Shown here: in pieces, positions 1-64,000 of the stretch | How positions within the stretch are numbered: the stretch's first letter is position 1 | Layout: every line of letters starts with the position of its first letter | Assembly (NCBI GenBank): GCA_011525695.1 | Contig: WYBX01000057.1 | Coordinates: 1-64,000, forward strand | Direction: 5' to 3' | From: Verrucomicrobiia bacterium | GTDB taxonomy: Bacteria; Verrucomicrobiota; Verrucomicrobiia; Opitutales; Opitutaceae | DNA length: 64,000 nt | Made by a program: the position numbers and the translations under genes | The notes under the pieces: model-generated | Database searches by the model: none | Seen by the model: the letters and a program-made list of their open reading frames with translations, nothing else | Told to the model about the DNA's origin: nothing

Positions 1-248
1 GTCTATCCAGCGCAGGCGTCCGAGGCAGGGTGAGCAACGGTTTTGTGTGGCCGACCTGAGGGCTCCTGGCTGCACAAGTACCTGACAGACTGAGATCGGT
101 CCTCCTACCGTGCGAAACTCGGGCTAGCATTCTCCCCTCTGAAAACTCCTGCGCCTGCAGGGGAAAGGGTAAGAGAAAGATCCATGAGAACGAGTCAGGC
201 GTGAAGGAAATCGCAACCCAGCTTCCCCACTGCGAGTTCGACAGGCTG
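1..248. other. Window-edge stretch without a recognisable gene
   Basis: No supported coding region, RNA gene or recognised riboswitch was found here. It lies downstream of the leftward respiratory operon. A gene reaching in from the left of the window cannot be excluded. Confidence 0.4.
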
Positions 249-2450
249 CTACTCCACCACAAACCCACTGGCCGGCTCAAAGCTGACCACATTCAATCTT
301 CTCTCCCGCGCCCGCATCGTGCCTTCCCACCGCTGCGGGACCGCGTCCCCGCCGGTGAGAATTTCCACCACGACACGGTGCTCGCCCGCCGCCCAGGATT
401 GCCGCCACTCCCCAATCGCCGGCCCGTCCCGCGAAACGCCCTTGGCCCCGAACACCCGTTCGTCCGTGACGCCATCGATGGTCAGCCGCACCACGACATC
501 CGCCCGCCTGGGTTTGCCCGTGCTCGCGCCCCGCATATGCACGGGCTTCGCGGCCTCCGCCACGGGATCCGGCGCTGACGCCTCCTGTTTTTCGCCAAAC
601 GCCTTGAAGGAAATCACCAACTGCGGCTCCCCGGAGGCAGGATTCGTCACCCGCAGATGACTCGGCCATACGGCCGCCGCCGCAATGGCCCCGACGAGCA
701 GGATGCACGCGGTCACCGCCGCAGCTCGTGATGGCCGGTGCCGCCTTACGCCGCTAGCCGCCATCCCGCGAAACACTGCGGCGGTGCGGGCGAGTTCGTC
801 CGGCCGCGATGGATCGAAATCCACCACCGCCCAAACTCCCGCACCGGCGCGCTCCGGCCGCAACACCGGCGCCCGCTCGCCCGTGAGCCGCTCCGCCACC
901 CAGCGGCCGCCATCCCGCGCCGCTGCCTCCGCCCGGGCATCCCGCACGACCAGTGCGCCCCGCATGCCTTGCGTGAAAAGCCGCTCGAGGAACTTCGGCC
1001 TCACCCAACTCGCCGTCGGCACCGGATGCACCTGGAAACCGGCCAGCTCAGGTGCCAGATCCGACCGGATTTCCCCCGCCACGAAGGCCACCCACCGTGA
1101 ACCGTTGGCCACGGTGGCCGCGGCAGTCTCGCGCTCAATTCTCGCCTCCTCCAGCCGCGTGTCGAACCACGTCATCGCGATCCCTTCGGAATCGCACGAA
1201 CCGGCACAGACGCCGCAACCGACACAGCGGGCCGGATCGACGAAGGCCTCGGTCGCAAAATGCCGAGGGTCCGCCCGCGGCACCATCCGGATCGCATCGA
1301 AGGGGCAGTCCTGCATGCACTGGGTGCACGCATGGCAGCGCGCGGGGTTCACCCGCGCCTGGTAAGCGGCAGGGGCGCGACGCCGGCCCAGCAGCCACGG
1401 GACCATCGCCCCGAGCAGCGTCCCACCAAAGAGCACCAGCCACAAACCGGCATGCTGGAACCGCAAGCCAAGCGCCAGCGGTGAAAGGTACCACGCGTCC
1501 ACCGTCAGGTGCTCCGCCACCACCGCCATTTCCGCCCGCGGATCGAGCGGCGGCGGGACCAAGGCCGACACCACCATCATCGCGCCCAACAACGCAACCC
1601 AGAGTCCGCGCTGCGGCAGCAGCCTTGCCCGGCTCACCCGGGCCAGATGCACCGCCAGCCCGACTGCGATCGCCAGCGGCAGAAGCATGTGCAGGAAGAA
1701 CACCACGAAGAACAGGAGACTCGGGACGGTGCGGTCGCTCACGAACAGCCGGCCGAGCGGCTCGCCGAAGATCGGCAGCCCATCGAGCAGCCGCATCGAC
1801 GATACGGCGACCTGTTGCGCGGGCTGATCCCACACCAGCCAGTAGCCCGTCCAGCCGATGAACCAGACGAGCCCGAGCATGCCCACGCCCGAAACCCAGG
1901 GAAGCCAGCGGGCATTGCCGAACTTTCCGGCCACGAAAACGCGGCCGGCATGGACCACCAGCAGTAGCATCGCGAGATCGGAACTGTAACGGTGCAGCGC
2001 GCGCACCCAGCCGCCCAGCGTTCCTCCCGCCAACACCTCCAGCGAGGGATAGGCAAACTGCACGCTGGGCGAATACCAGATGAGCATCAACACGCCGGTC
2101 ACCACCGCCACGACGAGCGCGAAGTTCGCGGCAACCCCGGCCTGTGCCAATGGATTGTACTCCGCCGGCAGCCAGCGCGACAGCCAGCCATCGATCCACG
2201 CCAGCACATGATCCAATTGCCGGAGGTGACTCTCCCCCCGCACGGCCGCAGGCGGCTCCGGCTGGGACCCGCCCGGGAGCGTTCCATCCGCCGGGCCCCG
2301 ATCATTGCCGGCATCGTTCCGCCCGGGCCGGATCTTGGGATCCGGCGCCTCCGCGCCGCTCCGGCCGCGATCGAGTTCGACCGCCGCCCCGCCCGGTTGA
2401 GGCACTGCCTCCGCACTGCTCCGCCCATTGGCCATCGGCGACGGACTCAT
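249..2450 (-). CDS. Cytochrome b / 2x[4Fe-4S] ferredoxin fusion with MvhD-like region
   Basis: A 733-residue membrane redox protein, probably passing electrons between the quinone pool and a partner. Residues 1-75 are Gly/Pro-rich. Residues 105-350 form a cytochrome b N-terminal-type helical bundle with two His pairs at 14-residue spacing (H153/H167 and H254/H268), as expected for two b hemes. Residues 372-382 (CxxCxxCxxxCP) and 409-419 (CxxCxxCxxxC) are two ferredoxin cluster motifs. Residues 445-560 resemble the MvhD/HdrA-associated delta-subunit fold, but the usual cysteines are absent. A further membrane helix (about 576-596) leads to a C-terminal beta-rich domain. The start overlaps the SCO stop by ATGA, so the two are translationally coupled. 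The direct redox partner is unknown. Confidence 0.85.
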   Translation of the reverse strand: MSPSPMANGRSSAEAVPQPGGAAVELDRGRSGAEAPDPKIRPGRNDAGNDRGPADGTLPGGSQPEPPAAVRGESHLRQLDHVLAWIDGWLSRWLPAEYNPLAQAGVAANFALVVAVVTGVLMLIWYSPSVQFAYPSLEVLAGGTLGGWVRALHRYSSDLAMLLLVVHAGRVFVAGKFGNARWLPWVSGVGMLGLVWFIGWTGYWLVWDQPAQQVAVSSMRLLDGLPIFGEPLGRLFVSDRTVPSLLFFVVFFLHMLLPLAIAVGLAVHLARVSRARLLPQRGLWVALLGAMMVVSALVPPPLDPRAEMAVVAEHLTVDAWYLSPLALGLRFQHAGLWLVLFGGTLLGAMVPWLLGRRRAPAAYQARVNPARCHACTQCMQDCPFDAIRMVPRADPRHFATEAFVDPARCVGCGVCAGSCDSEGIAMTWFDTRLEEARIERETAAATVANGSRWVAFVAGEIRSDLAPELAGFQVHPVPTASWVRPKFLERLFTQGMRGALVVRDARAEAAARDGGRWVAERLTGERAPVLRPERAGAGVWAVVDFDPSRPDELARTAAVFRGMAASGVRRHRPSRAAAVTACILLVGAIAAAAVWPSHLRVTNPASGEPQLVISFKAFGEKQEASAPDPVAEAAKPVHMRGASTGKPRRADVVVRLTIDGVTDERVFGAKGVSRDGPAIGEWRQSWAAGEHRVVVEILTGGDAVPQRWEGTMRARERRLNVVSFEPASGFVVE

Positions 2451-3391
2451 TCCGCCCCCACCAGTGCGGCCTCATCCGCGACCGCCTCCGCCGTGAGCTG
2501 CAGCACGGCCTCGCGGAGCCAGCCCTGGTGCCGCGGGTTCAGGTTGAACCGGTACGCAATCTCCCCGCGGGCATCGATCAGGATCAGCAGGTTGGCATGA
2601 TCGATCGCCCCCGTCCGGGGATTCCGCACGCGCGCAAACTGCAGCTGTTCGAGCAGCCCGTGCATCAGGCCGGGCTCGCCGTTGAGGTATCGGAACTCGG
2701 GATGCTGGAAGCCATAGCCCGCCGCCATCCCGGCCATAATCGACGTGCTTTCGTATTCGGGATTGAGTGACAAAGCCAGCACGCTGACGCGGGCTCGCGC
2801 CGGCGCCGGCAGCGTATCGAGCAGCCGGCGGGTCTCGATCAGGATTTCCGGACAGGTCGTCGCGCACGCCGCATACACGCCGGTCATGAGCACCACCCGG
2901 CCGCGCAGGTCCTCGAGCCCAACCTCGCGCTCCAGTTGATCCACCAGCCGGAATGCCGGCGGCGTGATCCGGGTGCGGATCCGCTCGCCCGGAAACGGCG
3001 GGAGCGGATCCTCCACCCGGCTGCGCCGGTCGACTGCCAGCAGGCTGACCGCCGCCAGCACGGCCACCACGGCCCCGGCAAACGCCGGCCGCCACGACGC
3101 CCGCCAGCGGACGCGGCGCAACGCCTCGCGCCACAGCAGCACCGCCGCGGCAACAATGAAAAGCGGCTCCAGCAGCATCATGCCGACGGCGGACCACTCC
3201 ATCCCGCCGGTGCCGGGATCGTAGCTGAAGCACCAGATCTTGAACTCCTGCGCGAACTCGCCCCACCAACCGGATCCGGCCGGCGCGAACACCAGCGCAA
3301 GCAGGAAGCTCTCGTACACCGCCGACGCCGCCAGCAGAAACACCGGCAGCCCGGCGCCGACGAAGAATTCTCGCGTGCGGTGGAGGGTCAT
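2447..3391 (-). CDS. SCO1/SenC-family copper chaperone with N-terminal membrane domain
   Basis: A 314-residue protein. Three predicted helices (about 12-36, 70-86 and 105-120) precede a thioredoxin-fold SCO domain. The copper-binding pair is C176 and C180 (CATTCP), and the conserved distal histidine lies in GAIDHANL near residue 267. SCO proteins deliver copper to the CuA site of oxidase subunit II or act as thiol reductants, and the preceding oxidase genes fit that job. The extra N-terminal helices are unusual, since most SCOs have one anchor. It is coupled to the cytochrome b fusion by a 4-nt overlap and separated from subunit I by about 178 nt. Confidence 0.88.
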   Translation of the reverse strand: MTLHRTREFFVGAGLPVFLLAASAVYESFLLALVFAPAGSGWWGEFAQEFKIWCFSYDPGTGGMEWSAVGMMLLEPLFIVAAAVLLWREALRRVRWRASWRPAFAGAVVAVLAAVSLLAVDRRSRVEDPLPPFPGERIRTRITPPAFRLVDQLEREVGLEDLRGRVVLMTGVYAACATTCPEILIETRRLLDTLPAPARARVSVLALSLNPEYESTSIMAGMAAGYGFQHPEFRYLNGEPGLMHGLLEQLQFARVRNPRTGAIDHANLLILIDARGEIAYRFNLNPRHQGWLREAVLQLTAEAVADEAALVGAE

Positions 3392-3435
3392 GGCGTGTTC
3401 GCAGGTGGGGGAAGGACGGCATGAACCGCGTCGCA

Positions 3436-3458
3436 GGGCCGTCGCTTGCCGACGGGCC
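3436..3458. terminator. Imperfect GC-rich hairpin downstream of oxidase subunit I
   Basis: GGCCGTC pairs with GACGGGCC (one bulged G) around a short loop. It lies in the 178-nt gap between subunit I and SCO. There is no clear U-tract, so it could be an attenuator or RNA-processing hairpin instead of a full terminator. Confidence 0.25.
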
Positions 3459-3568
3459 TCGAGTTCATAACGAAGTTCATCATGCTTGTGGCATGCCGGC
3501 GAGCGGCAGCCCTGCAGGTTCGAATTTCCGAGCGGCTCGATCGTTCCGATGCTCCGAGTGAAACGGCC

Positions 3569-5290
3569 TCAGCGCACCGGCCAGACATCGGCCAGCGCCT
3601 TCCAGTTCGCGAAGTAGTAGACGGCGAAGCAGGCGAGGAACACCGCGGTGAGCGCGATCGTCCCCTTGACCGCCCAGTGATCCTCCGCCAGCGAGCCTTC
3701 GCGGCTGCCCGGCAGCGCCTGCGCGACGCCCCAGTCGGCCATCGCCCGTCCATGGTTCCGCTCGCCAAACAGCAGCGTACCCACGCAGAGGATGACGAAC
3801 AGGAACAGGCCGGTCACCGCCAGCAGCGCGCCAATTCCCATCACGCCCAGCATGAGGTGGGCCGCGGCGCCGAACGCACCCGAGTGATCGATGTCGTATA
3901 TCCGGCGCGGCACGCCCAGCGAGCCCGCGAACGACATGCCGAGCGAAACGAAGAGGATGCCGATGCCGAACATCCAGGGCTGGGCCCGCGCCGCCGATCG
4001 CCAGATAAAATCGCGGCGGAAGATCAGCGGGATCACGTAATAGGTCAGCGCCATGAAGGCCAGCGACGTGCCGCCGACAACGGTGGCATGGAAGTGCCCG
4101 GTGATCCGGAGCGTGTTGTGCGCGATGATGTTGATCTGCTGCGTGCCCAGGGTGACGCCCGTGATGCCGCCGATGAAACCGAAGATCAGCAGCGAGAGCA
4201 GCGCCCCGGAGAAGGCCGGGTTCTTCCACGGCAGGTGTGTGACCCAGCCGAAGAGCCCCTTCGCATGGCCCTTCTCGCGCATTGCGAGCTCGACCGAGGC
4301 CGGCACGGTGAAGCCGTGGATCATCGAGGCGAGCACCGCGAGGTACATCGCGTAGGAGGTATTCCAGATCTTCCAGGCGGAACCGACGGCGGGATCGACG
4401 AGGAGGTGATGCGCCGACGCCAGGTTGATGAACAGGATGTAGAGCAGGAAGGCCGTGCGGCAGACCGTCTCGTTCACCGGCTTGGCGCCCGTCGTGAGCT
4501 GGCCGATCAGGTACCAGACCGAGACCATCGCGCACACGTTCACCTGCTGCGACTGGTGCCCGAGCCCCCACCAAATCATCCGGTACCACATCGGGTCCGG
4601 CTGCGCCGTCCAGCCCATCGCATAGCTGAACGTGGGAATCATCACGATCGCCCCATGCAGGAGCGTGACCACCGCGATGATCGCGGCGGCCGTGGCGCCG
4701 AACGTCACCAGCGGCATCGAGCCCTCGAAGGTCCGGTCGCGCCGGGCCACGTAGAGCGTGGCGAAGAAGTTGTAGACCGCCGTCAGCGTGCCGGTCGCCA
4801 CCAGGATGATCCCGAGGTAGAACGCGGGATGGGCCACCAGCGGCAGATAGCTCGTCAGCAACACGTCGGCCTGGCCCTTGAGGATGATGCCATTGACCAT
4901 CAATGCGCCGATCAGCATCTGCGCGAACGAGGCCCAGGCGATCTTGCGGGAGAAGAGCCGCGCGTTGAGCGGCACCGTGCAGGTGAAGTAGAGCACGGCG
5001 ACCTCGAAGAACAGGATCCAGAAGAGGAGCATGTTCACCCCGTGCAGGGTGAGCACGCGATAGAACCAGTCGACCGGCAGAAGATGCACCGCCTGCCAGC
5101 GCGTGAGCGCAAGCAGGATGGCGGCGATGCCGCCGACGAGCAGGAAGACGACCGCGGCGACGGCGTTGAACTGGATGAACCGCTCGGCGCCGAGGCAGAC
5201 GTTGAGACCGGTGGTGTCGCACTTGCGCGAGGCAGCGGGCGCCGCCGGCTCTGGCGACGCGGGGATGGGAACAGTAAGGGTGGAGGACAT
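3569..5290 (-). CDS. B-type (ba3-like) heme-copper oxidase subunit I
   Basis: A 573-residue catalytic subunit of a terminal oxidase that reduces O2 to water in the membrane. H83 (TLHGVNML) is a low-spin heme ligand. H245 (GLGHQSQQ) and H294/H295 (SAHHLLVDP) are CuB ligands. GHFHATVVGG (H399, H401) supplies the two heme ligands on helix X. About 13 membrane helices are evident. The usual cross-linked tyrosine at H+4 is a glutamine (Q249), so the active-site phenol must come from elsewhere or be absent. Subunit II lies just upstream in the same operon. B-type oxidases generally have high O2 affinity, which agrees with the FNR-type box upstream of the operon. Confidence 0.93.
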   Translation of the reverse strand: MSSTLTVPIPASPEPAAPAASRKCDTTGLNVCLGAERFIQFNAVAAVVFLLVGGIAAILLALTRWQAVHLLPVDWFYRVLTLHGVNMLLFWILFFEVAVLYFTCTVPLNARLFSRKIAWASFAQMLIGALMVNGIILKGQADVLLTSYLPLVAHPAFYLGIILVATGTLTAVYNFFATLYVARRDRTFEGSMPLVTFGATAAAIIAVVTLLHGAIVMIPTFSYAMGWTAQPDPMWYRMIWWGLGHQSQQVNVCAMVSVWYLIGQLTTGAKPVNETVCRTAFLLYILFINLASAHHLLVDPAVGSAWKIWNTSYAMYLAVLASMIHGFTVPASVELAMREKGHAKGLFGWVTHLPWKNPAFSGALLSLLIFGFIGGITGVTLGTQQINIIAHNTLRITGHFHATVVGGTSLAFMALTYYVIPLIFRRDFIWRSAARAQPWMFGIGILFVSLGMSFAGSLGVPRRIYDIDHSGAFGAAAHLMLGVMGIGALLAVTGLFLFVILCVGTLLFGERNHGRAMADWGVAQALPGSREGSLAEDHWAVKGTIALTAVFLACFAVYYFANWKALADVWPVR

Positions 5291-5314
5291 GTGGCGTGGT
5301 GGCGGAGGCCGCGC

Positions 5315-5839
5315 TTATTCGACGATGATTTTGCCGAACATCTTGTCGTGCCCGATGCCGCAGAATTCGTTGCAGACAATCGTGTATTCACCCTTCGAGG
5401 TCGGGGTCAGGGTGAGCACGTGATCGTAGCCGGGCAGGACCTGGAAGTTCATGTTGAGCGGCTGCAGCGAGAAGCCGTGCTGCAGATCGAGCGCGGAGAG
5501 GTGAATCCGGTAGGTTTCTCCCTGCCGGAGCTTGAGGATCGGATACCAGCTCCACATCCGGCCGAGCAGGTAGGCGTCGCCCCCGGGGGCGGGTTCGGCG
5601 ATCGGGACGCCATTGCGCTCCCCGACCTTGTTGGCGGCGGCAAAGCGTTCGGTGCGCTCGAGGAAGGTGACTGGTGCCACGGCGTAGGCCTCGCCGCGCG
5701 AGTTCTGTTTGCCGCGGAAGTGCCAGTACGGCATCATCAGGCTCATCACGAAGCACCAGAGCAGGGCCAGCCCAATCCAGAGCTTTTCGGCACCGGCGGG
5801 CGGCTTGAACCAGTCACGGGCGGGAATGGAGAGGCTCAT
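5315..5839 (-). CDS. Cytochrome c oxidase subunit II (CuA)
   Basis: A 174-residue protein with one N-terminal anchor helix and a cupredoxin domain exposed to the periplasm. The C-terminal CNEFCGIGHDKM gives the CuA signature (C-x3-C-x3-H-x2-M), and the upstream CuA histidine is in DLQHGFSL. It accepts electrons from a cytochrome c or cupredoxin and passes them to the heme of subunit I. The single helix and short length are typical of ba3-type subunit II. It lies 24 nt before subunit I and 9 nt after a small membrane peptide gene. Confidence 0.93.
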   Translation of the reverse strand: MSLSIPARDWFKPPAGAEKLWIGLALLWCFVMSLMMPYWHFRGKQNSRGEAYAVAPVTFLERTERFAAANKVGERNGVPIAEPAPGGDAYLLGRMWSWYPILKLRQGETYRIHLSALDLQHGFSLQPLNMNFQVLPGYDHVLTLTPTSKGEYTIVCNEFCGIGHDKMFGKIIVE

Positions 5840-5848
5840 GGTGGTTCC

Positions 5849-6001
5849 TCAGGGCAGGGTCGCCGGCGGCACCAGCGAGATTTCGATCCAGCCCCACACC
5901 GTGTAGGACAGGAGGGGGATCACGACTCCGAGCACGAGCAGGAGCCAGGGGTTGTCGAGCACCCGCTGCAGCAGGGGCGGTTTGGTTTCGGGATTAGGCA
6001 T
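5849..6001 (-). CDS. 50-residue single-helix membrane peptide, possible oxidase subunit IIa-like
   Basis: The reading frame starts MPNPETKPPLLQRVLDNPW and has one hydrophobic helix (WLLLVLGVVIPLLSYTVWGW). It overlaps the upstream oxidase-like gene by 8 nt and ends 9 nt before subunit II. Small one-helix subunits (CbaD/IIa) are known for ba3 oxidases. Membership here rests on position, size and topology only. Confidence 0.6.
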   Translation of the reverse strand: MPNPETKPPLLQRVLDNPWLLLVLGVVIPLLSYTVWGWIEISLVPPATLP

Positions 6002-7493
6002 GGAAGGAAATTGCCGGAGCGGGCCCGGCCGGGCGCCGCCGCCACCAGCCCCGCATCTCGCGCAGGACCAGGACCAGGAACCAGACGCCGGCGAATGTGG
6101 CGACCAGGCCGCCGACGCCCATCACGCTGAGCCCGATCAGTTCGCCGGTGCTGCGCACGTGCTGCTCGCTCGCATACGCCTTCCGCCCGAGGCCGTAGAC
6201 CCCGCCCAGGGCGAACCCGAGGGCAAACACCGCCTGGCCGGCGCCAAAGATGGCCAGTTGCCGGGTGGCGGCCCGCCAGGGGCCGGCAACCGCGGCCATC
6301 CCTGGTGACGATCCGCCTCGCGCCGCGGCACACACCAGGTAGGCGGCGGTCATGAAAGCCACGGTGACCCCGCCCAACGAGGCATGGTAATGCGCCGGCA
6401 CCAGCGTCGTTGAACTCCGGATGCACGCGCCGAGGACGAAACCGAGCACCGTCAGCGCCGCACTGGCGGTCAGCCCCGCCCGCGCGACGCGCGCCAGCGG
6501 ATCCCCCGTGGCCCCGGCAGCGGTGTCCACTGCCGGCGGGCGGACTGTACGGAGGTGCCGGATGCCAAGCGCCAGCACGGACAGCACCACGGGAAATATG
6601 CCCCAGCGCATGAGCAGGGTGGCACCGGTGTGGTACATCGGATCCAGCGCGCCCCGGGCCGTCAGGAGCGGCATCGCGAAATGCGGTGCCAGTAGCAGCG
6701 TGAAGAGCGTCCGGGCTCCGCGGGCCGTGAACAACGACCGTCCCGCGACCCGCGCGATCAGCCAGAGCCAGACCGCCAGCATGGCCGCCGCGTTGGCCAC
6801 CTGCAGCACATGCCCCGCCCCCCACGCGGCGAATTCATAGCGCGTCCACGTGTCCAGCCCCTCGGGCAGGCTCATCCGCGTTGCCAGCCACGTGGCCGCG
6901 GCGAGCACCACCGCAATCGCCGCCGCCTGCAGCCCGGCCGCCGCATCCTCCGGCAGCCCCGCCCCCGCACGCCGCGCCACCGGCGCGAGCGTCTCCAGCA
7001 GGTACAGGATGACCCCGACAAAGAAGGCGGCCAGCCCACCGAGAAAGACCGGATGATCAATCACCGGGACATAGTTCGCCAGCACCGGCTGGGCCCCCCG
7101 CATGCAGGCGCCGGCCAGCATCCCGACGACGCCGATGACGGCGAGCACGAACGCACCCCGGCCGACGGGTTTGGCGGAACCGCCGGACCGAACCGCCGAG
7201 AGCCCCGAGAGGAAGGCATAGAACCAGACGACCAGTGCCAGATCCACATGGACCACCAGGCAGCGCTTGAAGAACAGGGGATCGTCGATCCATCCCGAAA
7301 GGAAAGGCAGCCGGCCAATCACGACGGCGAGCGAGAGCAGCCCGGCGACCACCAGGCTCCCGATTGCCAGCGTGAACCACCGCCGGGCTTCCGGCCCGAT
7401 GCCCGGCACCACGCGCATGGCGCCCACCGCGGATGCGGAAACCATCGTCACACTCGTCGGCGCAGGAGCGACAGTGAAGGGAATGGCCGGCAT
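5994..7493 (-). CDS. Divergent heme-copper-oxidase subunit I-like membrane protein
   Basis: A 499-residue protein with about 12 helices, related to the oxidase/NorB subunit I superfamily. H82 (VVHVDLALVVWF) matches a low-spin heme ligand, H228 (GAGHVLQ) the first CuB ligand, and H368/H370 (AHYHASLGG) the helix X pair. The usual CuB His-His pair reads Pro-His (APHFAMP, H271), so the copper centre is probably altered or lost. It is the first gene of the operon and overlaps the next small gene. It could be a heme-only quinol or NO-related protein or a non-catalytic partner of the true oxidase. The family assignment is good; the activity is unknown. Confidence 0.72.
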   Translation of the reverse strand: MPAIPFTVAPAPTSVTMVSASAVGAMRVVPGIGPEARRWFTLAIGSLVVAGLLSLAVVIGRLPFLSGWIDDPLFFKRCLVVHVDLALVVWFYAFLSGLSAVRSGGSAKPVGRGAFVLAVIGVVGMLAGACMRGAQPVLANYVPVIDHPVFLGGLAAFFVGVILYLLETLAPVARRAGAGLPEDAAAGLQAAAIAVVLAAATWLATRMSLPEGLDTWTRYEFAAWGAGHVLQVANAAAMLAVWLWLIARVAGRSLFTARGARTLFTLLLAPHFAMPLLTARGALDPMYHTGATLLMRWGIFPVVLSVLALGIRHLRTVRPPAVDTAAGATGDPLARVARAGLTASAALTVLGFVLGACIRSSTTLVPAHYHASLGGVTVAFMTAAYLVCAAARGGSSPGMAAVAGPWRAATRQLAIFGAGQAVFALGFALGGVYGLGRKAYASEQHVRSTGELIGLSVMGVGGLVATFAGVWFLVLVLREMRGWWRRRPAGPAPAISFHA

Positions 7494-7528
7494 GCCCGCT
7501 GTTTTAGCGGGTCGTGCTGCGACCGGCC

Positions 7529-7542
7529 TTGATCCGAATCAA
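7529..7542. promoter_or_regulatory. Perfect FNR/CRP-family binding box
   Basis: TTGATCCGAATCAA matches the FNR/NNR/Anr consensus TTGAT-N4-ATCAA exactly, inside an 18-bp perfect palindrome (7527-7544). It lies 35 nt upstream of the first gene of the oxidase operon. This predicts O2- or NO-responsive activation of the leftward operon. Confidence 0.7.
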
Positions 7543-7661
7543 GGCTTCCCGGGAAAAGGCTCCGCAGCGCGCGACGGCTTTTCACCGCCTCGATCGTCCA
7601 TCTTCCGCTCGTCCTCACCACGCTGGCGATCGACCGGCTGCTGTGAGCCGGCGGCAGCGTC

Positions 7662-7732
7662 GCCACAGATACACCATGATCATGGTACATGTGTGGTTTC
7701 GGCTGGTAGCCACCTCCGCAGGGCATTGCCAG
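7662..7732. repeat. 71-bp direct repeat, copy 1
   Basis: Begins GCCACAGATACACC and ends GGGCATTGCCAG. The core contains the perfect palindrome ACCATGATCATGGT, flanked by CCACA and TGTGG arms. It pairs with a diverged copy at 7750-7820. Confidence 0.7.
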
Positions 7733-7749
7733 CGTTCCGGCGACTGGGT

Positions 7750-7820
7750 GCCACATATATATACCACGATCATGGCATATGTGTGGCTTTGGCGGGGAGC
7801 CACGTCCGCGTGATTGCCAG
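7750..7820. repeat. 71-bp direct repeat, copy 2
   Basis: The same length as copy 1 and collinear with it, with an 88-bp period. The near-palindrome CCACGATCATGG sits inside CCACATAT / ATGTGTGG arms. The copies differ mostly in the flanks, while the palindromic core and GCCAC/ATTGCCAG borders are kept. It lies 45 nt before the GH28 start. Confidence 0.7.
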
Positions 7821-7865
7821 CACGGCAAGATGCAGGTTGGGTGTGGGAGGCCGGGTCCTTCGACC

Positions 7866-9320
7866 ATGGCCTCGTCTCAAATCAAACGCTCATTTGCCGT
7901 GAATCTTCGACTCCTCCCTCTCTTCGCTCTCGTCCTCGCCACCTCCCTGCGACTGACCGCCCAGCCCGCCACCGTCGCGGCCGGATCGGACGGCTGGTCC
8001 GCCGTGCCGGGAATCCTCGCCCGGATCAAGGCCCCTGAATTTCCAGCGCGCGACTTCGTGATCACCGCCCACGGTGCCACCGCTGGCGGCGCCGATTGCA
8101 CCGTCGCCATCCGCCAGGCCATCGCCGCCTGCCATGCGGCGGGAGGCGGCCGGGTGGTGGTGCCACCCGGCGTTTTCCACACCGGGGCGGTGCACCTGCT
8201 CAGCAACGTCAACCTTCACGTCGCCGCTGGAGCCACGCTCAAGTTCATTCCCGATCCGGCGAAATACCTGCCGGTTGTCTTCACCCGCTGGGAGGGCGTG
8301 GAATGCATGAACTACTCGCCGCTGATCTATGCCTTCGAGCAGGAAAACATCGCGATCACCGGCCAGGGGATCCTCGACGGTTCGGCGAGCTTCGAGAACT
8401 GGTGGGCCTGGAATCGGAAGCAGTCCGGCAAGCCCGCGCTGCAGGTGCCTTCGCGCAACCAGCTCTTCGCCCAGGGCGAATCCGGCGTGCCGGTGGCGCA
8501 GCGCGTCTTTGGCGCCGGCCATTTCCTGCGCCCGAACTTCATCCAGCCCTACCGCTCCCGCAACATCCTGATCGAGGGCGTCACGATCCACAATTCGCCC
8601 ATGTGGGAAATCAATCCCGTGCTCTGCACCAACGTCACCGTCCGCGGCGTCACCGTCGTCAGCCATGGGCCGAACAACGACGGCTGCGATCCCGAATCGT
8701 GCCGGGATGTGCTGATCGAGGATTGTGTCTTCGACACGGGTGATGACTGCATCGCGATCAAGTCGGGCCGGAACAACGACGGCCGCCGCGTGGCCACGCC
8801 GTCGGAAAACCTGATCGTCCGCGGCTGCACCATGAAGGATGGCCATGGCGGCGTCGTGATCGGCAGCGAAATCTCCGGCGGTGTCCGCAACGTCTTCGTG
8901 GAGAATTGCACGATGGACAGCCCCAACCTCGATCGCGCGCTCCGCTTCAAGTCGAACGCCCAGCGCGGCGGCGTGCTGGAGAATGTGTACTTTCGGAACG
9001 TGAAGGTGGGCCGGGTCGCGGAGGCGATCCTGACGATCGACCTGATGTATGAGGAGGGCGCGCGCGGGCCGCATGCCCCGATCGTGCGCAACGTCGTGCT
9101 GGAAAACGTCACGAGCTCGGCCAGCCCGCGGGTGATGTGGATCGCCGGCTTCCCCGCCGCCACCATCGAGGGGGTGCGATTCGCCGATTGCACCTTCCGT
9201 GGAGTCGAAGCAACCGAGGTGCTCTCCCATGCCGGCACCATCACGTTTCAGGACGTGACGATTGAACCCGCCCGTCGCGGCCGGAGCGCCAACTCCGTGC
9301 CCGCTCCCAAGGCCAGGTAG
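7866..9320 (+). CDS. Glycoside hydrolase family 28 (polygalacturonase-like), secreted
   Basis: A 484-residue protein with an N-terminal signal peptide (hydrophobic run LLPLFALVLATSLRLTA) and a right-handed beta-helix. The family motifs are in order: NNDGCDPESC near residue 270, GDDCIAIKSG near 290, GHGG near 325 and RALRFKSN near 357, supplying the catalytic Asp triad, the His and the Arg/Lys pair. It should hydrolyse galacturonan or related pectic glycosides by inversion in the periplasm or outside the cell. The start at 7866 is preferred over an upstream in-frame start because it gives a clean signal peptide. The exact substrate is unknown. Confidence 0.93.
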   Translation: MASSQIKRSFAVNLRLLPLFALVLATSLRLTAQPATVAAGSDGWSAVPGILARIKAPEFPARDFVITAHGATAGGADCTVAIRQAIAACHAAGGGRVVVPPGVFHTGAVHLLSNVNLHVAAGATLKFIPDPAKYLPVVFTRWEGVECMNYSPLIYAFEQENIAITGQGILDGSASFENWWAWNRKQSGKPALQVPSRNQLFAQGESGVPVAQRVFGAGHFLRPNFIQPYRSRNILIEGVTIHNSPMWEINPVLCTNVTVRGVTVVSHGPNNDGCDPESCRDVLIEDCVFDTGDDCIAIKSGRNNDGRRVATPSENLIVRGCTMKDGHGGVVIGSEISGGVRNVFVENCTMDSPNLDRALRFKSNAQRGGVLENVYFRNVKVGRVAEAILTIDLMYEEGARGPHAPIVRNVVLENVTSSASPRVMWIAGFPAATIEGVRFADCTFRGVEATEVLSHAGTITFQDVTIEPARRGRSANSVPAPKAR

Positions 9321-9380
9321 GCCCGGTTCCCGGCCGGGCGCCCGAGTGACTGGTTGCAACACCTCCGTGCCAACTTGCCG

Positions 9381-10430
9381 ATGAACCGCTGGTCCCGCCC
9401 GATGCCTCGTCGCGAATTCCTGCACCTGTGCGCGGCCACGACCGCGGCGGCGACGCTGCGCGCTGCCATCGAACCGGTGGCGAGTAAATTCGCCGGGGCC
9501 GTAGTGCAGACGGTTCGCGGCGCAATCCCCGCGGTGGCGCTCGGCCGCACGCTGCCGCACGAGCACGTGCTCGTCGACTTCATCGGCGCCGATGCGTTCA
9601 GGCCCGAGCGTTATGATCCTGACGAAGTTTTCGCCGCCGTCCTCCCCCACCTCCGGCAGGTCCGCGCCCTGGGATTCGACAGCCTCTGCGAGTGCACCCC
9701 GGCGTACCTCGGGCGGGATCCCCGGTTGCTGGCGCGGTTGAGCACCGCCAGCGGGCTTCATCTGATCACGAACACGGGTCTGTATGGAGCGCGGCAGGAC
9801 AAGTTCATCCCGGCCACTGCCCGCGAGGCATCAGCCGAGGCGCTGGCCCGTGACTGGATCCTGGAGGCCGGCCAGGGAATCGGAGCCACGGGGATCAAGC
9901 CGGGTTTCATCAAGTCCGGCATCGATGCGGATCCCTCCCTCTCGGCCAGCCATCGCCGGCTGGTCGCCGCCGCGGCGCTGGCCCATGCCGCCACCGGGCT
10001 GACCATTGCGGTCCACACCGGCCGCGGGCCCGGGCGGGAGGTGTTGGACGTCCTGCACGAACACGGCGTCGCCGGCCCGGCGTTCGTGTGGGTACACGCG
10101 CAGGGCGCGCCAGATGACGAGCTGTTTGCCGCCGCCGATCGCGGGGCATGGATCTCACTTGACGGGCTCAACCAGCCGACGGTGCCGCGGCACCTGCAAG
10201 CCTGCCTGGAGTTGAAACGGCGCGGTCATCTCGACCGGATCCTGCTTTCCCATGACGCCGGATGGTTCGATCCGGAGAAACCCGGCGGAGGTGCCTTCCG
10301 GCCCTTCACGCTGCTCTCCAGCATCTTTATTCCGCGGCTGCGCGAGAACGGGTTTTCGGAGTCCGAGATCGATCGGATCACCCGGGAAAACCCCGCCGCG
10401 GCGTACGCCCTGCGGCAACGGCTGCTTTGA
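9381..10430 (+). CDS. Phosphotriesterase-family amidohydrolase, Tat-type signal
   Basis: A 349-residue protein. MPRREFLHLCAA is a twin-arginine-like export signal. The TIM-barrel metal ligands of the phosphotriesterase family are visible: HEH in LPHEHVLVDF, a lysine in GATGIKPGFIK (candidate carbamylated metal bridge), His in IAVHTGRG and FVWVHAQG, and Asp in LLSHDAGW. Natural substrates of this family are usually lactones or other esters. It follows the GH28 gene by 60 nt on the same strand, so the product may be used in sugar-acid metabolism. The start could also be 21 nt later at MPRREF. Confidence 0.88.
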   Translation: MNRWSRPMPRREFLHLCAATTAAATLRAAIEPVASKFAGAVVQTVRGAIPAVALGRTLPHEHVLVDFIGADAFRPERYDPDEVFAAVLPHLRQVRALGFDSLCECTPAYLGRDPRLLARLSTASGLHLITNTGLYGARQDKFIPATAREASAEALARDWILEAGQGIGATGIKPGFIKSGIDADPSLSASHRRLVAAAALAHAATGLTIAVHTGRGPGREVLDVLHEHGVAGPAFVWVHAQGAPDDELFAAADRGAWISLDGLNQPTVPRHLQACLELKRRGHLDRILLSHDAGWFDPEKPGGGAFRPFTLLSSIFIPRLRENGFSESEIDRITRENPAAAYALRQRLL

Positions 10431-10460
10431 GCCGGTGATTGAGACACTCCGTCGTGATAG

Positions 10461-10480
10461 GGACGACCTCCGGGTCGTCC
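10461..10480. repeat. Perfect 20-nt hairpin, possible REP-like element
   Basis: GGACGACCTCCGGGTCGTCC folds into a GC-rich stem with a very short loop. It lies in the gap between the convergent phosphotriesterase and sulfatase genes and could terminate transcription on either strand. Confidence 0.5.
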
Positions 10481-10526
10481 GCAAGCCCGATGGAAGATTC
10501 ATTCTGCGCAGCGGATTGATCTTCGT

Positions 10527-10546
10527 GGCCGGGACAGAGCCCGGCC
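10527..10546. repeat. Second GC-rich hairpin in the convergent gap
   Basis: GGCCGGGACAGAGCCCGGCC forms a 7-bp perfect stem with an ACAGAG loop. It lies 46 nt after the first hairpin. Two such palindromes in one gap look like dispersed palindromic repeats. Confidence 0.5.
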
Positions 10547-10618
10547 CTCCATGTACGATGTTCGGAACGTTGTGGCGCAGCGGGTCAAGTTCACTTATGC
10601 CTGACTTGGAGCGTGGAT

Positions 10619-12025
10619 TCAACGCCGCGCATCGCCGCCCGGCAATTCCGGGAAGGCATACGTTGATTTTTTCAGGGTCCGGGGGATGGGATTGGGATAA
10701 TGCCGCGCCTTCCAGGCGTCATGGAGCGCGAGCAGTTCAGCGACCTTTTCCGGATGCTGCGCCGCCAGGTCCCGCTGTTCGCCCGGATCCTCGGCAATCC
10801 GGTAGAGAAACGGACCCGGCTGCCAGTATTGGTGGACGAGTTTCCATTCGCCGGCGAGGACGGCGGCGTTCAAGCGCGTTTCCCAATGGATTGGCCGGGC
10901 GCGCGCGTAGTCGCCGCCCGTGAGCAGGGGCAGAATCGATTCGCCGTGCAGCTCGTGATCGGGCGCCGGGTTCCGACCTGCCGCCGCCAGGAACGTGGGC
11001 AGCAGGTCCATCATGACGGCCGGTTCCGAGCGAACGGAGCCGGGCTTGATCCGGCCCGGCCAGCGGGCCAGGAACGGCACACGGATGCCACCTTCATGGG
11101 TGGAGAACTTGTACTCGCGCAGCGGACCATTCGAGAACTCCGCGCCGGCCGGGCCCAGCGCCGGGGGCTCCGCGGAGGGCCCGTTGTCCGAGGTGAAGAC
11201 CACGAGCGTTTGTGACGCCAGGCCCCGCTGCTCCAGCGCCGCGAGGATCCGGCCGACTCCCGTATCCAGTTGTTCAATCATCGCGGCATAGGCGGCGAAA
11301 AATCCGCGGTCGGGAAATCTGCGACGGTACTTCGCGACCAGTTCGGGCAGGGCCTCGAGCGGATAATGCGGCGCATTGTAGGCCAGGTAGAGGAACAGCG
11401 GCCGGGCGGCTTCGTGCTCCTCGAGGATTTCGACCGCCTGGTCGGTCAGCAGGTCGGTATAGTGTCCGTGCACCACGATCGGCTCCTCGTTGTGGTACGT
11501 CTCCCGCGGCTGCCAGAAGTTCGGCGTGCCCAGCAGGGATCCCCAGAATTCATCGAACCCATGCGTCCGGGGAAAATTGGCGGGGCCGAAACCCAGGTGC
11601 CACTTGCCCACCGCGACGCTGTGGTAACCCGCGGGCTTCAGCGCCTCCGGAATCGTAATCGCCGCGTGGTCGAGCGCGAGCACCGGCACGTCGCCTCGCG
11701 CCGACTGGCTCGCCAGCTCCGGCACCCCCACACTGTGGGGATAACGTCCGGTCAGCAGCGCCGCGCGCGTCGGTGAACACATCGGTGCCGACGCGTAGAA
11801 GCGCGTGAGCTTCATCCCCTCCTGCGCGAGGCGATCGAGATTGGGCGTGTCGATTCGCGATCCGTCGCTCCCCAGATCAGCCCAGCCCAGGTCATCGGCG
11901 AGGATGACCACGATATGGGGCGGTCCTTCCGCCGCCCGGGCGGCAGCCACGAGGCTGGCAGCCAAGAAGAGCAGGGCCCGGCAAACCGGACGGAATCGCG
12001 GCCGGCGGCTGGTGGTGTACGACAT
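10619..12025 (-). CDS. Cys-type sulfatase (formylglycine-dependent), secreted
   Basis: A 468-residue protein from the chosen ATG, with a signal peptide (LLFLAASLVAAARA). The metal-binding start ILADDLGWADLG and the maturation motif CSPTRAALLTGR (C-x-P-x-R) identify a type I sulfatase whose cysteine becomes formylglycine. VAVGKWHLG and VVFTSDNGP hold further active-site residues. It removes sulfate esters from polysaccharides or small molecules, and the GH28 neighbour suggests a carbohydrate substrate. In-frame starts also exist at 12043 and 12091. No sulfatase-maturase gene is seen nearby. Confidence 0.92.
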   Translation of the reverse strand: MSYTTSRRPRFRPVCRALLFLAASLVAAARAAEGPPHIVVILADDLGWADLGSDGSRIDTPNLDRLAQEGMKLTRFYASAPMCSPTRAALLTGRYPHSVGVPELASQSARGDVPVLALDHAAITIPEALKPAGYHSVAVGKWHLGFGPANFPRTHGFDEFWGSLLGTPNFWQPRETYHNEEPIVVHGHYTDLLTDQAVEILEEHEAARPLFLYLAYNAPHYPLEALPELVAKYRRRFPDRGFFAAYAAMIEQLDTGVGRILAALEQRGLASQTLVVFTSDNGPSAEPPALGPAGAEFSNGPLREYKFSTHEGGIRVPFLARWPGRIKPGSVRSEPAVMMDLLPTFLAAAGRNPAPDHELHGESILPLLTGGDYARARPIHWETRLNAAVLAGEWKLVHQYWQPGPFLYRIAEDPGEQRDLAAQHPEKVAELLALHDAWKARHYPNPIPRTLKKSTYAFPELPGGDARR

Positions 12026-12403
12026 GGATTTCACGAGGGACATTGGCACCGACCGCCGGCTGCCAGTCAATTCGCGCGCGAAATTGGTCAAGCAACGCGC
12101 AGACGCTCGCGCCGATCACGATCATCATGCGGTGGCGCGACACCGTTGCGCCAGGGGTTTGAATCCGAAGCGGAAAGTCCGGCTTCCCGTCGCAACGCCC
12201 ATGCCCCGCCTGGGCCCGGGCCATTGCGGTGCCCAGCCCGATTTCACGCCGCTGAACAAGCCGGTCCATCCCGCAGCGCCGCCGATTACGGCTGGCACGC
12301 GCGGCCACCCTCCCTCCCGGACTGCGGGCTGCAGGTGGCCCCGCCGGCCCGGTTTCGGTCGCGCGATTGCAGCGCGGGCGCGGCGCACAACCAGGATACC
12401 GCC
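12026..12403. other. Divergent intergenic region between sulfatase and kinase operon
   Basis: It must hold the promoters of the leftward sulfatase and the rightward kinase operon. No convincing sigma-54 site, FNR box or small gene was found. Reading frames run through it on both strands but look like GC-rich read-through. Confidence 0.4.
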
Positions 12404-14266
12404 ATGATTCGCCGCACCGTTGGTCGCAAGCTGACGACGGCCGTCGACGTCACGGTGCTGCTCATCATCAGCGTCTTCGCGATCGTGAACATCCGCTCGC
12501 ACAATCAGAACCTGCTGGCGGAGGTGGAGCGGCACGCGATCCAGATCAGCCAGACGGTGAAATCGAGCACGGAATACGACATGCTCATGAACGAGCCGGC
12601 CCGGATCCACGAGACCATCAGGCGGCTCGGCCAGGAGGAGAGCATCGAACGGATCCGGATCATGAACAAGGCGGGGAAAATCACCTACTCGTCCGACGAC
12701 ACCGAGATCGGCACGACCGTCGATCTCGGCACCGAAAGCTGCATTCGCTGCCACGGGGTCGAACCGCCGCTGGAACGGCTCGAGATGAAGGCGCGCACCC
12801 GCCTTTTCCAGCGGCCCCACGACCGCAGCGGCTCCCTCGGCGTGATCACCCCGATTTACAATGAGCCGTCCTGCTGGACCGCGGCCTGCCATGCCCACCC
12901 GCAGTCGCAAACGGTCCTTGGCGTGTTCGATGTCGTCATGCCGCTGGCGGCGGTGGAGGCGGAAATGCGCCGCGGCCAGATTGAGATGATTGTCTTTGCG
13001 GCGACGGCCGTCGTGGCGCTCAGCCTGATCATCGGCGTCTTCGTCCGGCGCTGGGTGAGCGTGCCGGTCGAGCACCTGATGGCTGCAACGCAGCATGTGG
13101 CCGGCGGCGATCTGAGCCGGACGATCGACGAGACCAGGGCGGACGAACTTGGAACCCTGGCCCGCTCCTTCAACCAGATGACCCGCAAGCTCTCGGAAGC
13201 ACGGCTGCAGCTCGTGCAATCCGACAAGCTCGCCTCGCTCGGGCGGCTGGCCGCCGGTGTCGCCCACGAGATCAACAATCCCCTGACCGGCGTGCTCACC
13301 TACAGCAGCCTGATGCTCAAGCGGGCCCGCACCCGGGAAGAGCAGGAGGATCTCAGGGTGATCGTGCGGGAGACCATCCGCTGCCGCGACATCGTGAAGA
13401 GCCTGCTGGATTTCGCGCGCCAGTCGACCCCGCGGAAACGCGCGTCCGACATCAACGAGGCCATCCGGCGCGCCGTTTCCGTGGTCGAGCGCCAGCTTTC
13501 GCTGCACGGTGTCGTGGTCGAGCAGCAGCTGCAGCCCGATCTGCCGCACCCCGTTGTCGATGCCAACCAGATGGAGCAGGTGTTGGTGAACCTGCTGGTC
13601 AATGCCGCGGATGCGATCGGCTCGAAAGGCGGCCGGATCTCGCTGCGCTCGTCCGTGCTTACCCTTTCCCCGGTCGGGGTCGTGCCGATCAAGCAGGCGA
13701 TTTGCCCCAAGCGGCACAACCTGATCGACAACGAGGTGCGGTTCGACGGCAAGCCCTCGATTCGCATCAAGGTGCGCTGCGACAACGAGGAGGGCTTCAT
13801 GCACCTCGATTCCGTGTACGGTCGCGCCGGTCACCGGCACGGTCTGCTCCTCGACGAACGCCGGAAGGCGCAGTTCCTGTGCCCGGAATGCTCGACGTCG
13901 CTGCTGCTCGAAAACCGGAGCTGCCCCCGGTGCGGGGCCCCGCTGCTCGCGTTCGAATCCCCGCCGAAGGGCTGGGTGGAAACCTGCACCCGCCGGGCGT
14001 GCGCCTGGCAGCGCTGGGAGGAGGTCGATGCGTCCAGCAATCGCGAATACATTGAGATCGAGGTCCGCGACAACGGCTGCGGGATCGCCCACCACGATCT
14101 GCACAAGATTTACGATCCGTTTCATTCCACGAAGGGGGCCAAGGGCACGGGGCTCGGGCTCGCCGTGGTGTGGGGAATCGTCGACAGCCACAACGGATCG
14201 ATTGCCGTGCAGAGCGAGCCCGGCCAGGGCAGCACGTTCACCATCCGGATCCCGGTCCTGCCATGA
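12404..14266 (+). CDS. Heme-motif sensor histidine kinase with zinc-ribbon insertion in the ATPase domain
   Basis: A 620-residue membrane kinase. Helix 1 (about 10-30) and helix 2 (about 194-214) flank a periplasmic sensor that carries CIRCH (113-117), a c-type heme motif, and CWTAACH (157-163), a possible CX4CH variant. HAMP (about 215-262) and HisKA with phospho-acceptor H289 (VAHEINNPL) follow. The ATPase N box lies at 398-405 and the G boxes at 556-560 (DNGCG) and 581-586 (GTGLGL). Between them is an insertion (about 420-548) with eight cysteines, including CPEC (493-496), CPRC (507-510) and C528/C533, typical of zinc ribbons. It overlaps the first regulator gene by ATGA. The heme suggests redox, NO or O2 sensing. 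Confidence 0.88.
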   Translation: MIRRTVGRKLTTAVDVTVLLIISVFAIVNIRSHNQNLLAEVERHAIQISQTVKSSTEYDMLMNEPARIHETIRRLGQEESIERIRIMNKAGKITYSSDDTEIGTTVDLGTESCIRCHGVEPPLERLEMKARTRLFQRPHDRSGSLGVITPIYNEPSCWTAACHAHPQSQTVLGVFDVVMPLAAVEAEMRRGQIEMIVFAATAVVALSLIIGVFVRRWVSVPVEHLMAATQHVAGGDLSRTIDETRADELGTLARSFNQMTRKLSEARLQLVQSDKLASLGRLAAGVAHEINNPLTGVLTYSSLMLKRARTREEQEDLRVIVRETIRCRDIVKSLLDFARQSTPRKRASDINEAIRRAVSVVERQLSLHGVVVEQQLQPDLPHPVVDANQMEQVLVNLLVNAADAIGSKGGRISLRSSVLTLSPVGVVPIKQAICPKRHNLIDNEVRFDGKPSIRIKVRCDNEEGFMHLDSVYGRAGHRHGLLLDERRKAQFLCPECSTSLLLENRSCPRCGAPLLAFESPPKGWVETCTRRACAWQRWEEVDASSNREYIEIEVRDNGCGIAHHDLHKIYDPFHSTKGAKGTGLGLAVVWGIVDSHNGSIAVQSEPGQGSTFTIRIPVLP

Positions 14267-15072
14267 AGCCGTCACCCGACATTCTGGTGATCGACGACGA
14301 AGCCGTGGTGCTGCAGGGGGTGGCCCGGATTTGCGGTTGTGAGGGCCTGTCCGTCGAGGTGGCCGCCAGCGGTCGCGCCGGGCTGGAGCGACTGGCAGCC
14401 TCCAGCTACCGGCTGATCATCTGCGACCTCATGCTGGGGGATCTCGACGGGTTCGAGTTTCTCGCCGAGGCGCGACGGCGGGGGAACCACACGCCGGTCA
14501 TCATGACCACCGGACATTCCACCCTTCAGAATGCGGTCCGTTCACTGCAGTGCGGCGCGATCGACACGCTGCCCAAGCCCTTTACGGCCGATGAACTGAT
14601 GGCCGTGGTCGGCCGCGCGCTGGCCCACGCGGCGCTCGGGGATTGTGACGCGCGTGCGCTCGGGGATGCCCCGGCGCACGTTCACTGCCTCGGCCAGGTG
14701 AGCTGGGCGGCGACGGAGCCGGTCGGTACCGTGCTGATCGGCATGCACCCCCATTTCGCCCGCGCGCTGCGGGGAATCCGGAGCATCGATCTGGCCCCGC
14801 CGGGAACCGAACTGCTCCAGGGCGCGAGCTGTGCGTCGCTGACATCGGCCGACGGGCTGCCCCACGAGTTGATGTGTCCGGTGAGCGGAAAGGTGATCGA
14901 GCCGAACGCGGAGGCGGTCGCGCATCCGTCGCGGATCGAGGAGGACGCCTATGGGTCCGGCTGGCTCTACCGGATCCTGCCCGACGATTTGGAGTATAGC
15001 CTGAGGTTTCTCACCTCCCGCCTCGAGAGGCGCGATCCGCAGGAATTCCCAGTGAAAGGAGATCAACCATGA
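14263..15072 (+). CDS. Response regulator with GcvH-like C-terminal domain
   Basis: A 269-residue protein. REC domain 1-125 has the acidic pair in VIDDEA, the phospho-acceptor Asp in IICDLMLGD and the Lys in LPKPF. The C-terminal half aligns with glycine cleavage H protein along its whole length (SW..., IGMH.., CPVSGKVIEPN, EDAYGSGWLYRI). The position of the lipoyl-lysine is a glycine (8 residues before PVSG), so lipoylation is unlikely. There is no DNA-binding domain, so output is probably by protein contact. It overlaps both neighbours, so all three proteins are co-translated. Confidence 0.87.
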   Translation: MKPSPDILVIDDEAVVLQGVARICGCEGLSVEVAASGRAGLERLAASSYRLIICDLMLGDLDGFEFLAEARRRGNHTPVIMTTGHSTLQNAVRSLQCGAIDTLPKPFTADELMAVVGRALAHAALGDCDARALGDAPAHVHCLGQVSWAATEPVGTVLIGMHPHFARALRGIRSIDLAPPGTELLQGASCASLTSADGLPHELMCPVSGKVIEPNAEAVAHPSRIEEDAYGSGWLYRILPDDLEYSLRFLTSRLERRDPQEFPVKGDQP

Positions 15073-16238
15073 CCATCGGCCTGTTTATTGTATTTGCCCT
15101 CATCTGCTTCGTCGCCGACCTGGCGGCACGCACCTTGCTCGGGCGCGTCCGGGAACATCGGCGCCGCCGCGAGCGCGCGGATGCGTTGGCCGAGCGCCTG
15201 AAGCTCGACTTCACCCGTGAAGCCAGAACCCTCCAGCGGGTGGAAGTCGATCAGCCGGTCGCCCGGATCCTCTGCGTCGACGACGAGGCGATCGTCCTGG
15301 ACAGCTTCCGGAAAATCCTGGTGCTCGACGGCTACTCGGTCGACACCGTGGAAACCGGCCAGGAGGCGCTGGGGCTGCTCCAGGTCCATCACTACGATTT
15401 CGTCTTTACGGATCTGCGCATGCCGGCAATGGACGGCGTCGAGGTCGTGAAGGCCGTGAAGCACGTGCGCCCCGACATTGATGTCATCATCATCACCGGC
15501 TACGCGACGGTCGAGACGGCGGTCGAATGCATGAAGGTGGGGGCCATGGATTATGTGCAGAAACCCTTCACGGAGGAAGAACTGAGAGCGTTTGTGAGGA
15601 AGGCGGTGATTGTCCGGAAGAACCGGATCGAGCGGCAGCTGCTGCCGGTGGTCCGCATCACCCATGGCACCGAGCCGCGCAAGGTTCCGGCCCGGGAATT
15701 TTCCATTCCCGGCGGCGTGTTAATCGCCCGGAATCACTGCTGGGTCAGCCTCGCGACCGACGGCTCGGTCAAGGTCGGCATCGACGACTTCGCCAAGAAG
15801 CTGATCGGCCGCGTGGACAGCCTCGAACTCCCGAAGGTGGGGGCGAATTTGCGGGCGGGAGATCCGTTGTTCACGATTTGCCAGAAGAGCCGGAGGATCC
15901 ACTTCCGCGCCCCGGTTAGCGGCCGGGTCACGACCGTGAACCATGGCCTGAAGGAGATGACTTCGAAACTGGACGTGACGTCCTACGAGAACCAGTGGAT
16001 CAGCCGGATCGAAGGCGAGCATCTGGACACCGAGATCCCGGCGCTGAAGATTGGAAAATCCGCGGAAGCCCTCTTCCAGGATGATATCGGGAGGTTTGCC
16101 GCCTTCCTGCACAAGACCGGGAAACCGGCAACGGCCGGAGAAGCCCCGGGCGAGGCGTTGTGCGTGGGCGCACTCGAGACCCTTGACGACAGCCAGTGGG
16201 ATCAGGCGGCGCAGGAGTTCTTCAGCCTGCCCTCCTAA
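15069..16238 (+). CDS. Membrane-anchored response regulator with GcvH-like domain
   Basis: A 389-residue protein. An N-terminal helix (residues 3-24) anchors it, a short coiled-coil linker follows, and then a REC domain (about 65-180) with VDDEA, the acceptor Asp in VFTDLRMPAMDG and the Lys in VQKPF. Residues about 205-315 are a second GcvH-like module (CWVSLATDGSVKVGIDDF, APVSGRVTTVN). The lipoyl position aligns with Ser, with a Lys one residue earlier, so modification is doubtful. The tail is unassigned. It overlaps the previous gene by ATGA. Two differently located GcvH-regulators under one kinase suggest a membrane relay, but the output is unknown. Confidence 0.85.
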   Translation: MTIGLFIVFALICFVADLAARTLLGRVREHRRRRERADALAERLKLDFTREARTLQRVEVDQPVARILCVDDEAIVLDSFRKILVLDGYSVDTVETGQEALGLLQVHHYDFVFTDLRMPAMDGVEVVKAVKHVRPDIDVIIITGYATVETAVECMKVGAMDYVQKPFTEEELRAFVRKAVIVRKNRIERQLLPVVRITHGTEPRKVPAREFSIPGGVLIARNHCWVSLATDGSVKVGIDDFAKKLIGRVDSLELPKVGANLRAGDPLFTICQKSRRIHFRAPVSGRVTTVNHGLKEMTSKLDVTSYENQWISRIEGEHLDTEIPALKIGKSAEALFQDDIGRFAAFLHKTGKPATAGEAPGEALCVGALETLDDSQWDQAAQEFFSLPS

Positions 16239-16447
16239 GCAGTCCGACGGGGCCGCTGGTCGACTGCCTCCGGCGCCGATCTCGTGGTCGCTTCCAACCC
16301 GGAAAGGCCCGTAAATCGGGACACCACCGGGCAACCGGGCGTGACGGCCATCGGAGGCCGGGTTGATCTGCACACCGTCAGCAAGGCCCGCCAGGTTGCC
16401 GGAAACATGCGCTGCATGATGGTGGCACTCGACTGCAAATCCGACGG

Positions 16448-19400
16448 CTAGGGGTTGACCACAATGGTCGCGGTCACATCGACCCCGTTCTCTTCGAGGC
16501 GGGCTTGATTGGGCCGAGCCAATATTAGCGTGCCGTGCGAGTTGCTGCCGTCGACGAAGCGCAGTCGGGTGATGCCGCTCACCTCGACAGGCTGGTTGTT
16601 GGCCTGCAGCAGATCCCCGCCCGTGATCCGGACATCGGCGGCGGTGCCGAGTATAATGCCGGGAGCGGCGTCGTCGAAGGCGGCGATGTCGCCGATGAAC
16701 ACCGGTCCCGTGAATTCCACGCCCGGTGCAAAGACGCCGGTGAAGCCCTTCGAGCCGAAATAACTACAGTTGGCGGTACGGACGCCGCCGAACTTGCCGT
16801 TGGTGCTGGCAATCGCGAGGAAGGCGAGGTCGGCGACACCGTCGTAGGATGTCGCGGCGTGTCCGGCAAAGAGCGAACTCTGGTTGCTGGCAGGATCGTT
16901 GTCTGGGCCAGCTGGGAGGAGGATGTTGTACGTGCCGGTCGGGTCGTAAGCCGTGGCCCGGCCGACCGTGAACACTGTGACGTTCGTCCGGTCATCCGCG
17001 CCGGCGATGACGATGCCGGCGTGTCCCTTCATGTAATCGACCGGCTGGCTGTAATTCACCGGCCTGGCCGGTCCCGTGGGAGCGTCAAGTACGAGGGAGA
17101 GCGTACCAGGACCGGAGAATTCCACCTGCACGATGTCGTTGTTCAGGTCGATGTAGGACATCCGCGTCACCTGTCCCGGGTCGCTGGTGATCGAGGCGGC
17201 GGGACCCTCGAGCAGGATTTGGTCGAAGGTGTTGAGGTTGGGGTGAAGGATATTTGCCGCGATTTCCGTTCCGGCCCCGGTAGTCTTGGCGATCGCGTAG
17301 ACGCCGACGGCCACCGAGCCACCAGTCGTACGCGCGCCGCTGGTGACCATGGCAGTGTAGATTCCCGTTTCGGCGGGTTGAATCGCACCGAGGGTCAACG
17401 ACGCTCCGGTTGCCCCGGCGAGGTTCGCGCCATTGCGCTGCCATTGGATGGCGCCGCCCGAGTCGCCGACGGAGAGCACGACCGGAGAGCCGAGGGCCGC
17501 GGAGAGCGACTGCGGCGCGGCGGTTGCCGCCAGGGAGAAGTTTCCGGGAACAACCCCCTTGATCGCGCGTACGCGGCGGTTGCCGGAATCCGCGAGGAAC
17601 ACATTGCCGTGGCTGTCGATCGCCATGCCGCCAACAAACCCGATTTGAGCCTGTGCCGCCGGTTTTCCGTCGCCCGCAATTTCGCCACCGCCTACGGTGG
17701 CGAGCAGCGTCGTCCGCTCCCGGCCGTCGATTCGCAACAATTGCCCGCTGCTGAAGCAATAGACGGTGCCTTTGGCGTCCCGGGCGAACGGGCCGCTCAC
17801 GCCGGAAACATGGGTGGAAATGATGCCCTGGTCATCAATTCGTCGCAGCCGGTCGGTATCGGCGACGATCAGGTCGCCCGCTGCATTGAAGACAATGAAG
17901 TTCGGGACCGGCAGGTGTGCCTCCGTCGCCGGCCCCCCGTCGCCCGATGAGATCTCCGGATACAAGACGGTCGGCGGGTGGGGCGCGGCGTTGCCCGCAA
18001 CCGTCGTAATGATGCCGGTGATCGCATCGACGCGCCGGATGCGATGGTTGTAGGTGTCGGCGATATAGCGGTTGCCGGCGGCATCCAGAATCACACTGGC
18101 AGGTGTGTCCACCGAGGCGAATTGGGCCAATCCGCCGTCGCCGGTGAATCCATACTGCCCGTTCGAATCGCGAACGTAGACGCCATCGGGCCGGATACGT
18201 CCGAATTCGTTTTCCCCCGCGGTGAAAATTGTGCCCGCAACGTCGATCGCGACGCCAAAGGCATCCATCGGCGTGCCAACGGCAGGCCGCACGCCGGGCG
18301 GCTGTCCCTGGGGAATGATGCCACCGCCGCCGATGGACATCAGCACGCCGTCCGGGCGCAGGCGGCGCAGGATCGTGTTGCCTCCGATGATGATGGAGTC
18401 ATCCGCCATGACCGCCAGTTGGCGTGGGTTGATCAACTCGGCCGCGATCCCCGGCCCGTTTTCACCGAACAGCGCGGGACCAATGCCTGCCAGGGTCGAA
18501 AGCTGGCGCGTGTGTGCATCGATCCGGCGAACGCGGCCGGAGCCAGCCTCGATGAACACGATGCTGTCTGCTCCATCCACCGTGAAGCGGTCAACCGAAG
18601 TGAGCCGCCCTTCCCCCGGCCCGGTGCCGTCCGGGCTGAAGCCCGCCTCCCTCGTGCCAAAAATCGTACTGACCGTGCCATCGGATTCGAGCCGTCGAAT
18701 CCGGGTGGAATCGGAAAACAGCAGGCGATCGGCGGAATCCAGTGCGATCCCGCGTGGAAACACACTAGCCTGGGTGCCGGCCACACCGTCTCCATCCTCG
18801 GTGCCGCCGCCCACGACGGTGCGAATGATTCCGGTCGCAGCCTCAATCTTCCGGATGCGCTGGTGGTTCGTCTCGGTTAGATAAATGTTGCCCTGTCGAT
18901 CGATTTTCATCGAGCCCGAGTCCGCATTGGCCGAAACGTGGATTTGGGCCTGAGTGGCCTGTCCGCCATCGCCCTCGATGCCCGAAACGCCCGTCCCGGC
19001 CACGGTGGAAACCGTTCCGTCCGTCGCCACCCGGCGCACGCGGTGGTTGATCGTGTCAAGGACGTATAGGTTTCCGGCGGGGTCCCAAGCGACCTGATTC
19101 GGCTGGTTGAACCGGGCGGCCAAGGCTGGTCCACCGTCGCCTGCAAAACTGCCGTCGCAACAACTGCCGACGGGGCCGGATCCCGCCACCGTCGAGATCG
19201 TCCCCGTCGAGCGATCGATGCGGCGGATACGGTGATTGAACGCATCGGCAATGTAAATATGACCGTCGGGACCGACAGCCACGCCTTTGGGAAAAACCAG
19301 CGTGGCGTCGGTTGCCGGCCCGCCGTCGCCGATGTCACCCGCGGCATAGTCCGCGCCGATTCCCGCGTGGCGGCGGATGATCCCGTCCGCGCCAATCCGC

Positions 19401-19975
19401 CGGATGACTCCGTAGTCGGACTCGGAAAGATATACGTCACCGGCAGAATCAACCATCACGTCCGCCGCTCCCACTGGCGCATCCCGCGCAAGCCTGCCTT
19501 CGGCGAGAAACTTGCCGATGCCTGCCACGGTGGTGATCTCGCCGCGAGTCAGCGACGCGAGCGTCGGGGGAACAAAGAGGAACTCCGCGACTGCGGTTCC
19601 CGCCGATGTGGTCACGGCAACGGCCACGAAGCCATTTGCGTGCTCGGGGGTGGTCACCCGGAGATCGGTCGTGGACACCACCTGGATTGCCGCCGCCTCC
19701 GTGGTTCCGAAAAGCACCCGCGTGCCGGGAGTCCCGGTGCCCGCGGGCACGAATCCGCTGCCGCGAATGACGACCGTCGTGCCGCCCGCCACAGGCCCCT
19801 GGGTGGGATCGAGACTCGAGATTTGCGGTGCCGTCTGCCCCCAACCGGCCAATCCGGCGGACATCGCGAGCACAATCGCCCCGCACCTGGATGCGGCAAG
19901 AACTGTCCGAACCGCGGAGAAGAGCGCCGGAATGGTTGGGCGCGAAAAGGCACGGCGCTTCGCGTTCCTCCGCAT
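16448..19975 (-). CDS. Large secreted TIG/NHL-repeat protein
   Basis: About 1175 residues from the chosen ATG. A signal-like N terminus is followed by an IPT/TIG domain (PQISSLDPTQGPVAGGTTVVIRG type), then many NHL beta-propeller repeats (recurring NHRIRRV, TVAG, DGGPA and GNRYIADT words), an Ig-like segment (ETGIYTAMV) and a C-terminal domain typical of surface proteins. It probably binds ligands or carbohydrate at the cell surface; no catalytic motif is seen. The frame stays open upstream to 20080, so the start is uncertain. It stands alone, convergent with the kinase operon. Confidence 0.82.
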   Translation of the reverse strand: MRRNAKRRAFSRPTIPALFSAVRTVLAASRCGAIVLAMSAGLAGWGQTAPQISSLDPTQGPVAGGTTVVIRGSGFVPAGTGTPGTRVLFGTTEAAAIQVVSTTDLRVTTPEHANGFVAVAVTTSAGTAVAEFLFVPPTLASLTRGEITTVAGIGKFLAEGRLARDAPVGAADVMVDSAGDVYLSESDYGVIRRIGADGIIRRHAGIGADYAAGDIGDGGPATDATLVFPKGVAVGPDGHIYIADAFNHRIRRIDRSTGTISTVAGSGPVGSCCDGSFAGDGGPALAARFNQPNQVAWDPAGNLYVLDTINHRVRRVATDGTVSTVAGTGVSGIEGDGGQATQAQIHVSANADSGSMKIDRQGNIYLTETNHQRIRKIEAATGIIRTVVGGGTEDGDGVAGTQASVFPRGIALDSADRLLFSDSTRIRRLESDGTVSTIFGTREAGFSPDGTGPGEGRLTSVDRFTVDGADSIVFIEAGSGRVRRIDAHTRQLSTLAGIGPALFGENGPGIAAELINPRQLAVMADDSIIIGGNTILRRLRPDGVLMSIGGGGIIPQGQPPGVRPAVGTPMDAFGVAIDVAGTIFTAGENEFGRIRPDGVYVRDSNGQYGFTGDGGLAQFASVDTPASVILDAAGNRYIADTYNHRIRRVDAITGIITTVAGNAAPHPPTVLYPEISSGDGGPATEAHLPVPNFIVFNAAGDLIVADTDRLRRIDDQGIISTHVSGVSGPFARDAKGTVYCFSSGQLLRIDGRERTTLLATVGGGEIAGDGKPAAQAQIGFVGGMAIDSHGNVFLADSGNRRVRAIKGVVPGNFSLAATAAPQSLSAALGSPVVLSVGDSGGAIQWQRNGANLAGATGASLTLGAIQPAETGIYTAMVTSGARTTGGSVAVGVYAIAKTTGAGTEIAANILHPNLNTFDQILLEGPAASITSDPGQVTRMSYIDLNNDIVQVEFSGPGTLSLVLDAPTGPARPVNYSQPVDYMKGHAGIVIAGADDRTNVTVFTVGRATAYDPTGTYNILLPAGPDNDPASNQSSLFAGHAATSYDGVADLAFLAIASTNGKFGGVRTANCSYFGSKGFTGVFAPGVEFTGPVFIGDIAAFDDAAPGIILGTAADVRITGGDLLQANNQPVEVSGITRLRFVDGSNSHGTLILARPNQARLEENGVDVTATIVVNP

Positions 19976-20205
19976 GGCTACAGGTATAGCAAGGAGCAGA
20001 TGCCCCAGGAGGTGTCTGTCAATCTTCGTCATGCGGGCCCGGTGGCGCGCCAGATGGACACGGATAGCGCGCCGTTGCAATCGGCCGGCGAATCATCGCC
20101 TATTTGCGGTTAAGAGGTCCCAATTCCGCGGGCGGATGGACGGGAACAGCGAGGCTGCCAGAGGGGCCGATCCGCGAGCCCTTGTTTTGCCGCGCTTGCG
20201 GCATT

Positions 20206-20273
20206 TAGCAGCGGGTTGCTTCCCACGTTACTCTCGACCGTCACCAGCAGACGCCGAGTCCAACCCGCTGCTA
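20206..20273. repeat. 13-bp perfect inverted repeat downstream of the GMC pair
   Basis: TAGCAGCGGGTTG (20206-20218) is repeated in reverse at 20261-20273 with a 42-nt loop. One arm contains the stop of the subunit-3 gene. It may act as a terminator or RNA-protecting hairpin for the leftward operon. Confidence 0.45.
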
Positions 20274-20930
20274 CCCGAGCCCCAACCGTTGCAAGACCTC
20301 CGGCGGGGGCCCGTCGTATCGGCCGAGCGCGACATTGCCGACGTACCCGATGTCCCGCATCCCCTCGGGCGTGGTGTAGTAGCCCCCCGCACTGAGATCC
20401 CGGAAGAGCGTGAAAAACCGCGCCGCCGCCTTGAACTCGGGCCGGGCCTCGGGCTCGTGCCGGATGTCGTCGCAGATCGCCTGCTTCTGCCGCACGATCA
20501 GCGCCGCGAAGCCGTTCCCGAAACGCCGGCGCGACTCCGCATCGAGCCATGCCAGCCCCTCGATCACGATCTTCCGATCGTCGGCATGCCCCGGATACGG
20601 CGCGCTGATCCACTCGTCGATGAACTCGTGAACCCGCACGGCCGAGGCCGCCGGCCCGCCGCTGTCCGCCGGGAGAATGGTGTCGCACAGGGCCGCCGCG
20701 GTGCGTCGCTGGGCCGCGTCGAAGGTCAGCGGCCATACGTCGCCCGCCGCGTACACCTTGAGCAGATCGGGATCCGTCCCGTAGCCGTGCGGAATCGGGC
20801 CCATCGGCGGCAGCCCGGCGCCGGGCGCCCGGGTCCTCAGGAACCCGACCGCGGCGGCCGCGGTGAGCATCCACTTGATTGCCTCGCGGCGATCCATCAG
20901 GCCGGCGGACGGGGTATCGATTGCAGGCAT
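20271..20930 (-). CDS. Gluconate 2-dehydrogenase subunit 3-family protein
   Basis: A 219-residue protein. MDRREAIKWMLTAAAAVGFL is a twin-arginine-like export signal. The rest matches the subunit-3 family that partners FAD-dependent sugar dehydrogenases (TAAALCDTILPAD, VHEFIDEWIS, FFTLFRDLSAGGYYTTPEG, DIGYVGN). It starts 2 nt after the GMC stop. Together they probably form an exported membrane-linked dehydrogenase, with this subunit carrying the folded partner through the Tat system. The start MPAIDTPSAG lies just before the Tat motif. Confidence 0.88.
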   Translation of the reverse strand: MPAIDTPSAGLMDRREAIKWMLTAAAAVGFLRTRAPGAGLPPMGPIPHGYGTDPDLLKVYAAGDVWPLTFDAAQRRTAAALCDTILPADSGGPAASAVRVHEFIDEWISAPYPGHADDRKIVIEGLAWLDAESRRRFGNGFAALIVRQKQAICDDIRHEPEARPEFKAAARFFTLFRDLSAGGYYTTPEGMRDIGYVGNVALGRYDGPPPEVLQRLGLG

Positions 20931-20932
20931 GT

Positions 20933-22735
20933 TCACAGGTTTCCTTTCCGGAGTTCCTCCAGCAGGTAATCGCTCGCCCGCCAGGCCAGCGCCATGATGG
21001 TCAGCGTCGGGTTCTTGTCCGCATTCGAGCAAAACGGGCCGCCGTCGGTGACGAAGAGGTTCTTCACGTCCCACGTCTGGCACCACTGGTTGGTGACCGA
21101 TTTCCGGGCATCCGTGCCCATGATCGTGCCGCCGACCTCGTGGATGATTTTGCCGCCCGGCTCGATCGCCGCCGCCCCGTCCGCCTCCGGCGGTTGGCGG
21201 ACCCTTCCACCCATCGCCTCGATGATCTCCGCAAAGGTCTTCTGCATGTGCGCGGCCTGCCGGGTCTCGTGATCCGACCATTTCCAGTGGAACCGCAGGA
21301 CCGGGATGCCCCATTTGTCCTTCACCTCCGGATCGAGCTCGCACCAGGAATCCTCGTTGGGGATCATCTCGCCCCGGCCGGCAAACCCGAGGAGCGAGCC
21401 GTAATAGCGCCGCGCGTCCTCCTTGAACTGCCGTCCGTAGCTGCCCCGCGTCAGCCACTCCAGCCCGGCCGCGGTGGCCAGCCCCGGCATCTGCCGCCCG
21501 CTGCCAAACTCAATGTGGTAACCGCGCGCAAACCCAAGCTTGCCCGCATGCTGCTCGCGGTACAGCCACCACGGAACGTACGCATGGCCGCCGCCCGCAC
21601 CGTCCTCGTTGTGCAGGGGGAGGTTCTCCAGCGCCGGGATCTGCCCGCCCAGCGAGGCGCCCACCGTATCCATGATGTACTTGCCAACCAGCCCGCTCGA
21701 GTTCGCCAGCCCGGTCGGGAACCGGGCCGACTTGGAATTCAGCAGAATCCGCACCGACTCGGCCGAACTTGCGGCCAGCACGATGACCCGCCCGCGCACG
21801 ACCGCCTCCTGCCCTGTCGCCTTGTCGATGTAGCTGACGCCCGTCGCCCGGCCCTGCTCATCCGTCGTCACCTCCCGGGCCATCGCATTGGGCAGGATGT
21901 CGAGGTTGCCGCTCGCGAGCGCCGGCGGCAGGTGCACCGTCGTCGACTGGTAATTCGCCTTGATCGAGCAGCCGCGGCCGCAGGGCGTCGCCCAGAAACA
22001 GGCCGCCCGGCCGCGCATCGCCTCCGCGAGCAGCCGCTGCGCCTTGGGATTGTTCGGATGAATCCTTGCCGGGAGCACCTCCGCATCCTGGCGGACGCTG
22101 AGCACCGCCCGATGGATGGGGATGACGGGAATCCCCAATGCCTTCGCCTTCGCGCGGGCGTACTGCTCACCGGCCCGCAACGCCGGCGGCGGCTGCAGGC
22201 AGCCCGGCGGCGAGTCCGGCGTGTTCTCGAGGTTGTTGTTGTCCCCGTAGATTCCCACCAGCATCTCGACCTTGTCGTAATAGGGCGCCACATCCTCGTA
22301 GCTGAGCGGCCAGTCGAAACCGAGCCCGTCCCGGCTCCGCGGCTTGAAATCGTACGGTCCGTTGCGCAGCGAAATTCGTCCCCAGTGGTTCGTGCGGCCG
22401 CCCATCATCCGCGCCCGCCACCACCAGAACTGCCGCCGCGGATCTGACGAGGCGCTGGTGTAGGGCTCACCCGGCACCTGCCAGCCGCCATCGACCGTCG
22501 CATCGTAAAACCCGAACGGCTTGTCCGGCGTGCCGCTGCCGCGCAACGGCGCCTGGCCGTTGATCTGGAACATCGGCGTCTCGCTCACCGGATCATAATT
22601 CCGTCCGGCCTCGAGCATCAGCACCTTCGCGCCTTCCATCGCACAGGTGTAGGCGGTCTGGCCGCCGGCGGCGCCGGAACCGACCACGATGACGTCATAC
22701 GTGGGCTGCGTTTTGCTGGCAGTAATCAGGGGCAT
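20933..22735 (-). CDS. GMC-family FAD oxidoreductase (sugar/alcohol dehydrogenase type)
   Basis: A 600-residue protein. The N-terminal Rossmann motif is DVIVVGSGAAGG with LEAG at the second strand, and the C-terminal GMC_oxred_C region (HEVGGTIMGTD, NLFVTDGGPFCSNADKNPTLT) contains active-site His and Asn positions. It should oxidise a sugar or alcohol and feed electrons to a membrane acceptor together with the subunit-3 protein next to it. It has no own Tat signal, consistent with co-export. The start at MPLITASK (22735) is chosen; the frame is open upstream through a purine-rich repeat that reads as Ser-Phe and is unlikely to be coding. Confidence 0.92.
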   Translation of the reverse strand: MPLITASKTQPTYDVIVVGSGAAGGQTAYTCAMEGAKVLMLEAGRNYDPVSETPMFQINGQAPLRGSGTPDKPFGFYDATVDGGWQVPGEPYTSASSDPRRQFWWWRARMMGGRTNHWGRISLRNGPYDFKPRSRDGLGFDWPLSYEDVAPYYDKVEMLVGIYGDNNNLENTPDSPPGCLQPPPALRAGEQYARAKAKALGIPVIPIHRAVLSVRQDAEVLPARIHPNNPKAQRLLAEAMRGRAACFWATPCGRGCSIKANYQSTTVHLPPALASGNLDILPNAMAREVTTDEQGRATGVSYIDKATGQEAVVRGRVIVLAASSAESVRILLNSKSARFPTGLANSSGLVGKYIMDTVGASLGGQIPALENLPLHNEDGAGGGHAYVPWWLYREQHAGKLGFARGYHIEFGSGRQMPGLATAAGLEWLTRGSYGRQFKEDARRYYGSLLGFAGRGEMIPNEDSWCELDPEVKDKWGIPVLRFHWKWSDHETRQAAHMQKTFAEIIEAMGGRVRQPPEADGAAAIEPGGKIIHEVGGTIMGTDARKSVTNQWCQTWDVKNLFVTDGGPFCSNADKNPTLTIMALAWRASDYLLEELRKGNL

Positions 22736-22823
22736 GTGGGAACCGCGGGGTGCGGAGCCGCACATCACAGGGACCCCTCCGGGAAAATCAACCCCGGGAT
22801 GCATACCGGGAGAGAAAGATTCG

Positions 22824-22861
22824 GAGAAAGAGAATGAGAAAGAGAAAGAGAAAGAGAAAGA
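22824..22861. repeat. GAGAAA hexanucleotide microsatellite
   Basis: About six tandem GAGAAA units with one GAGAAT variant, upstream of the GMC gene. Such tracts can vary in length by slippage and could alter promoter spacing. Confidence 0.7.
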
Positions 22862-22955
22862 AACACGGTCGAAGCGCTGCACCCCCATTCGCGGCCATTC
22901 GCGTGGATTCGCGGGAAACTCATGGAGGTTTGAATCGCCGGTCAAAGACGCAGCG

Positions 22956-23762
22956 CTACCCTGGCTTTCGCGGTGAGAATGGTTGACCGCTCCCCACTCC
23001 GGCCACGACCGCGTCCAAGAACTCCGCCCGCGTCTCGATGTGCGGATTATGTCCCGAGTTTTCCATCACCACGATCTCCGCGGCGGGAAAATGCGCCCGG
23101 ATCCGCCCGTGATCGGCCGGCTCCACGTAGTCCGACTTTCCCCCGACGATGAAACGTGTCGGGCCCTCGAAACGATCTTCCGTCCGCAGCGGGTTCCGCT
23201 GCAGCGTCTCCAGCGAGGCCGTGAGCACGGGCAGGTTGATCTGCCAGCGCCACCGTCCGGCGCGATCCCGCTCGAGATTCGTCACCAGGAATTTTCGCAG
23301 GAACCCGCTCGTCACCCGGCCCTCGAGCCGCAGCTCGGCCTCGGCCCGCGAATGCAGATCCCGCAGCTCGAGCGCGTTCATCGCAGCGAAACTCTGCCGG
23401 TGCCCCGGCCAGTCATAGTCCCGCGGGGCGATGTCGACCACGATCAGCCGCTTCATCCGCCGGGGATGCCGGCAGGCCAGCATCATCCCGACCTTCCCGC
23501 CCAGGCTGTGGCCCAGCAGGGTCACCCGCGCCCAGCTCCGCTGGTCGAGCCAGCCCAGCACATCCTCCATCATCTCCTCGTACGTCATGCTGCCGGCATG
23601 CGGCGAACTGCCGTGGTTCCGCAGATCCAGCGCGACTACCTCGAAATGGGCGGCCAGCTCGCGGCCGGCCGTCAGCCAGTTGCGCGAGGACCCCAGCATC
23701 CCGTGCAGCAGGACCAGCGGCGGGTTTCCCGCGCCTCCCAGGTCTCGATGAAAGAGCATCAC
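22956..23762 (-). CDS. Alpha/beta hydrolase (YbfF-like esterase)
   Basis: A 268-residue single-domain hydrolase. The oxyanion segment LLHGMLGSSRNW, the nucleophile elbow LLGHSLGGKVGMM and the C-terminal catalytic His in MENSGHNPHIE are present, and VVALDLRNHGSSPH is typical of the esterase family. It probably hydrolyses short acyl esters or thioesters in the cytoplasm. It is divergent from mutS, with a heptanucleotide repeat hairpin in the shared gap. Confidence 0.88.
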   Translation of the reverse strand: MMLFHRDLGGAGNPPLVLLHGMLGSSRNWLTAGRELAAHFEVVALDLRNHGSSPHAGSMTYEEMMEDVLGWLDQRSWARVTLLGHSLGGKVGMMLACRHPRRMKRLIVVDIAPRDYDWPGHRQSFAAMNALELRDLHSRAEAELRLEGRVTSGFLRKFLVTNLERDRAGRWRWQINLPVLTASLETLQRNPLRTEDRFEGPTRFIVGGKSDYVEPADHGRIRAHFPAAEIVVMENSGHNPHIETRAEFLDAVVAGVGSGQPFSPRKPG

Positions 23763-23769
23763 CGCAGCA

Positions 23770-23868
23770 GTAGTGAGTAGCGGGTAGTGAGTAGCGAGTA
23801 GGAACTCCCGTCTCCCTGGTCGCGCGCAGCACTTTTCTACTCGCTACCCGCTACTCGCTGCTCGCTAC
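23770..23868. repeat. Heptanucleotide repeat inverted pair in the mutS upstream gap
   Basis: Left arm 23770-23801 is four and a half GTAG(T/C)G(A/G) units. Right arm 23837-23868 is the reverse complement of four similar units. The arms can pair over about 32 bp around a 35-nt loop, just before the mutS start. Confidence 0.7.
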
Positions 23869-23880
23869 TTTTTCCAGCGC

Positions 23881-26445
23881 ATGTCCCCGTCCGAATCCAA
23901 GCTCACGCCGATGATGCAGCAGTACTTCGAGGTCCGCCGCGGGCTGCCGCGCGACACCCTGCTGCTCTTCCGGCTCGGGGATTTCTTCGAGCTCTTCTTC
24001 GAGGATGCCGTCACCGCCTCGCGCCTGCTCGGGATCACCCTCACCCGGCGCCAGGATCACGCCATGGCCGGAATCCCGGCCCACGCCTGCGACACCTATG
24101 TCACCAAGCTGCTGGCCGCGGGAAAGAAGGTTGCGATCTGCGATCAGGCGGAGCCGGCGCGGGCGGGCAAGCTCGTCCGGCGACAGTTGACGCGGATCCT
24201 CTCGCCCGGCACCACCCTCGCGGCCAACCAGCTCGAGAGCACCCGCAACCATTATCTCGCCGCCATCGCGTTTGATCGGGCCGGGCTGCACGCCGCCTGG
24301 CTCGATCTCTCGACCGGGGAGTTCAAGGTCGCCTCGGAGCCGCGGATTTCCGACCTCCTGCCCGTCCTTACGGCGCTCGATCCCGCCGAACTGCTCGTGA
24401 TCGAGGGGGAATGCGAGCGCTGGGCCGCCGCCCCGCACGACCAGGCGGAGGTGCATGCGCTGCAGGCCTTCTGTTCCAGCCGAACCGTGTCCGAACTGCC
24501 CGGATACCATTTCGATCCGGCGGCCGGCAGCCGGACCGTGATGGATGCCGTCGGCGTACTGAGCCTCGAGGGATTCGGTCTCGCGCCCGGCCAGCCCGCC
24601 CTCGGCCCCGCCGGCGCGCTGGTCTACTACGCCACCGAAAACCTTTGCGCCAAGCCGGAGAACCTCCGCGGACTCCAGCAGTACCGCAGCGCGCGTACCC
24701 TGCTCCTCGATCCCGCCACGCTGCGCAATCTCGAGATCTTCACCTCGGTGCGGGGCGGCCGCCCCGGCTCGCTCCTGCACGCCATCGACCGGACCGTCAC
24801 CGCCGCCGGCGCCCGGCTGCTGGAACGCTGGCTGGCCGCGCCCACGCTCGAACCGGCCGAAATCGCCCGCCGCCAGTCGCTCGTCGGCGAACTCCTCGCC
24901 CAGCCCTCCCGGCTCGCCGAACTCCACGATCGGCTCCGGCCCGTGCGCGACATTCCCCGGATTCTCGGCCGGCTGCAAAACCGGCTGCGAAACCCCCGCG
25001 AACTCGGCGGGATTCGCGACACGCTCGCCGAGCTCCCCGCGTTGAAATCCGCCCTCGCCGCCTTCGGTGATGGGCTGGGCCTGGGCTCGCTCAACGCCGA
25101 GTTGCACGAACTGCCCGCGCTGGCCGCCGTCCTGCGCCAGGCGCTGGCTGACGAGCTCCCCAACGATCTCGCGGATGGAAACTACATCCGGGCCGGCCAC
25201 GACGCCGAACTCGACCGGCTGCGTTCGCTCACGACCGACAACAAGACGTGGCTGTCGGACCTCGAACGCTCCGAACAGGAGCGGACCGGAATCCGCAGCC
25301 TGAAAATCCGGTTCACGAACAATTTTGGCTACTACATCGAGGTCACCAAGGCGAACCTGCACCTCGTCCCCTCCGAATACATCCGGCGCCAGACCACCGT
25401 CGGCGGCGAGCGTTATGTGACCGAGGCGCTCAAGCAGAAGGAAAAGGAGATTTTCCACGCGGAGCAGCACTCGCTCGCCCGGGAACAGGAGCTGTTCGCA
25501 CAGCTCGTCTCCCGCGTGCTGGAGGAGTCGGCCGCCCTCGGCCGCACCGCAGAGGCGCTGGCGGAACTGGATGTCCTCGCCGGGTGGGCGCGGCTCGCCC
25601 GCGAATGGGATTACTGCCGGCCGGAACTGGATGCCGGTGACATCCTGGAAATCGCCGACGGCCGCCATCCGGTGGTCGAGCAGATGCTACGCTCGCCGGA
25701 CACTCCGCTGGCCCGGGGCGCCAGCGCGGCCTTCGTTCCCAACGACACGCAGCTCGCCTGCGGCGACGCCCAGATTGCGCTCATCACGGGCCCCAACATG
25801 GCCGGCAAGTCGACCTACATCCGGCAGGTCGCGCTCATCACCCTGATGGCACAGGTGGGTTGCTGGGTTCCGGCCAAAACCTGCCGGATCGGGCTCGTGG
25901 ATCGGATTTTCTCCCGCGTCGGTGCCAGCGATGACCTCGCGCGCGGCAACTCGACCTTCATGGTGGAGATGACGGAGACCGCCAACATCCTGAACAATGC
26001 GACCGAACGATCATTGATCATCCTGGATGAAATCGGCCGCGGCACCTCGACCTACGACGGGCTCGCGATCGCCTGGGCCGTCGTCGAGCATCTGCACCAG
26101 GCTCCGGAACGCGGCCCGCGCACGCTTTTTGCGACGCATTACCAGGAGCTGACCCAGCTCGAAAAGCATCTGCCGCGGCTCCGGAACTTCTCGGTCGCGG
26201 TGAAGGAGTGGAATGACGACATCGTCTTCGTGCGCCGCGTGATCCCCGGCGCGGCGGACCGCAGCTATGGGATCCAGGTGGCCCGGCTCGCCGGGCTGCC
26301 GCTCGGTGTGATCGACCGTGCCAAGACCATCCTCGCCAAGCTCGAGAGCGACGACACGACCGTTTCGCTGCCGGCGCCACAGGCCCGGCCGAAGAAGAAA
26401 ATCACCGTCGCACCGTCGGACGATTCGCAGCTGAGTCTGCTGTGA
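23881..26445 (+). CDS. mutS: DNA mismatch repair protein MutS
   Basis: An 854-residue protein of usual length. Domain I has the mismatch-binding Phe-x-Glu region (GDFFELFFEDA). The connector, lever and clamp regions follow. The C-terminal ATPase has Walker A GPNMAGKST (about 638-646), the signature region ARGNSTFMVEM, Walker B IILDEIGRGTSTYDG and the TLFATHYQEL motif. It recognises base mismatches and small loops and recruits MutL. It stands alone, with HipBST downstream after a 270-nt gap. This is the most secure host gene in the window. Confidence 0.98.
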   Translation: MSPSESKLTPMMQQYFEVRRGLPRDTLLLFRLGDFFELFFEDAVTASRLLGITLTRRQDHAMAGIPAHACDTYVTKLLAAGKKVAICDQAEPARAGKLVRRQLTRILSPGTTLAANQLESTRNHYLAAIAFDRAGLHAAWLDLSTGEFKVASEPRISDLLPVLTALDPAELLVIEGECERWAAAPHDQAEVHALQAFCSSRTVSELPGYHFDPAAGSRTVMDAVGVLSLEGFGLAPGQPALGPAGALVYYATENLCAKPENLRGLQQYRSARTLLLDPATLRNLEIFTSVRGGRPGSLLHAIDRTVTAAGARLLERWLAAPTLEPAEIARRQSLVGELLAQPSRLAELHDRLRPVRDIPRILGRLQNRLRNPRELGGIRDTLAELPALKSALAAFGDGLGLGSLNAELHELPALAAVLRQALADELPNDLADGNYIRAGHDAELDRLRSLTTDNKTWLSDLERSEQERTGIRSLKIRFTNNFGYYIEVTKANLHLVPSEYIRRQTTVGGERYVTEALKQKEKEIFHAEQHSLAREQELFAQLVSRVLEESAALGRTAEALAELDVLAGWARLAREWDYCRPELDAGDILEIADGRHPVVEQMLRSPDTPLARGASAAFVPNDTQLACGDAQIALITGPNMAGKSTYIRQVALITLMAQVGCWVPAKTCRIGLVDRIFSRVGASDDLARGNSTFMVEMTETANILNNATERSLIILDEIGRGTSTYDGLAIAWAVVEHLHQAPERGPRTLFATHYQELTQLEKHLPRLRNFSVAVKEWNDDIVFVRRVIPGAADRSYGIQVARLAGLPLGVIDRAKTILAKLESDDTTVSLPAPQARPKKKITVAPSDDSQLSLL

Positions 26446-26563
26446 ATGGGCGCGCGGGCCGCACCCGCCTGGCCATTCACGCGCCGGCCGCGCTCGGTCC
26501 AATCCCGCCTGTTCAATGGCCCGGGCCAGGGTTTGACCACGAAACACACCAAGTCTGACTTCG

Positions 26564-26717
26564 CGCTTTAGCGGTAAAAGTAACTTATTTCCCGAGTGCG
26601 AGGAGGCAATGGCGAGGATGCAGCCATATTATGCCGTTAAAGCAGTGATAATGGCTGATAACATTCGTCTTCTTCCTTGCACGGCGGGTTTTGTTTCGTT
26701 TCTTACTGCTAAAGCAG
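26564..26717. promoter_or_regulatory. Three operator-like boxes upstream of the HipB gene
   Basis: CGCTTTAGCGG (26564-26574), CCGTTAAAGCAG (26634-26645) and CTGCTAAAGCAG (26706-26717) share a TTTAGC/GCTAAA core. The third is a near-perfect palindrome ending 2 bp before the hipB ATG. The DNA here is less GC-rich than its surroundings. The boxes are likely HipB-binding sites for autoregulation. Confidence 0.5.
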
Positions 26718-26719
26718 CA

Positions 26720-27058
26720 ATGATCCCTTTATCCCACTTGATCCAAAGTCACCGGCAAAAGGCCGGTTTGACCCAAACCCAGCTAGCGAAGCTCGCCGGC
26801 GTGGGCAAGACGGTGGTGTGGGATCTGGAGCACGGCAAGGAGTCGGTTCAATGGGACACTCTCCAGAAGATCTTTCGCGTGCTGAACATTACCATCGAGT
26901 GGCAGAGCCCATTACTCGAGCGGGCAGCCGCATCATCCTCACGACCCACTTCGCCATCACCATCGTCATCTTCCTCGTTACCTCCGTCGTCGCCCTCGTC
27001 TTCGTCGCCATCACCGCCCTCATCCTCTCGCTCGCCGAGCCGGAAGCATTCATCATGA
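26720..27058 (+). CDS. hipB: HipB-like XRE antitoxin of a HipBST module
   Basis: A 112-residue protein. Residues 1-60 form an XRE helix-turn-helix (LIQSHRQKAGLTQTQLAKLA, VWDLEHGKE) close to HipB antitoxins. The last 45 residues are almost only Ser and Pro, odd for this family. A strong AGGAGG at 26601-26606 precedes in-frame starts at 26609 and 26618, so a longer form or a leader peptide is possible, but homology begins at 26720. The stop overlaps the next start by ATGA. It represses the operon and likely holds the HipS/HipT complex. Confidence 0.72.
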   Translation: MIPLSHLIQSHRQKAGLTQTQLAKLAGVGKTVVWDLEHGKESVQWDTLQKIFRVLNITIEWQSPLLERAAASSSRPTSPSPSSSSSLPPSSPSSSSPSPPSSSRSPSRKHSS

Positions 27059-27363
27059 AGCTCGCCCGCATTTATCAACAGAATCAACTCGCCGGCCTCT
27101 TAGAGGCGCGGGACGACGGCTCGTATTGCTTCACGTATGACGCCGCGTTTAGTGGCGAGCCAGTCTCGCTCACCATGCCGACCAGCCAGCGTGTCTGGGA
27201 ATTCCCCCGCTTCCCGGCGCCGTTCGAGGGATTGCTGCCAGAAGGTGTTCAACTCGATGCGCTGCTCCGGCTACGCAAACTGGATAGCAATGATCTGTTC
27301 GGCCAATTGCTGGCCGTAGGGCACGACGTCGTTGGATCGCTGCGCATTGAGCCTGCCCCATGA
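27055..27363 (+). CDS. hipS: HipS-like small antitoxin (HipA N-subdomain homologue)
   Basis: A 102-residue protein that matches only the N-terminal subdomain of HipA (WEFPRFPAPFEGLLPEGVQL, NDLFGQLLAVGHDVVGSL). In tripartite HipBST systems this subdomain is a separate protein that inhibits the kinase. It begins inside the hipB stop and ends inside the hipT start (both ATGA), so the three proteins are made in fixed order. A hydrophobic frame is open upstream of the ATG and is discussed as a separate observation. Confidence 0.78.
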   Translation: MKLARIYQQNQLAGLLEARDDGSYCFTYDAAFSGEPVSLTMPTSQRVWEFPRFPAPFEGLLPEGVQLDALLRLRKLDSNDLFGQLLAVGHDVVGSLRIEPAP

Positions 27364-28289
27364 GATGCCTGATCACGAATGAGCCTTGGGAGGGATCGGA
27401 GCCGTATTCACCGGCGGGCCTGCGTCTGCTCGACCGGCGTCTGAAGTCCCTGGCGCCACTGCCCTATACGAGAGAACAATTGCTGGAGGAAGCCGCTGCG
27501 CGGGCCGTGAAGATGTCGATCCAAGGCATGCAGCCGAAAGTCAGCACCGTGCTGCGCGTGACCGGAGGCCGCATGGAGATCGTCGACAATGACGGGCGAT
27601 ATATCGTGAAGCCGCCCCATCTCATTTACGCGGAGCTGCCGGAGAACGAGGCGCTCACCATGTCGCTCGCCGCCACGCTGGGAATCGAGGTGCCCGTACA
27701 TGGGCTCCTGCAAAACGGAGACCAAACCCGTTCTTACTTTGTGCGCCGTTTCGACCGAGTCGGCTGGAACAAACAGCCCGTGGAAGATTTTGCGCAGTTG
27801 AGCGGCGCGAGTCGTGAGACGAAATATGACTCCAGCACCGAGCGGCTGATCGAAATCATCGACCGTTTCTGCACCTTCCCTGCCTTGGAACGGATGAGAT
27901 TCCTCGACCGGTTGCTATTCTCCTTCCTGACTGGCAACGAGGACATGCACCTGAAGAACTGGTCGCTCATCACGCGCGATGACAAGGTGGAGCTGTCGCC
28001 CGCCTACGACCTGCTGAATTCGACGATTCCCAATCCGCGCAGCCGGGAGGATCTCGCGCTTCCGCTGCACGGCAAAAAATCCAATCTCCGCGCGAATGAT
28101 TTCTGGCGCTACTTGGCCGGCGAGCGGCTTGGTCTCAGCGCTGCGCTAATCGAGCAGACTCGGGCGCGCTTCGCATCCGCATGTGCGAGCTGGCCGGCGC
28201 GGATCGAAGCGAGCTTTCTCTCGTCCGAAATGAAGACCCGCTATCTCACGTTGCTCGCGCAGCGACGTGAACGACTCGGTGGACTGTGA
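27360..28289 (+). CDS. hipT: HipT-like Ser/Thr kinase toxin
   Basis: A 309-residue kinase with a HipA-type C-terminal fold but no N-subdomain. The Gly-rich loop segment is KMSIQGMQPKVS, with S53 as a likely autophosphorylation site. The catalytic loop is GNEDMHLKN (D195, N200) and the metal-binding Asp is D217 in LSPAYDLL. In the E. coli HipBST system HipT phosphorylates tryptophanyl-tRNA synthetase; the target here is unknown. The split HipS/HipT gene layout is the main evidence for HipBST over classical HipBA. Confidence 0.85.
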   Translation: MRCLITNEPWEGSEPYSPAGLRLLDRRLKSLAPLPYTREQLLEEAAARAVKMSIQGMQPKVSTVLRVTGGRMEIVDNDGRYIVKPPHLIYAELPENEALTMSLAATLGIEVPVHGLLQNGDQTRSYFVRRFDRVGWNKQPVEDFAQLSGASRETKYDSSTERLIEIIDRFCTFPALERMRFLDRLLFSFLTGNEDMHLKNWSLITRDDKVELSPAYDLLNSTIPNPRSREDLALPLHGKKSNLRANDFWRYLAGERLGLSAALIEQTRARFASACASWPARIEASFLSSEMKTRYLTLLAQRRERLGGL

Positions 28290-28574
28290 GCCGGCTCGGC
28301 TGCGCGAAGCGAAGCGCGGACGAAGCACGCGTCCGATCGGTGCGATGAATGCACGGCAGTCCTCACGAGCCAGCTCGGGCATCGGCGGTGGGGCGTAATC
28401 CGATTCCGCAAGCCGGGGTGGTGAAATTGTCGCGGCGCGACTACCGGAGCGGCTCTGTTTCGCCCCCTGCCGTTTGCGTTCAGTTTTGAGCCTCGTCCGG
28501 TTTCGACGGGGCGATCGCAGTGGCACACGTCATCGCGGCGCCGGGCGCTTGATTGCTGACCTTCGTTGCACGAC

Positions 28575-30464
28575 ATGAACCCTCCTTCCACCTCCCAGAT
28601 CGATCACCTGCGTGCGCTCGCCCGACTTGTGCGCTTTCACAGTCTCAACATCACCAGTACGGCGCACTCGGGCCACCTCACGTCCTCGTTGTCGGCAACG
28701 GACCTGATGGTGGGTTTGCTCTTCGGCGGGACATTCAGGTACGACGTCCACAATCCCGATCATCCGAACAACGACCGTCTCATTTTTTCGAAAGGGCATG
28801 CGTCGCCCTTGTTCTACGCGCTCTGGGCGGTCGCCGGGGCAATCGAGGAAAAGCAGCTCTCGACGTTCCGTCAGTTCGGCAGCCGATTGGAAGGGCATCC
28901 CACGCCGCGTTTCCCTTACGCGGAGGCGGCCACGGGCTCGCTCGGGCAGGGTCTCGGCATCGGGCTCGGCCTGGCGCTCAATGCGAGCCGGCTCGATCGG
29001 CTGCCGTATCGCACCTACGTGCTGCTCGGTGACAGCGAGATGAGCGAAGGCTCGCAATGGGAAGTCATCCAGCTCGCCGCCCACTACCGGCTGACCAACT
29101 ATGTCGGCATCATGGATGTCAACCGGCTCGGCCAGCGCGGCGAGACGATGTTTGGCCACGACGTCGAGGCTCACGCCCGGCGCGTCGCCGCATTCGGTTG
29201 GAGAACCATCATCATCGACGGGCACGACCTGCCGCAGATCCTCGACGCGTTCCGCCAGGCGGCCGAAGAGCGCACGCAGCCCGTCATGATCGTCGCCCGA
29301 ACGATAAAGGGGAAAGGCATTTCGCTTCTCGAAGACGCCGAGGACTGGCACGGCAAGGCGCTCGACGAAGACCAATGGAAAGAGGCCCTGCGCGACTTTT
29401 CGAACCTCGATCGCGAGGCGCGTGGCCAGATCCCGCCGCCCGAGAATCGCCGGCCGCGGCCCGTCGCGGCGAAATCCGCGCCGCCGCCCCGCTACGAGCC
29501 CGGCCAGCAAGTGGCCACGCGCAAGGCCTATGGCGCGGCATTGAAACGCATCGCGCCGAAGTTTCCCCAACTCGTCAGCCTCGACGCCGAAGTCAGCAAC
29601 TCGACCATGGCGGAGGTTTTCGCCGCCGATGCTCCGGAACGCTTCTTCGAAATGTTCATCGCGGAACAGGCGATGGTCGAGGTTGCGCTCGGGTTGTCGT
29701 TGCGCGGTAAAATCCCGTTCGTCTCTACCTTCGGCGCGTTTCTCTCCCGCGCATTCGATCAGGTTCGGATGAGCCAATATTCGCGCGCCAACCTGAAGTT
29801 CGTCGGCTCGCACGCCGGCGTGTCGATTGGCGAGGACGGGCCATCGCAGATGGGCCTGGAGGACATCGCGATGTTTCGCTCGGTCCTGGAGTCGGTCGTG
29901 TTGCACCCGTGCGATGCGATCTCGACGGAAAGGCTCGTGGAAGCCGCCGCCGTGCACCCAGGCATCGTTTATCTGCGCACACTGCGGCAAAGCACGCCCG
30001 TCCTCTATGACAGTGATGCGACTTTCGAGATCGGCGGGAGCAAGGTGCTCCGCCAAAGCGCGGAGGATCGCGTCACCATCGTCGCGGCGGGAGCGACCGT
30101 GCACGAGGCGCTGAAGGCGCACGCGCAGCTCGAGCGCGAAGGCCTCGGCGCGCGCGTGCTCGACGCTTACAGTATCAAGCCGATCGATGCCGCGGCATTG
30201 CGCGAGGCCGCAGACGCCACCGGCGCGATCATCACGGTGGAGGATCATTATCCCGCCGGCGGCCTGGGTGAAGCGGTGCTCGCGGCGCTCTCCGACCGGC
30301 CGGTCCCGGTTACCCTGCTCGCGGTGAACCAGACGCCGACGAGCGGCACGGGCGAGGAGTTGCGCAAGTTCGCGGGGATTTCCGCCGCCGCGATTGTCGC
30401 CGCCGCGCAGCAGGCGGCCACCCGTCCTCACCCCACGATGCCCGCCTCAACGCATCAGCCTTGA
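28575..30464 (+). CDS. tkt: Transketolase
   Basis: A 629-residue thiamine-diphosphate enzyme that transfers two-carbon units in the pentose phosphate pathway. The N-terminal half has SGHLTSSLSATDLM, SKGHASPLFYALW, GSLGQGLGIGLG and the ThDP motif GDSEMSEGSQWE. The second half has the pyrimidine-binding domain (EMFIAEQAMVEVALGLSLRG) and the C-terminal regulatory domain. It is slightly shorter than E. coli TktA. The ATG at 28575 is preferred over an in-frame TTG 9 nt upstream. It stands alone; the 285-nt gap after hipT should hold its promoter. It ends 400 nt before the prophage. Confidence 0.95.
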   Translation: MNPPSTSQIDHLRALARLVRFHSLNITSTAHSGHLTSSLSATDLMVGLLFGGTFRYDVHNPDHPNNDRLIFSKGHASPLFYALWAVAGAIEEKQLSTFRQFGSRLEGHPTPRFPYAEAATGSLGQGLGIGLGLALNASRLDRLPYRTYVLLGDSEMSEGSQWEVIQLAAHYRLTNYVGIMDVNRLGQRGETMFGHDVEAHARRVAAFGWRTIIIDGHDLPQILDAFRQAAEERTQPVMIVARTIKGKGISLLEDAEDWHGKALDEDQWKEALRDFSNLDREARGQIPPPENRRPRPVAAKSAPPPRYEPGQQVATRKAYGAALKRIAPKFPQLVSLDAEVSNSTMAEVFAADAPERFFEMFIAEQAMVEVALGLSLRGKIPFVSTFGAFLSRAFDQVRMSQYSRANLKFVGSHAGVSIGEDGPSQMGLEDIAMFRSVLESVVLHPCDAISTERLVEAAAVHPGIVYLRTLRQSTPVLYDSDATFEIGGSKVLRQSAEDRVTIVAAGATVHEALKAHAQLEREGLGARVLDAYSIKPIDAAALREAADATGAIITVEDHYPAGGLGEAVLAALSDRPVPVTLLAVNQTPTSGTGEELRKFAGISAAAIVAAAQQAATRPHPTMPASTHQP

Positions 30465-30469
30465 TCCCT

Positions 30470-30781
30470 TCACGAGGCTGCGCCGGCCGCCGAGTGAGTC
30501 CACGGGACCGCGCGACCATCCGGCGTGATCGCCTGCACCTGCCGTCGCGGGTAAGCGGGAAACACGCGACTCGCATTCTCCGGCCGGCCAAGCATTTCGC
30601 TGACGCGCACCGTGAGCTCGCTTTTCCAGCGTCGCCGCTCGCGCGCCGGCACGAGGTAGCGTATCGAGAGATCCGTCCACGAATCGGCGAGAGCGGCAAA
30701 TACCTGCGGCGTGCGCATGAAAGCATTCGATATGGCGATCGGGAACGTTTTCGGGAGCAACTGCTTCAACATGGTCATCAT
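30470..30781 (-). CDS. Hypothetical protein beside the prophage end
   Basis: A 103-residue frame from MMTMLKQLLPKTF, convergent with transketolase. It is rich in Arg and has no recognised domain. An in-frame GTG at 30835 would extend it to within 30 nt of the proposed prophage end, so insertion may have cut its promoter or N terminus. Moderately likely to be real. Confidence 0.4.
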   Translation of the reverse strand: MMTMLKQLLPKTFPIAISNAFMRTPQVFAALADSWTDLSIRYLVPARERRRWKSELTVRVSEMLGRPENASRVFPAYPRRQVQAITPDGRAVPWTHSAAGAAS

Positions 30782-30863
30782 TTTCCCGCTCGATCTGGTG
30801 GACGAGGGATCGTTGCTATGCTCGGTCTCACGCACGGTGGTGCTGAGGGATCCGGCGGGCTCC

Positions 30864-31000
30864 TGTAAGAGGTGAAATCAGCCGCAAACATGCGGAAGCA
30901 AAGCACAGAGCCGAGACTTACAAAATCAGCGCCAGCCCATTTGGGGTTTTGTAAGAAGATCCGCGAAATCCGCGGGTATCCGGCAGGTTTTGTAAGAATC
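30864..31000. other. Probable left end of the transposable prophage with transposase-binding sites
   Basis: TGTAAGAGG at 30864 starts with the TG typical of Mu-type ends. Three TTTTGTAAG motifs follow: inverted at 30917-30926, then direct at 30947 (TTTTGTAAGAAG) and 30988 (TTTTGTAAGAATC). Arrays of such sites bind MuA-type transposases. No gene lies here, and the early operon ends at 31009. Confidence 0.55.
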
Positions 31001-31008
31001 TGGGCGGA

Positions 31009-31623
31009 TCAGAGCAGTTCACCTTGAGCCGCGTTCGCGGCCTTTCTGGCGCGTTCCCGCGCGAGCTTTTCTCGGAGGGTAAGCTGCTTCGCGTCTGCCA
31101 CCTCGGACGCGCGCTGGGCCGCCAATTCGGGCAGCGCAGGGCCTTCCTGCGGCTGGAGCCCGAGAGCTGCAATCACGTTGCCGACGTGCGTTCCTAGCCG
31201 GCGGGACTCGGCTTGGATCTCCTCGGCGTTCGCTCCGACGTACCGGGACACGCTCGATCGGAAATAGGCCCAGAAGTCGGCTACTCCCCCCTTTCGCTGG
31301 TAGGAGGCGACCGCATCGAGAAGGTCGGTGATCCGTCGCGCGAGGACTTTGCCGTCGAGCATCCAACCGCGGCGCCAGAGATCGAGGACGAGCTGCTCCA
31401 GGACGATTCGGCATTGCTCGATTCGTCGGGCCCGTTGGGCGCCGGCCCATGTCCAATCAAGCCGGGTTTCGAGTTGCAACCGCAGCCAGCGGTCGAACGC
31501 CAGCAAACGGCTCTCCGGGGTGTTGCCGCGGAGCTGCCAAACCTCGGCGGCCTTGGCTGCGTCGAGCTGGACAGCGTGCCGGTCATCTTCCCGGCCATCG
31601 AGTACCTGAGCGAGGACATTCAT
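31009..31623 (-). CDS. Phage early protein, unknown
   Basis: A 204-residue mostly helical protein with a basic C-terminal tail (LREKLARERARKAANA). It is the last gene of the leftward early operon, next to the prophage end. Its ATG overlaps the stop of the upstream 43-residue gene. Position next to transposase sites hints at a DNA-related role, but no domain is recognised. Confidence 0.7.
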   Translation of the reverse strand: MNVLAQVLDGREDDRHAVQLDAAKAAEVWQLRGNTPESRLLAFDRWLRLQLETRLDWTWAGAQRARRIEQCRIVLEQLVLDLWRRGWMLDGKVLARRITDLLDAVASYQRKGGVADFWAYFRSSVSRYVGANAEEIQAESRRLGTHVGNVIAALGLQPQEGPALPELAAQRASEVADAKQLTLREKLARERARKAANAAQGELL

Positions 31624-31751
31624 GCGTCCCTTAGGCAGCGGAGTCGGCGGATCGTTTTCACGGCCCAGATCTGCCACTGACGGCGCATTCGATAGCGTCG
31701 AAGCGTCTTGCGCAGGTCACGAATGATCCCGATGCGTTCCTCGCGGCTCAT
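31620..31751 (-). CDS. 43-residue basic phage peptide
   Basis: MSREERIGIIRDLRKTLRRY begins a very Arg-rich peptide. Both ends overlap neighbours by ATGA, which strongly supports translation. It may bind nucleic acid. Confidence 0.6.
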   Translation of the reverse strand: MSREERIGIIRDLRKTLRRYRMRRQWQIWAVKTIRRLRCLRDA

Positions 31752-32143
31752 GACAATGAGAGGGATGGCTGTTCGTTGGCTGGTGGACGATAGCGCGATG
31801 CACGAGCCTTCCGGTACGCTACAAGTCGGCGGGTCATGACCTTGATCTGGGACGCGGTGGCATCATCGCATCGGTCGAGCTGCTCATTGGTCGCGAACTC
31901 CCATAGGATGTAGCCGGGCGAACCGGGCCAGCTCACAATCCGTGGTGCCGCCTCCTCTGCGATCGCGCGCAGCCGGCGCTTGAAGCCTCGGGTGTATTCG
32001 ACACCCATCGACTGCGCAATTTCGCGGGATTCCATCCATGTCTTGGCGTTCCTAAGGATCCGGATTACGGCCGCAACTTGTTCGGGTGTGACGGCTGGCG
32101 CGGCCGACTTTGACTCCGAAAGAAGCGTCGAGCCGGTGCTCAT
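31748..32143 (-). CDS. Phage early protein with winged-helix-like segment
   Basis: A 131-residue protein. VIRILRNAKTWMESREIAQSM followed by FKRRLRAIAEEA looks like a winged helix, as in small phage regulators. The start is 3 nt after the previous stop. Function unknown. Confidence 0.65.
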   Translation of the reverse strand: MSTGSTLLSESKSAAPAVTPEQVAAVIRILRNAKTWMESREIAQSMGVEYTRGFKRRLRAIAEEAAPRIVSWPGSPGYILWEFATNEQLDRCDDATASQIKVMTRRLVAYRKARASRYRPPANEQPSLSLS

Positions 32144-32146
32144 GCG

Positions 32147-32689
32147 TCAGAACGGATGATCGCTCGATTCTGGCTCTGTTTCAGGCGGCAGCGTTTCACC
32201 CCGAGCTTCAGCAACGCGTGCAGCGTTCTTAGCCTTCAGCCGGTTGACGTGCTTTTCTATCACGCCAAGCACGATTGCGATCTCTTCCGCCGAACACTCC
32301 TCGATCGACCGCTTATTGAGGTTCTGGCAAGTAGTGGCGACATACCGTGTGCGGGCCTCGCCCTTCACAAGCCCGTTGTTTCCGCCCTGATTGTAGATCT
32401 CCCAGACCGCATCGTAACAGCGCTCCAGGAACACTGCCTTCCGACGATCGGGAGATTCGAGGATGGATACCTGCCCGAAGTAATCGGCCGCATCGGTCTC
32501 GGCTTTCAACCGGCGGAGCACGTCGTCGAATTCCTTGTTCGTGAACTCGGTAGAACTGCAGGCCCGGCCTGTCACGCGGCGATGCACGCCGTAACGTGTA
32601 TCGTCGTCGCAGGGTAAGCCGTGGGATTCGCGCGCAGCCTTCCAATCGCGGACAAAGCAGCGGTATTTCCGGATCTGATCGAGCGTCAT
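32147..32689 (-). CDS. Phage early protein, possible GemA-like
   Basis: A 180-residue protein. The N-terminal part (IRKYRCFVRDWKAARESHG, FTNKEFDDVLRRLKAE) has the helical layout of GemA/gp16 modulators in Mu-like phages, but the match is weak. AAGGA lies 6 nt before the ATG. It is acidic at the C terminus. The GemA call is an inference from layout and position between replication genes and the operon end. Confidence 0.5.
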   Translation of the reverse strand: MTLDQIRKYRCFVRDWKAARESHGLPCDDDTRYGVHRRVTGRACSSTEFTNKEFDDVLRRLKAETDAADYFGQVSILESPDRRKAVFLERCYDAVWEIYNQGGNNGLVKGEARTRYVATTCQNLNKRSIEECSAEEIAIVLGVIEKHVNRLKAKNAARVAEARGETLPPETEPESSDHPF

Positions 32690-32708
32690 GAAGAGTCCTT
32701 CCGCTCCC

Positions 32709-32963
32709 CTATTTTGGCCAGTTGGCCGTGAGGAGCGCAGCGACATCCGCTCCAAATTGGTCCTGAATGTTCTCGGCCTCCCGGATAGGCAGCGCCAGAG
32801 CGCCGAGTCCGTGAAGTCGGCCCCAACCGCGCACGTCGATAACTTGTTCGCCACGAGCGTCGAAAATCTTCTGCCCTTCGGGGCAGTAATGAAAAGGGGC
32901 GGTGAATGCCCGCTTGGCTGTTTCGAACATATTCGTCGTGTGGCGTTGCAGTTGGCCGCTCAT
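32709..32963 (-). CDS. Small phage early protein, unknown
   Basis: An 84-residue protein with FDARGEQVIDVRGWGRLHGL. Its start overlaps the upstream stop by ATGA. No function is recognised. Confidence 0.6.
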   Translation of the reverse strand: MSGQLQRHTTNMFETAKRAFTAPFHYCPEGQKIFDARGEQVIDVRGWGRLHGLGALALPIREAENIQDQFGADVAALLTANWPK

Positions 32964-33184
32964 GTCAGCGGCGGCCGGTGTGGATTGAGCCTGCTGCGCC
33001 ACACATCGCGGCCGGTGCGGCCAGAGTAACGCGGCTTGCGAATCAAGAGATCCAGCACAGCGAACCGTTTCCGATCCAACTCGTCCGCGCGTGCGGACCA
33101 CGCTATCTCGTCATTCCGCGCCGGTGCCGGAGAAGCAAGCGCACGCAAGTACGCGACGACGGCGATGTCGAGTTTCGTGATCAT
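32960..33184 (-). CDS. Small phage early protein, unknown
   Basis: A 74-residue protein starting MITKLDIAVVAYLRALASP. ATGA overlaps on both sides support it. It resembles small helical phage proteins without known function. Confidence 0.6.
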   Translation of the reverse strand: MITKLDIAVVAYLRALASPAPARNDEIAWSARADELDRKRFAVLDLLIRKPRYSGRTGRDVWRSRLNPHRPPLT

Positions 33185-33873
33185 GTGAGCGCGAGCGGTG
33201 CGGCGGCCGCCGGCTTTATCGCCGAGCGGATCTCCGTCCGGCGGCCGTGAATGTAGCCGGCATAAAGCGCGGCCTGCGCGCTCGGACTGGACATCGACTT
33301 GTTCTCCGTCTTGCCGATGTGCTGCGCGATGTAGCCGGCGACGGAGAGCTGCAGCTCGGTGCCCTTCACTTGCGGCTCCGCGGCCGGCGGCTCTGCCTCG
33401 GCGAGCTTCGTGCGCAGGCCAATCCACATTCCGTGCACGAAGCTGTATCGGTTGCGCAGCCGGCCGCGGTGCTTGCGCCAGCAGTACGCGAAATTCCGAA
33501 CGAGGAAATGGTACACGTAGAGCGCGACCTCGATGTCAGTCGCCGTCCCGACGAAGGAGAGCTTCTCACCCGCGGTTGGCCAACCGTCGACGATGCGCAC
33601 TGCCGAGCAGACGACCGGGTGCACGCGGAAGAATCGTGTCACAATCAGCGCGGCAAACCGACGGTCATATCCGAGGCGGGAAAGTGTGTCCGTATCCTGG
33701 TGCGTGATGGACGGTGCCGCTGCATCCGGGTTCAGCGAGTCCACCGTGACACGATATTCCTCCGCGAGCTGCATCGCCCGCTGCATCGCGAGTTGGGCCT
33801 CGTGAGGATTCGAGCTGCGCGCCAACCGGAGCAGCTTCTTGATCTTCTCAATGATCTCTGCGGGCGCGGTCAT
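33181..33873 (-). CDS. DUF2786-type phage protein
   Basis: A 230-residue protein. The N-terminal DUF2786 motif is visible (EIIEKIKKLLRLARSSNPHE, AMQLAEEYRV). The remainder has Tyr/His-rich helices (ALYVYHFLVRNFAYCW). DUF2786 proteins are common in transposable phages near replication genes, and their role is not established. Coupled by ATGA to the methyltransferase upstream. Confidence 0.75.
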   Translation of the reverse strand: MTAPAEIIEKIKKLLRLARSSNPHEAQLAMQRAMQLAEEYRVTVDSLNPDAAAPSITHQDTDTLSRLGYDRRFAALIVTRFFRVHPVVCSAVRIVDGWPTAGEKLSFVGTATDIEVALYVYHFLVRNFAYCWRKHRGRLRNRYSFVHGMWIGLRTKLAEAEPPAAEPQVKGTELQLSVAGYIAQHIGKTENKSMSSPSAQAALYAGYIHGRRTEIRSAIKPAAAAPLALT

Positions 33874-34742
33874 CCGAAATACCTCCTCACTTCCCGCCCG
33901 ATCCATTCCCCGACCGGAATGCTGACGCCGAGCCCGATCTGGCGAAATGCCTCCGAGTCCGGCCCGGCGAACCGGAACGAGTCCGGCAGGCCCTGCAGGC
34001 GAGCGTATTCCCGCACAGTGTACGGGCGCGCGCCGTGCGGATAGCGGCGATCCGCGACGAGCCTCGTGCTGACATCGCGGTAATAATGAGCAACGCAGGT
34101 TGGCGCGATGTCGTCGCGCGCAGGGTCCGAAATAATCGGCCGGTCGCGGTATTTCCCGAGCAATCGCGCACGCACGTAGGGAGGGATATGCACCTGGGCG
34201 TCCCGTTCGATGATGTCACGCAGTCGCACGCGCTGGCGCGCGCGGGGCTCCCGCCACGCAAACGGCCGGCGCGAGCCAAGGATGATCAGCCGGTTGCGCC
34301 GCTGTGGGAGCCATAGCTCGGAGCGAACCGGACAGAAAACGTTCACGTAATAATCCGGCAGCTTGGTCATTGCCTCCATGACGACAGGAAACCGTCGCAT
34401 GCCGGGCACATTCTCGACGACGTACAACTCCGGCCGCTGAATCGCCACGTGCCGGAAGAAGTGCAGGAACAAGTCGTCACCGGTGCGCGTGCCGTGCAAG
34501 TCGGCAGCCGTCGAGTACCGATCACACGGGTACGTTGCTACCATCACCTCGCAGCGCTTTTCCTGCTGAACCAGTTTCAGCCGAAGATCGCAGGCGGTGA
34601 TCTCGTGATCGAAGTTCAACCGGTGAGTCGCGACGCAGCGGGAGTCGATTTCAAAACTCTGCTGGAGTTCGAGCCCGCCACGCTTCAGCCCGAGGTCCAT
34701 CAGGCCAGCGCCGGAGAAGTAGCTGTCTACACGGATGCTCAT
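33870..34742 (-). CDS. Phage DNA (cytosine-5) methyltransferase
   Basis: A 290-residue compact enzyme. Motif I FSGAGLMDLG (9-18), motif IV Pro-Cys in TYPCDRYS (catalytic C73), motif VI VVENVPGM (110-112 ENV) and motif VIII QRRNR (147-151) are in order. Motif X-like residues are near the C terminus (GLGVSIPVGEWIG). It probably methylates phage DNA against host restriction. The target-recognition region is short, so specificity cannot be read. No cognate endonuclease is nearby, so it is an orphan. Confidence 0.9.
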   Translation of the reverse strand: MSIRVDSYFSGAGLMDLGLKRGGLELQQSFEIDSRCVATHRLNFDHEITACDLRLKLVQQEKRCEVMVATYPCDRYSTAADLHGTRTGDDLFLHFFRHVAIQRPELYVVENVPGMRRFPVVMEAMTKLPDYYVNVFCPVRSELWLPQRRNRLIILGSRRPFAWREPRARQRVRLRDIIERDAQVHIPPYVRARLLGKYRDRPIISDPARDDIAPTCVAHYYRDVSTRLVADRRYPHGARPYTVREYARLQGLPDSFRFAGPDSEAFRQIGLGVSIPVGEWIGREVRRYFG

Positions 34743-35011
34743 GCCTGCTTTGCCAGCGATTCCACCTTGTACGGCTGGCCGCTCTTGAGCGGCGATAGCC
34801 GGAGCCAGTCGCTGACGAGGGAGCCGTTGAGCTGCTCGGAGACACGCTGCGTACGCCTGATCGCCCGACTGGCGTCGCGCGTCTGCGCGAACATCGCGAC
34901 CGGCGATCCGGGGATCAGCACGCCGCCGCGCTTCGTGTTCACGGTGGCTGCCGCGTTGTACAGGTAGCACGGCAGGCCGCCTTGCGTAACGATATAGCCG
35001 ACGGTCTTCAT
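34739..35011 (-). CDS. Small phage early protein, unknown
   Basis: A 90-residue protein (MKTVGYIVTQGGLPCYLYN) with ATGA overlaps at both ends. The N-terminal strand pattern suggests a small alpha/beta fold. Conserved position before the methyltransferase is the only context. Confidence 0.6.
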   Translation of the reverse strand: MKTVGYIVTQGGLPCYLYNAAATVNTKRGGVLIPGSPVAMFAQTRDASRAIRRTQRVSEQLNGSLVSDWLRLSPLKSGQPYKVESLAKQA

Positions 35012-35517
35012 GCGGTCCCTTCTTTCTCGCGTGTCGTCGCAAAAGCGCTCAGGCATGCCTCGCGCAGCATGGCTACGCGGGCGGCGAACCGGCCATCGAT
35101 TGTGATGCGACTCTCCACTACGCGCGCCGCGTAAATCACGGTGCTATGGTCGCGGTTAAAAGCGGCACCGACCGCAATGGTGCTCGCAGGCGTGAGCATG
35201 CGGGCAAGTGCCATTGCCACCTGCCTCCCGGTGGCAAGCGACTCGTGCCGGCCGCCATTACATAATGAGTCCACCGTTTCGCCGAAATCACGCGCGACCA
35301 CGCGTTGGATGATCTCGATCTGCTCGGCGATCTGTATCTCGGGGTGTAACCAAGCCCATGCCTCGGTGAGCGCACCATCGCGGGTCTTCGCCGCGAGATC
35401 GTGCGCACGCTGGCGCCCTTCGAAGCCGTAGGGATAAACGAGCGCGAAGTCGCCCCCATCCGCCACGACCGCACACTTGCCCAGCTCGAGCGCAGCCTCT
35501 ATTTCCGGGATCGTCAT
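35008..35517 (-). CDS. DnaA domain-IV-like phage protein
   Basis: A 169-residue protein. The C-terminal part reads like the DnaA box-binding helix-turn-helix: GRQVAMALARMLTPASTIAV, then FNRDHSTVIYAARVVE, which carries the diagnostic DHSTV. The AAA+ domain of DnaA is absent; the first 85 residues are unassigned. It could bind DnaA boxes in the phage or host origin to attract or block DnaA. It sits in the replication-gene part of the early operon. Confidence 0.72.
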   Translation of the reverse strand: MTIPEIEAALELGKCAVVADGGDFALVYPYGFEGRQRAHDLAAKTRDGALTEAWAWLHPEIQIAEQIEIIQRVVARDFGETVDSLCNGGRHESLATGRQVAMALARMLTPASTIAVGAAFNRDHSTVIYAARVVESRITIDGRFAARVAMLREACLSAFATTREKEGTA

Positions 35518-35521
35518 GGCG

Positions 35522-35965
35522 TCAGGGTCCGAACTGGGTGTGATCGTCGTCCGGCCAGTTCGCTCGCTCCGCCGCCGACGGGGTCACCAACGCCGGCCGG
35601 ACGTCCGGATGCGAATGTGCGGCGAACCGTGCCAGCGCATTAACGTCGTGGTGCGGGCCGAAAATTCGCTCGCCACGGTAGAGAAACAGCTCCCGCAATT
35701 CGTGCTCCTCGGCCCAGCGCACCGCGGAGAAGGCGGTCTGCACGACCTCGCTCTGTGTCATGTGCGGCGAGACGTACCATTTGCGGCCGTGCTGCAATTC
35801 CGGGAGTGGCGCTACGGTGCCGGGCTGCGCGTCGTTATCCGGTGCCGCAAAAAGCACCTGCAGGAAGAATCCGTCGCCCATCGGCCCGACCCGGAACTGC
35901 CAGTCCTTGTAGCGGACTTCGTGCAGGATCAGCCGCACGTCCATTTCTGAGAGTCGCATACTCAT
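35522..35965 (-). CDS. Phage early protein, unknown
   Basis: A 147-residue protein (MSMRLSEMDVRLILHEVRYK). Its start overlaps the Gam stop by ATGA. No catalytic motif is visible. Three conserved-looking aromatic stretches (DWQFRVGPMGDGFFLQ, KWYVSPHM) suggest a beta-rich core. Confidence 0.6.
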   Translation of the reverse strand: MSMRLSEMDVRLILHEVRYKDWQFRVGPMGDGFFLQVLFAAPDNDAQPGTVAPLPELQHGRKWYVSPHMTQSEVVQTAFSAVRWAEEHELRELFLYRGERIFGPHHDVNALARFAAHSHPDVRPALVTPSAAERANWPDDDHTQFGP

Positions 35966-36516
35966 GCTGCCGCCTCCGATTTGATTGCTTCTGCGGTCCC
36001 GACGTTCGCCTCGATAAAGAACGCTTCCTCCTGCACGACTTCGACACCGACCTTGGCCAGCGCGGCGACGACCTTCGGCGTGCGCTTCTTCGCCGAGAGG
36101 AGCATCGCATCCTTTGCCGGCTCCTGCTTCACGCGGATCCAACGGCGGTACTTCAGCCGCTTGAGCAGTTCCATCACCTTTGTCCAGGTGAACCCTTTCA
36201 GCGGCTTCAACGTGGGATTGCCCGTTCGCCAACCCCATGTGCCGGCGGCCGTGCGGCCGCTCTTGAGTTTCTCCTCATCGGGCAGCAACTCGGCGCGGTG
36301 CTCGGTGGCGTACCGCTCAGCGAGCGCGGCCTGCGTGGTGCGAATGTTCTCCTGCTCCGCGATCTTCGCCTCGTAGCGAGCCTTCAGGCGAGCGACGGCG
36401 ACATCACGACGGGCCGCGAGATAGCGGACCAGCACGTCCGCGTCGGCTGCGGCATTGACGGAGGCTTCGAACTCTTCGCGCGTGGCCAGGGACTTGGGTT
36501 TGATGCGTTTGCTCAT
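35962..36516 (-). CDS. gam: Gam-like host-nuclease inhibitor
   Basis: A 184-residue protein with the Mu Gam layout: a long helical hairpin (residues 15-75) followed by WGWRTGNPTLKPL and RRWIRVKQEPAKDAML, then a short C-terminal strand region ending in EEAFFIEAN. Gam binds DNA ends as a Ku-like dimer and blocks RecBCD-type nucleases during transposition. Its place downstream of MuA and MuB fits transposable phages. Overlaps both neighbours by 4 nt. Confidence 0.8.
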   Translation of the reverse strand: MSKRIKPKSLATREEFEASVNAAADADVLVRYLAARRDVAVARLKARYEAKIAEQENIRTTQAALAERYATEHRAELLPDEEKLKSGRTAAGTWGWRTGNPTLKPLKGFTWTKVMELLKRLKYRRWIRVKQEPAKDAMLLSAKKRTPKVVAALAKVGVEVVQEEAFFIEANVGTAEAIKSEAAA

Positions 36517-36698
36517 GGAGTGTGGAGGGTGAGGAGGAGTTCGCCGAAAAGGATTGCACCGGTGACAAGACCCGCAGCGTAGAAAGCCGCGAGGAGCAGC
36601 AGCACGAGGGCGCGAGAGCACGAGTGCGGCGCCCGCGTGTGCTCGACGGGACAGAGCCCTGCAAGCCGGCCCGGCCGGGCATTCGGGAAGTGCTTCAC
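36513..36698 (-). CDS. Single-helix phage membrane peptide
   Basis: A 61-residue peptide with a GTG start inside the upstream stop (GTGA) and one helix (ALVLLLLAAFYAAGLVTGAILF). The start is part of a repeated GGTGCGTCGTGA junction. Function unknown. Confidence 0.55.
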   Translation of the reverse strand: MKHFPNARPGRLAGLCPVEHTRAPHSCSRALVLLLLAAFYAAGLVTGAILFGELLLTLHTP

Positions 36699-36949
36699 GA
36701 CGCACCGCCTTCTTGCCGGGTCACCGCTGGACCGAAGAGCGCCAGCGTCTTCTGGGTACGGCTTTCTACCTGGTGCTGGTACTCGGCGCGGGCAAAATGC
36801 TCCTTCGCGATCCGGAGACTTTCACGGGCGAACATGTATTCGTGGAACGCATCGACCGGGTCGAAGTCCACGACCTCGCGATAATTCGCCATATGCGCCT
36901 GCCCCTGCGCGATGAACTCTTCCGCGATTGCGAGCGAGAAGGACTTCAC
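36695..36949 (-). CDS. Small phage early protein, unknown
   Basis: An 84-residue helical protein (VDFDPVDAFHEYMFARESLR). GTG start in the repeated junction cassette; it ends in GGAS like the next two genes because all share the same junction. Function unknown. Confidence 0.6.
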   Translation of the reverse strand: MKSFSLAIAEEFIAQGQAHMANYREVVDFDPVDAFHEYMFARESLRIAKEHFARAEYQHQVESRTQKTLALFGPAVTRQEGGAS

Positions 36950-37173
36950 GACGCACCTCCAATCTTCGGGCAGGCCGGGAGATCGGTCCAGGCGTAGACG
37001 TTTTCAGGGTCGACGGGATGCCCGGTGCTGAGGAGCCACCCGCTCACGAGGATACCGCCCGTGCCCACCCGCTCGACGCGGTAGCCCTCGGATGCCTGGG
37101 CCTCGCCCACAATGGCAAGCAGCACGTCCACAAGCGGCCGCGGCGGGTTTGTAGCTGGATTGTGCCAGATCAC
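36946..37173 (-). CDS. Small phage early protein, unknown
   Basis: A 75-residue protein (WHNPATNPPRPLVDVLLAIV) that resembles short DUF551-type phage proteins with a WxxP start. GTG start overlapping the upstream stop. The family match is weak. Confidence 0.55.
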   Translation of the reverse strand: MIWHNPATNPPRPLVDVLLAIVGEAQASEGYRVERVGTGGILVSGWLLSTGHPVDPENVYAWTDLPACPKIGGAS

Positions 37174-37445
37174 GACGCACCGCCCTTCTTTGCGCGCGTC
37201 CAGTTCGCCTTGTGCGCAGCGAGCGAGCGCTTGGTGATCGCGGGCACTTTCGCCGGCATTGTGTCTACGGCGCTGTCAGCGAGCGCTTCACGCGCCAGCC
37301 GATCGGCGGCGAGCAAATCGTTAAGGCTGAACTCGCCGCCGTGTCGGCTGGCATTCACCACCGCAAACCGAATCGAGCGACACGCAGCGAAGGCTGTCTC
37401 GACCTGGTCTGGGGTCCGGGCGGGCGCCGATTTCTTCGCGTTCAC
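37170..37445 (-). CDS. Small phage early protein, unknown
   Basis: A 91-residue protein with GTG start; AAAGGAG lies 7 nt upstream. Helical (PDQVETAFAACRSIRFAVVN, LAADRLAREALADSAV) with a basic tail. Overlaps both neighbours by 4 nt. Confidence 0.6.
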   Translation of the reverse strand: MNAKKSAPARTPDQVETAFAACRSIRFAVVNASRHGGEFSLNDLLAADRLAREALADSAVDTMPAKVPAITKRSLAAHKANWTRAKKGGAS

Positions 37446-37771
37446 GCTGCACGCTCCTTTCCTGCCGTGAACGGCGCGGCGGCCGGCACGAGCGCAAGCG
37501 CCGTGCGATTTCGATAGCGCGGCGGCGTGCGGTACTCTTCGCGCGGATAGTTGGTCTGTTCGACCTGCAGGCAGAAACCGCGCCGGTCGCTGCACTCCGC
37601 CATGAATCCATCCTTGTGCCAACAGAGCGCGTCGGGCGCCCGGCCGAAGTATTTTCGGAACATAACAGCGGCGACGACCCGGATGCGGGCCGCTGGCGCG
37701 GAGCATTGCCGCGGTGGCCAGAAATCCAAGTGGATGCCGGGGCGCATGACGGTCCAAGTGTAGTAACGCAT
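37442..37771 (-). CDS. Phage early protein, unknown
   Basis: A 109-residue protein (MRYYTWTVMRPGIHLDFWPP) lying between MuB and the small-gene chain. Its stop overlaps the next GTG start. It has several Cys and Trp residues but no clear motif. Confidence 0.6.
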   Translation of the reverse strand: MRYYTWTVMRPGIHLDFWPPRQCSAPAARIRVVAAVMFRKYFGRAPDALCWHKDGFMAECSDRRGFCLQVEQTNYPREEYRTPPRYRNRTALALVPAAAPFTAGKERAA

Positions 37772-37783
37772 GGCACGTCCGGC

Positions 37784-38884
37784 TTACGCCGCCTCCTCCT
37801 GGTTTTCGTACCGCGCAACCTTCGTGAAGAAGTCGTGCGCGCGGATGACATCGCTCCACTCGACGCGCCGGCCCAGCTTCGCCGCACGGCGCTTGGCGGA
37901 GACAAGCCGCGTAATCCACAGGCCGAGACCATCCTGCGAGATGATTGTGGACTGCAGCTCCAGCGCATCGCCCGTCGCGGGCGCCAGCCCGTAGTGCTTG
38001 GCGAAGGTGTTCAGATCCGCCCGGCTCGGGATGTCCGGGAGCTGAAACCCATCGGTATTCAGCCCACGGCGCCGCAGCTGCTTGAAGAAATTTGCGTTTT
38101 CGAAGCCCTTGAGCCCGTCGCGAAAGACATTCGTGCCGAAGAGCGCCATGCCCGGCTCCTTCGCATCGAAGACTTCGATCAGGAAATCGAGCGTGGCGAG
38201 TTGCGCCCGTGAGAGCTTGTCGAGCGCCCGGCCATGCGAATCGGAGAACGCCCGGTGGAGCTGGTCGACGATGAGCAGCATCCGGCCGTCGAAGGCGTCG
38301 ATGATCCGGCGCCGGAGTTCGCGCGTCTTCGCCCGTGCACTGAACCGAAGCGCTTCCGCCCCGTTGGCGAGGAAGTTGGCCAGCGCACCGCCCACCGGCA
38401 TTTCCCAATAGACCACGTCGCCCTTGTGCCGCTCGGCAAATTCCTTCAGCGACCGGCTCTTCCCGATCTGCGATTCGCCGTAGGCGAACACCATCCGCCG
38501 GTACTCCTGGGCTGCCGTGCACAGCTTCCAGACGTGCCGGGAAAGGTTTGTCTCGATGAAGGGTGCGCGATCCCCTTTACCGGCCGCCCGCTCGGCTTCC
38601 TGTGCCAGCCGCACCTTGCGGATCGCGTCGCAGACCTCGTCGAGGTTGCCCGCGTACTTCAGATCCGACCCGTAGAGCCGGGAAATCGTGCTCTCACTGT
38701 AGCCGATCAGCTCGCCGAGCTGCTTGTTGGTGAGGTCACGCTCGTCTCCGTGGCAGTGCAGCCAGCGCAGCTCCGTGCGCTGGTCGTCAGGCAGATTGGC
38801 GGTGTTGCGGTTGACGGCATCTCCAGGGCGGCGCTCGCGGCGTGCGCTGGATTGTGGGGCTTGGGTTTCACTCATTGCTTCCAT
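37784..38884 (-). CDS. MuB-like AAA+ transposition ATPase
   Basis: A 366-residue protein. An N-terminal helix-turn-helix (LTNKQLGELIGYSESTISRL, residues 51-70) precedes an AAA+ core with Walker A GESQIGKS (136-143) and Walker B RMLLIVDQ (201-208). MuB binds target DNA, gives target immunity and activates the transposase. It is directly downstream of the transposase gene, as in Mu. A second ATG at 38875 is also possible. Confidence 0.88.
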   Translation of the reverse strand: MEAMSETQAPQSSARRERRPGDAVNRNTANLPDDQRTELRWLHCHGDERDLTNKQLGELIGYSESTISRLYGSDLKYAGNLDEVCDAIRKVRLAQEAERAAGKGDRAPFIETNLSRHVWKLCTAAQEYRRMVFAYGESQIGKSRSLKEFAERHKGDVVYWEMPVGGALANFLANGAEALRFSARAKTRELRRRIIDAFDGRMLLIVDQLHRAFSDSHGRALDKLSRAQLATLDFLIEVFDAKEPGMALFGTNVFRDGLKGFENANFFKQLRRRGLNTDGFQLPDIPSRADLNTFAKHYGLAPATGDALELQSTIISQDGLGLWITRLVSAKRRAAKLGRRVEWSDVIRAHDFFTKVARYENQEEAA

Positions 38885-38918
38885 GGGCGTGTTCAGGGTT
38901 GAGGTTGGAGGGAACGGA

Positions 38919-41243
38919 TCAGAGGTAGTCTTCGAGGGATTCTTCGGCGGGTTCCGACGGCGCTTCGTCGGCCACCGTGGCCGGCACGCCGGCACCTCCC
39001 AGGAAAGTTTCGTCGTCGTCAGCCGTCAGCGCGGCCCGGCGCTTGGAAGCCGCCAGTTCGCGCTGCGTGGCTTCGTGTGCCTCCTTGCGCTCGCGCTGGC
39101 GGCGTTCGGCGGCCTGCAGTTCGGATTCGACAATCGCCGATGCCAGCCGCTCGCCGGTCGGCGTCGTGACGTTCTCGCTCTGCGGCACGGTGCGGTTGAG
39201 CGTGGCGGTGATGCCGAGTTCCCGGTCGTGCTTGGCCTCAGCGACCAGCGCTGCGTTCACCGCGGCATCCTCGGCGAGCTTCTTCTCTTCCGCCTGATGC
39301 AGCGGACGGGAACGCACCTCCGAGAGGAGCGATCCGTACAGTTTAGCCGCCTCCCTCTCCGCGTCGGTGATGGCGACAGGGTCGGTGATGTCCACCTTGC
39401 CGGTCGGACCGCCCCAGCGGCGCACCTCTCCGAGCCAGCGGCCGTCCAGGTGCGCCACATGTGCGTGATCGGGCCGTGTAGGATCGAAGTAGACGAGCAC
39501 GTTGGATCCCTGGGGGATCTGCGCGATCGGGCTCTGCGCATCGAAGGCCCAAGTGTATCCGGTCTTGTTGTGCGTGAACGTGAGGTGCCGGCTCTTCACC
39601 TCGGCCTTCTTCGGCGTGAGGAGGAGCATCATGAGCGTGGCCGAATCGACCTTCGTGCATTGCACTTGCGGCCATAGTTTGGCCCAGCGCTCCAGCGGAC
39701 TCTCCGGCCGGTCGTTGGGGATTACCTGCGTCTGCTCCTCGGACGTCAGCTCCGCGAGCTGCTCCCAAGGCTGCCATGGCGCCATCTCCTCGTTGCGACG
39801 CCATTCGTATACGCGATCGAAGCCGAGCAGCTCATGGTCGGTGCGCTGCTCGATCCAGCGGAAGATCTGCAGGTACACGTCGCACAGCTCCGCAGGCGAG
39901 CGGAAGGGAGGTCGGGCGCGCCCGAGCTGCTCGTCGGAGAGCTGGGCGTCCCGCGGGCCGGTGCCGATCAACCGCTGCGTGACGCGGAGCTTCTCCTCCA
40001 GGTCGGCCGGCTTCACGAGGTAATGCGCCCCCTTCTGGCCGGGTAGTTCACCGGCTGCTATGTTGTGCAGCAGGTTGAAGAAAGACTCGATCCAGCCCTT
40101 CAGCCACGGCTTGCCGCCGGTGTCGCCGAAGCCGCTGCGCAGGACGCTCTGATCGATCGTACTCGTGCGCGTGATCGCGACGCGGCCGGCAAACAGATTC
40201 ATGAACGTGGCCTGCAACTCCGCGGTGACCGCTGCGGCCGCCTTCTCGCAGAGGATCGTCATCCCATGCGCCGGGATTCCGTAGTCGCGGATGACGCCGA
40301 AGAGGAGCAGCCGCACCTCGGCGCGCGTGATCGCCTGTTTGGTGACCTTGGCCTTCTTCTCCTCGCCTGACTTCTGCGGCAGCCGGGGTTTCAAAATCAT
40401 CCCCAGGATCCGACGCGTGGCGACGTCCATCGCCACGACTCCGGCCATGGGGCAGACCGCACGGATCATCCTGCTGCCGCTGACGTCCCACTGGTGCACG
40501 TAGCAGAGCTGGTCGATCTCGAAGTCGTCGATCACGACAAGCTGCAGCGGCTTTAGCCGGCCAGGGTCGCGCACGAGGCTGGGCAGTTCGGCCTTCATCG
40601 CCGCGAATCCGCGTGACTTCAGCTTCCGGGTAGCGGTGAGCGGCTGGTACTCGTACAGCGTGCTGCGACTCCAGCCCTTGGGATAGCCGGGGCACACCGG
40701 CGGCAAGTCGCGCTCCGGGTAGAGCGTAGCGTAGTGCTCCCGCCACGTGCCGTATCCGGGGATAGACTCGCCCGCGTCCCATGCCCGGTACAGCTTCTTC
40801 ATGGCCTGCTTCATCGAACGGCCGTTGTTCTCGCAGAGGGCGCGGAAATGCTGGATGAAGTCTGCCGGCAGCTTCTCGGATCCGTTTGTGAACTTCCGCA
40901 TCAGCCCGCGCCAACCGGTGTCCTTCCACTTGTAATACAGGTTGCGCAGGTTGCTCGCCCCGTAGCCAGGTACCGCGCGGAGCTGGAATCCGAGCGTCTC
41001 GCTCATGGCGACGATCCCGCCCGACTCCATTTTAGCGAACAGCGAGAGCAGGAACTTGATCCGCTCCCGCTCCTGCGCCTTCACCTGATCGAAGTCCGGC
41101 ATGTCGTCCTCCGGGATCGCGTAGCGGCCGGTGGGAAACGGGATCATCTCCGCCCCGGTGGGGAGCTGCAGGTCGATGGGCTGGTGCGGACCGATTGGGG
41201 CGGCGGATTCGGTCACGGCGAGCTGGGCGTTGTGGGAGTTCAT
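38919..41243 (-). CDS. MuA-like DDE transposase
   Basis: A 774-residue protein. The N-terminal third is helical DNA-binding and DUF1320-free. The RNase H-like core begins at LQLVVIDDFEIDQL (first Asp D239 or D240) and ends with WLKGWIESFFNLLHN (Glu E386). At the second-acid position the sequence reads ILCEKAAAAVT, giving E333 instead of the usual Asp. A beta-barrel like Mu domain IIbeta follows (about 540-640), then a charged coiled-coil tail that may contact MuB. It joins phage ends to target DNA during integration and replicative transposition. Confidence 0.9.
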   Translation of the reverse strand: MNSHNAQLAVTESAAPIGPHQPIDLQLPTGAEMIPFPTGRYAIPEDDMPDFDQVKAQERERIKFLLSLFAKMESGGIVAMSETLGFQLRAVPGYGASNLRNLYYKWKDTGWRGLMRKFTNGSEKLPADFIQHFRALCENNGRSMKQAMKKLYRAWDAGESIPGYGTWREHYATLYPERDLPPVCPGYPKGWSRSTLYEYQPLTATRKLKSRGFAAMKAELPSLVRDPGRLKPLQLVVIDDFEIDQLCYVHQWDVSGSRMIRAVCPMAGVVAMDVATRRILGMILKPRLPQKSGEEKKAKVTKQAITRAEVRLLLFGVIRDYGIPAHGMTILCEKAAAAVTAELQATFMNLFAGRVAITRTSTIDQSVLRSGFGDTGGKPWLKGWIESFFNLLHNIAAGELPGQKGAHYLVKPADLEEKLRVTQRLIGTGPRDAQLSDEQLGRARPPFRSPAELCDVYLQIFRWIEQRTDHELLGFDRVYEWRRNEEMAPWQPWEQLAELTSEEQTQVIPNDRPESPLERWAKLWPQVQCTKVDSATLMMLLLTPKKAEVKSRHLTFTHNKTGYTWAFDAQSPIAQIPQGSNVLVYFDPTRPDHAHVAHLDGRWLGEVRRWGGPTGKVDITDPVAITDAEREAAKLYGSLLSEVRSRPLHQAEEKKLAEDAAVNAALVAEAKHDRELGITATLNRTVPQSENVTTPTGERLASAIVESELQAAERRQRERKEAHEATQRELAASKRRAALTADDDETFLGGAGVPATVADEAPSEPAEESLEDYL

Positions 41244-41259
41244 GGCGGGTAACGGGGGG

Positions 41260-41982
41260 TTACTTCTTCGCGAGGGAGCGGATCCGCTCGTCGAGCCGCT
41301 GCTTGATCTCGACGATCTCGTTGTGAAGTGTGCGCAGCGTCTTCGGATCGCTGGTGAGATGCTGGAACCGGTTCGGATCACTGATCGCCTTGTGCAGCCC
41401 GCTCACCCACTGAAGGGCCTCCATCCGCGTCTGCTCGGCCAGCTGCGCGGGCGTGGCGCTATCGTCAGTCTCGTCCTCGTCGCCCTGCTCCAGCGCGGTC
41501 TTGAGCCCGACGCCTTTGATCCCGTGCTTGATCAGCAGTTCGGTCAGCGAGCAATCGCCGACGAATTTTTCGAGTGCGCTCGCCAGCTTCTTGGCCTCCT
41601 TGCTCGCCCCGAGATCCAGTGACTCGCCATCATGTGGCAGAGCGAGAAGCATCGATTTGTCGACCCGCACTTTCTCCACAAACGTCAGCGACAGACGCAT
41701 GTAGAAACTGGCATTCACCTTGGCCGTTCCCGGCGTCCAAGAAGTTAACCTGGTTAACTTTTGGGCGATCCAAGGTCCGAAGGCTCCGTGCGGCAGACTG
41801 GCTTTTACGCGGTGCAGCGTAATGCCGGCGAGGATCGCACCAGCTGCGGCCTTGCGTTCGAGCATCGAAATCGCGCCACACTGTGCGGCGGCGGCAGTTT
41901 CGAGCTGGCGGAAGTCATCCTTCGCGACGACCAGATCAGGCGAGGCTAGGACTGTTAGAGCGTGTGAGGCTGGCTTTGGCAT
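41260..41982 (-). CDS. DUF3102-like phage protein
   Basis: A 240-residue protein. AAAGAILAGITLHRVKASLP and HGAFGPWIAQKL match the DUF3102 pattern (an entry helix, HGxF and W). The C terminus is a long helix (LHNEIVEIKQRLDERIRSLA). It starts 16 nt upstream of the transposase gene, in the same operon. DUF3102 proteins are phage-linked and of unknown function. Confidence 0.7.
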   Translation of the reverse strand: MPKPASHALTVLASPDLVVAKDDFRQLETAAAAQCGAISMLERKAAAGAILAGITLHRVKASLPHGAFGPWIAQKLTRLTSWTPGTAKVNASFYMRLSLTFVEKVRVDKSMLLALPHDGESLDLGASKEAKKLASALEKFVGDCSLTELLIKHGIKGVGLKTALEQGDEDETDDSATPAQLAEQTRMEALQWVSGLHKAISDPNRFQHLTSDPKTLRTLHNEIVEIKQRLDERIRSLAKK

Positions 41983-42174
41983 GGAAAATCGGTCAGAGGT
42001 ACTCGGGTGCAAGATTCGCAGGATCCCCGGTCAGAAAATCGTCGTGAGCATCCGGCTGTGACTCAGTGGCTCTCCGTTGCTGCGCGCTGCCGCGCTGCAG
42101 TCGGTGCTCTTCCGCCCTCAGAAGCGCCGGTGCCGGACCCCGTAAGTCCAGGAGACGAGTGGAAGGAGGGAGAC

Positions 42175-42498
42175 ATGCGCGAAGCGCAGGAGGAAGAGCA
42201 CGGTGGGCACGTGCTAGCAGCGTTCGAGCACTGGCGAGACAAAGGGCAATGGCCCACCCTTTCACCCACAGCCGCATTCTTTGTGGCAGAGCGACTGGAG
42301 TGGGCTGCACGTATCGCAGAGCTACTCGCCACGCCGCCGCATGCTGGTTCACCGAGGTCAGCCGTCCCAGCGTTTCCCATGGGCACCGTGGCGCGTGACG
42401 CGATGCTGTGGCTCGCACTCGAAGTCTATCCGCGTTACTCGCCCCGGCGCCTCCGCCGGTGGTCCGATGAACGCTCCGATGATTTTTGGCGTGATTGA
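42175..42498 (+). CDS. Plus-strand gene inside the leftward early operon
   Basis: A 107-residue protein (AAFEHWRDKGQWPTLSPTAA, FFVAERLEWAARIAELLATP). AAGGAGG lies 5 nt before the ATG, the best ribosome site in the early region. It is opposite in direction to all neighbours and fills a gap in the leftward chain, so it may be a moron expressed in the lysogen. No domain is recognised. Confidence 0.55.
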   Translation: MREAQEEEHGGHVLAAFEHWRDKGQWPTLSPTAAFFVAERLEWAARIAELLATPPHAGSPRSAVPAFPMGTVARDAMLWLALEVYPRYSPRRLRRWSDERSDDFWRD

Positions 42499-42523
42499 GT
42501 GTGTTCATGGGCGAGGAGGAAAT

Positions 42524-42781
42524 TCAGCAGCAGCGGATCAGCTCGACCCAGAGGCCGGGGTTGGACTCGATGAGCCGCAGGTAATCGGCCAGGGGCAGCG
42601 CCGCCGGGCCGGTGAAGGTGCCGAGCCACTTGCGGCCGTCCTGCCACACGAAGATTCGCCACACGGTTTCGCCCGTGCGTACCAGGTGTTGCTCGTGCGG
42701 TGTCACCGGATCGAGCACGCGGCGCGCGACCATTCCGGGTTCGGTGGGCAGTGGACTGGGAAAGGCGAAGAATGCGCTCAT
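42524..42781 (-). CDS. Small phage early protein, unknown
   Basis: An 85-residue protein with RTGETVWRIFVWQDGRKWLG, a beta-rich core. It is 5 nt after the next upstream gene and fits the leftward operon. Confidence 0.6.
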   Translation of the reverse strand: MSAFFAFPSPLPTEPGMVARRVLDPVTPHEQHLVRTGETVWRIFVWQDGRKWLGTFTGPAALPLADYLRLIESNPGLWVELIRCC

Positions 42782-42786
42782 GGGGA

Positions 42787-43119
42787 TTAGGCGGCACGGT
42801 GGCCGCGGAGGATGTCTCCGAGTTCACGATGCAGTTCGCGCAGCGTGGCCGGTGGCAGGTCGGCGAGCAGTTTCAGGCGCTCGGCCTTGGTCGTGAGCGA
42901 GCGCACGACGTAGTCGCGATACGACTCGATCGGGATCCGGTAGCAGGCACGGGCGGCGCCAACCCCGCGATGGTCCATCGCCTGGAGTTTTCCCTCGGCG
43001 ATGAGATCCGTCACGTGCCTCTCCGTCAGCCCCAGCTTCGCGGCCACTTCCTCCACGCGCAGCGACACCCGGCCTGGGAAATCGAGCGAGGCGAAAGGAA
43101 ACTGGAGCTGCTCGTCCAT
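42787..43119 (-). CDS. MerR/excisionase-type helix-turn-helix protein
   Basis: A 110-residue protein. LRVEEVAAKLGLTERHVTDL then IAEGKLQAMDHRG is a winged helix of the HTH_17 type, followed by YRIPIESYRDYV. Such proteins act as excisionases or regulators. In this operon it may control early expression. Confidence 0.75.
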   Translation of the reverse strand: MDEQLQFPFASLDFPGRVSLRVEEVAAKLGLTERHVTDLIAEGKLQAMDHRGVGAARACYRIPIESYRDYVVRSLTTKAERLKLLADLPPATLRELHRELGDILRGHRAA

Positions 43120-43122
43120 GCG

Positions 43123-43632
43123 TCAGGCTTGTGCGCGCTCGGCTCGCGTGCTGGAGTCCGCCCCTGATGACCCCGACTGAGTTTCAGGCTGTGCTGGATG
43201 GGATTCAGCCGGTGCGGCAGGAGCTGAACTCGGCATATCGGGCGTGGCTGGAGCGGCTGGCCACGCTGAGCACGACAGCACTCGCTCTACTGGTATCGCT
43301 GCAAAGGTCCTATGTGCCGCCCAATCCGACGGGTGGATGGTTATTAGCCGTATGCTGGGGTTGCCTGTGCACAGCCACGCTGTGCTCGGCGTGGGCTCTG
43401 TTCGGAGAAGCACAAGCGCATCGCGAGTTTCTTGACCGTACTCAGCGCACGCTGCAGCGACTTCGGCCTCGAGCTCACGCCATGACTGTTCCTGATCTTC
43501 TTCGAAAAATCGGATACGGTTACTCCAGGCCAAAACGGCACGTCGCAGCTGCCGCAGCCGCCGCCACAGCATTTGCAGCGGCTCTGGTTTCCCTGACGGG
43601 ATACGCGATCCTGAATTTGTGACCGCCTTCAT
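43123..43632 (-). CDS. Possible early-operon protein (conflicts with plus-strand frame)
   Basis: A 169-residue frame. Its ATG overlaps the stop of the Ner-like gene by ATGA and its stop is 3 nt before the HTH gene, so it fits the coupling pattern. A helical segment (FFEEDQEQSWRELEAEVAAA) is followed by a Ser/Pro/Ala-rich tail of low complexity. A plausible membrane protein lies on the other strand over the same bases. Only one is likely to be the main product. Confidence 0.4.
   Translation of the reverse strand: MKAVTNSGSRIPSGKPEPLQMLWRRLRQLRRAVLAWSNRIRFFEEDQEQSWRELEAEVAAACAEYGQETRDALVLLRTEPTPSTAWLCTGNPSIRLITIHPSDWAAHRTFAAIPVERVLSCSAWPAAPATPDMPSSAPAAPAESHPAQPETQSGSSGADSSTRAERAQA
43167..43622 (+). 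CDS. Possible plus-strand membrane protein (conflicts with minus-strand frame)
   Basis: A 151-residue frame with three hydrophobic segments (ATLSTTALALLVSL, WLLAVCWGCLCTATLCSAWA, VAAAAAAATAFAAALVSLTG) separated by a helical basic loop. The topology is like small phage or defence membrane proteins. The ribosome site is weak. It is the second plus-strand frame inside the leftward operon and could be a lysogenic-conversion gene. Confidence 0.45.
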   Translation: MTPTEFQAVLDGIQPVRQELNSAYRAWLERLATLSTTALALLVSLQRSYVPPNPTGGWLLAVCWGCLCTATLCSAWALFGEAQAHREFLDRTQRTLQRLRPRAHAMTVPDLLRKIGYGYSRPKRHVAAAAAAATAFAAALVSLTGYAILNL

Positions 43633-43799
43633 CCCCGCGCCCTCCGCTGCTGTGTGAGAGCTCGGTAACGTGCGATTAGCCGATGGCTCGTCCGTCGTCC
43701 GGTAAGGACGAGATAGAGGTGCACGCGGGAGCATTGTAGCCGCCGTGCGTCCCGGACGATCCCAGGGAACCGAATCAATTTCTTGGCTTTCGTTTGCAT
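43629..43799 (-). CDS. Ner/Cro-like small DNA-binding regulator
   Basis: A 56-residue basic protein (FPGIVRDARRLQCSRVHLYL, VLTGRRTSHRLIARYRAL) with a helix-turn-helix pattern. It is the first gene of the leftward early operon, facing the repressor across a 48-bp operator region. In Mu, Ner turns down early and repressor transcription, and this protein probably does the same. Confidence 0.7.
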   Translation of the reverse strand: MQTKAKKLIRFPGIVRDARRLQCSRVHLYLVLTGRRTSHRLIARYRALTQQRRARG

Positions 43800-43847
43800 C
43801 AATGTTTCGCGTAACGTGGCAACAGACGTGTCCGCACGTCCGTTTCC
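43800..43847. promoter_or_regulatory. Divergent early/repressor operator region
   Basis: This 48-bp gap holds the perfect inverted repeat GACGTG-TCCG-CACGTC (43825-43840), another ACGTG at 43814-43818, and TGTTTCGCG (43803-43811), which recurs inverted at 44193-44201. It is the expected binding region for the Ner-like protein and the XRE repressor, and holds both promoters. Confidence 0.6.
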
Positions 43848-44180
43848 ATGCAAGCCAAAACAAGCACGATTGTGTCCAGCGGGTTTGCTGCGGCTCTGGC
43901 CGTTGCCATCCGCGACAGCCGACTCTCCAAGAGAGCGTTCGCAGAGGCCGTTGGTCTGTCGCACGCAGCGATCAATAATTACCTAACGGGACGCGTCCCG
44001 AAGCTCGATGAGGCAACCAGGATTGCGCGCTATCTAGGTTTAACCCTAGATGAGCTGGTGAATGGAACGCAGACGAAACCGGGCGATACCGCTGGAGTCT
44101 GGCGCGAGCGTGCGATTTCGGCCGAGCAGCGGCTCGCAGCGGTCAAGGCTGGGATGCAGGAACTACTAAAAAAAATTTAA
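43848..44180 (+). CDS. XRE-family phage repressor
   Basis: A 110-residue protein. AIRDSRLSKRAFAEAVGLSH then AAINNYLTGRVPKLDEATRI is a typical lambda-repressor-like helix-turn-helix (residues 18-70), and the C terminus is a helix (ISAEQRLAAVKAGMQELLKK). It faces the early operon and should keep it off in the lysogen. The last codons run over an A8 tract with an in-frame A-AAA-AAA slippery heptamer, so a minus-1 product with another C terminus is possible. Confidence 0.8.
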   Translation: MQAKTSTIVSSGFAAALAVAIRDSRLSKRAFAEAVGLSHAAINNYLTGRVPKLDEATRIARYLGLTLDELVNGTQTKPGDTAGVWRERAISAEQRLAAVKAGMQELLKKI

Positions 44181-44186
44181 CCTACC

Positions 44187-44744
44187 ATGTTGCGCGAAAC
44201 ATCGTCAGAGAATCCCATCAAACACGAAATTGAAACCCTGCTTCGCGCTGGCCCTGACCGCCACGCTGCCGCAGCAAAAGCGATGTCGGACATCGCCAAG
44301 CTTCTTGTGCTCTATGCGCCACTCAATACGGACGCAGGCAGCGTTGTAGTTGAAATTTTGAATGAGGCGAAAGTGCGTGGTCCGAATCGAGGAGAGATAG
44401 CCGATCATATTCGCTACGCACTCGGTTTGCTACGTGGGCAGGTCTTTGGTGCTAGACATTGGGAAAGCGGACTCGACGGTGATTTGATCGATGCATTTCC
44501 GGCAGTGGAGGTGTCGCTGGTGATACCCGAACGCGAACCGGCCGGGTGGCGCGAGCGATGGCAGCGGGCAGGGGGCACTGTTGTTGACGGCCGATGCGTT
44601 GCTTTGAAAAAAAGTGGCGTGCTGCAGCGATTTAACACTTATGGCCATCCATTCCCTCCATTCGATTGGAACGATGCGCTCGCCGAGGAGGATGTTGACG
44701 AAAGCGAAGCTGAAGGCCTTGGGCTAACAAATACGAAGAGGTAG
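44187..44744 (+). CDS. Immunity-region protein sharing a C-terminal domain with a head protein
   Basis: A 185-residue protein, 6 nt after the repressor. The N-terminal half is helical (EIETLLRAGPDRHAAAAKAM). The C-terminal half (WRERWQRAGGTVVDGRCVAL, then PFPPFDWNDALAEEDVDESE) matches the C-terminal part of the head protein at 55977-56801 (RW-AGG-ALK-PWPPF-DV-DEA pattern). It could interact with incoming capsid parts or be a transplanted domain. There is no clear ribosome site, so translation may depend on the repressor. Confidence 0.72.
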   Translation: MLRETSSENPIKHEIETLLRAGPDRHAAAAKAMSDIAKLLVLYAPLNTDAGSVVVEILNEAKVRGPNRGEIADHIRYALGLLRGQVFGARHWESGLDGDLIDAFPAVEVSLVIPEREPAGWRERWQRAGGTVVDGRCVALKKSGVLQRFNTYGHPFPPFDWNDALAEEDVDESEAEGLGLTNTKR

Positions 44745-44757
44745 GTCTTCGCCTACC
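44740..44757 (+). terminator. Hairpin at the end of the immunity operon
   Basis: GGTAGG-TCTTCG-CCTACC forms a 6-bp stem with a stable loop, overlapping the stop of the preceding gene. No U-tract follows. Confidence 0.35.
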
Positions 44758-44758
44758 G

Positions 44759-44778
44759 CAACGTTCCCCAACGTTCCC
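44759..44778. repeat. Tandem 10-bp repeat in the late promoter region
   Basis: CAACGTTCCC occurs twice in direct tandem. Each unit contains AACGTT. Further down, GAATGGAG occurs at 44815-44822 and 44833-44840 (18-bp spacing). Either pair may be an activator site for the rightward late operon, which starts at 44885. Confidence 0.5.
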
Positions 44779-44884
44779 TGGGGCTGATTCCGGCCGCTCA
44801 CCGGAAATTTTCCCGAATGGAGCGAACGGACGGAATGGAGGGTTAGGAGATTTTCCGAAGGCCCGCTAAGGTCGACGGCGTTAC

Positions 44885-45238
44885 ATGCCGTCGCCCCAAC
44901 AAAGTCCAGCCTTCAAGACGATCGCGCCCAGCGATACCGGCGCCCGGCTGGCCCATCTCCAGGATCTCATCGCCGAACATGCCGGCGAGCGCCGCGTCGG
45001 GCTTGTGACGGACTATCATGAGGCAGCCGCCGCCGGTGCCATGCATGCGACCGATGGCGGCGGAGTGATCCTCATCACGGTGATCACGCGCGACGGCGGG
45101 AGCCATGTCTATTCCCTGCCTCGCCCCATCGCCGATCACCTGCGCCAGCAGCTGATCGCGCTGCGCACTGGCATCGATGTCACGTACAACCGCACGCTGA
45201 AGGAGCCAATTCGCAAGCCCAACGGGAGGATCCTCTGA
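44885..45238 (+). CDS. First late-operon phage protein, unknown
   Basis: A 117-residue protein (VGLVTDYHEAAAAGAMHATD, VILITVITRDGGSHVYSLPR) with an alpha/beta look. Its last base is also the first base of the next gene's ATG. The start lies within a GACGGC...GCCGTC inverted repeat that could mask it. Function unknown. Confidence 0.65.
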   Translation: MPSPQQSPAFKTIAPSDTGARLAHLQDLIAEHAGERRVGLVTDYHEAAAAGAMHATDGGGVILITVITRDGGSHVYSLPRPIADHLRQQLIALRTGIDVTYNRTLKEPIRKPNGRIL

Positions 45239-45771
45239 TGGTTGAAACGGCGCAACTTCCCGCCGTCGGATCCCGGCTCATTCTCCAGGCGCCCGTCAAA
45301 CTCGGCGTGTGCCTGCACCATGGCACGAGCTGGCTCTCCAGTCTCATCAAGTGGCAGACTCGCGGCCGCTACTCGCATGCCTCGTTGCTCCTGCCCGATG
45401 GCGCCCACGTGGAGGCGCGCGAAGGACGCGGCGTTGTGCGGCACCGCGGCTTCACCGCCCCGCAGGGCGAAACCGCCGACGTCTTCGAACTGCTAATCAC
45501 CGCGGAGCAGGCCGAGGCTATCGAAGCGTTCATCCTGGGTGAACTCGGCGCCAAGTACGACTGGCGGGCGGTGTTCTCGTTCGTTTCCCGCTCCACGCCG
45601 AAGGGCGCTTCGGCGGACAAGTGGTTTTGCTCGGAGTTCGTCGTTTCCGCGCTGGAGGCGGCCGGCATCGAGCTGTTCCGCGCAACCACGCCATGGGAGG
45701 TCTCGCCCGCGCTCCTCGGCCGCGCGCTCCGGCTTGGGGCCCACCCCACGCGCACAATTTGCCCCGCATAA
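45238..45771 (+). CDS. Permuted papain-fold amidase/peptidase, probable endolysin
   Basis: A 177-residue protein related to YiiX/NlpC-P60-like permuted cysteine peptidases. The catalytic His is H47 (GRYSHASLLL) and the Cys is C131 (KWFCSEFVV), an order reversed from classical NlpC/P60. It may cleave peptidoglycan cross-links. Its position before a lipoprotein and a coiled-coil membrane protein suggests a lysis cassette. No signal peptide is seen, so it would need a holin. Confidence 0.7.
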   Translation: MVETAQLPAVGSRLILQAPVKLGVCLHHGTSWLSSLIKWQTRGRYSHASLLLPDGAHVEAREGRGVVRHRGFTAPQGETADVFELLITAEQAEAIEAFILGELGAKYDWRAVFSFVSRSTPKGASADKWFCSEFVVSALEAAGIELFRATTPWEVSPALLGRALRLGAHPTRTICPA

Positions 45772-46025
45772 TGAAACTCACGCTCCTCCTCCTCGCACTC
45801 CTCCTCGGCGGCTGCGCGTCGTTCGACCAGCACCTGCCCGATGGCAAGGCCAGCAAGGTGCGGTACACCCGCACCGGCAAGTTTTCGTCCACCACCATCG
45901 AGGCCGATGCATTCGAGAAGACGGAAACCCACGTGCGCGCCCAACGGCTGAGCGTCCGCCACTCCAACGCCTGGATCCCCAACGTCGAAATCACCGCACT
46001 CGATTACGAGCGCGTCAGGAAGTGA
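45771..46025 (+). CDS. Small lipoprotein, possible outer-membrane spanin
   Basis: An 84-residue protein with a lipobox signal (LTLLLLALLLGGCASFD; lipid Cys in GGC). The mature part is about 68 residues. Small lipoproteins next to a coiled-coil inner-membrane protein often form two-part spanins. It begins one base inside the previous stop. Confidence 0.65.
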   Translation: MKLTLLLLALLLGGCASFDQHLPDGKASKVRYTRTGKFSSTTIEADAFEKTETHVRAQRLSVRHSNAWIPNVEITALDYERVRK

Positions 46026-46030
46026 ATCCC

Positions 46031-46426
46031 ATGCTCCTCGCCCAACTCCCCGTCGAACCGTTCCAGGTGTTTGGCTTCCTGGCTGCCGGAGGCGCCCTCC
46101 TCTGGATCTACAACGAGGGCCGGCGGGCGTTCAGCCATACTCCGCCGCTGCACAAGGAGTACGTGACCAAGAGCGATGCGGAAGCGCTGAAGGCCGAAGT
46201 CGACAAGATCGATGCCGAGCGGCGCACCTCGGTCGCAAATCTGCACGCGAAGCTCGATGCCCAGGTCGCGGCGCTGCGCTGCGAGATCCGCTGCGAGATG
46301 GGGGAAATCCGCAGCGACATGGGGGAGATGCGCAAGGAAATGAAGGCTGACAACCTTGCGGTGCACAACCGCATCACGGAAGTGCTGGGAGCTCTCCGCG
46401 AACTCAAGGGAAAGGTCCAGGCATGA
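46031..46426 (+). CDS. Membrane coiled-coil phage protein, possible inner-membrane spanin
   Basis: A 131-residue protein with one N-terminal helix (VFGFLAAGGALLWIYN) and a long coiled coil (ALKAEVDKIDAERRTSVANL, MGEIRSDMGEMRKEMKADNL). An in-frame GTG at 46022 overlaps the lipoprotein stop, but AGGA lies 10 nt before the ATG chosen here. Fits an i-spanin or an unassigned virion factor. Confidence 0.6.
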   Translation: MLLAQLPVEPFQVFGFLAAGGALLWIYNEGRRAFSHTPPLHKEYVTKSDAEALKAEVDKIDAERRTSVANLHAKLDAQVAALRCEIRCEMGEIRSDMGEMRKEMKADNLAVHNRITEVLGALRELKGKVQA

Positions 46427-46686
46427 CGCCCCCGGATCGACGTTTCCTCATCAAGCGCGCGCTTCTGCGGGCGCTCGCCGACAGCCGCGGTTATCCGCTC
46501 CTCGACTCCGCGCTACGTGATGCTGCCGAAATCAAGGTCGACTTCCTCCGGCCCACGATGGCCGAGATCGACGAGCAGCTGCGCATCATCGAGACGGAGC
46601 GGCTTGCCGTCGCCGTCGAGTCCGAGCGCGGCCGCAAGTTCCAGCTGACCGATGCCGGCACGCTCTGGCTCGCCTCCCACGCATGA
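46423..46686 (+). CDS. Small late protein with winged-helix look
   Basis: An 87-residue protein (FLIKRALLRALADSRGYPLL, then KFQLTDAGTLWLASHA) resembling a small winged helix. ATGA overlaps on both sides. Mu-like phages carry small proteins of this kind just before the terminase; exact role unknown. Confidence 0.65.
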   Translation: MTPPDRRFLIKRALLRALADSRGYPLLDSALRDAAEIKVDFLRPTMAEIDEQLRIIETERLAVAVESERGRKFQLTDAGTLWLASHA

Positions 46687-47015
46687 ACGCAGAGCCGCCC
46701 ATCGTTCGCCGCGAAATCCTCGAAGAGCGCGCCAACCGCGATGCGTTCCATCTGGCGCTCCTGCTCATCGTGCTGCTCGGCATGCTGATCACTGTCATCG
46801 GCATTGCCGCCTGGAACACCCGCATCGCCTTCATCCCCTTGGCGCCGAAAGCCGCGGAGGCGCCGGTGCGCGGCAAGGTTTTCCTGTCCGGTCCCCTTAC
46901 CTGCAGGCCGGTCCCGCACCATGGCGGCGCCGGGGCTTCTTCACCCGGCGAAAGCAATACGGCGGTCACGATTCCCGCCCACGCTGCCGGCCTGCAGCAA
47001 TTTCGCAGCCTCTGA
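46683..47015 (+). CDS. Single-helix membrane protein, unknown
   Basis: A 110-residue protein with one strong helix (ALLLIVLLGMLITVIGIAAW) after a short cytoplasmic N terminus and a periplasmic tail. It could be the holin or a superinfection-exclusion factor. ATGA overlap with the gene before. Confidence 0.6.
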   Translation: MNAEPPIVRREILEERANRDAFHLALLLIVLLGMLITVIGIAAWNTRIAFIPLAPKAAEAPVRGKVFLSGPLTCRPVPHHGGAGASSPGESNTAVTIPAHAAGLQQFRSL

Positions 47016-47018
47016 TGT

Positions 47019-47549
47019 ATGCCCCGAAAACCACGCGGCGAAGCCAAGTTGAAGAACCTCCCGGACGCGCTCCAGGAGGAGCTCTTCCAGTTCCTGCGAA
47101 AGAACACCCACGACAAGACCCTCTCGTGGCTCGACACCACTCACGGCATTTGCACCTCCGGGCGTGCGCTCTCGGAATTCTTCTCCTGGTATCCGCGGCA
47201 GGGATTCGTGCGGCAGGCCGCCTCGATTGCCGACCAGATGAAGACGGAGGTCGCGAAGCTGCCGCAGCTCCGGCAGGACGCGAAAACGGTGGGCGAGGTG
47301 GCCGCGGTGACCTTCGAGATTCTCGCCGCGCAGAATCGCGACTCGAAATTCTTCCTCGAACTGCAGCGGGAGCGGCGCGAGGAGAAGCGGCTCCAGCTCG
47401 AACGCGAGAAGCACGAGTGGGCGAAGAAGAGCGACGTCGAGAAGGCGCTCGATGCGCTGCAGGAGGAAATTTCCGGCGACTCGGTGGCACTCGAGCTCTG
47501 GGAGAAGTTGAGCGCGCGGATCGCGAAACTGCAGGAGGCGAAGAATTGA
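47019..47549 (+). CDS. Small terminase subunit (DUF3486/Mu gp27-like)
   Basis: A 176-residue protein. The N-terminal basic part (PRKPRGEAKLKNLP) and helix-turn-helix-like segment precede a long coiled coil (LQREREEKRLQ region), as in DUF3486 proteins of Mu-like phages. It recognises the packaging site. The stop overlaps the TTG start of the large subunit. Confidence 0.75.
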   Translation: MPRKPRGEAKLKNLPDALQEELFQFLRKNTHDKTLSWLDTTHGICTSGRALSEFFSWYPRQGFVRQAASIADQMKTEVAKLPQLRQDAKTVGEVAAVTFEILAAQNRDSKFFLELQRERREEKRLQLEREKHEWAKKSDVEKALDALQEEISGDSVALELWEKLSARIAKLQEAKN

Positions 47550-49594
47550 GCATCGCGCACAAGCTCAACGAGCGGATCCGCGCGAGCACCGCGCCGGCCG
47601 TCGAGACGCCGCGCGTCGGCTCCTTCCGGGAGTTCCTGGAGAAATGCGCGCGCGTGCCCGTGGCCAGAGGCGAGTACGGGCCCTATACATTCACGGGCCG
47701 CGAGGCCCTGATCGAGGTCGTCGCCACCATTGACCGTTTCCTGGGCTCCGAAACCGGCACGCCGGTCAAAGACGCCTACCTGGCACTCGCGGGCGGGGCC
47801 CAGTTTGGCAAGTCGATCCTGGAATTGAACCTCGGCGCCTACACGACAGGCATCGCCTGGCATCGCTGGGGCTTCTACCTGCCCGATCACGATTTGGTCG
47901 AAGGCATGGTCGATACCAAGTTCCGGCCGGACATCCTCGATCAGCTCCCCTGGTTCGCCGACATGACGAAAGTCGGCAAGGCGGTCAACAAGTCAGGCAA
48001 GGCGGTGAACCGGAAGGGCGCCTTCTCCGTCACCGACGGCAAGCGCAAGAGCTTCGGAATGATCATCGGACTGAACAAGGTGCCAACTTCGTTCACCTTC
48101 GACATCACGACGAAGGACGAGGTCGACGATATCAAGCCGGCCTTGGACAAGTATGTCGCCGGCCGCATGACCTCGTCGGACTTGCGGTTCACGATCGATA
48201 TCGGCACGCAGCGTGTCGCCGGGCGCGGGATGAACAAGAAGTGGAAGGACGCCAGCCAGGGTGTCACGCTTCACCGCTGTCCCGCCTGTTTCCACGAACA
48301 GAACCTGGAGGAGTCCTTTCCGCAGTGCGTGCGCGTGGCGCTCACGGGCACGCCGCGCACCGATGATCCGCAGCTCACGCACACTGCGGAGTTCAAGCGC
48401 GAGGAAAACGGCCCGGCGCTCGCGACACATGATCCGCAGCATCTGTACTACACCGGCTGCGTGAAGTGCGGCACGGTGCTCGACCGCAGCATCGCCGGGT
48501 TCCGCTGGCATCATCGCAAGCCGGAGCAGCTCCGACTCAACAAGGTCTCGTTCAGGATCTCCCAGCTCGCCATCGCCGCGATCGATCTCTCCCAGATTGT
48601 CGCGCACTGGGCGCGCGCCGTGGTGGATCCGGAGGAGATGGTCGCGTTTCGCTGCGACCGTCTCGGGCTGCCCGAGAGCACCGAGCAGAAGATCAGCGCG
48701 GCCGTGCTCGATCGCGCGCGCCGCGTCGAGACCTATGATCTCCTGCCGAAGGCGCGCGCCGGCTCGCGCGTGTTCGCCGGCCTCGACACCGGGCGGCGCT
48801 GCTGGTTCTTCGCCCGCGAGGTCGAGCAGCCGCACATCAAGCGGGTGATGCACCTGGAGCAGATCGCGCTCGGCAACACGCTCGCGCGCGTCACGCAGCT
48901 GCATGCCTTGCTCGGGGTTTCGTGCCTCTTCATCGACCAGGGGCCGGAAACCGACCTCGCCAGGACACTCGCACTGCGGCTGAACGGGCTGGAGGAACTG
49001 GAGACCTGGCCGGCCGCGCCGAAGGACGCCGATGCGCACGTCACGTTTCCGTCCGGGCTCACGTGGAACGGTGCGCTCACGCGTTGGGAGAACCTCCGCT
49101 GTGCAGTCGTGGCGTTCAACCTGAAGAAGCGCGGCAGCGGGATCCGGCAGGGCTTCGACAGGTTCGAGAAGGCCGGGCGCGACGTCTTCGTGCCGCTTAT
49201 CGAGTGCAACCGGTTCGAGACGATCGACGCGGCCGTGCGCGAATTCCTCACACCTCTGGAGAATGTCGCGGAGGTGGTCGAGATCGAGAAGGGAAGGCCC
49301 TTCATCCGCACCGAGCCGGCGATGCGGCTGCCGCGCAAGGGCGCCGGGGCGCCGCGCGTCCTGGACCAACTCGACGAGCATCTGCTCGTCGGTTCCGAGC
49401 GCGAAGAGGATACCGGCGACTACTTGGACCAGTGCGAGAATCACTTCCTCCTGGCCGATGCATACAGCCGGGCGGCCGAGACGGTCGGCGGCAACGCCAA
49501 GACGCGGCCCCTGGTGATCGAAACGATCGAGCGCCGCGGCGACGAGGCGAGCGCCTTCCGGGAATTTGCCGGCACGAAAGGAGCGCTGTTCTGA
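47546..49594 (+). CDS. Large terminase subunit (GpA-like)
   Basis: A 682-residue ATP-driven packaging motor and nuclease. Walker A is GGAQFGKS (83-90). Two zinc-binding pairs (CPACF near 245, CVKCG near 305) are typical of GpA-type terminases. The nuclease domain begins at FAGLDTGRRCWFF (first Asp), with SCLFIDQGPETD later. The start is TTG, with AGGAGG about 8 nt upstream and the previous stop inside it; the frame is open far upstream but without protein-like sequence. Followed directly by the portal gene. Confidence 0.88.
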   Translation: MSIAHKLNERIRASTAPAVETPRVGSFREFLEKCARVPVARGEYGPYTFTGREALIEVVATIDRFLGSETGTPVKDAYLALAGGAQFGKSILELNLGAYTTGIAWHRWGFYLPDHDLVEGMVDTKFRPDILDQLPWFADMTKVGKAVNKSGKAVNRKGAFSVTDGKRKSFGMIIGLNKVPTSFTFDITTKDEVDDIKPALDKYVAGRMTSSDLRFTIDIGTQRVAGRGMNKKWKDASQGVTLHRCPACFHEQNLEESFPQCVRVALTGTPRTDDPQLTHTAEFKREENGPALATHDPQHLYYTGCVKCGTVLDRSIAGFRWHHRKPEQLRLNKVSFRISQLAIAAIDLSQIVAHWARAVVDPEEMVAFRCDRLGLPESTEQKISAAVLDRARRVETYDLLPKARAGSRVFAGLDTGRRCWFFAREVEQPHIKRVMHLEQIALGNTLARVTQLHALLGVSCLFIDQGPETDLARTLALRLNGLEELETWPAAPKDADAHVTFPSGLTWNGALTRWENLRCAVVAFNLKKRGSGIRQGFDRFEKAGRDVFVPLIECNRFETIDAAVREFLTPLENVAEVVEIEKGRPFIRTEPAMRLPRKGAGAPRVLDQLDEHLLVGSEREEDTGDYLDQCENHFLLADAYSRAAETVGGNAKTRPLVIETIERRGDEASAFREFAGTKGALF

Positions 49595-51150
49595 TGCCGC
49601 GCGAAAAGAAGACCCTTCCGAAGAAGACAGTGCCGCGCGTCGATGCCGAGCGCGCCCGCACTGCGCTCATGGCGCGCAGCGTGACTGCCATCCGTGGACT
49701 CACGCCGGACCGGCTCTCGCGGACGCTGGAAGCATTCGACATGGGCTACCTCCGGGAGGCGACTCTCCTCTGGCAGAAGATCAAGGACCGTTGCGACACC
49801 ACCAAATGCGTCGCGGCGAAGCGTGAAATGGATGCCGCACTCCTCAACTGGGAGGTGCTGACGGTCGACGATTCGCCCGAGGCCAAGCTGCACCAGGAGG
49901 CGCTGCAGGCCGCTTACAACGGCTTGGTGTCCACCGATGCGCTCGACCAGAACAAGCGCGGCGGTGTGGCCACCCTCATCCAGCAGATGATGCACGCGCA
50001 GGGGCACAAGTACGCCGTGCACGAGATCGTCTGGGATCCACGCGGCGCGGACCTGACCGCCGAATTTCGTTTCGTGCCGCTCCAGTTCTTCGAGAACACG
50101 GCCGGGCGGCTGCGTTTTCTTCCCACCGAGTTTGCGGCGTTGGGCGAGGATTTGGAGGATGCAGGCTGGATGGTGACCGTCGGCGCCGGCCTGATGGAGG
50201 CGACCTCGATCGCGTACCTCTTCAAGGTGACGCCGCTCCGGGCGTGGCTGGTCTTCTGTGACAAGGTCGGGATGCCGGGCCTTCACGGACAGACGGATGC
50301 AACCCAGGGCTCTCCTGAATGGATCCGGTTTCGCGATGCGCTCGCCTCCTTTGGCGAGGATTGGGCGCTTCTCACGAGCACCGCCGCGAAGATTACACCC
50401 ATCGACCTGAAGGCCGGTGGCCAGCTACCGCACCCACTCCTGGTCGACCGGATGGATCGCGCAATCAGCCGCCTCTGGCGTGGCAATGATCTCGGCACCA
50501 TGGCGAAGGACGGCCAGGCGGTGGGCGCCAACCCCCAGGAGAGCGAGACTGACATCCTTGGAGCGGCCGACGCCCTCCTCATCAGTGAGGCTCTCCAGCA
50601 CTATTTTGACCGGCCGCTCATCCGCTATCGGTTCGGCACCGAGCCCAAGGCGTACTTCCAGCTCCAGCCGAAGACCAAGGTTAACCACGACGTGGAGCTG
50701 CGGATCGATGATTACCTGATCAAGTGGGGTGTGCAGCGCGGGAAGCGCGAACTGCTCCAGCGCTATGGCCGGCCCGAGATGGAGCCCCAGGACGAACCGG
50801 CCACGGCACCCAGCATGCCGGCCGCGCCGGTCGGCGGCGCCCAATTCCTCGGCAACGAGGCCGCCGTGCTCGGAGCGGACACCCTTTTCAAGGCCAACGC
50901 GGCCGCCCAGGAACTGGCCGCCAGGCGACCCGTATTCCGGCCGGTCGCGGAGCAACTCGCCCGGTTGCTGGCGATGGAACCGGCCGCCCGTGCCGTTGCG
51001 GCGGCGGAGATGCGGATCACTTCGGGTCAGCTCGCCCGCTCAGTTCTGGCGCAGGCCCCCGACCTTGCCCGGCCGGTCGCGGAAGCCATCGGGGCCGCCG
51101 TGGCCTCCGGAATGGCCGAAAACGCCGCCAAAACCGCCCAGAAACGATGA
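49594..51150 (+). CDS. Portal protein (DUF935/Mu gp29-like)
   Basis: A 518-residue protein. The DUF935 core is recognisable (RTLEAFDMGYLREATLLWQK, MDAALLNWEVLTVDD, WLVFCDKVGMPGLHGQTD, WALLTSTAAKITPIDLK). It forms the dodecameric ring through which DNA enters the head. Its start shares one base with the terminase stop. The C-terminal region (from about 400) carries the LGNE tetrapeptide seen in the next genes. The order terminase, portal, protease is that of Mu-like phages. Confidence 0.88.
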   Translation: MPREKKTLPKKTVPRVDAERARTALMARSVTAIRGLTPDRLSRTLEAFDMGYLREATLLWQKIKDRCDTTKCVAAKREMDAALLNWEVLTVDDSPEAKLHQEALQAAYNGLVSTDALDQNKRGGVATLIQQMMHAQGHKYAVHEIVWDPRGADLTAEFRFVPLQFFENTAGRLRFLPTEFAALGEDLEDAGWMVTVGAGLMEATSIAYLFKVTPLRAWLVFCDKVGMPGLHGQTDATQGSPEWIRFRDALASFGEDWALLTSTAAKITPIDLKAGGQLPHPLLVDRMDRAISRLWRGNDLGTMAKDGQAVGANPQESETDILGAADALLISEALQHYFDRPLIRYRFGTEPKAYFQLQPKTKVNHDVELRIDDYLIKWGVQRGKRELLQRYGRPEMEPQDEPATAPSMPAAPVGGAQFLGNEAAVLGADTLFKANAAAQELAARRPVFRPVAEQLARLLAMEPAARAVAAAEMRITSGQLARSVLAQAPDLARPVAEAIGAAVASGMAENAAKTAQKR

Positions 51151-52487
51151 ACCGCCGTTGCCCTTTCCTTTCGCATTTCCCGGAAAACAGCCCCGGTCAT
51201 ACGCAGGTCGGCCGAATTATTGCGCTGCGCGCCTTTGCAAGCCCAATGCAAGCCGGTTCTGCGTCCCGCCAGACCGGAAAATGGGTGCCATTGGCCAACG
51301 AAGCCCCGCCGGCCGGGATCCCGTTTGTCGGTCTGGGCAACGAGTCCGCCAGCCTGACAGAGGACGGCTGGGCGCGTGTTCCCTACGGTGAATGGACGCA
51401 CGAGAAGGGTCTGCAGCGGTTTGGTCGGGCCGAGGCGGAGGAGATCGTCGGCTACTTCCGGAACACCTGGAATCGGATCAAGCGGGCAATCACCGGCCTT
51501 CCTATCTACCGGGGCCACCCGGATCTCGTCGACGAAGCCCTCAAGCAGCGGGATGCGCTCGCCAACGAGCAGGATCGCCGGGCGCTCGATCTCCAGATTG
51601 CCGAGTATCGCCGCCGGTGGCCGGACCGCCGCGAGTACGGCTCGATCGCCGACATGGAGGCTCGGGAGGATGCGCTCTATCTGCGCCCGGTGCTCACGCC
51701 GGCCGGCGCCGCCCTGGTGAACGAGCAGGGTCTGAAGTTCTTCTCGCCGCACTGGCTCGGGAAGCAGCTCGGCAGCGGCACCGACGGCAAGCCGATCTAC
51801 GGGCCGGCGTTCCTGCTCAGCATTGGGCTCACCGACCGGCCGAACATCGCCGGCACCTCGCTTGTGAATTCCGCGCCCGGTTCGGGCGCACAGTCCAACC
51901 CGCAACAGAAAACCACCATGCCTCAATGGCTCATTGAACTGCTCGGCCTCGCCAACGAGGCGCCCGAGACCCAGGAAACCAAAGCGAAGGCGCTCGTCGC
52001 AGCGCTTCTGAAGCGTCCGGAGCCCACCGCTCTGGCCAACGAACAAACCGCCCGCACGACGGCCGAGTCCCAGCTCTCCGAAGTGAAGGGCAAGCTCGCC
52101 ACCGCCGAAACGTCGCTGGCCAACGAGCGCACCGCCCACGCCGCGACGATCAAGGCGCGCAACGAGGCGCTGGTGGGGGCGGCAATCAGGGAAGGCCGGA
52201 TCACCGAGGCCGCGAAGCCGGTCTGGCTCGGCCGGCTGGAGCGCGATTTCGCGAACGAGAGCGTGGCGCTCGCCAACGAGCAAAGCGGCATCAAGACGCA
52301 GCCCCGCACCGCCCAGCTCGGCGAGCGCAAGGTCAACGTGACCGCCCGCGACCAGTTCACCGCCCTGGTGAACGAGGCGATGCCGCGGCACGAGAACAAC
52401 TGGGAGCGCGCGTGGCATGCGGTCAAAGCCACGACCCAGGGCAAGGCGCTCTACGATCAAATGCAGGACAGCGCGCCGGCTAAGTAA
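51147..52487 (+). CDS. Head maturation protease/scaffold (Mu I-like)
   Basis: A 446-residue protein. Residues about 110-235 fit the Mu I protease family (LPIYRGHPD, WPDRREYGSI, EDALYLRPVLTPAG, FFSPHW). After about 265 a coiled-coil scaffold region follows (SQLSEVKGKLATAETSLANE). Remarkably, the tetrapeptide (L/F/V)(A/G/V)NE occurs ten times along the chain. In Mu the scaffold is also made alone from an internal start; an ATG near 51918 (MPQWLIELLGLANE) could do this. Overlaps the portal stop by ATGA. Confidence 0.85.
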   Translation: MNRRCPFLSHFPENSPGHTQVGRIIALRAFASPMQAGSASRQTGKWVPLANEAPPAGIPFVGLGNESASLTEDGWARVPYGEWTHEKGLQRFGRAEAEEIVGYFRNTWNRIKRAITGLPIYRGHPDLVDEALKQRDALANEQDRRALDLQIAEYRRRWPDRREYGSIADMEAREDALYLRPVLTPAGAALVNEQGLKFFSPHWLGKQLGSGTDGKPIYGPAFLLSIGLTDRPNIAGTSLVNSAPGSGAQSNPQQKTTMPQWLIELLGLANEAPETQETKAKALVAALLKRPEPTALANEQTARTTAESQLSEVKGKLATAETSLANERTAHAATIKARNEALVGAAIREGRITEAAKPVWLGRLERDFANESVALANEQSGIKTQPRTAQLGERKVNVTARDQFTALVNEAMPRHENNWERAWHAVKATTQGKALYDQMQDSAPAK

Positions 52488-52558
52488 GCGCCGCCCGGTC
52501 CCATCACTCCACCCGATACGTTTCCACCCGCACTCATCACCTAAACTCAACTTCGATC

Positions 52559-53200
52559 ATGCACGTGATTCTCTCACTCGCACTGCTCCTCGTCGCGGTT
52601 CTGCTCATTTCGAGCTGGATCGCCTCCCGCCCTCGCGGCCACCTGCTCGCCTCCCTCGCCAATGTTGCCGAAGGCTTCTATCCGGGTCGCAAGACCTACA
52701 AGACCGACGCGGCAGTCGGCACCCGCTATCTGCTTGGAAAGATAGGCAGTGACCTGTCGCACGTCGCCGTATGCGGCGCAGCCGACAAGCCGCTGGGCAT
52801 CATTTCCGATGAAGCGGCCGCCGCCGAGGACCTCGTCAACGTCGATCTGCTGGGTACGACAACGGAGACCAAAATCGGCGTTGCCAGCGAGGCGATCGCC
52901 GTTGGGGCCGACGTCTACACCGCGGCCGACGGCAAGGTGCAGGACGAGCCTGCCGCCGCCGGCACCTATTGGCGGATCGGCAAGGCGCTTTCCGCGGCCG
53001 GCGCCGATGACGACCAAATCGAGTTCGATCCCCATGCGCCGGTCCGGGTGGTGGTCCTGGCGGAATTGACGGCCCCCGACACGGCCGACGGCTCCGACGC
53101 GGGCACCACGCAGACGCTCGCCAACGCCCTGAAGGCCGACCTTGCCGCCTTGGAGGCGGCTCTGGCGACGCCCGCCGAAATCAAGCTGCTGAACAGCTGA
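52559..53200 (+). CDS. DUF2190-like capsid cement protein with N-terminal hydrophobic segment
   Basis: A 213-residue protein. Residues 45-175 fit DUF2190 decoration proteins (KPLGIISDEA, EAIAVGADVYTAADGKVQDE, YWRIGKALSAAGADDDQIEF). The first 25 residues are a strong hydrophobic helix (VILSLALLLVAVLLISSW), unusual for a virion protein. Perhaps the start is wrong or it passes through the membrane. It lies between protease and capsid genes, the usual place. Confidence 0.7.
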   Translation: MHVILSLALLLVAVLLISSWIASRPRGHLLASLANVAEGFYPGRKTYKTDAAVGTRYLLGKIGSDLSHVAVCGAADKPLGIISDEAAAAEDLVNVDLLGTTTETKIGVASEAIAVGADVYTAADGKVQDEPAAAGTYWRIGKALSAAGADDDQIEFDPHAPVRVVVLAELTAPDTADGSDAGTTQTLANALKADLAALEAALATPAEIKLLNS

Positions 53201-53270
53201 CGCGCGGGTCATCCCGCTTTCCTGCACCGCACAGTCTCACCCTCAGTCTCACTCTTTTCTTCACACAGAT

Positions 53271-54299
53271 ATGAATGCTCTCCGCACCACCACCGGGATC
53301 GCGCTCGCCGCCGGCGGCTTCATCCCGCTTGTCTCACTCGGCAACGAGGCGAAGGTCATCCCCGACTCCGCCGACCTCACGCCGGGCATGATTGCCCTCG
53401 CCAACGAGGCCCGCTTCACCTCCGCGCACTACAGCGAGGCGCTCACGCAGTTCACCGTCGGCTTCCGTGACTCGGAAAACATCCAGGCGACACTCGATTA
53501 CATCGCTCCGCCGGTGCCCGTAGGCCGCCGCTTCGAGTACAAGGTCGGTGAAAACTCCGACTTCTTCATCGCCCCGATCGATGACGAGCGCGCGATCGGC
53601 TCCGGCTTCAAGCGCATCGAGACCAAGGGCAGGACCGAAAACGGCAAGACCGCCAATCGTGGTCTCACCTACCGGCTCGATCGCGACGAGGAAGGCGCGA
53701 TCGTCTCCGAAGAGCGCATCGTGTCGATGCTGCAGACGGCAATCCTGCGCAGCAAACTGCGCCGCGGTATCACGGTCCTGCTCGCGCTCGACAATGCCGG
53801 CACGGCCGCTGTGTTCTCATCGGCCACTCAGCCGGACGAATTGATCCGGGCGCAGGTCGCCGCCGCCCAGCTCGCCTCAGGGGTGTTCCCGAACCGGGCC
53901 CTCATTGGCCTCGTCGCCTGGAACTATCGCGCCGCCGCGCTGGCCCCGCAGGAGAACGCCGGCGCCGCGGCCGGCTATAACATGACGCCCGATCAGGTTG
54001 GCCAAATGCTGGGCCTCGATTCGATGAAGCTCTCACGCGAGCTGTATCAATCGAGCGTGGCCGGCAAGACCCGGATCATGACCTCGAACGTCGTCGTGTT
54101 CAACGGCAACGACGGGCTCATGAAAGACGATCCGTCGAACATCAAGCAGTTCTACACCCCGACCGAAGGCGGCGGCCGCTGGCGGGTGTACCGCCAGGAG
54201 GTCGGTGCGAAGTTTATCGATTTCACGGTCGAGCACTACGACCTGATTGTCGGCACCTCGACGGTCGGAGCGAAGAAGCTGAACGTCACGAACACCTGA
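53271..54299 (+). CDS. Major capsid protein
   Basis: A 342-residue protein. Position after the protease and cement genes, length, and a mixed alpha/beta sequence with the P-domain-like VFPNRALIGLVAWNYRAAAL and the C-terminal FIDFTVEHYDLIVG support an HK97-fold capsid. The N-terminal 45 residues carry two LGNE/LANE tetrapeptides and may be a removed delta-domain. No strong ribosome site is seen. A long hairpin follows the stop. Confidence 0.82.
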   Translation: MNALRTTTGIALAAGGFIPLVSLGNEAKVIPDSADLTPGMIALANEARFTSAHYSEALTQFTVGFRDSENIQATLDYIAPPVPVGRRFEYKVGENSDFFIAPIDDERAIGSGFKRIETKGRTENGKTANRGLTYRLDRDEEGAIVSEERIVSMLQTAILRSKLRRGITVLLALDNAGTAAVFSSATQPDELIRAQVAAAQLASGVFPNRALIGLVAWNYRAAALAPQENAGAAAGYNMTPDQVGQMLGLDSMKLSRELYQSSVAGKTRIMTSNVVVFNGNDGLMKDDPSNIKQFYTPTEGGGRWRVYRQEVGAKFIDFTVEHYDLIVGTSTVGAKKLNVTNT

Positions 54300-54315
54300 T
54301 TTCGGTGGTCTCTTC

Positions 54316-54348
54316 GAGCCCTGGGCGCCACCCGGCGCTGCAGGGCTC
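54316..54348 (+). terminator. Long hairpin after the major capsid gene
   Basis: GAGCCCTG pairs with CAGGGCTC, enclosing GCGCC/GGCGC. It lies 16 nt after the capsid stop. No U-tract; it may protect capsid mRNA or partly terminate. Confidence 0.45.
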
Positions 54349-54371
54349 CATAGAGCCCATCCCGTCCACCC

Positions 54372-54686
54372 ATGCGCCGCACCCACGTAATCCACCCAAA
54401 GGACAATCGTCGTCCACATTTCGGGCTTCGCCATCACGATGGCGATCAGCGCATGTTCCTGCGTTGGGAGCGCGGCACCAACCGGGATACCCTGGTGCTC
54501 TCGAATGACGATCCGTCGTCGCGGCTGGATATGGCCACCGTCAACGAAGTCGTGACTTCCGAGGGCATCGTATACGTGGCGCGGCTCACATTTGGCTCTC
54601 TCAAGGGCGTGGAGGTGCGCCGCGACACCTACGACGCCGCCCGCCTCTTCTGCGAGGCGCGGAGCGCCGGCAGCCGCGTAATCTGA
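54372..54686 (+). CDS. Small head-region protein, unknown
   Basis: A 104-residue beta-rich protein (RMFLRWERGTNRDTLVLSND, IVYVARLTFGSLKGVEVRRD). It sits between capsid and connector genes and may be a head accessory protein. Confidence 0.6.
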   Translation: MRRTHVIHPKDNRRPHFGLRHHDGDQRMFLRWERGTNRDTLVLSNDDPSSRLDMATVNEVVTSEGIVYVARLTFGSLKGVEVRRDTYDAARLFCEARSAGSRVI

Positions 54687-54697
54687 TTCTCCAACCC

Positions 54698-55153
54698 GTG
54701 CCCGCCTGGATCACAATCGCTGTCTCCGATCTCAACCACCTCATGTTGGCGGAGCAGCTCGATGCACTCCGGCAGGAGGCGCTCGCACCAGGGCAGGCGG
54801 ATCCGTTCACGGCGATTGCCCCCGCGGTGATCGCGAAGGTGCGGGCCTTCATCGCGAGCAATCCCGAGAACCAGGTGGATTCCAACGAGGCGACAGTGCC
54901 ACCCGAGCTGAAGCTCGATGTGTGCTACATCATCCTCGCTCCGATGATGATCCGGCTGAGCCAGCCGCTCAGTGTCGATCAACAGAAGCAGCTCGACATC
55001 GCCCACAGTACGCTGGTCGCGCTGCGAGAAAAGAAGCTCCTGGTCAGCACTCCCACCGACGCCGTCACGCCTGACGTCCAGGGCGCCGGCTCCGTCGAGC
55101 TGGCCAGCTCCACCACGCGACAGATCACCCGCGAAAAACTCGACGGCCTGTGA
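54698..55153 (+). CDS. Head-tail connector-like (gp36/DUF1320-type)
   Basis: A 151-residue protein with a GTG start. WITIAVSDLNHLMLAEQLDA then AIAPAVIAKVRAFIASNP follows the gp36 pattern of Mu-like phages, in the right place after the capsid. Medium-confidence family call. Confidence 0.62.
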   Translation: MPAWITIAVSDLNHLMLAEQLDALRQEALAPGQADPFTAIAPAVIAKVRAFIASNPENQVDSNEATVPPELKLDVCYIILAPMMIRLSQPLSVDQQKQLDIAHSTLVALREKKLLVSTPTDAVTPDVQGAGSVELASSTTRQITREKLDGL

Positions 55154-55980
55154 TGTTCGACGAACCCACAGAATCGCAGCTGCCGCGCGCCCGGCCGGTA
55201 TTCTCCCGGCCCGGCGGGAAGACCAGGATGCTGAAGCACATCCTGCCGCTCATCCCGGAGCATACGGCGTACTGCGAGCCGTTCTTCGGCGGCGGCGCCG
55301 TGTTTTTTGCGAAGCAGCCGAGCCGACACGAGGTCATCAACGACATTGACCGGAACCTGGTCGCGTTCATGCGCAACGCCCGGCTGCACACCGAGGCGCT
55401 TCTGGACGAAATGGATCTGGTCCTGAACGCTCGGGAGGAGTTCGAGGACTACATTGCCCGGCCCGGTCTCACCGAGATTCAGCGGGCCGCCCGCTGGTTC
55501 ATCCGGAATCGGCTCTCCTTCGGCGGGATGGGGAGTACATTCGCCATCACGCGCACGCAGGCTCTCCCGTCCCGTGCCCAGCGCCAGATTGCAATCCAGT
55601 CCATGAGCCGCCGGCTCGATCGTACCACGATCGAGAATCGTTCCTGGGAGAAGATTCTCCAGAGCTACGATCACGCCGAGACATTCTTCTTCCTCGATCC
55701 GCCATATCTCGATGGTGCAGGCGATGCCTACGCGGGCTGGAGCGAGCACGAACTCCAGCGGTTCTGCGAACAGGTGAAGAACCTGCGCGGCGCATGGCTC
55801 TTCACTTTCCAGGAGTGCGAACAGGTGCGTGACTTGATGAGCGGATATCAGTTGGTCGCGATTGCCCGTGCCAACGGTATCGGCAATCGCGGCGGCAAGA
55901 AGGGGCGCACCTACCGTGAAGTGATCATCACCAGCGAGCGTGACGAGGTCACCGTCGCTCGGAAGGCAAAGGGCGCATGA
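55153..55980 (+). CDS. Phage DNA adenine methylase (D12/Dam family)
   Basis: A 275-residue protein. Motif X/I: FSRPGGKTRMLKHILPLIP and AYCEPFFGGGAVFF; catalytic motif IV DPPYLDGAGDAY (near 182). D12-class enzymes methylate N6 of adenine. Located in the late operon between connector and head genes, so it acts late, probably on DNA before packaging. An overlapping GTG at 55150 could also start it. Confidence 0.9.
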   Translation: MFDEPTESQLPRARPVFSRPGGKTRMLKHILPLIPEHTAYCEPFFGGGAVFFAKQPSRHEVINDIDRNLVAFMRNARLHTEALLDEMDLVLNAREEFEDYIARPGLTEIQRAARWFIRNRLSFGGMGSTFAITRTQALPSRAQRQIAIQSMSRRLDRTTIENRSWEKILQSYDHAETFFFLDPPYLDGAGDAYAGWSEHELQRFCEQVKNLRGAWLFTFQECEQVRDLMSGYQLVAIARANGIGNRGGKKGRTYREVIITSERDEVTVARKAKGA

Positions 55981-56801
55981 TCCTCCTCGCTCCCATGCCG
56001 TTCCTCGAGGCGCTCGACTCGAGAGAAGTCCGCAGCCTCCTGCCGACCAGCGGCCGAACGCGCGACTTCGCGGCCCTCGACACCGCGATCAAGCAACGCG
56101 CGATGTTCTCGGCCACAGTCACCAGCACGAAGCTCCTGCAGAAATATGACGACCTGATCAACGGCATCCTCACCGGGCAAATCGATCAGGCGTCGGCGCG
56201 CGTCACGATCATGGATCTCTTGGAGGAGATGGGCTACGTCGCCGATCCCAACAACGCAGGCGGTCTGCAGGATCTCGCCAGTCCGCGGCGGATCAATGTC
56301 ACACTCGAAACCAATGTCGACATGGCTCGGGGGTACGGCTGGCGCGAACAAGGCATGGATCCCGACGTCCTCGACGAGTTTCCCGCCCAGGAACTGTTCC
56401 GCGCCTTCGGCCCAAGCGACCCCAGCCGGCAGCGCGACTGGGCCACACGGTGGGCGAAAGCAGGCGGCGAGTTCTTCGGGGAACGGATGATTGCGCTCAA
56501 AACCGATTCTGTCTGGCGAAAACTCGGCGACCCGGAGCTGTTCCCCGACGGCCTCGGCAATCCCTGGCCGCCATTCGCGTTCCACAGTGGCATGGACGTG
56601 CGCGACATCGGCCGCGACGAGGCTCAATCGCTTGGGATCATCCAGCCAAATACCGAACTGCTCCCGCAGCCGATCGACCTGAACGCAGAACTGGCCGCAA
56701 AGCCTGATGTGCGCGCCACCTGGCTCCGCGAGGCGCTCCTGGAGACCGGGCTCGGTGAGTTCGACCAACAGGGAATCTTTCACTTTCGGAGGACTGCGTA
56801 A
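55977..56801 (+). CDS. Head morphogenesis-like protein
   Basis: A 274-residue protein. The N terminus (FLEALDSREVRSLLPTSGRT) and middle resemble minor head proteins. The C-terminal half (WATRWAKAGGEFFGERMIAL, PWPPFAFHSGMDVRDIGRDE) is shared with the immunity-region gene at 44187. In Mu the gpF-like protein comes before the protease; here it follows the capsid. Overlaps the Dam gene by ATGA. Confidence 0.65.
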   Translation: MILLAPMPFLEALDSREVRSLLPTSGRTRDFAALDTAIKQRAMFSATVTSTKLLQKYDDLINGILTGQIDQASARVTIMDLLEEMGYVADPNNAGGLQDLASPRRINVTLETNVDMARGYGWREQGMDPDVLDEFPAQELFRAFGPSDPSRQRDWATRWAKAGGEFFGERMIALKTDSVWRKLGDPELFPDGLGNPWPPFAFHSGMDVRDIGRDEAQSLGIIQPNTELLPQPIDLNAELAAKPDVRATWLREALLETGLGEFDQQGIFHFRRTA

Positions 56802-57466
56802 TGGCTGGCGTGACACTCATCCTCGACGAGGCGACGCCGCTCCTGGAGCGGGTGCGCAGTGCGGCGGCGGCCCGCGGGCTGGCGCTCGTCGGCGCGCGGG
56901 CCGGAGCTCAGCTTGTGCGCGACCACCTTTTTGGGCTCAATGCCCAGCGGCACCGTTTCGGCCGCAACTACTACGCACAGGCGGCGCGCAGCGTGCACTC
57001 CCGCGCGGTGCCGCAGGGCGCCGCCATCTCGATCACGCAGACCGGTTTCCGGCAGCGACTGCAGGGCGGCATTATCCGTGCGAAGCCCGGCAAGGCGCTG
57101 ACGATCCCCGAAGCCGACGAGGCGCACGGCCGGCGCGCAGGCGAATTCTCCGACCTGCACCTTGCCAAGTACGTGAACCCTCGCACCGGCGAGTTGCAGG
57201 CGGCACTGGTGCGCAACCTCTCCACCCCGATTTCCATTCGTCGCCGGACACTCAAGGATGGCACAATCAAGACGACCATCTCGGCCGGCGCGCAGCGAGG
57301 TGGCGAGATCATGTACTGGCTCGTCAAGGAAGTGGATCAGAAGCCGGATCCGACCGTGCTGCCCCACGAGGAGCACCTCGCAGCGCGCGTCACCGATGCC
57401 ATTCGCACCCGGATGCTCCGGCTCACCCACCGGTCCAGCGGCACCACGCCGCCTCCTGCTGAATAG
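56801..57466 (+). CDS. Virion morphogenesis / tail completion-like (gpG-type)
   Basis: A 221-residue basic protein with gpG-like features: an early Arg/His-rich helix (LVRDHLFGLNAQRHRFGRNY), then YAQAARSVHS and a beta-rich end with MYWLVKEVD. Position after the gpF-like gene agrees. Shares one base with the previous stop. Confidence 0.62.
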   Translation: MAGVTLILDEATPLLERVRSAAAARGLALVGARAGAQLVRDHLFGLNAQRHRFGRNYYAQAARSVHSRAVPQGAAISITQTGFRQRLQGGIIRAKPGKALTIPEADEAHGRRAGEFSDLHLAKYVNPRTGELQAALVRNLSTPISIRRRTLKDGTIKTTISAGAQRGGEIMYWLVKEVDQKPDPTVLPHEEHLAARVTDAIRTRMLRLTHRSSGTTPPPAE

Positions 57467-57468
57467 CC

Positions 57469-57984
57469 ATGGCCATCGTACCCGCCAGAACCCTGATTGA
57501 TGCGCTCGAAGCCAAGCTGAAGGCGATCACGATCGCTGACGATAGCGACGAGCCGCTCTTCGAGGTGGTCGAGCGTTATGGCAACAAGTCCCTGGGGCAG
57601 GCGCTCGTGGATCTCACCATCACCAAGGGCCGTGTCTGCCTGATCGTACCCGAGGGCACGCACCGGTTGAATGACGACTTCGCCTCGCACCGCGTCCTGA
57701 CCAAGCGTTTCCTGCGTGTCGATCTCTTGATTGCCGATCGCGCCTTCTACAAGGCTGCGCAGGTCGCAGTCTTTGGTGGCGAGAAGAATCTCGGCGTAAT
57801 CGAGATGGGCGAACGGGTGGAGGTGAAGATGGAGGGCGTCGATTTGAGCGACTACGGCCCGGCCATCTTCGAGGATTCCTCCCAGCAGACCGTGGCGAAT
57901 GCCGAGAAAGACGCTCCGGGCCGGGAGACGTTCATCCAGGCGCTGCTGATTCCCTCCGGCAACACCGAGGCCCTGTGCAGCTAG
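57469..57984 (+). CDS. Neck/tail-terminator-like protein, unknown
   Basis: A 171-residue protein with beta strands (KRFLRVDLLIADRAFYKAAQ, RVEVKMEGVDLSDYGPAIFE). Its place between gpG-like and tail-tube genes suggests a tail-terminator (Mu gp37-like). Assignment by position. Confidence 0.55.
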   Translation: MAIVPARTLIDALEAKLKAITIADDSDEPLFEVVERYGNKSLGQALVDLTITKGRVCLIVPEGTHRLNDDFASHRVLTKRFLRVDLLIADRAFYKAAQVAVFGGEKNLGVIEMGERVEVKMEGVDLSDYGPAIFEDSSQQTVANAEKDAPGRETFIQALLIPSGNTEALCS

Positions 57985-58019
57985 ACTTTCCGATCCCGTA
58001 ACATCCAACCCAATCGATC

Positions 58020-58523
58020 ATGCCGCTATCATTCGACAAGACGTTCGACAAAACCAAAGCCATCAACGCGCGCTGGGCGCGTTTCGATATCACCCCGGCC
58101 GGTGCCGGTGCCGCGACCAAGGTCTCCTGCCGGATGATCGACATCGACGCCAAGGTCATGACCTCCGTCCTCAAGCAGCCGGGCACCGACGACCTGCTCC
58201 GGGCGGTCGACGAGGTCGCCACCGAGGCGGAGGAGACGTTCCTCCTGGTCGATGTGGAGGAGATCGAGCTCATCTGGACGCTCCTCGGCGGGGTCAACGG
58301 CTTCGTGAAGGGAACGGCGATCGGCTATGCCCAGGCGCCTGGCACCGCCTCGACCAAGGTGCGGCACACGTATCCCGAGTTTGCCTGCACGGTGAGGCGG
58401 CCGGACGGCGCCATCCGGATCGGCGGCGCAGACTGGAGCAAGACGTCGCTCCTCATCACGAATATCTCCGGTTCGCCGATCGTGCCGACGATCGACCAGG
58501 ACGCGCCGGACGGCTCCGCCTGA
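58020..58523 (+). CDS. Tail tube-like protein
   Basis: A 167-residue protein, beta-rich (TPAGAGAATKVSCRMIDIDA, FACTVRRPDGAIRIGGADWS). Located directly before accessory tail genes and about 4 kb before the tape measure. No sheath gene precedes it, so a non-contractile tail is likely. Confidence 0.55.
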   Translation: MPLSFDKTFDKTKAINARWARFDITPAGAGAATKVSCRMIDIDAKVMTSVLKQPGTDDLLRAVDEVATEAEETFLLVDVEEIELIWTLLGGVNGFVKGTAIGYAQAPGTASTKVRHTYPEFACTVRRPDGAIRIGGADWSKTSLLITNISGSPIVPTIDQDAPDGSA

Positions 58524-58530
58524 TAGCGCC

Positions 58531-58911
58531 ATGGCCTGGACCCGCGAGTTTCCTCTGCAGATCCGCAAGCGAGCCGGAGATACGATCTGGTTCGAAATCG
58601 AGATGCTCACCGATCGCAGCGGCGAGGCTGTGTCCAGTCTGACTGGCTGGACGTTCCGCTTCACGCTGAAATCGGATCCCGACAGCGCGGACGACGAGAA
58701 ACTCGCGGGTTCCAAGGACAGTACCGACGAAGGCATCCAGCTGGTGAGTCGCTTCGCCCGCTGGAAGCTCACCGGGAGCGAGACTGCTGCGCTTCCGCTC
58801 AGGACCGACATCTATTTCGACGTGCAGGCCACGGACCGTTTCGGCGAAAGCCGAACCCTTCGCGCCGGCCGCCTTTACCTGGATCGCCAGGTCACCCGCA
58901 CCGCCCCGTAA
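58531..58911 (+). CDS. Tail accessory protein, unknown
   Basis: A 126-residue beta-rich protein (FPLQIRKRAGDTIWFEIEML, GWTFRFTLKSD) resembling the N-terminal fold of baseplate upper proteins. It follows the tail tube gene by 7 nt. Confidence 0.55.
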   Translation: MAWTREFPLQIRKRAGDTIWFEIEMLTDRSGEAVSSLTGWTFRFTLKSDPDSADDEKLAGSKDSTDEGIQLVSRFARWKLTGSETAALPLRTDIYFDVQATDRFGESRTLRAGRLYLDRQVTRTAP

Positions 58912-58929
58912 AGTCACGTTTCATCCGAC

Positions 58930-59337
58930 ATGCTCGCCGCAAAATACAACGCCTTCCGCAAGGCCATTCTCGATCACATCCTCGGCGTGGCCGCCCTGGC
59001 CGCCCCGGCCACCGTCACCCTGCGCCTTTACACGGTGGCTCCGACCGCTGCCGGAGGCGGTACGCTCGTCAATGGCGGTGGCTATGCCAACAAGACCATC
59101 GCGTGGGACGGCTCCATTGTGCCGGCCGCTTCGGCCCTTGGCGTCGCGCCCACGGCCGAGGATATTTCCTTCGGTGCGGCCGAGGGCGCCGACTGGGGTG
59201 AAATCGTCGCCGTCGACATCATCCGCGGCGACGATGGCGCCTTGATGTATTTCGCGACCCTGGACGAACCCGTGACTGTCCTGGACGGGCAGGGGTTCGC
59301 CTTCAACGCCGGCGATCTCGAATTCTCGGAGACCTGA
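58930..59337 (+). CDS. Tail fibre-associated protein
   Basis: A 135-residue protein (TVTLRLYTVAPTAAGGGTLV, GGYANKTIAWDG). This pattern is common in short phage tail-associated proteins that precede fibre genes. The LamG adhesin follows. Confidence 0.6.
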   Translation: MLAAKYNAFRKAILDHILGVAALAAPATVTLRLYTVAPTAAGGGTLVNGGGYANKTIAWDGSIVPAASALGVAPTAEDISFGAAEGADWGEIVAVDIIRGDDGALMYFATLDEPVTVLDGQGFAFNAGDLEFSET

Positions 59338-59341
59338 TCCC

Positions 59342-61225
59342 GTGGCCGACTCCTGGGATCACGTCTTCACCGTCGACCGCGCACCCGTCGTCCGTGCGGG
59401 AGCTGCCTCGTTCCTGGGTCAGGCTGAGCTCGCCGCCCGCGGCCGGCTGCGGCACTTGGGCCATGCCGCGTTCGAGGGCGAGAGCGCCCTGGCGGCGGCC
59501 GGAGTCATCGCCATACCCGTTGATGAGATCCTGACACTCGAGGGCCTCACCCTCGATGAGCTTATTACGCCTTCGGCCTTCAATCTCGCTCGCGTGCATG
59601 GCGGCACGCCGGGGACATGGGTGATACCCGCCGGCACCGATAACGATCACACCTACGTCAGCGCCGACAATATCGTCCGGCGCACACCGCTGCTGGTGAA
59701 CGGCGTCCCGCATCGGGGACTAGGGGGCACGCGTGGATTCCGATTCGTTCACTCGGATGCGCCTAACGAAACAGATATCGACGGGATGCGCTGGAGCCTC
59801 CCGTTGCCGTTCGATGGTGTGAACTTCACGCTCACCGCACTCGTTACATTCAATGCGACCAACGATCCGGCGTTGTCACAGAATGTAGCAATGGACCTGC
59901 TGACGATCTATGAAGGAGGAGGACGGTTCGCCGTTTTCCAGCAGAACATGCAGTTCAACGGCACCGGCAATGTCTTGCAGGCACACGGCGCCGACGAGAC
60001 CGGCACCACCACACGTGGCCGCAAGGTGGCGATTGGGCCCGGAGTGGCGTATTCGGTCTCGCTTCGCTACAACGGCACTCTTGGCCGAGTGGAGGCCGTG
60101 GCGATCGACAACGCTACAGGCGCATTGGTTGGCGCGTCGTGGTGCCCATCGGACATCCAAGGCAAGACGCCGAGCTTTGTGCTCATCCACGACTATCTGC
60201 GTCGCTTCGGAGGACACACCCAAGTCGACATGCCTGCCTTTGACTTCACGCACGCCGCGCTGCCATTGGAACCGGTCGATGTGCCCGCCACGGCAGATCT
60301 GCTCGCCGTCCAGTCAAGCATCAGCGAGGTCACCCTCACGTGGACGTCGCCGGCGATGTATTTCAAGATCGAGCGTAGCGATGGCGGAGGGTGGACCACG
60401 ATCGAGGAGGCCTACGGCGACTCTGGCGCCGATTTGGCCTTCTTTTCTTACACTGATCTCACAGTGGAAGATATCGTCACCTACACGTACCGCATGACGG
60501 CGATTGTAGGTGACTGGCGCTCCAGCAGCTTTGCGGCGGCACCGATCACGATCGATAACGACGCATTCGTCCCGCCAGCGCCGGAGCTATTGCATTGGCC
60601 GCTTAATGATGGCGACGGCACGGCGATCTCGGCGGCTGTTGGCCCGGCCGGCACAACCGATGGCACCTGGACTTCAGAGACGGCGTCCGCCGGAGGATTC
60701 TGCCTCGCACTGAACGGCAGCGGGCAGAAGGCCGCTACAAATGCCGCAGTGACGTTTGCGGCCAATAAACTTACGCTGTCGCTCTGGCTCTATGGCACGA
60801 GCTTTTCCACGGACGGAACCTATCAAGTCCTTATCGCTAGCCGCGATGCCACTTCCCCCAGCAGCGCCGCCACGTTCCTGGTCTATGTGCGTTTCAATGT
60901 GTTATCGGTGGCAGTGACCCAAGGTTTCGCGCAGCGGCTCACGAGTTATGCCCTGCCGACCCCCAATGCTTGGCACCACGTACTTATCGAGGTGGACAAC
61001 TCGACCCTCACGGGTGCGGTCGCGGTTTACATCGACAACGCATTACGGACCCCCACGGCAAACATTTCGGACAAGAATGCTTCCGGAGACTTCGCTGCCG
61101 CGGTCGTGCGCTTGGGCGGCTTATCGGCTTCTGGCTCGTTCCCTGGCCGGATTGACGACGTGCGCATCTACAACCGCTCCCTCACCTCGCAGGAGCGGGC
61201 AGCGCTCGCCTTCGTGGCGGAGTGA
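59342..61225 (+). CDS. LamG/FN3 tail adhesin
   Basis: A 627-residue protein with a GTG start. Residues about 90-310 look like a first concanavalin-like sandwich, about 315-410 an FN3 domain (EVTLTWTSPAMYFKIERSDG), and about 425-627 a LamG domain (ELLHWPLNDGDGTAISAAVG, PGRIDDVRIYNRSLTSQERA). It is probably the receptor-binding adhesin, with glycans as likely targets. It lies before the chaperones and tape measure, an unusual place. Confidence 0.75.
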   Translation: MADSWDHVFTVDRAPVVRAGAASFLGQAELAARGRLRHLGHAAFEGESALAAAGVIAIPVDEILTLEGLTLDELITPSAFNLARVHGGTPGTWVIPAGTDNDHTYVSADNIVRRTPLLVNGVPHRGLGGTRGFRFVHSDAPNETDIDGMRWSLPLPFDGVNFTLTALVTFNATNDPALSQNVAMDLLTIYEGGGRFAVFQQNMQFNGTGNVLQAHGADETGTTTRGRKVAIGPGVAYSVSLRYNGTLGRVEAVAIDNATGALVGASWCPSDIQGKTPSFVLIHDYLRRFGGHTQVDMPAFDFTHAALPLEPVDVPATADLLAVQSSISEVTLTWTSPAMYFKIERSDGGGWTTIEEAYGDSGADLAFFSYTDLTVEDIVTYTYRMTAIVGDWRSSSFAAAPITIDNDAFVPPAPELLHWPLNDGDGTAISAAVGPAGTTDGTWTSETASAGGFCLALNGSGQKAATNAAVTFAANKLTLSLWLYGTSFSTDGTYQVLIASRDATSPSSAATFLVYVRFNVLSVAVTQGFAQRLTSYALPTPNAWHHVLIEVDNSTLTGAVAVYIDNALRTPTANISDKNASGDFAAAVVRLGGLSASGSFPGRIDDVRIYNRSLTSQERAALAFVAE

Positions 61226-61246
61226 GCCCTCGGGAAGATTTCACCC

Positions 61247-61729
61247 ATGACACCCAACACCCTCCTCTTTGCCGGCGAAGTGTTCGACGGCCGTGACGAA
61301 ACCCATCCGAAAACGAAGCTCCGCGACGGGAGCACGATCGAAGTGCGCGTGCGGCTCATCCCAGCGCGCCACCTCACCGAGGACCGCGTCGGCTATCTCG
61401 ACTTGTACGAGGCAGGCAACGAGGCCGCCCGGCTGGAATTGTGTGTGCAGCGCAAGTCTAAGGAAGGTGCGTGGGTCCTGGTGGATGCCGCGTTCGTCGA
61501 TTCACTCGACGACGCCAGCCATGTGTTCCTCCTCGAAGTGGCCGACCGGCTAAATTTCGATCGTGCGGTCTCGCAAGCAGAGCGGCAGATCGCCACCCGC
61601 AGAGCTCTGGTGCCCCTGAAGACGAAGCTCGCGGAGCAGATCACCGCCCCGATGAAGGCCGTGCTCGACTCGTGGACGTCGTCGCTGACTACGCAAATCT
61701 CCGCGGCATTGGCCGGGAAGAAGCCCTGA
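61247..61729 (+). CDS. Tail assembly chaperone 1-like
   Basis: A 160-residue protein (KLRDGSTIEVRVRLIPARHL, EVADRLNFDRAVSQAERQIA). Position just before the tape measure gene fits a tail chaperone. The following frame overlaps in the minus-1 register, as in chaperone pairs joined by ribosomal frameshifting. No classic slippery heptamer is obvious near GCCGGGAAGAAGCCC. Confidence 0.6.
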   Translation: MTPNTLLFAGEVFDGRDETHPKTKLRDGSTIEVRVRLIPARHLTEDRVGYLDLYEAGNEAARLELCVQRKSKEGAWVLVDAAFVDSLDDASHVFLLEVADRLNFDRAVSQAERQIATRRALVPLKTKLAEQITAPMKAVLDSWTSSLTTQISAALAGKKP

Positions 61730-62019
61730 ACGAACCGCTGCCCTGGATGCTCTTCTGCCTGCACCGCCGCGATGTCGAGCGTGCCCGCGACCTGCGGGAC
61801 CAGGCGCTCTCCAGCAATCTCGCCTCGGCCTCGGCGTTCATCGGCGGCGAAGGCACCCGCGCCCTGCAGGACTTCCTGGCCGAACAGGAGCAGCTGGTCC
61901 GGCATGATCCGTTCGCACCGGTCGATCCAAGCCAGCCGACTCGGCAGGAAATCGAAACCTTCGACAAGATGCACGCCCGCGCGCGGGCGGCGGCGCTCCG
62001 TCACAACTCGCCGTCGTGA
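61672..62019 (+). CDS. Tail assembly chaperone 2-like (overlapping frame)
   Basis: A 115-residue frame from GTG at 61672, overlapping the previous gene by 58 nt. EALNEPLPWMLFCLHRRDVE looks coding before the ATG at 61747, so initiation at GTG or a minus-1 frameshift from the first chaperone is likely. It ends 127 nt before the tape measure gene. Confidence 0.6.
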   Translation: MDVVADYANLRGIGREEALNEPLPWMLFCLHRRDVERARDLRDQALSSNLASASAFIGGEGTRALQDFLAEQEQLVRHDPFAPVDPSQPTRQEIETFDKMHARARAAALRHNSPS

Positions 62020-62126
62020 TCCTGCCACGGGAACCGCGCACACGGCTTGCCCCACAGCCAGAGAACGACTGCGACCACCGCCAAGGCACTGAGTAAACCG
62101 ATAAACACGCTTCCACCGTAACGCAT
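62001..62126 (-). CDS. Antisense 41-residue membrane peptide (possible)
   Basis: MRYGGSVFIGLLSALAVVAV begins a one-helix peptide ending in a charged tail. It fills the only sizeable gap in this part of the late operon but points the other way and overlaps the end of the chaperone gene. A chance frame is possible. Confidence 0.3.
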   Translation of the reverse strand: MRYGGSVFIGLLSALAVVAVVLWLWGKPCARFPWQDHDGEL

Positions 62127-62146
62127 AGCTCCGCACACGCAAGCCC

Positions 62147-64000
62147 ATGTCCACCGCCGCAAGAGTCGACATCCTCATCGATATCAAGGCCCGCCTCGAT
62201 GAACTTCTGAAATCGCAGGAAGCGTTTCGGCAGATGAAGGATCAGGCGACGAGCTTCGGCACGATGTTCAAGACTGGCCTCGGCATCGACTTCGCACGCC
62301 GGGCAGTGGACTTGTTCAAGGGCACGGTGGTCGATGCGGTGCGATCGTCATCAGCACTAGCCAGCGAGATCGAGCGGGCGGGTAACCGTCTCAACGTGTC
62401 GGCTGAAGGCTATCAAACCCTTGCGCACGAAGCACGCCGCGCTGGCACCGAGTTTACCGAGATGCTCAGCAGCCTTAATGCATACCGGGCTGGCCTTGGT
62501 GCAGCATTGCTCGATCCGCGTAAAGGTTCGGTGTTCTCGCAGCTCGGCTTGGATGCGGAGCGGCTCTCCGGGATGCCGCTGGAGCGTGCTACGGAGGCGA
62601 CCGCTATCGCGCTCGGAAACGTCGCGGATGCCAACATCCGTGCAAGGCTCCAGCAGGAACTGTTCGGTCGCAGTGCATCTGCACTTACTCCCGTCCTGGA
62701 GCGTCTCCGAGTGCAGGGTTACGACAAGTTGAAGGACTCCGCTTCCGCTGCCGCGCTCATCCTCGACACGCGTATGGCGGCCGCGCTCAACGGCGCACAA
62801 ACCAGTGTGCAGGAAGCGCAGAAGCGGCTAAGCGTCGCGCTGGCACCGATCAACCTCCGTCTACTGCAGGCCCGCGCTGGAGCTACGGATTTCCTGGCCC
62901 GCAATGCTGGATCCCTCGCGAGCGGCGTTGAGGCGGGTTTCGCCGCGGCCCTGGCTCACGCGCTCACGACCGGGTTGGAAAAAGCGGCGGCTACAGCGGA
63001 GAGGCAAGGCGGCTGGCGCAAGGCTGGCGAGAGACTCGGCACCCTCCTGGCTGGTCCCGCCGGCGTCGCTTTTGCCACGGCCATTGGCGGATACATCATC
63101 AAGGAATTGGAGCGTAAGAAACTCGCGTCCATCATGCGGGCAGATGCCTTCGATGCCAGCGCGATGGGCAACGTGAGCGGGATCCATAAAGCGCTCCCAT
63201 TGGTCGAATCCGATGCCGATGTCATGGGCCTGCACAACCGTGCAGTGGCAGCACTAGAGAGCGCTCGTGCCCAGCGGAAGGCAATCATCCAGACGCCGGG
63301 TCAATCGATGACCGATGAAAAGCGCGATAACTTCGCTTCGCTCGAACGAGAGATCGCCGCGCTCGAAAGACTCATCCCACTTATCAAGATGCGTGGCAGT
63401 GAATTTGCCCGCGCAAACGCGGCGGCGAGGGTGGATTTTCTTGGGATCCATAAGGCGCAGCTCGCGATTGCAGGCGCGGAATTGGATCTGAACCACGTGA
63501 TGGCTACGCGTAGGCCAGATGAGGAAAAGAGACAGGAGGAGATCAAGTTCCTCAAATTCAAGGCCGATAAACTGGCGGACATAATCGCACTGACCAAACG
63601 GCTGCCTGCGACGGCAATGACGACTGAAGAAAGGGAAAGGCAACTGTTGCAATTGCGGGGGGACATGGAAGCTGCGCAGGACCGTGCCGGCGGCTTGGCG
63701 TTGCCTGATTCGCAAGCAACGACCATCGGCAAGCAGTTCAAGGACTTCGCTGGCGGGAAAGATGCCGCCGGCGGGAATCTGCTTACTGGAGCAGGCGAGG
63801 GTTTGACCGCTGGTCTTCAGCAGTGGGCGATGCAGACCGGAACGATTGGGCAGCAAGTTGCCAGCACGTTCACCAACACGATTGGTGGCGCGGTAAGTAA
63901 TCTCAGCGGAAACATCATGGGGCTCATTACAAAGACCAAGTCGCTCGGCGATGTCGGTCGAGAAATGGGCGCGATGTTCGTGCAAGCACTCATCCAGATG
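62147..64000 (+). CDS. Tape measure protein, open at window end
   Basis: The first 618 residues are in the window, without a stop. The N terminus is a coiled coil (ILIDIKARLDELLKSQEAFR), followed by Ala-rich helices, two hydrophobic stretches near 300 (AGPAGVAFATAIGGYIIKEL) and further coiled coils. The last visible part (STFTNTIGGAVSNLSGNIMG) is typical of tape measure proteins. It sets tail length and is ejected into the host envelope. Large size and place after the chaperones support this. Confidence 0.82.
   Translation, partial: MSTAARVDILIDIKARLDELLKSQEAFRQMKDQATSFGTMFKTGLGIDFARRAVDLFKGTVVDAVRSSSALASEIERAGNRLNVSAEGYQTLAHEARRAGTEFTEMLSSLNAYRAGLGAALLDPRKGSVFSQLGLDAERLSGMPLERATEATAIALGNVADANIRARLQQELFGRSASALTPVLERLRVQGYDKLKDSASAAALILDTRMAAALNGAQTSVQEAQKRLSVALAPINLRLLQARAGATDFLARNAGSLASGVEAGFAAALAHALTTGLEKAAATAERQGGWRKAGERLGTLLAGPAGVAFATAIGGYIIKELERKKLASIMRADAFDASAMGNVSGIHKALPLVESDADVMGLHNRAVAALESARAQRKAIIQTPGQSMTDEKRDNFASLEREIAALERLIPLIKMRGSEFARANAAARVDFLGIHKAQLAIAGAELDLNHVMATRRPDEEKRQEEIKFLKFKADKLADIIALTKRLPATAMTTEERERQLLQLRGDMEAAQDRAGGLALPDSQATTIGKQFKDFAGGKDAAGGNLLTGAGEGLTAGLQQWAMQTGTIGQQVASTFTNTIGGAVSNLSGNIMGLITKTKSLGDVGREMGAMFVQALIQM

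Follow-up and report, generated by a model that had tools for sequence, protein, structure and literature searches.

The prohead protease of phage T4, gp21, recognizes the motif L/I-x-E. Sites with such a short motif, ending in Glu, are cut in both scaffold and shell proteins (PMC9026906). The proteases gp175 of phiKZ and gp245 of SPN3US use the motifs S/A-x-E and A-x-E, and redundant short cut signals are known in the head propeptides of these phages (PMC9026906, PMC10052503). In the cryo-EM structure of phage Mu, the last 124 residues of the portal are missing, a loss ascribed in that study to protease I (PMC11915804). The capsid N-terminus of phage XM1 is probably cut (PMC10457771); this phage was left out of our comparison because its protease candidate is different. 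The statement on the Mu portal is the only one we found in the open-access literature that bears on the cleavage of Mu-like heads, and no report on their cleavage motifs was found there.

Here we analyse a Mu-like head module in which the tetrapeptide [LV][AGV]NE recurs in the portal, the protease/scaffold and the capsid. The original prediction had proposed either a protease cleavage signal or a docking motif. We conclude that the word is very probably a lineage-specific signal by which the phage's own prohead protease recognizes its cut sites.

The head module and its protease

The window, a 64-kb stretch of DNA from a Verrucomicrobiia bacterium, consists in its left part of ordinary chromosome (mutS, transketolase), while its right part carries the head module, whose closest loci in the named collection are found in Opitutaceae and other Verrucomicrobia. 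The plus strand encodes a Mu-type portal protein of 518 residues (49594-51150; Pfam PF06074, E = 8e-49), a head maturation protease of 446 residues with a fused scaffold (51147-52487; PF10123 Mu-like_Pro, E = 2e-11; PHROG head maturation protease) and a major capsid protein of 342 residues (53271-54299), assigned from a weak PHROG major head protein match, gene order and homologues. A cement protein (PF09956) lies at 52559-53200. The protease scores 44.6 bits, above the curated PF10123 cut-off of 25.2 bits, and its gene neighbours are Mu-type portal, cement and capsid genes, as in Mu-like head modules. Three other genes were seen in passing: a D12-class adenine DNA methyltransferase (PF02086, 55150-55980) is inserted among the small head genes of the head-tail run, a protein with a Laminin-G-like (concanavalin-type lectin) domain, possibly a carbohydrate-binding tail protein, is encoded in the tail region (59342-61225), and a HipA C-terminal domain protein, possibly a toxin-antitoxin kinase, is found upstream of the prophage region (27360-28286).

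The protease was modelled with AlphaFold2 (mean pLDDT 81, pTM 0.50). The three best PDB matches of the model in Foldseek are all T4 gp21 (5jbl), with probabilities of 0.87-0.98 and modest E-values of 0.008-0.018; the global TM-score is low, and the next fold match, a weak one, is the cytomegalovirus (HCMV) protease. A search by sequence returned no solved structure for the window capsid or protease, a polyprotein chain at E = 0.63 being a chance match. Two residues are predicted to be catalytic, His124 in the motif GHPD (51516-51518, plus strand), which is nearly invariant in 48 relatives, and Ser200 in the motif SPHW (51744-51746, plus strand), the putative nucleophile, which is invariant in the same number. 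Downstream of the protease, the scaffold region is helical in the model. With Met at 51918, it may also be produced from an internal start (MPQWLIELL, 51918-52487, plus strand), at a position analogous to that of gene Z within gene I of Mu.

A tetrapeptide repeated in three head proteins

A six-frame scan of the window yielded 13 matches to [LV][AGV]NE, of which 12 are in frame in the portal C-terminal tail (1), the protease/scaffold (9) and the capsid N-terminus (2); the remaining match, at 25743 on the minus strand, is antisense to mutS. The original counts for portal and capsid were thus reproduced, and the "about ten" copies claimed for the protease/scaffold correspond to 9 strict words, or 11 with the variants FANE and ARNE. 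The claim of related NE words in the tail chaperones was not supported for the strict word, which is present in no genes other than the portal, protease/scaffold and capsid genes.

All copies described here lie on the plus strand. The portal word, LGNE (50848-50859), is located 96 residues before the C-terminus. In the protease domain, LANE (51291-51302) is found in the N-terminal region, LGNE (51333-51344) in a stretch modelled with low confidence and likely disordered, a second LANE (51558-51569) in a loop between two helices right after the predicted catalytic His motif, and LVNE (51714-51725) at the end of a helix right before the predicted catalytic Ser strand. The variant LVNS (51861-51872) marks the protease-scaffold junction, where the aligned place holds the local word in most of the relatives listed. 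The scaffold contains LANE at 51948-51959, 52032-52043, 52116-52127 and 52269-52280, the weak variant ARNE (52155-52166), FANE (52248-52259) and, in its C-terminal region, LVNE (52365-52376). In the capsid, LGNE (53337-53348) and LANE (53397-53408) occupy residues 23-26 and 43-46.

Composition shuffles of the protease gave a mean of 0.059 words against 9 observed, and none of 100000 shuffles reached 9. The corresponding means were 0.044 for the capsid (2 observed; fraction 0.00075) and 0.029 for the portal (1 observed; fraction 0.028, which is weak alone). At the DNA level, the pattern occurs 12 times; shuffles gave 2.3, and none of 100 reached 12. The whole genome (6.54 Mb, both strands), for which the null is a count of this DNA pattern, contains 296 matches, 11 of them inside the 2.6 kb of the head genes. 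The excess is limited to the protease (about 30-fold), the portal and the capsid of the Verrucomicrobial family, other genes showing 1.3- to 1.7-fold. The word is enriched in the types of protein known as prohead-protease substrates and at the places expected for them: portal tail, capsid front and protease-scaffold junction.

Protease words across Mu-like phages

We compared 154 non-redundant Mu-like loci with complete portal and protease, taken from a search of the phylum, viral contigs, species genomes and named phages (Mu, B3, SuMu, YPCBV-1, a Mannheimia phage and JBD30). The window protease alone, as a protein query, gave no match in viral contigs and only two weak ones in the phage collection; portal alignments recovered relatives where this query did not. 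The motif count in homologues, which had been suggested as a check, gave a divided answer: the exact tetrapeptide is kept in closer relatives, while distant ones use another word, which changes in all proteins of one phage together. In the closest relative (L029, whose protease is 64% identical), the word is kept at places of the same kind, as LVNE in the portal tail and as LGNE and LANE at the start of the capsid. The words repeated in the protease/scaffold follow the lineage: LANE, AANE, ALNS or xNR in relatives of the window phage, the more distant of which have AANA/AANS, ALNS or xNR; ALSA in Mu; FAE in B3. What stays constant among relatives of the window phage is the Asn, with E, A, S, T or R as the next residue according to lineage; the logos that show this were anchored by search expressions, so that their fixed positions are partly built in. 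One genome (G255:C1) holds two closely similar Mu-like prophages with a word of the N-S/T type.

The same words appear in the portal tails. The protease word of Mu, ALSA, recurs in its portal tail (EAALSAED), and that of B3, EFAE, in the tail sequence TEFAEGD. Mu I/Z and the portal gp29 resemble the window proteins in belonging to PF10123 and PF06074 and in this recurrence, but differ in the word itself; B3 and its relatives have the same architecture and likewise repeat their word in the portal tail, but it reads F-A-E/D/A. The portal word typically lies 84-109 residues from the C-terminus. When whole portals were scanned, the median distance of the best strong protease word was 100, 88 and 86 residues in the Verrucomicrobial, Mu and B3 families, based on only the 41, 7 and 9 loci with a strong enough word, and this distance is thus conserved in all three.

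We then scored whether the most over-represented 3- or 4-residue word of each protease is also present in the last 120 residues of the portal. Over the 154 loci, own tails scored 4.45, compared to 2.14 for tails of other groups, 1.46 for the own portal body and 2.05 for shuffled own tails (p = 1e-19 to 5e-22 over the three controls, uncorrected for shared ancestry). Own portals also scored higher than mismatched ones within the Verrucomicrobial family (n = 96, p = 3e-10), the B3 family (n = 27, p = 3e-5) and, more weakly, the Mu family (n = 31, p = 0.003), again uncorrected for shared ancestry; co-inheritance within one genome could inflate this matching. In 18 of the 154 loci, no repeated word was common to protease and portal tail, and several of these (L033, L044, L300, L304, L306) have short tail-less portals. 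Portals of only 391-420 residues, without C-terminal tail and mostly without portal word, characterize L033, L036, L044, L300, L303, L304 and L306. Portal trimming may have been lost in these relatives, and the L033 group keeps the capsid words.

At the capsid front the families diverge. The first 70 capsid residues of the Verrucomicrobial family have a word score of 4.12, against 1.26 for the capsid body and 1.17 after shuffling. No word excess was found over the same residues in the Mu family (0.92, against 1.12 for the body and 1.05 shuffled) or the B3 family (0.66, against 0.67 and 0.68), and ALSA is absent from the capsid start of Mu. The wordless front of the Mu family fits the Mu record, in which amino acid sequencing confirmed the start of the capsid protein, which is uncut. 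Finally, where the protease is rich in NE, the portal tail (p = 3e-6) and the capsid front (p = 3e-7) tend to contain NE as well, both values being uncorrected for shared ancestry.

Alternative readings and proposed processing

The word might be a signal or repeat element of the DNA that reads LANE in frame by chance. AACGAG is indeed frequent, with 29 copies on the plus strand and 14 on the minus strand. However, although the Asn of the words is always AAC in this locus, the Leu codon and the second codon (GCC, GGC or GTG) vary, Glu is GAG or GAA, the ten words of the locus represent seven distinct 12-mers, and every copy is in the coding frame of its gene. Across relatives, the codons of the word shift with GC content (AAC in 1 of 6 at 52% GC, 10 of 10 here) but its peptide does not, which shows that the peptide is what is kept. 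We regard a DNA-level origin as scarcely credible. As a by-product of sequence, the word would arise from the composition or the coiled-coil repeats of an Ala/Leu-rich helical scaffold, which would explain why several copies sit in predicted long helices. This origin would explain neither the difference between 0.06 copies in composition shuffles and 9 observed, nor the copies located in the portal tail, in the capsid arm, at domain boundaries and in disordered regions, nor the absence of a comparable excess from other genes, and it appears highly improbable.

Homology alone is another reading: the residues would simply be conserved, and the words of one phage would match through joint inheritance of the genes and not through any functional link. 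The capsid and junction sites do lie at homologous positions. Yet the residue that follows Asn agrees among portal, protease and capsid, which are not related to one another, and the multiple scaffold copies change their word together; this explanation is quite unlikely. Somewhat less improbable, but still unlikely, is the docking motif of the original prediction, a short linear peptide through which scaffold, portal and capsid would bind one common partner during assembly. The repetition of short words in the portal, capsid arm and scaffold would be seen in that case too, and the word would be expected to co-vary with that partner. Docking gives a poor account, however, of the words within the protease domain and at its junction with the scaffold, mature Mu particles lack the portal C-terminus (PMC11915804), and the words resemble the cut-site pattern of T4 gp21. 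The cleavage signal, by contrast, has strong support, for the positions of the words, their co-variation across phages and the gp21-like fold are as it predicts, and it has a precedent in Mu.

As a cleavage signal, the word would be cut by the protease at every copy once the prohead has assembled. One cut would take about 97 residues (about 9.9 kDa) from the portal C-terminus, reducing it from 56.8 to 46.9 kDa, and one or two cuts would shorten the capsid at its N-terminus by about 45 residues, from 36.9 to 32.5 kDa for a cut at the LANE of residues 43-46. About eleven cuts would detach the scaffold from the protease and break the two into small fragments, 7 to 78 residues long if all eleven xxNE words were used. 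We propose that this would clear the shell and switch off the protease. In Mu, ALSA occupies portal residues 428-431, inside the missing stretch; the cryo-EM model ends at residue 388, 40 residues before it, so that a cut at ALSA is compatible with the 124 missing residues without these pinning the site. The shift predicted for such a cut is 9 kDa, and the Mu portal reportedly shifts from an apparent 64 to 54 kDa.

As for the bond, a cut after Asn (LAN↓E) is weakly favoured over one after Glu (LANE↓), since Asn is constant in relatives. It would also place a hydrophobic residue at P3, as in T4, in all three families (L-A-N, L-S-A, F-A-E). P1 would then be Asn and not the Glu of T4; for a cut after Glu, many relatives have no Glu at that place. 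The best fold match, a short hydrophobic-x-residue word and the predicted cutting of scaffold and propeptides liken the system to T4 gp21, but Asn is fixed in the window phage and its relatives, the scaffold is fused to the protease, and a portal cut is predicted here whereas the T4 portal is uncleaved (PMC9026906). The LANE↓ reading, which has a hydrophobic residue at P4, fits the A-x-E motif of phiKZ gp175 and SPN3US gp245 (PMC9026906, PMC10052503). Redundant propeptide sites and the cutting of both portal and capsid, predicted in the window phage, are further likenesses, but the propeptides of those phages are mostly N-terminal and relatives of the window phage do not conserve the Glu.

As far as the open-access literature shows, signals of this kind in Mu-like phages, their Asn-centred form and a lineage-specific word consistent across a phage's own proteins are new. 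We suggest tentatively that the specificity of Mu-like head proteases drifts by lineage and that some ten cut sites, spread over three unrelated proteins, change along with it, which would amount to a private processing code readable from sequence. If true, such a code might prevent a phage from processing the heads of another that infects the same cell. Cleavage words could be read from genomes, as the repeat in the protease/scaffold that returns at fixed places in portal and capsid, and would predict the ends of mature proteins for many uncultured phages. Mu-like phages would then offer a natural series of co-evolving protease-substrate sets in which to study how specificity changes.
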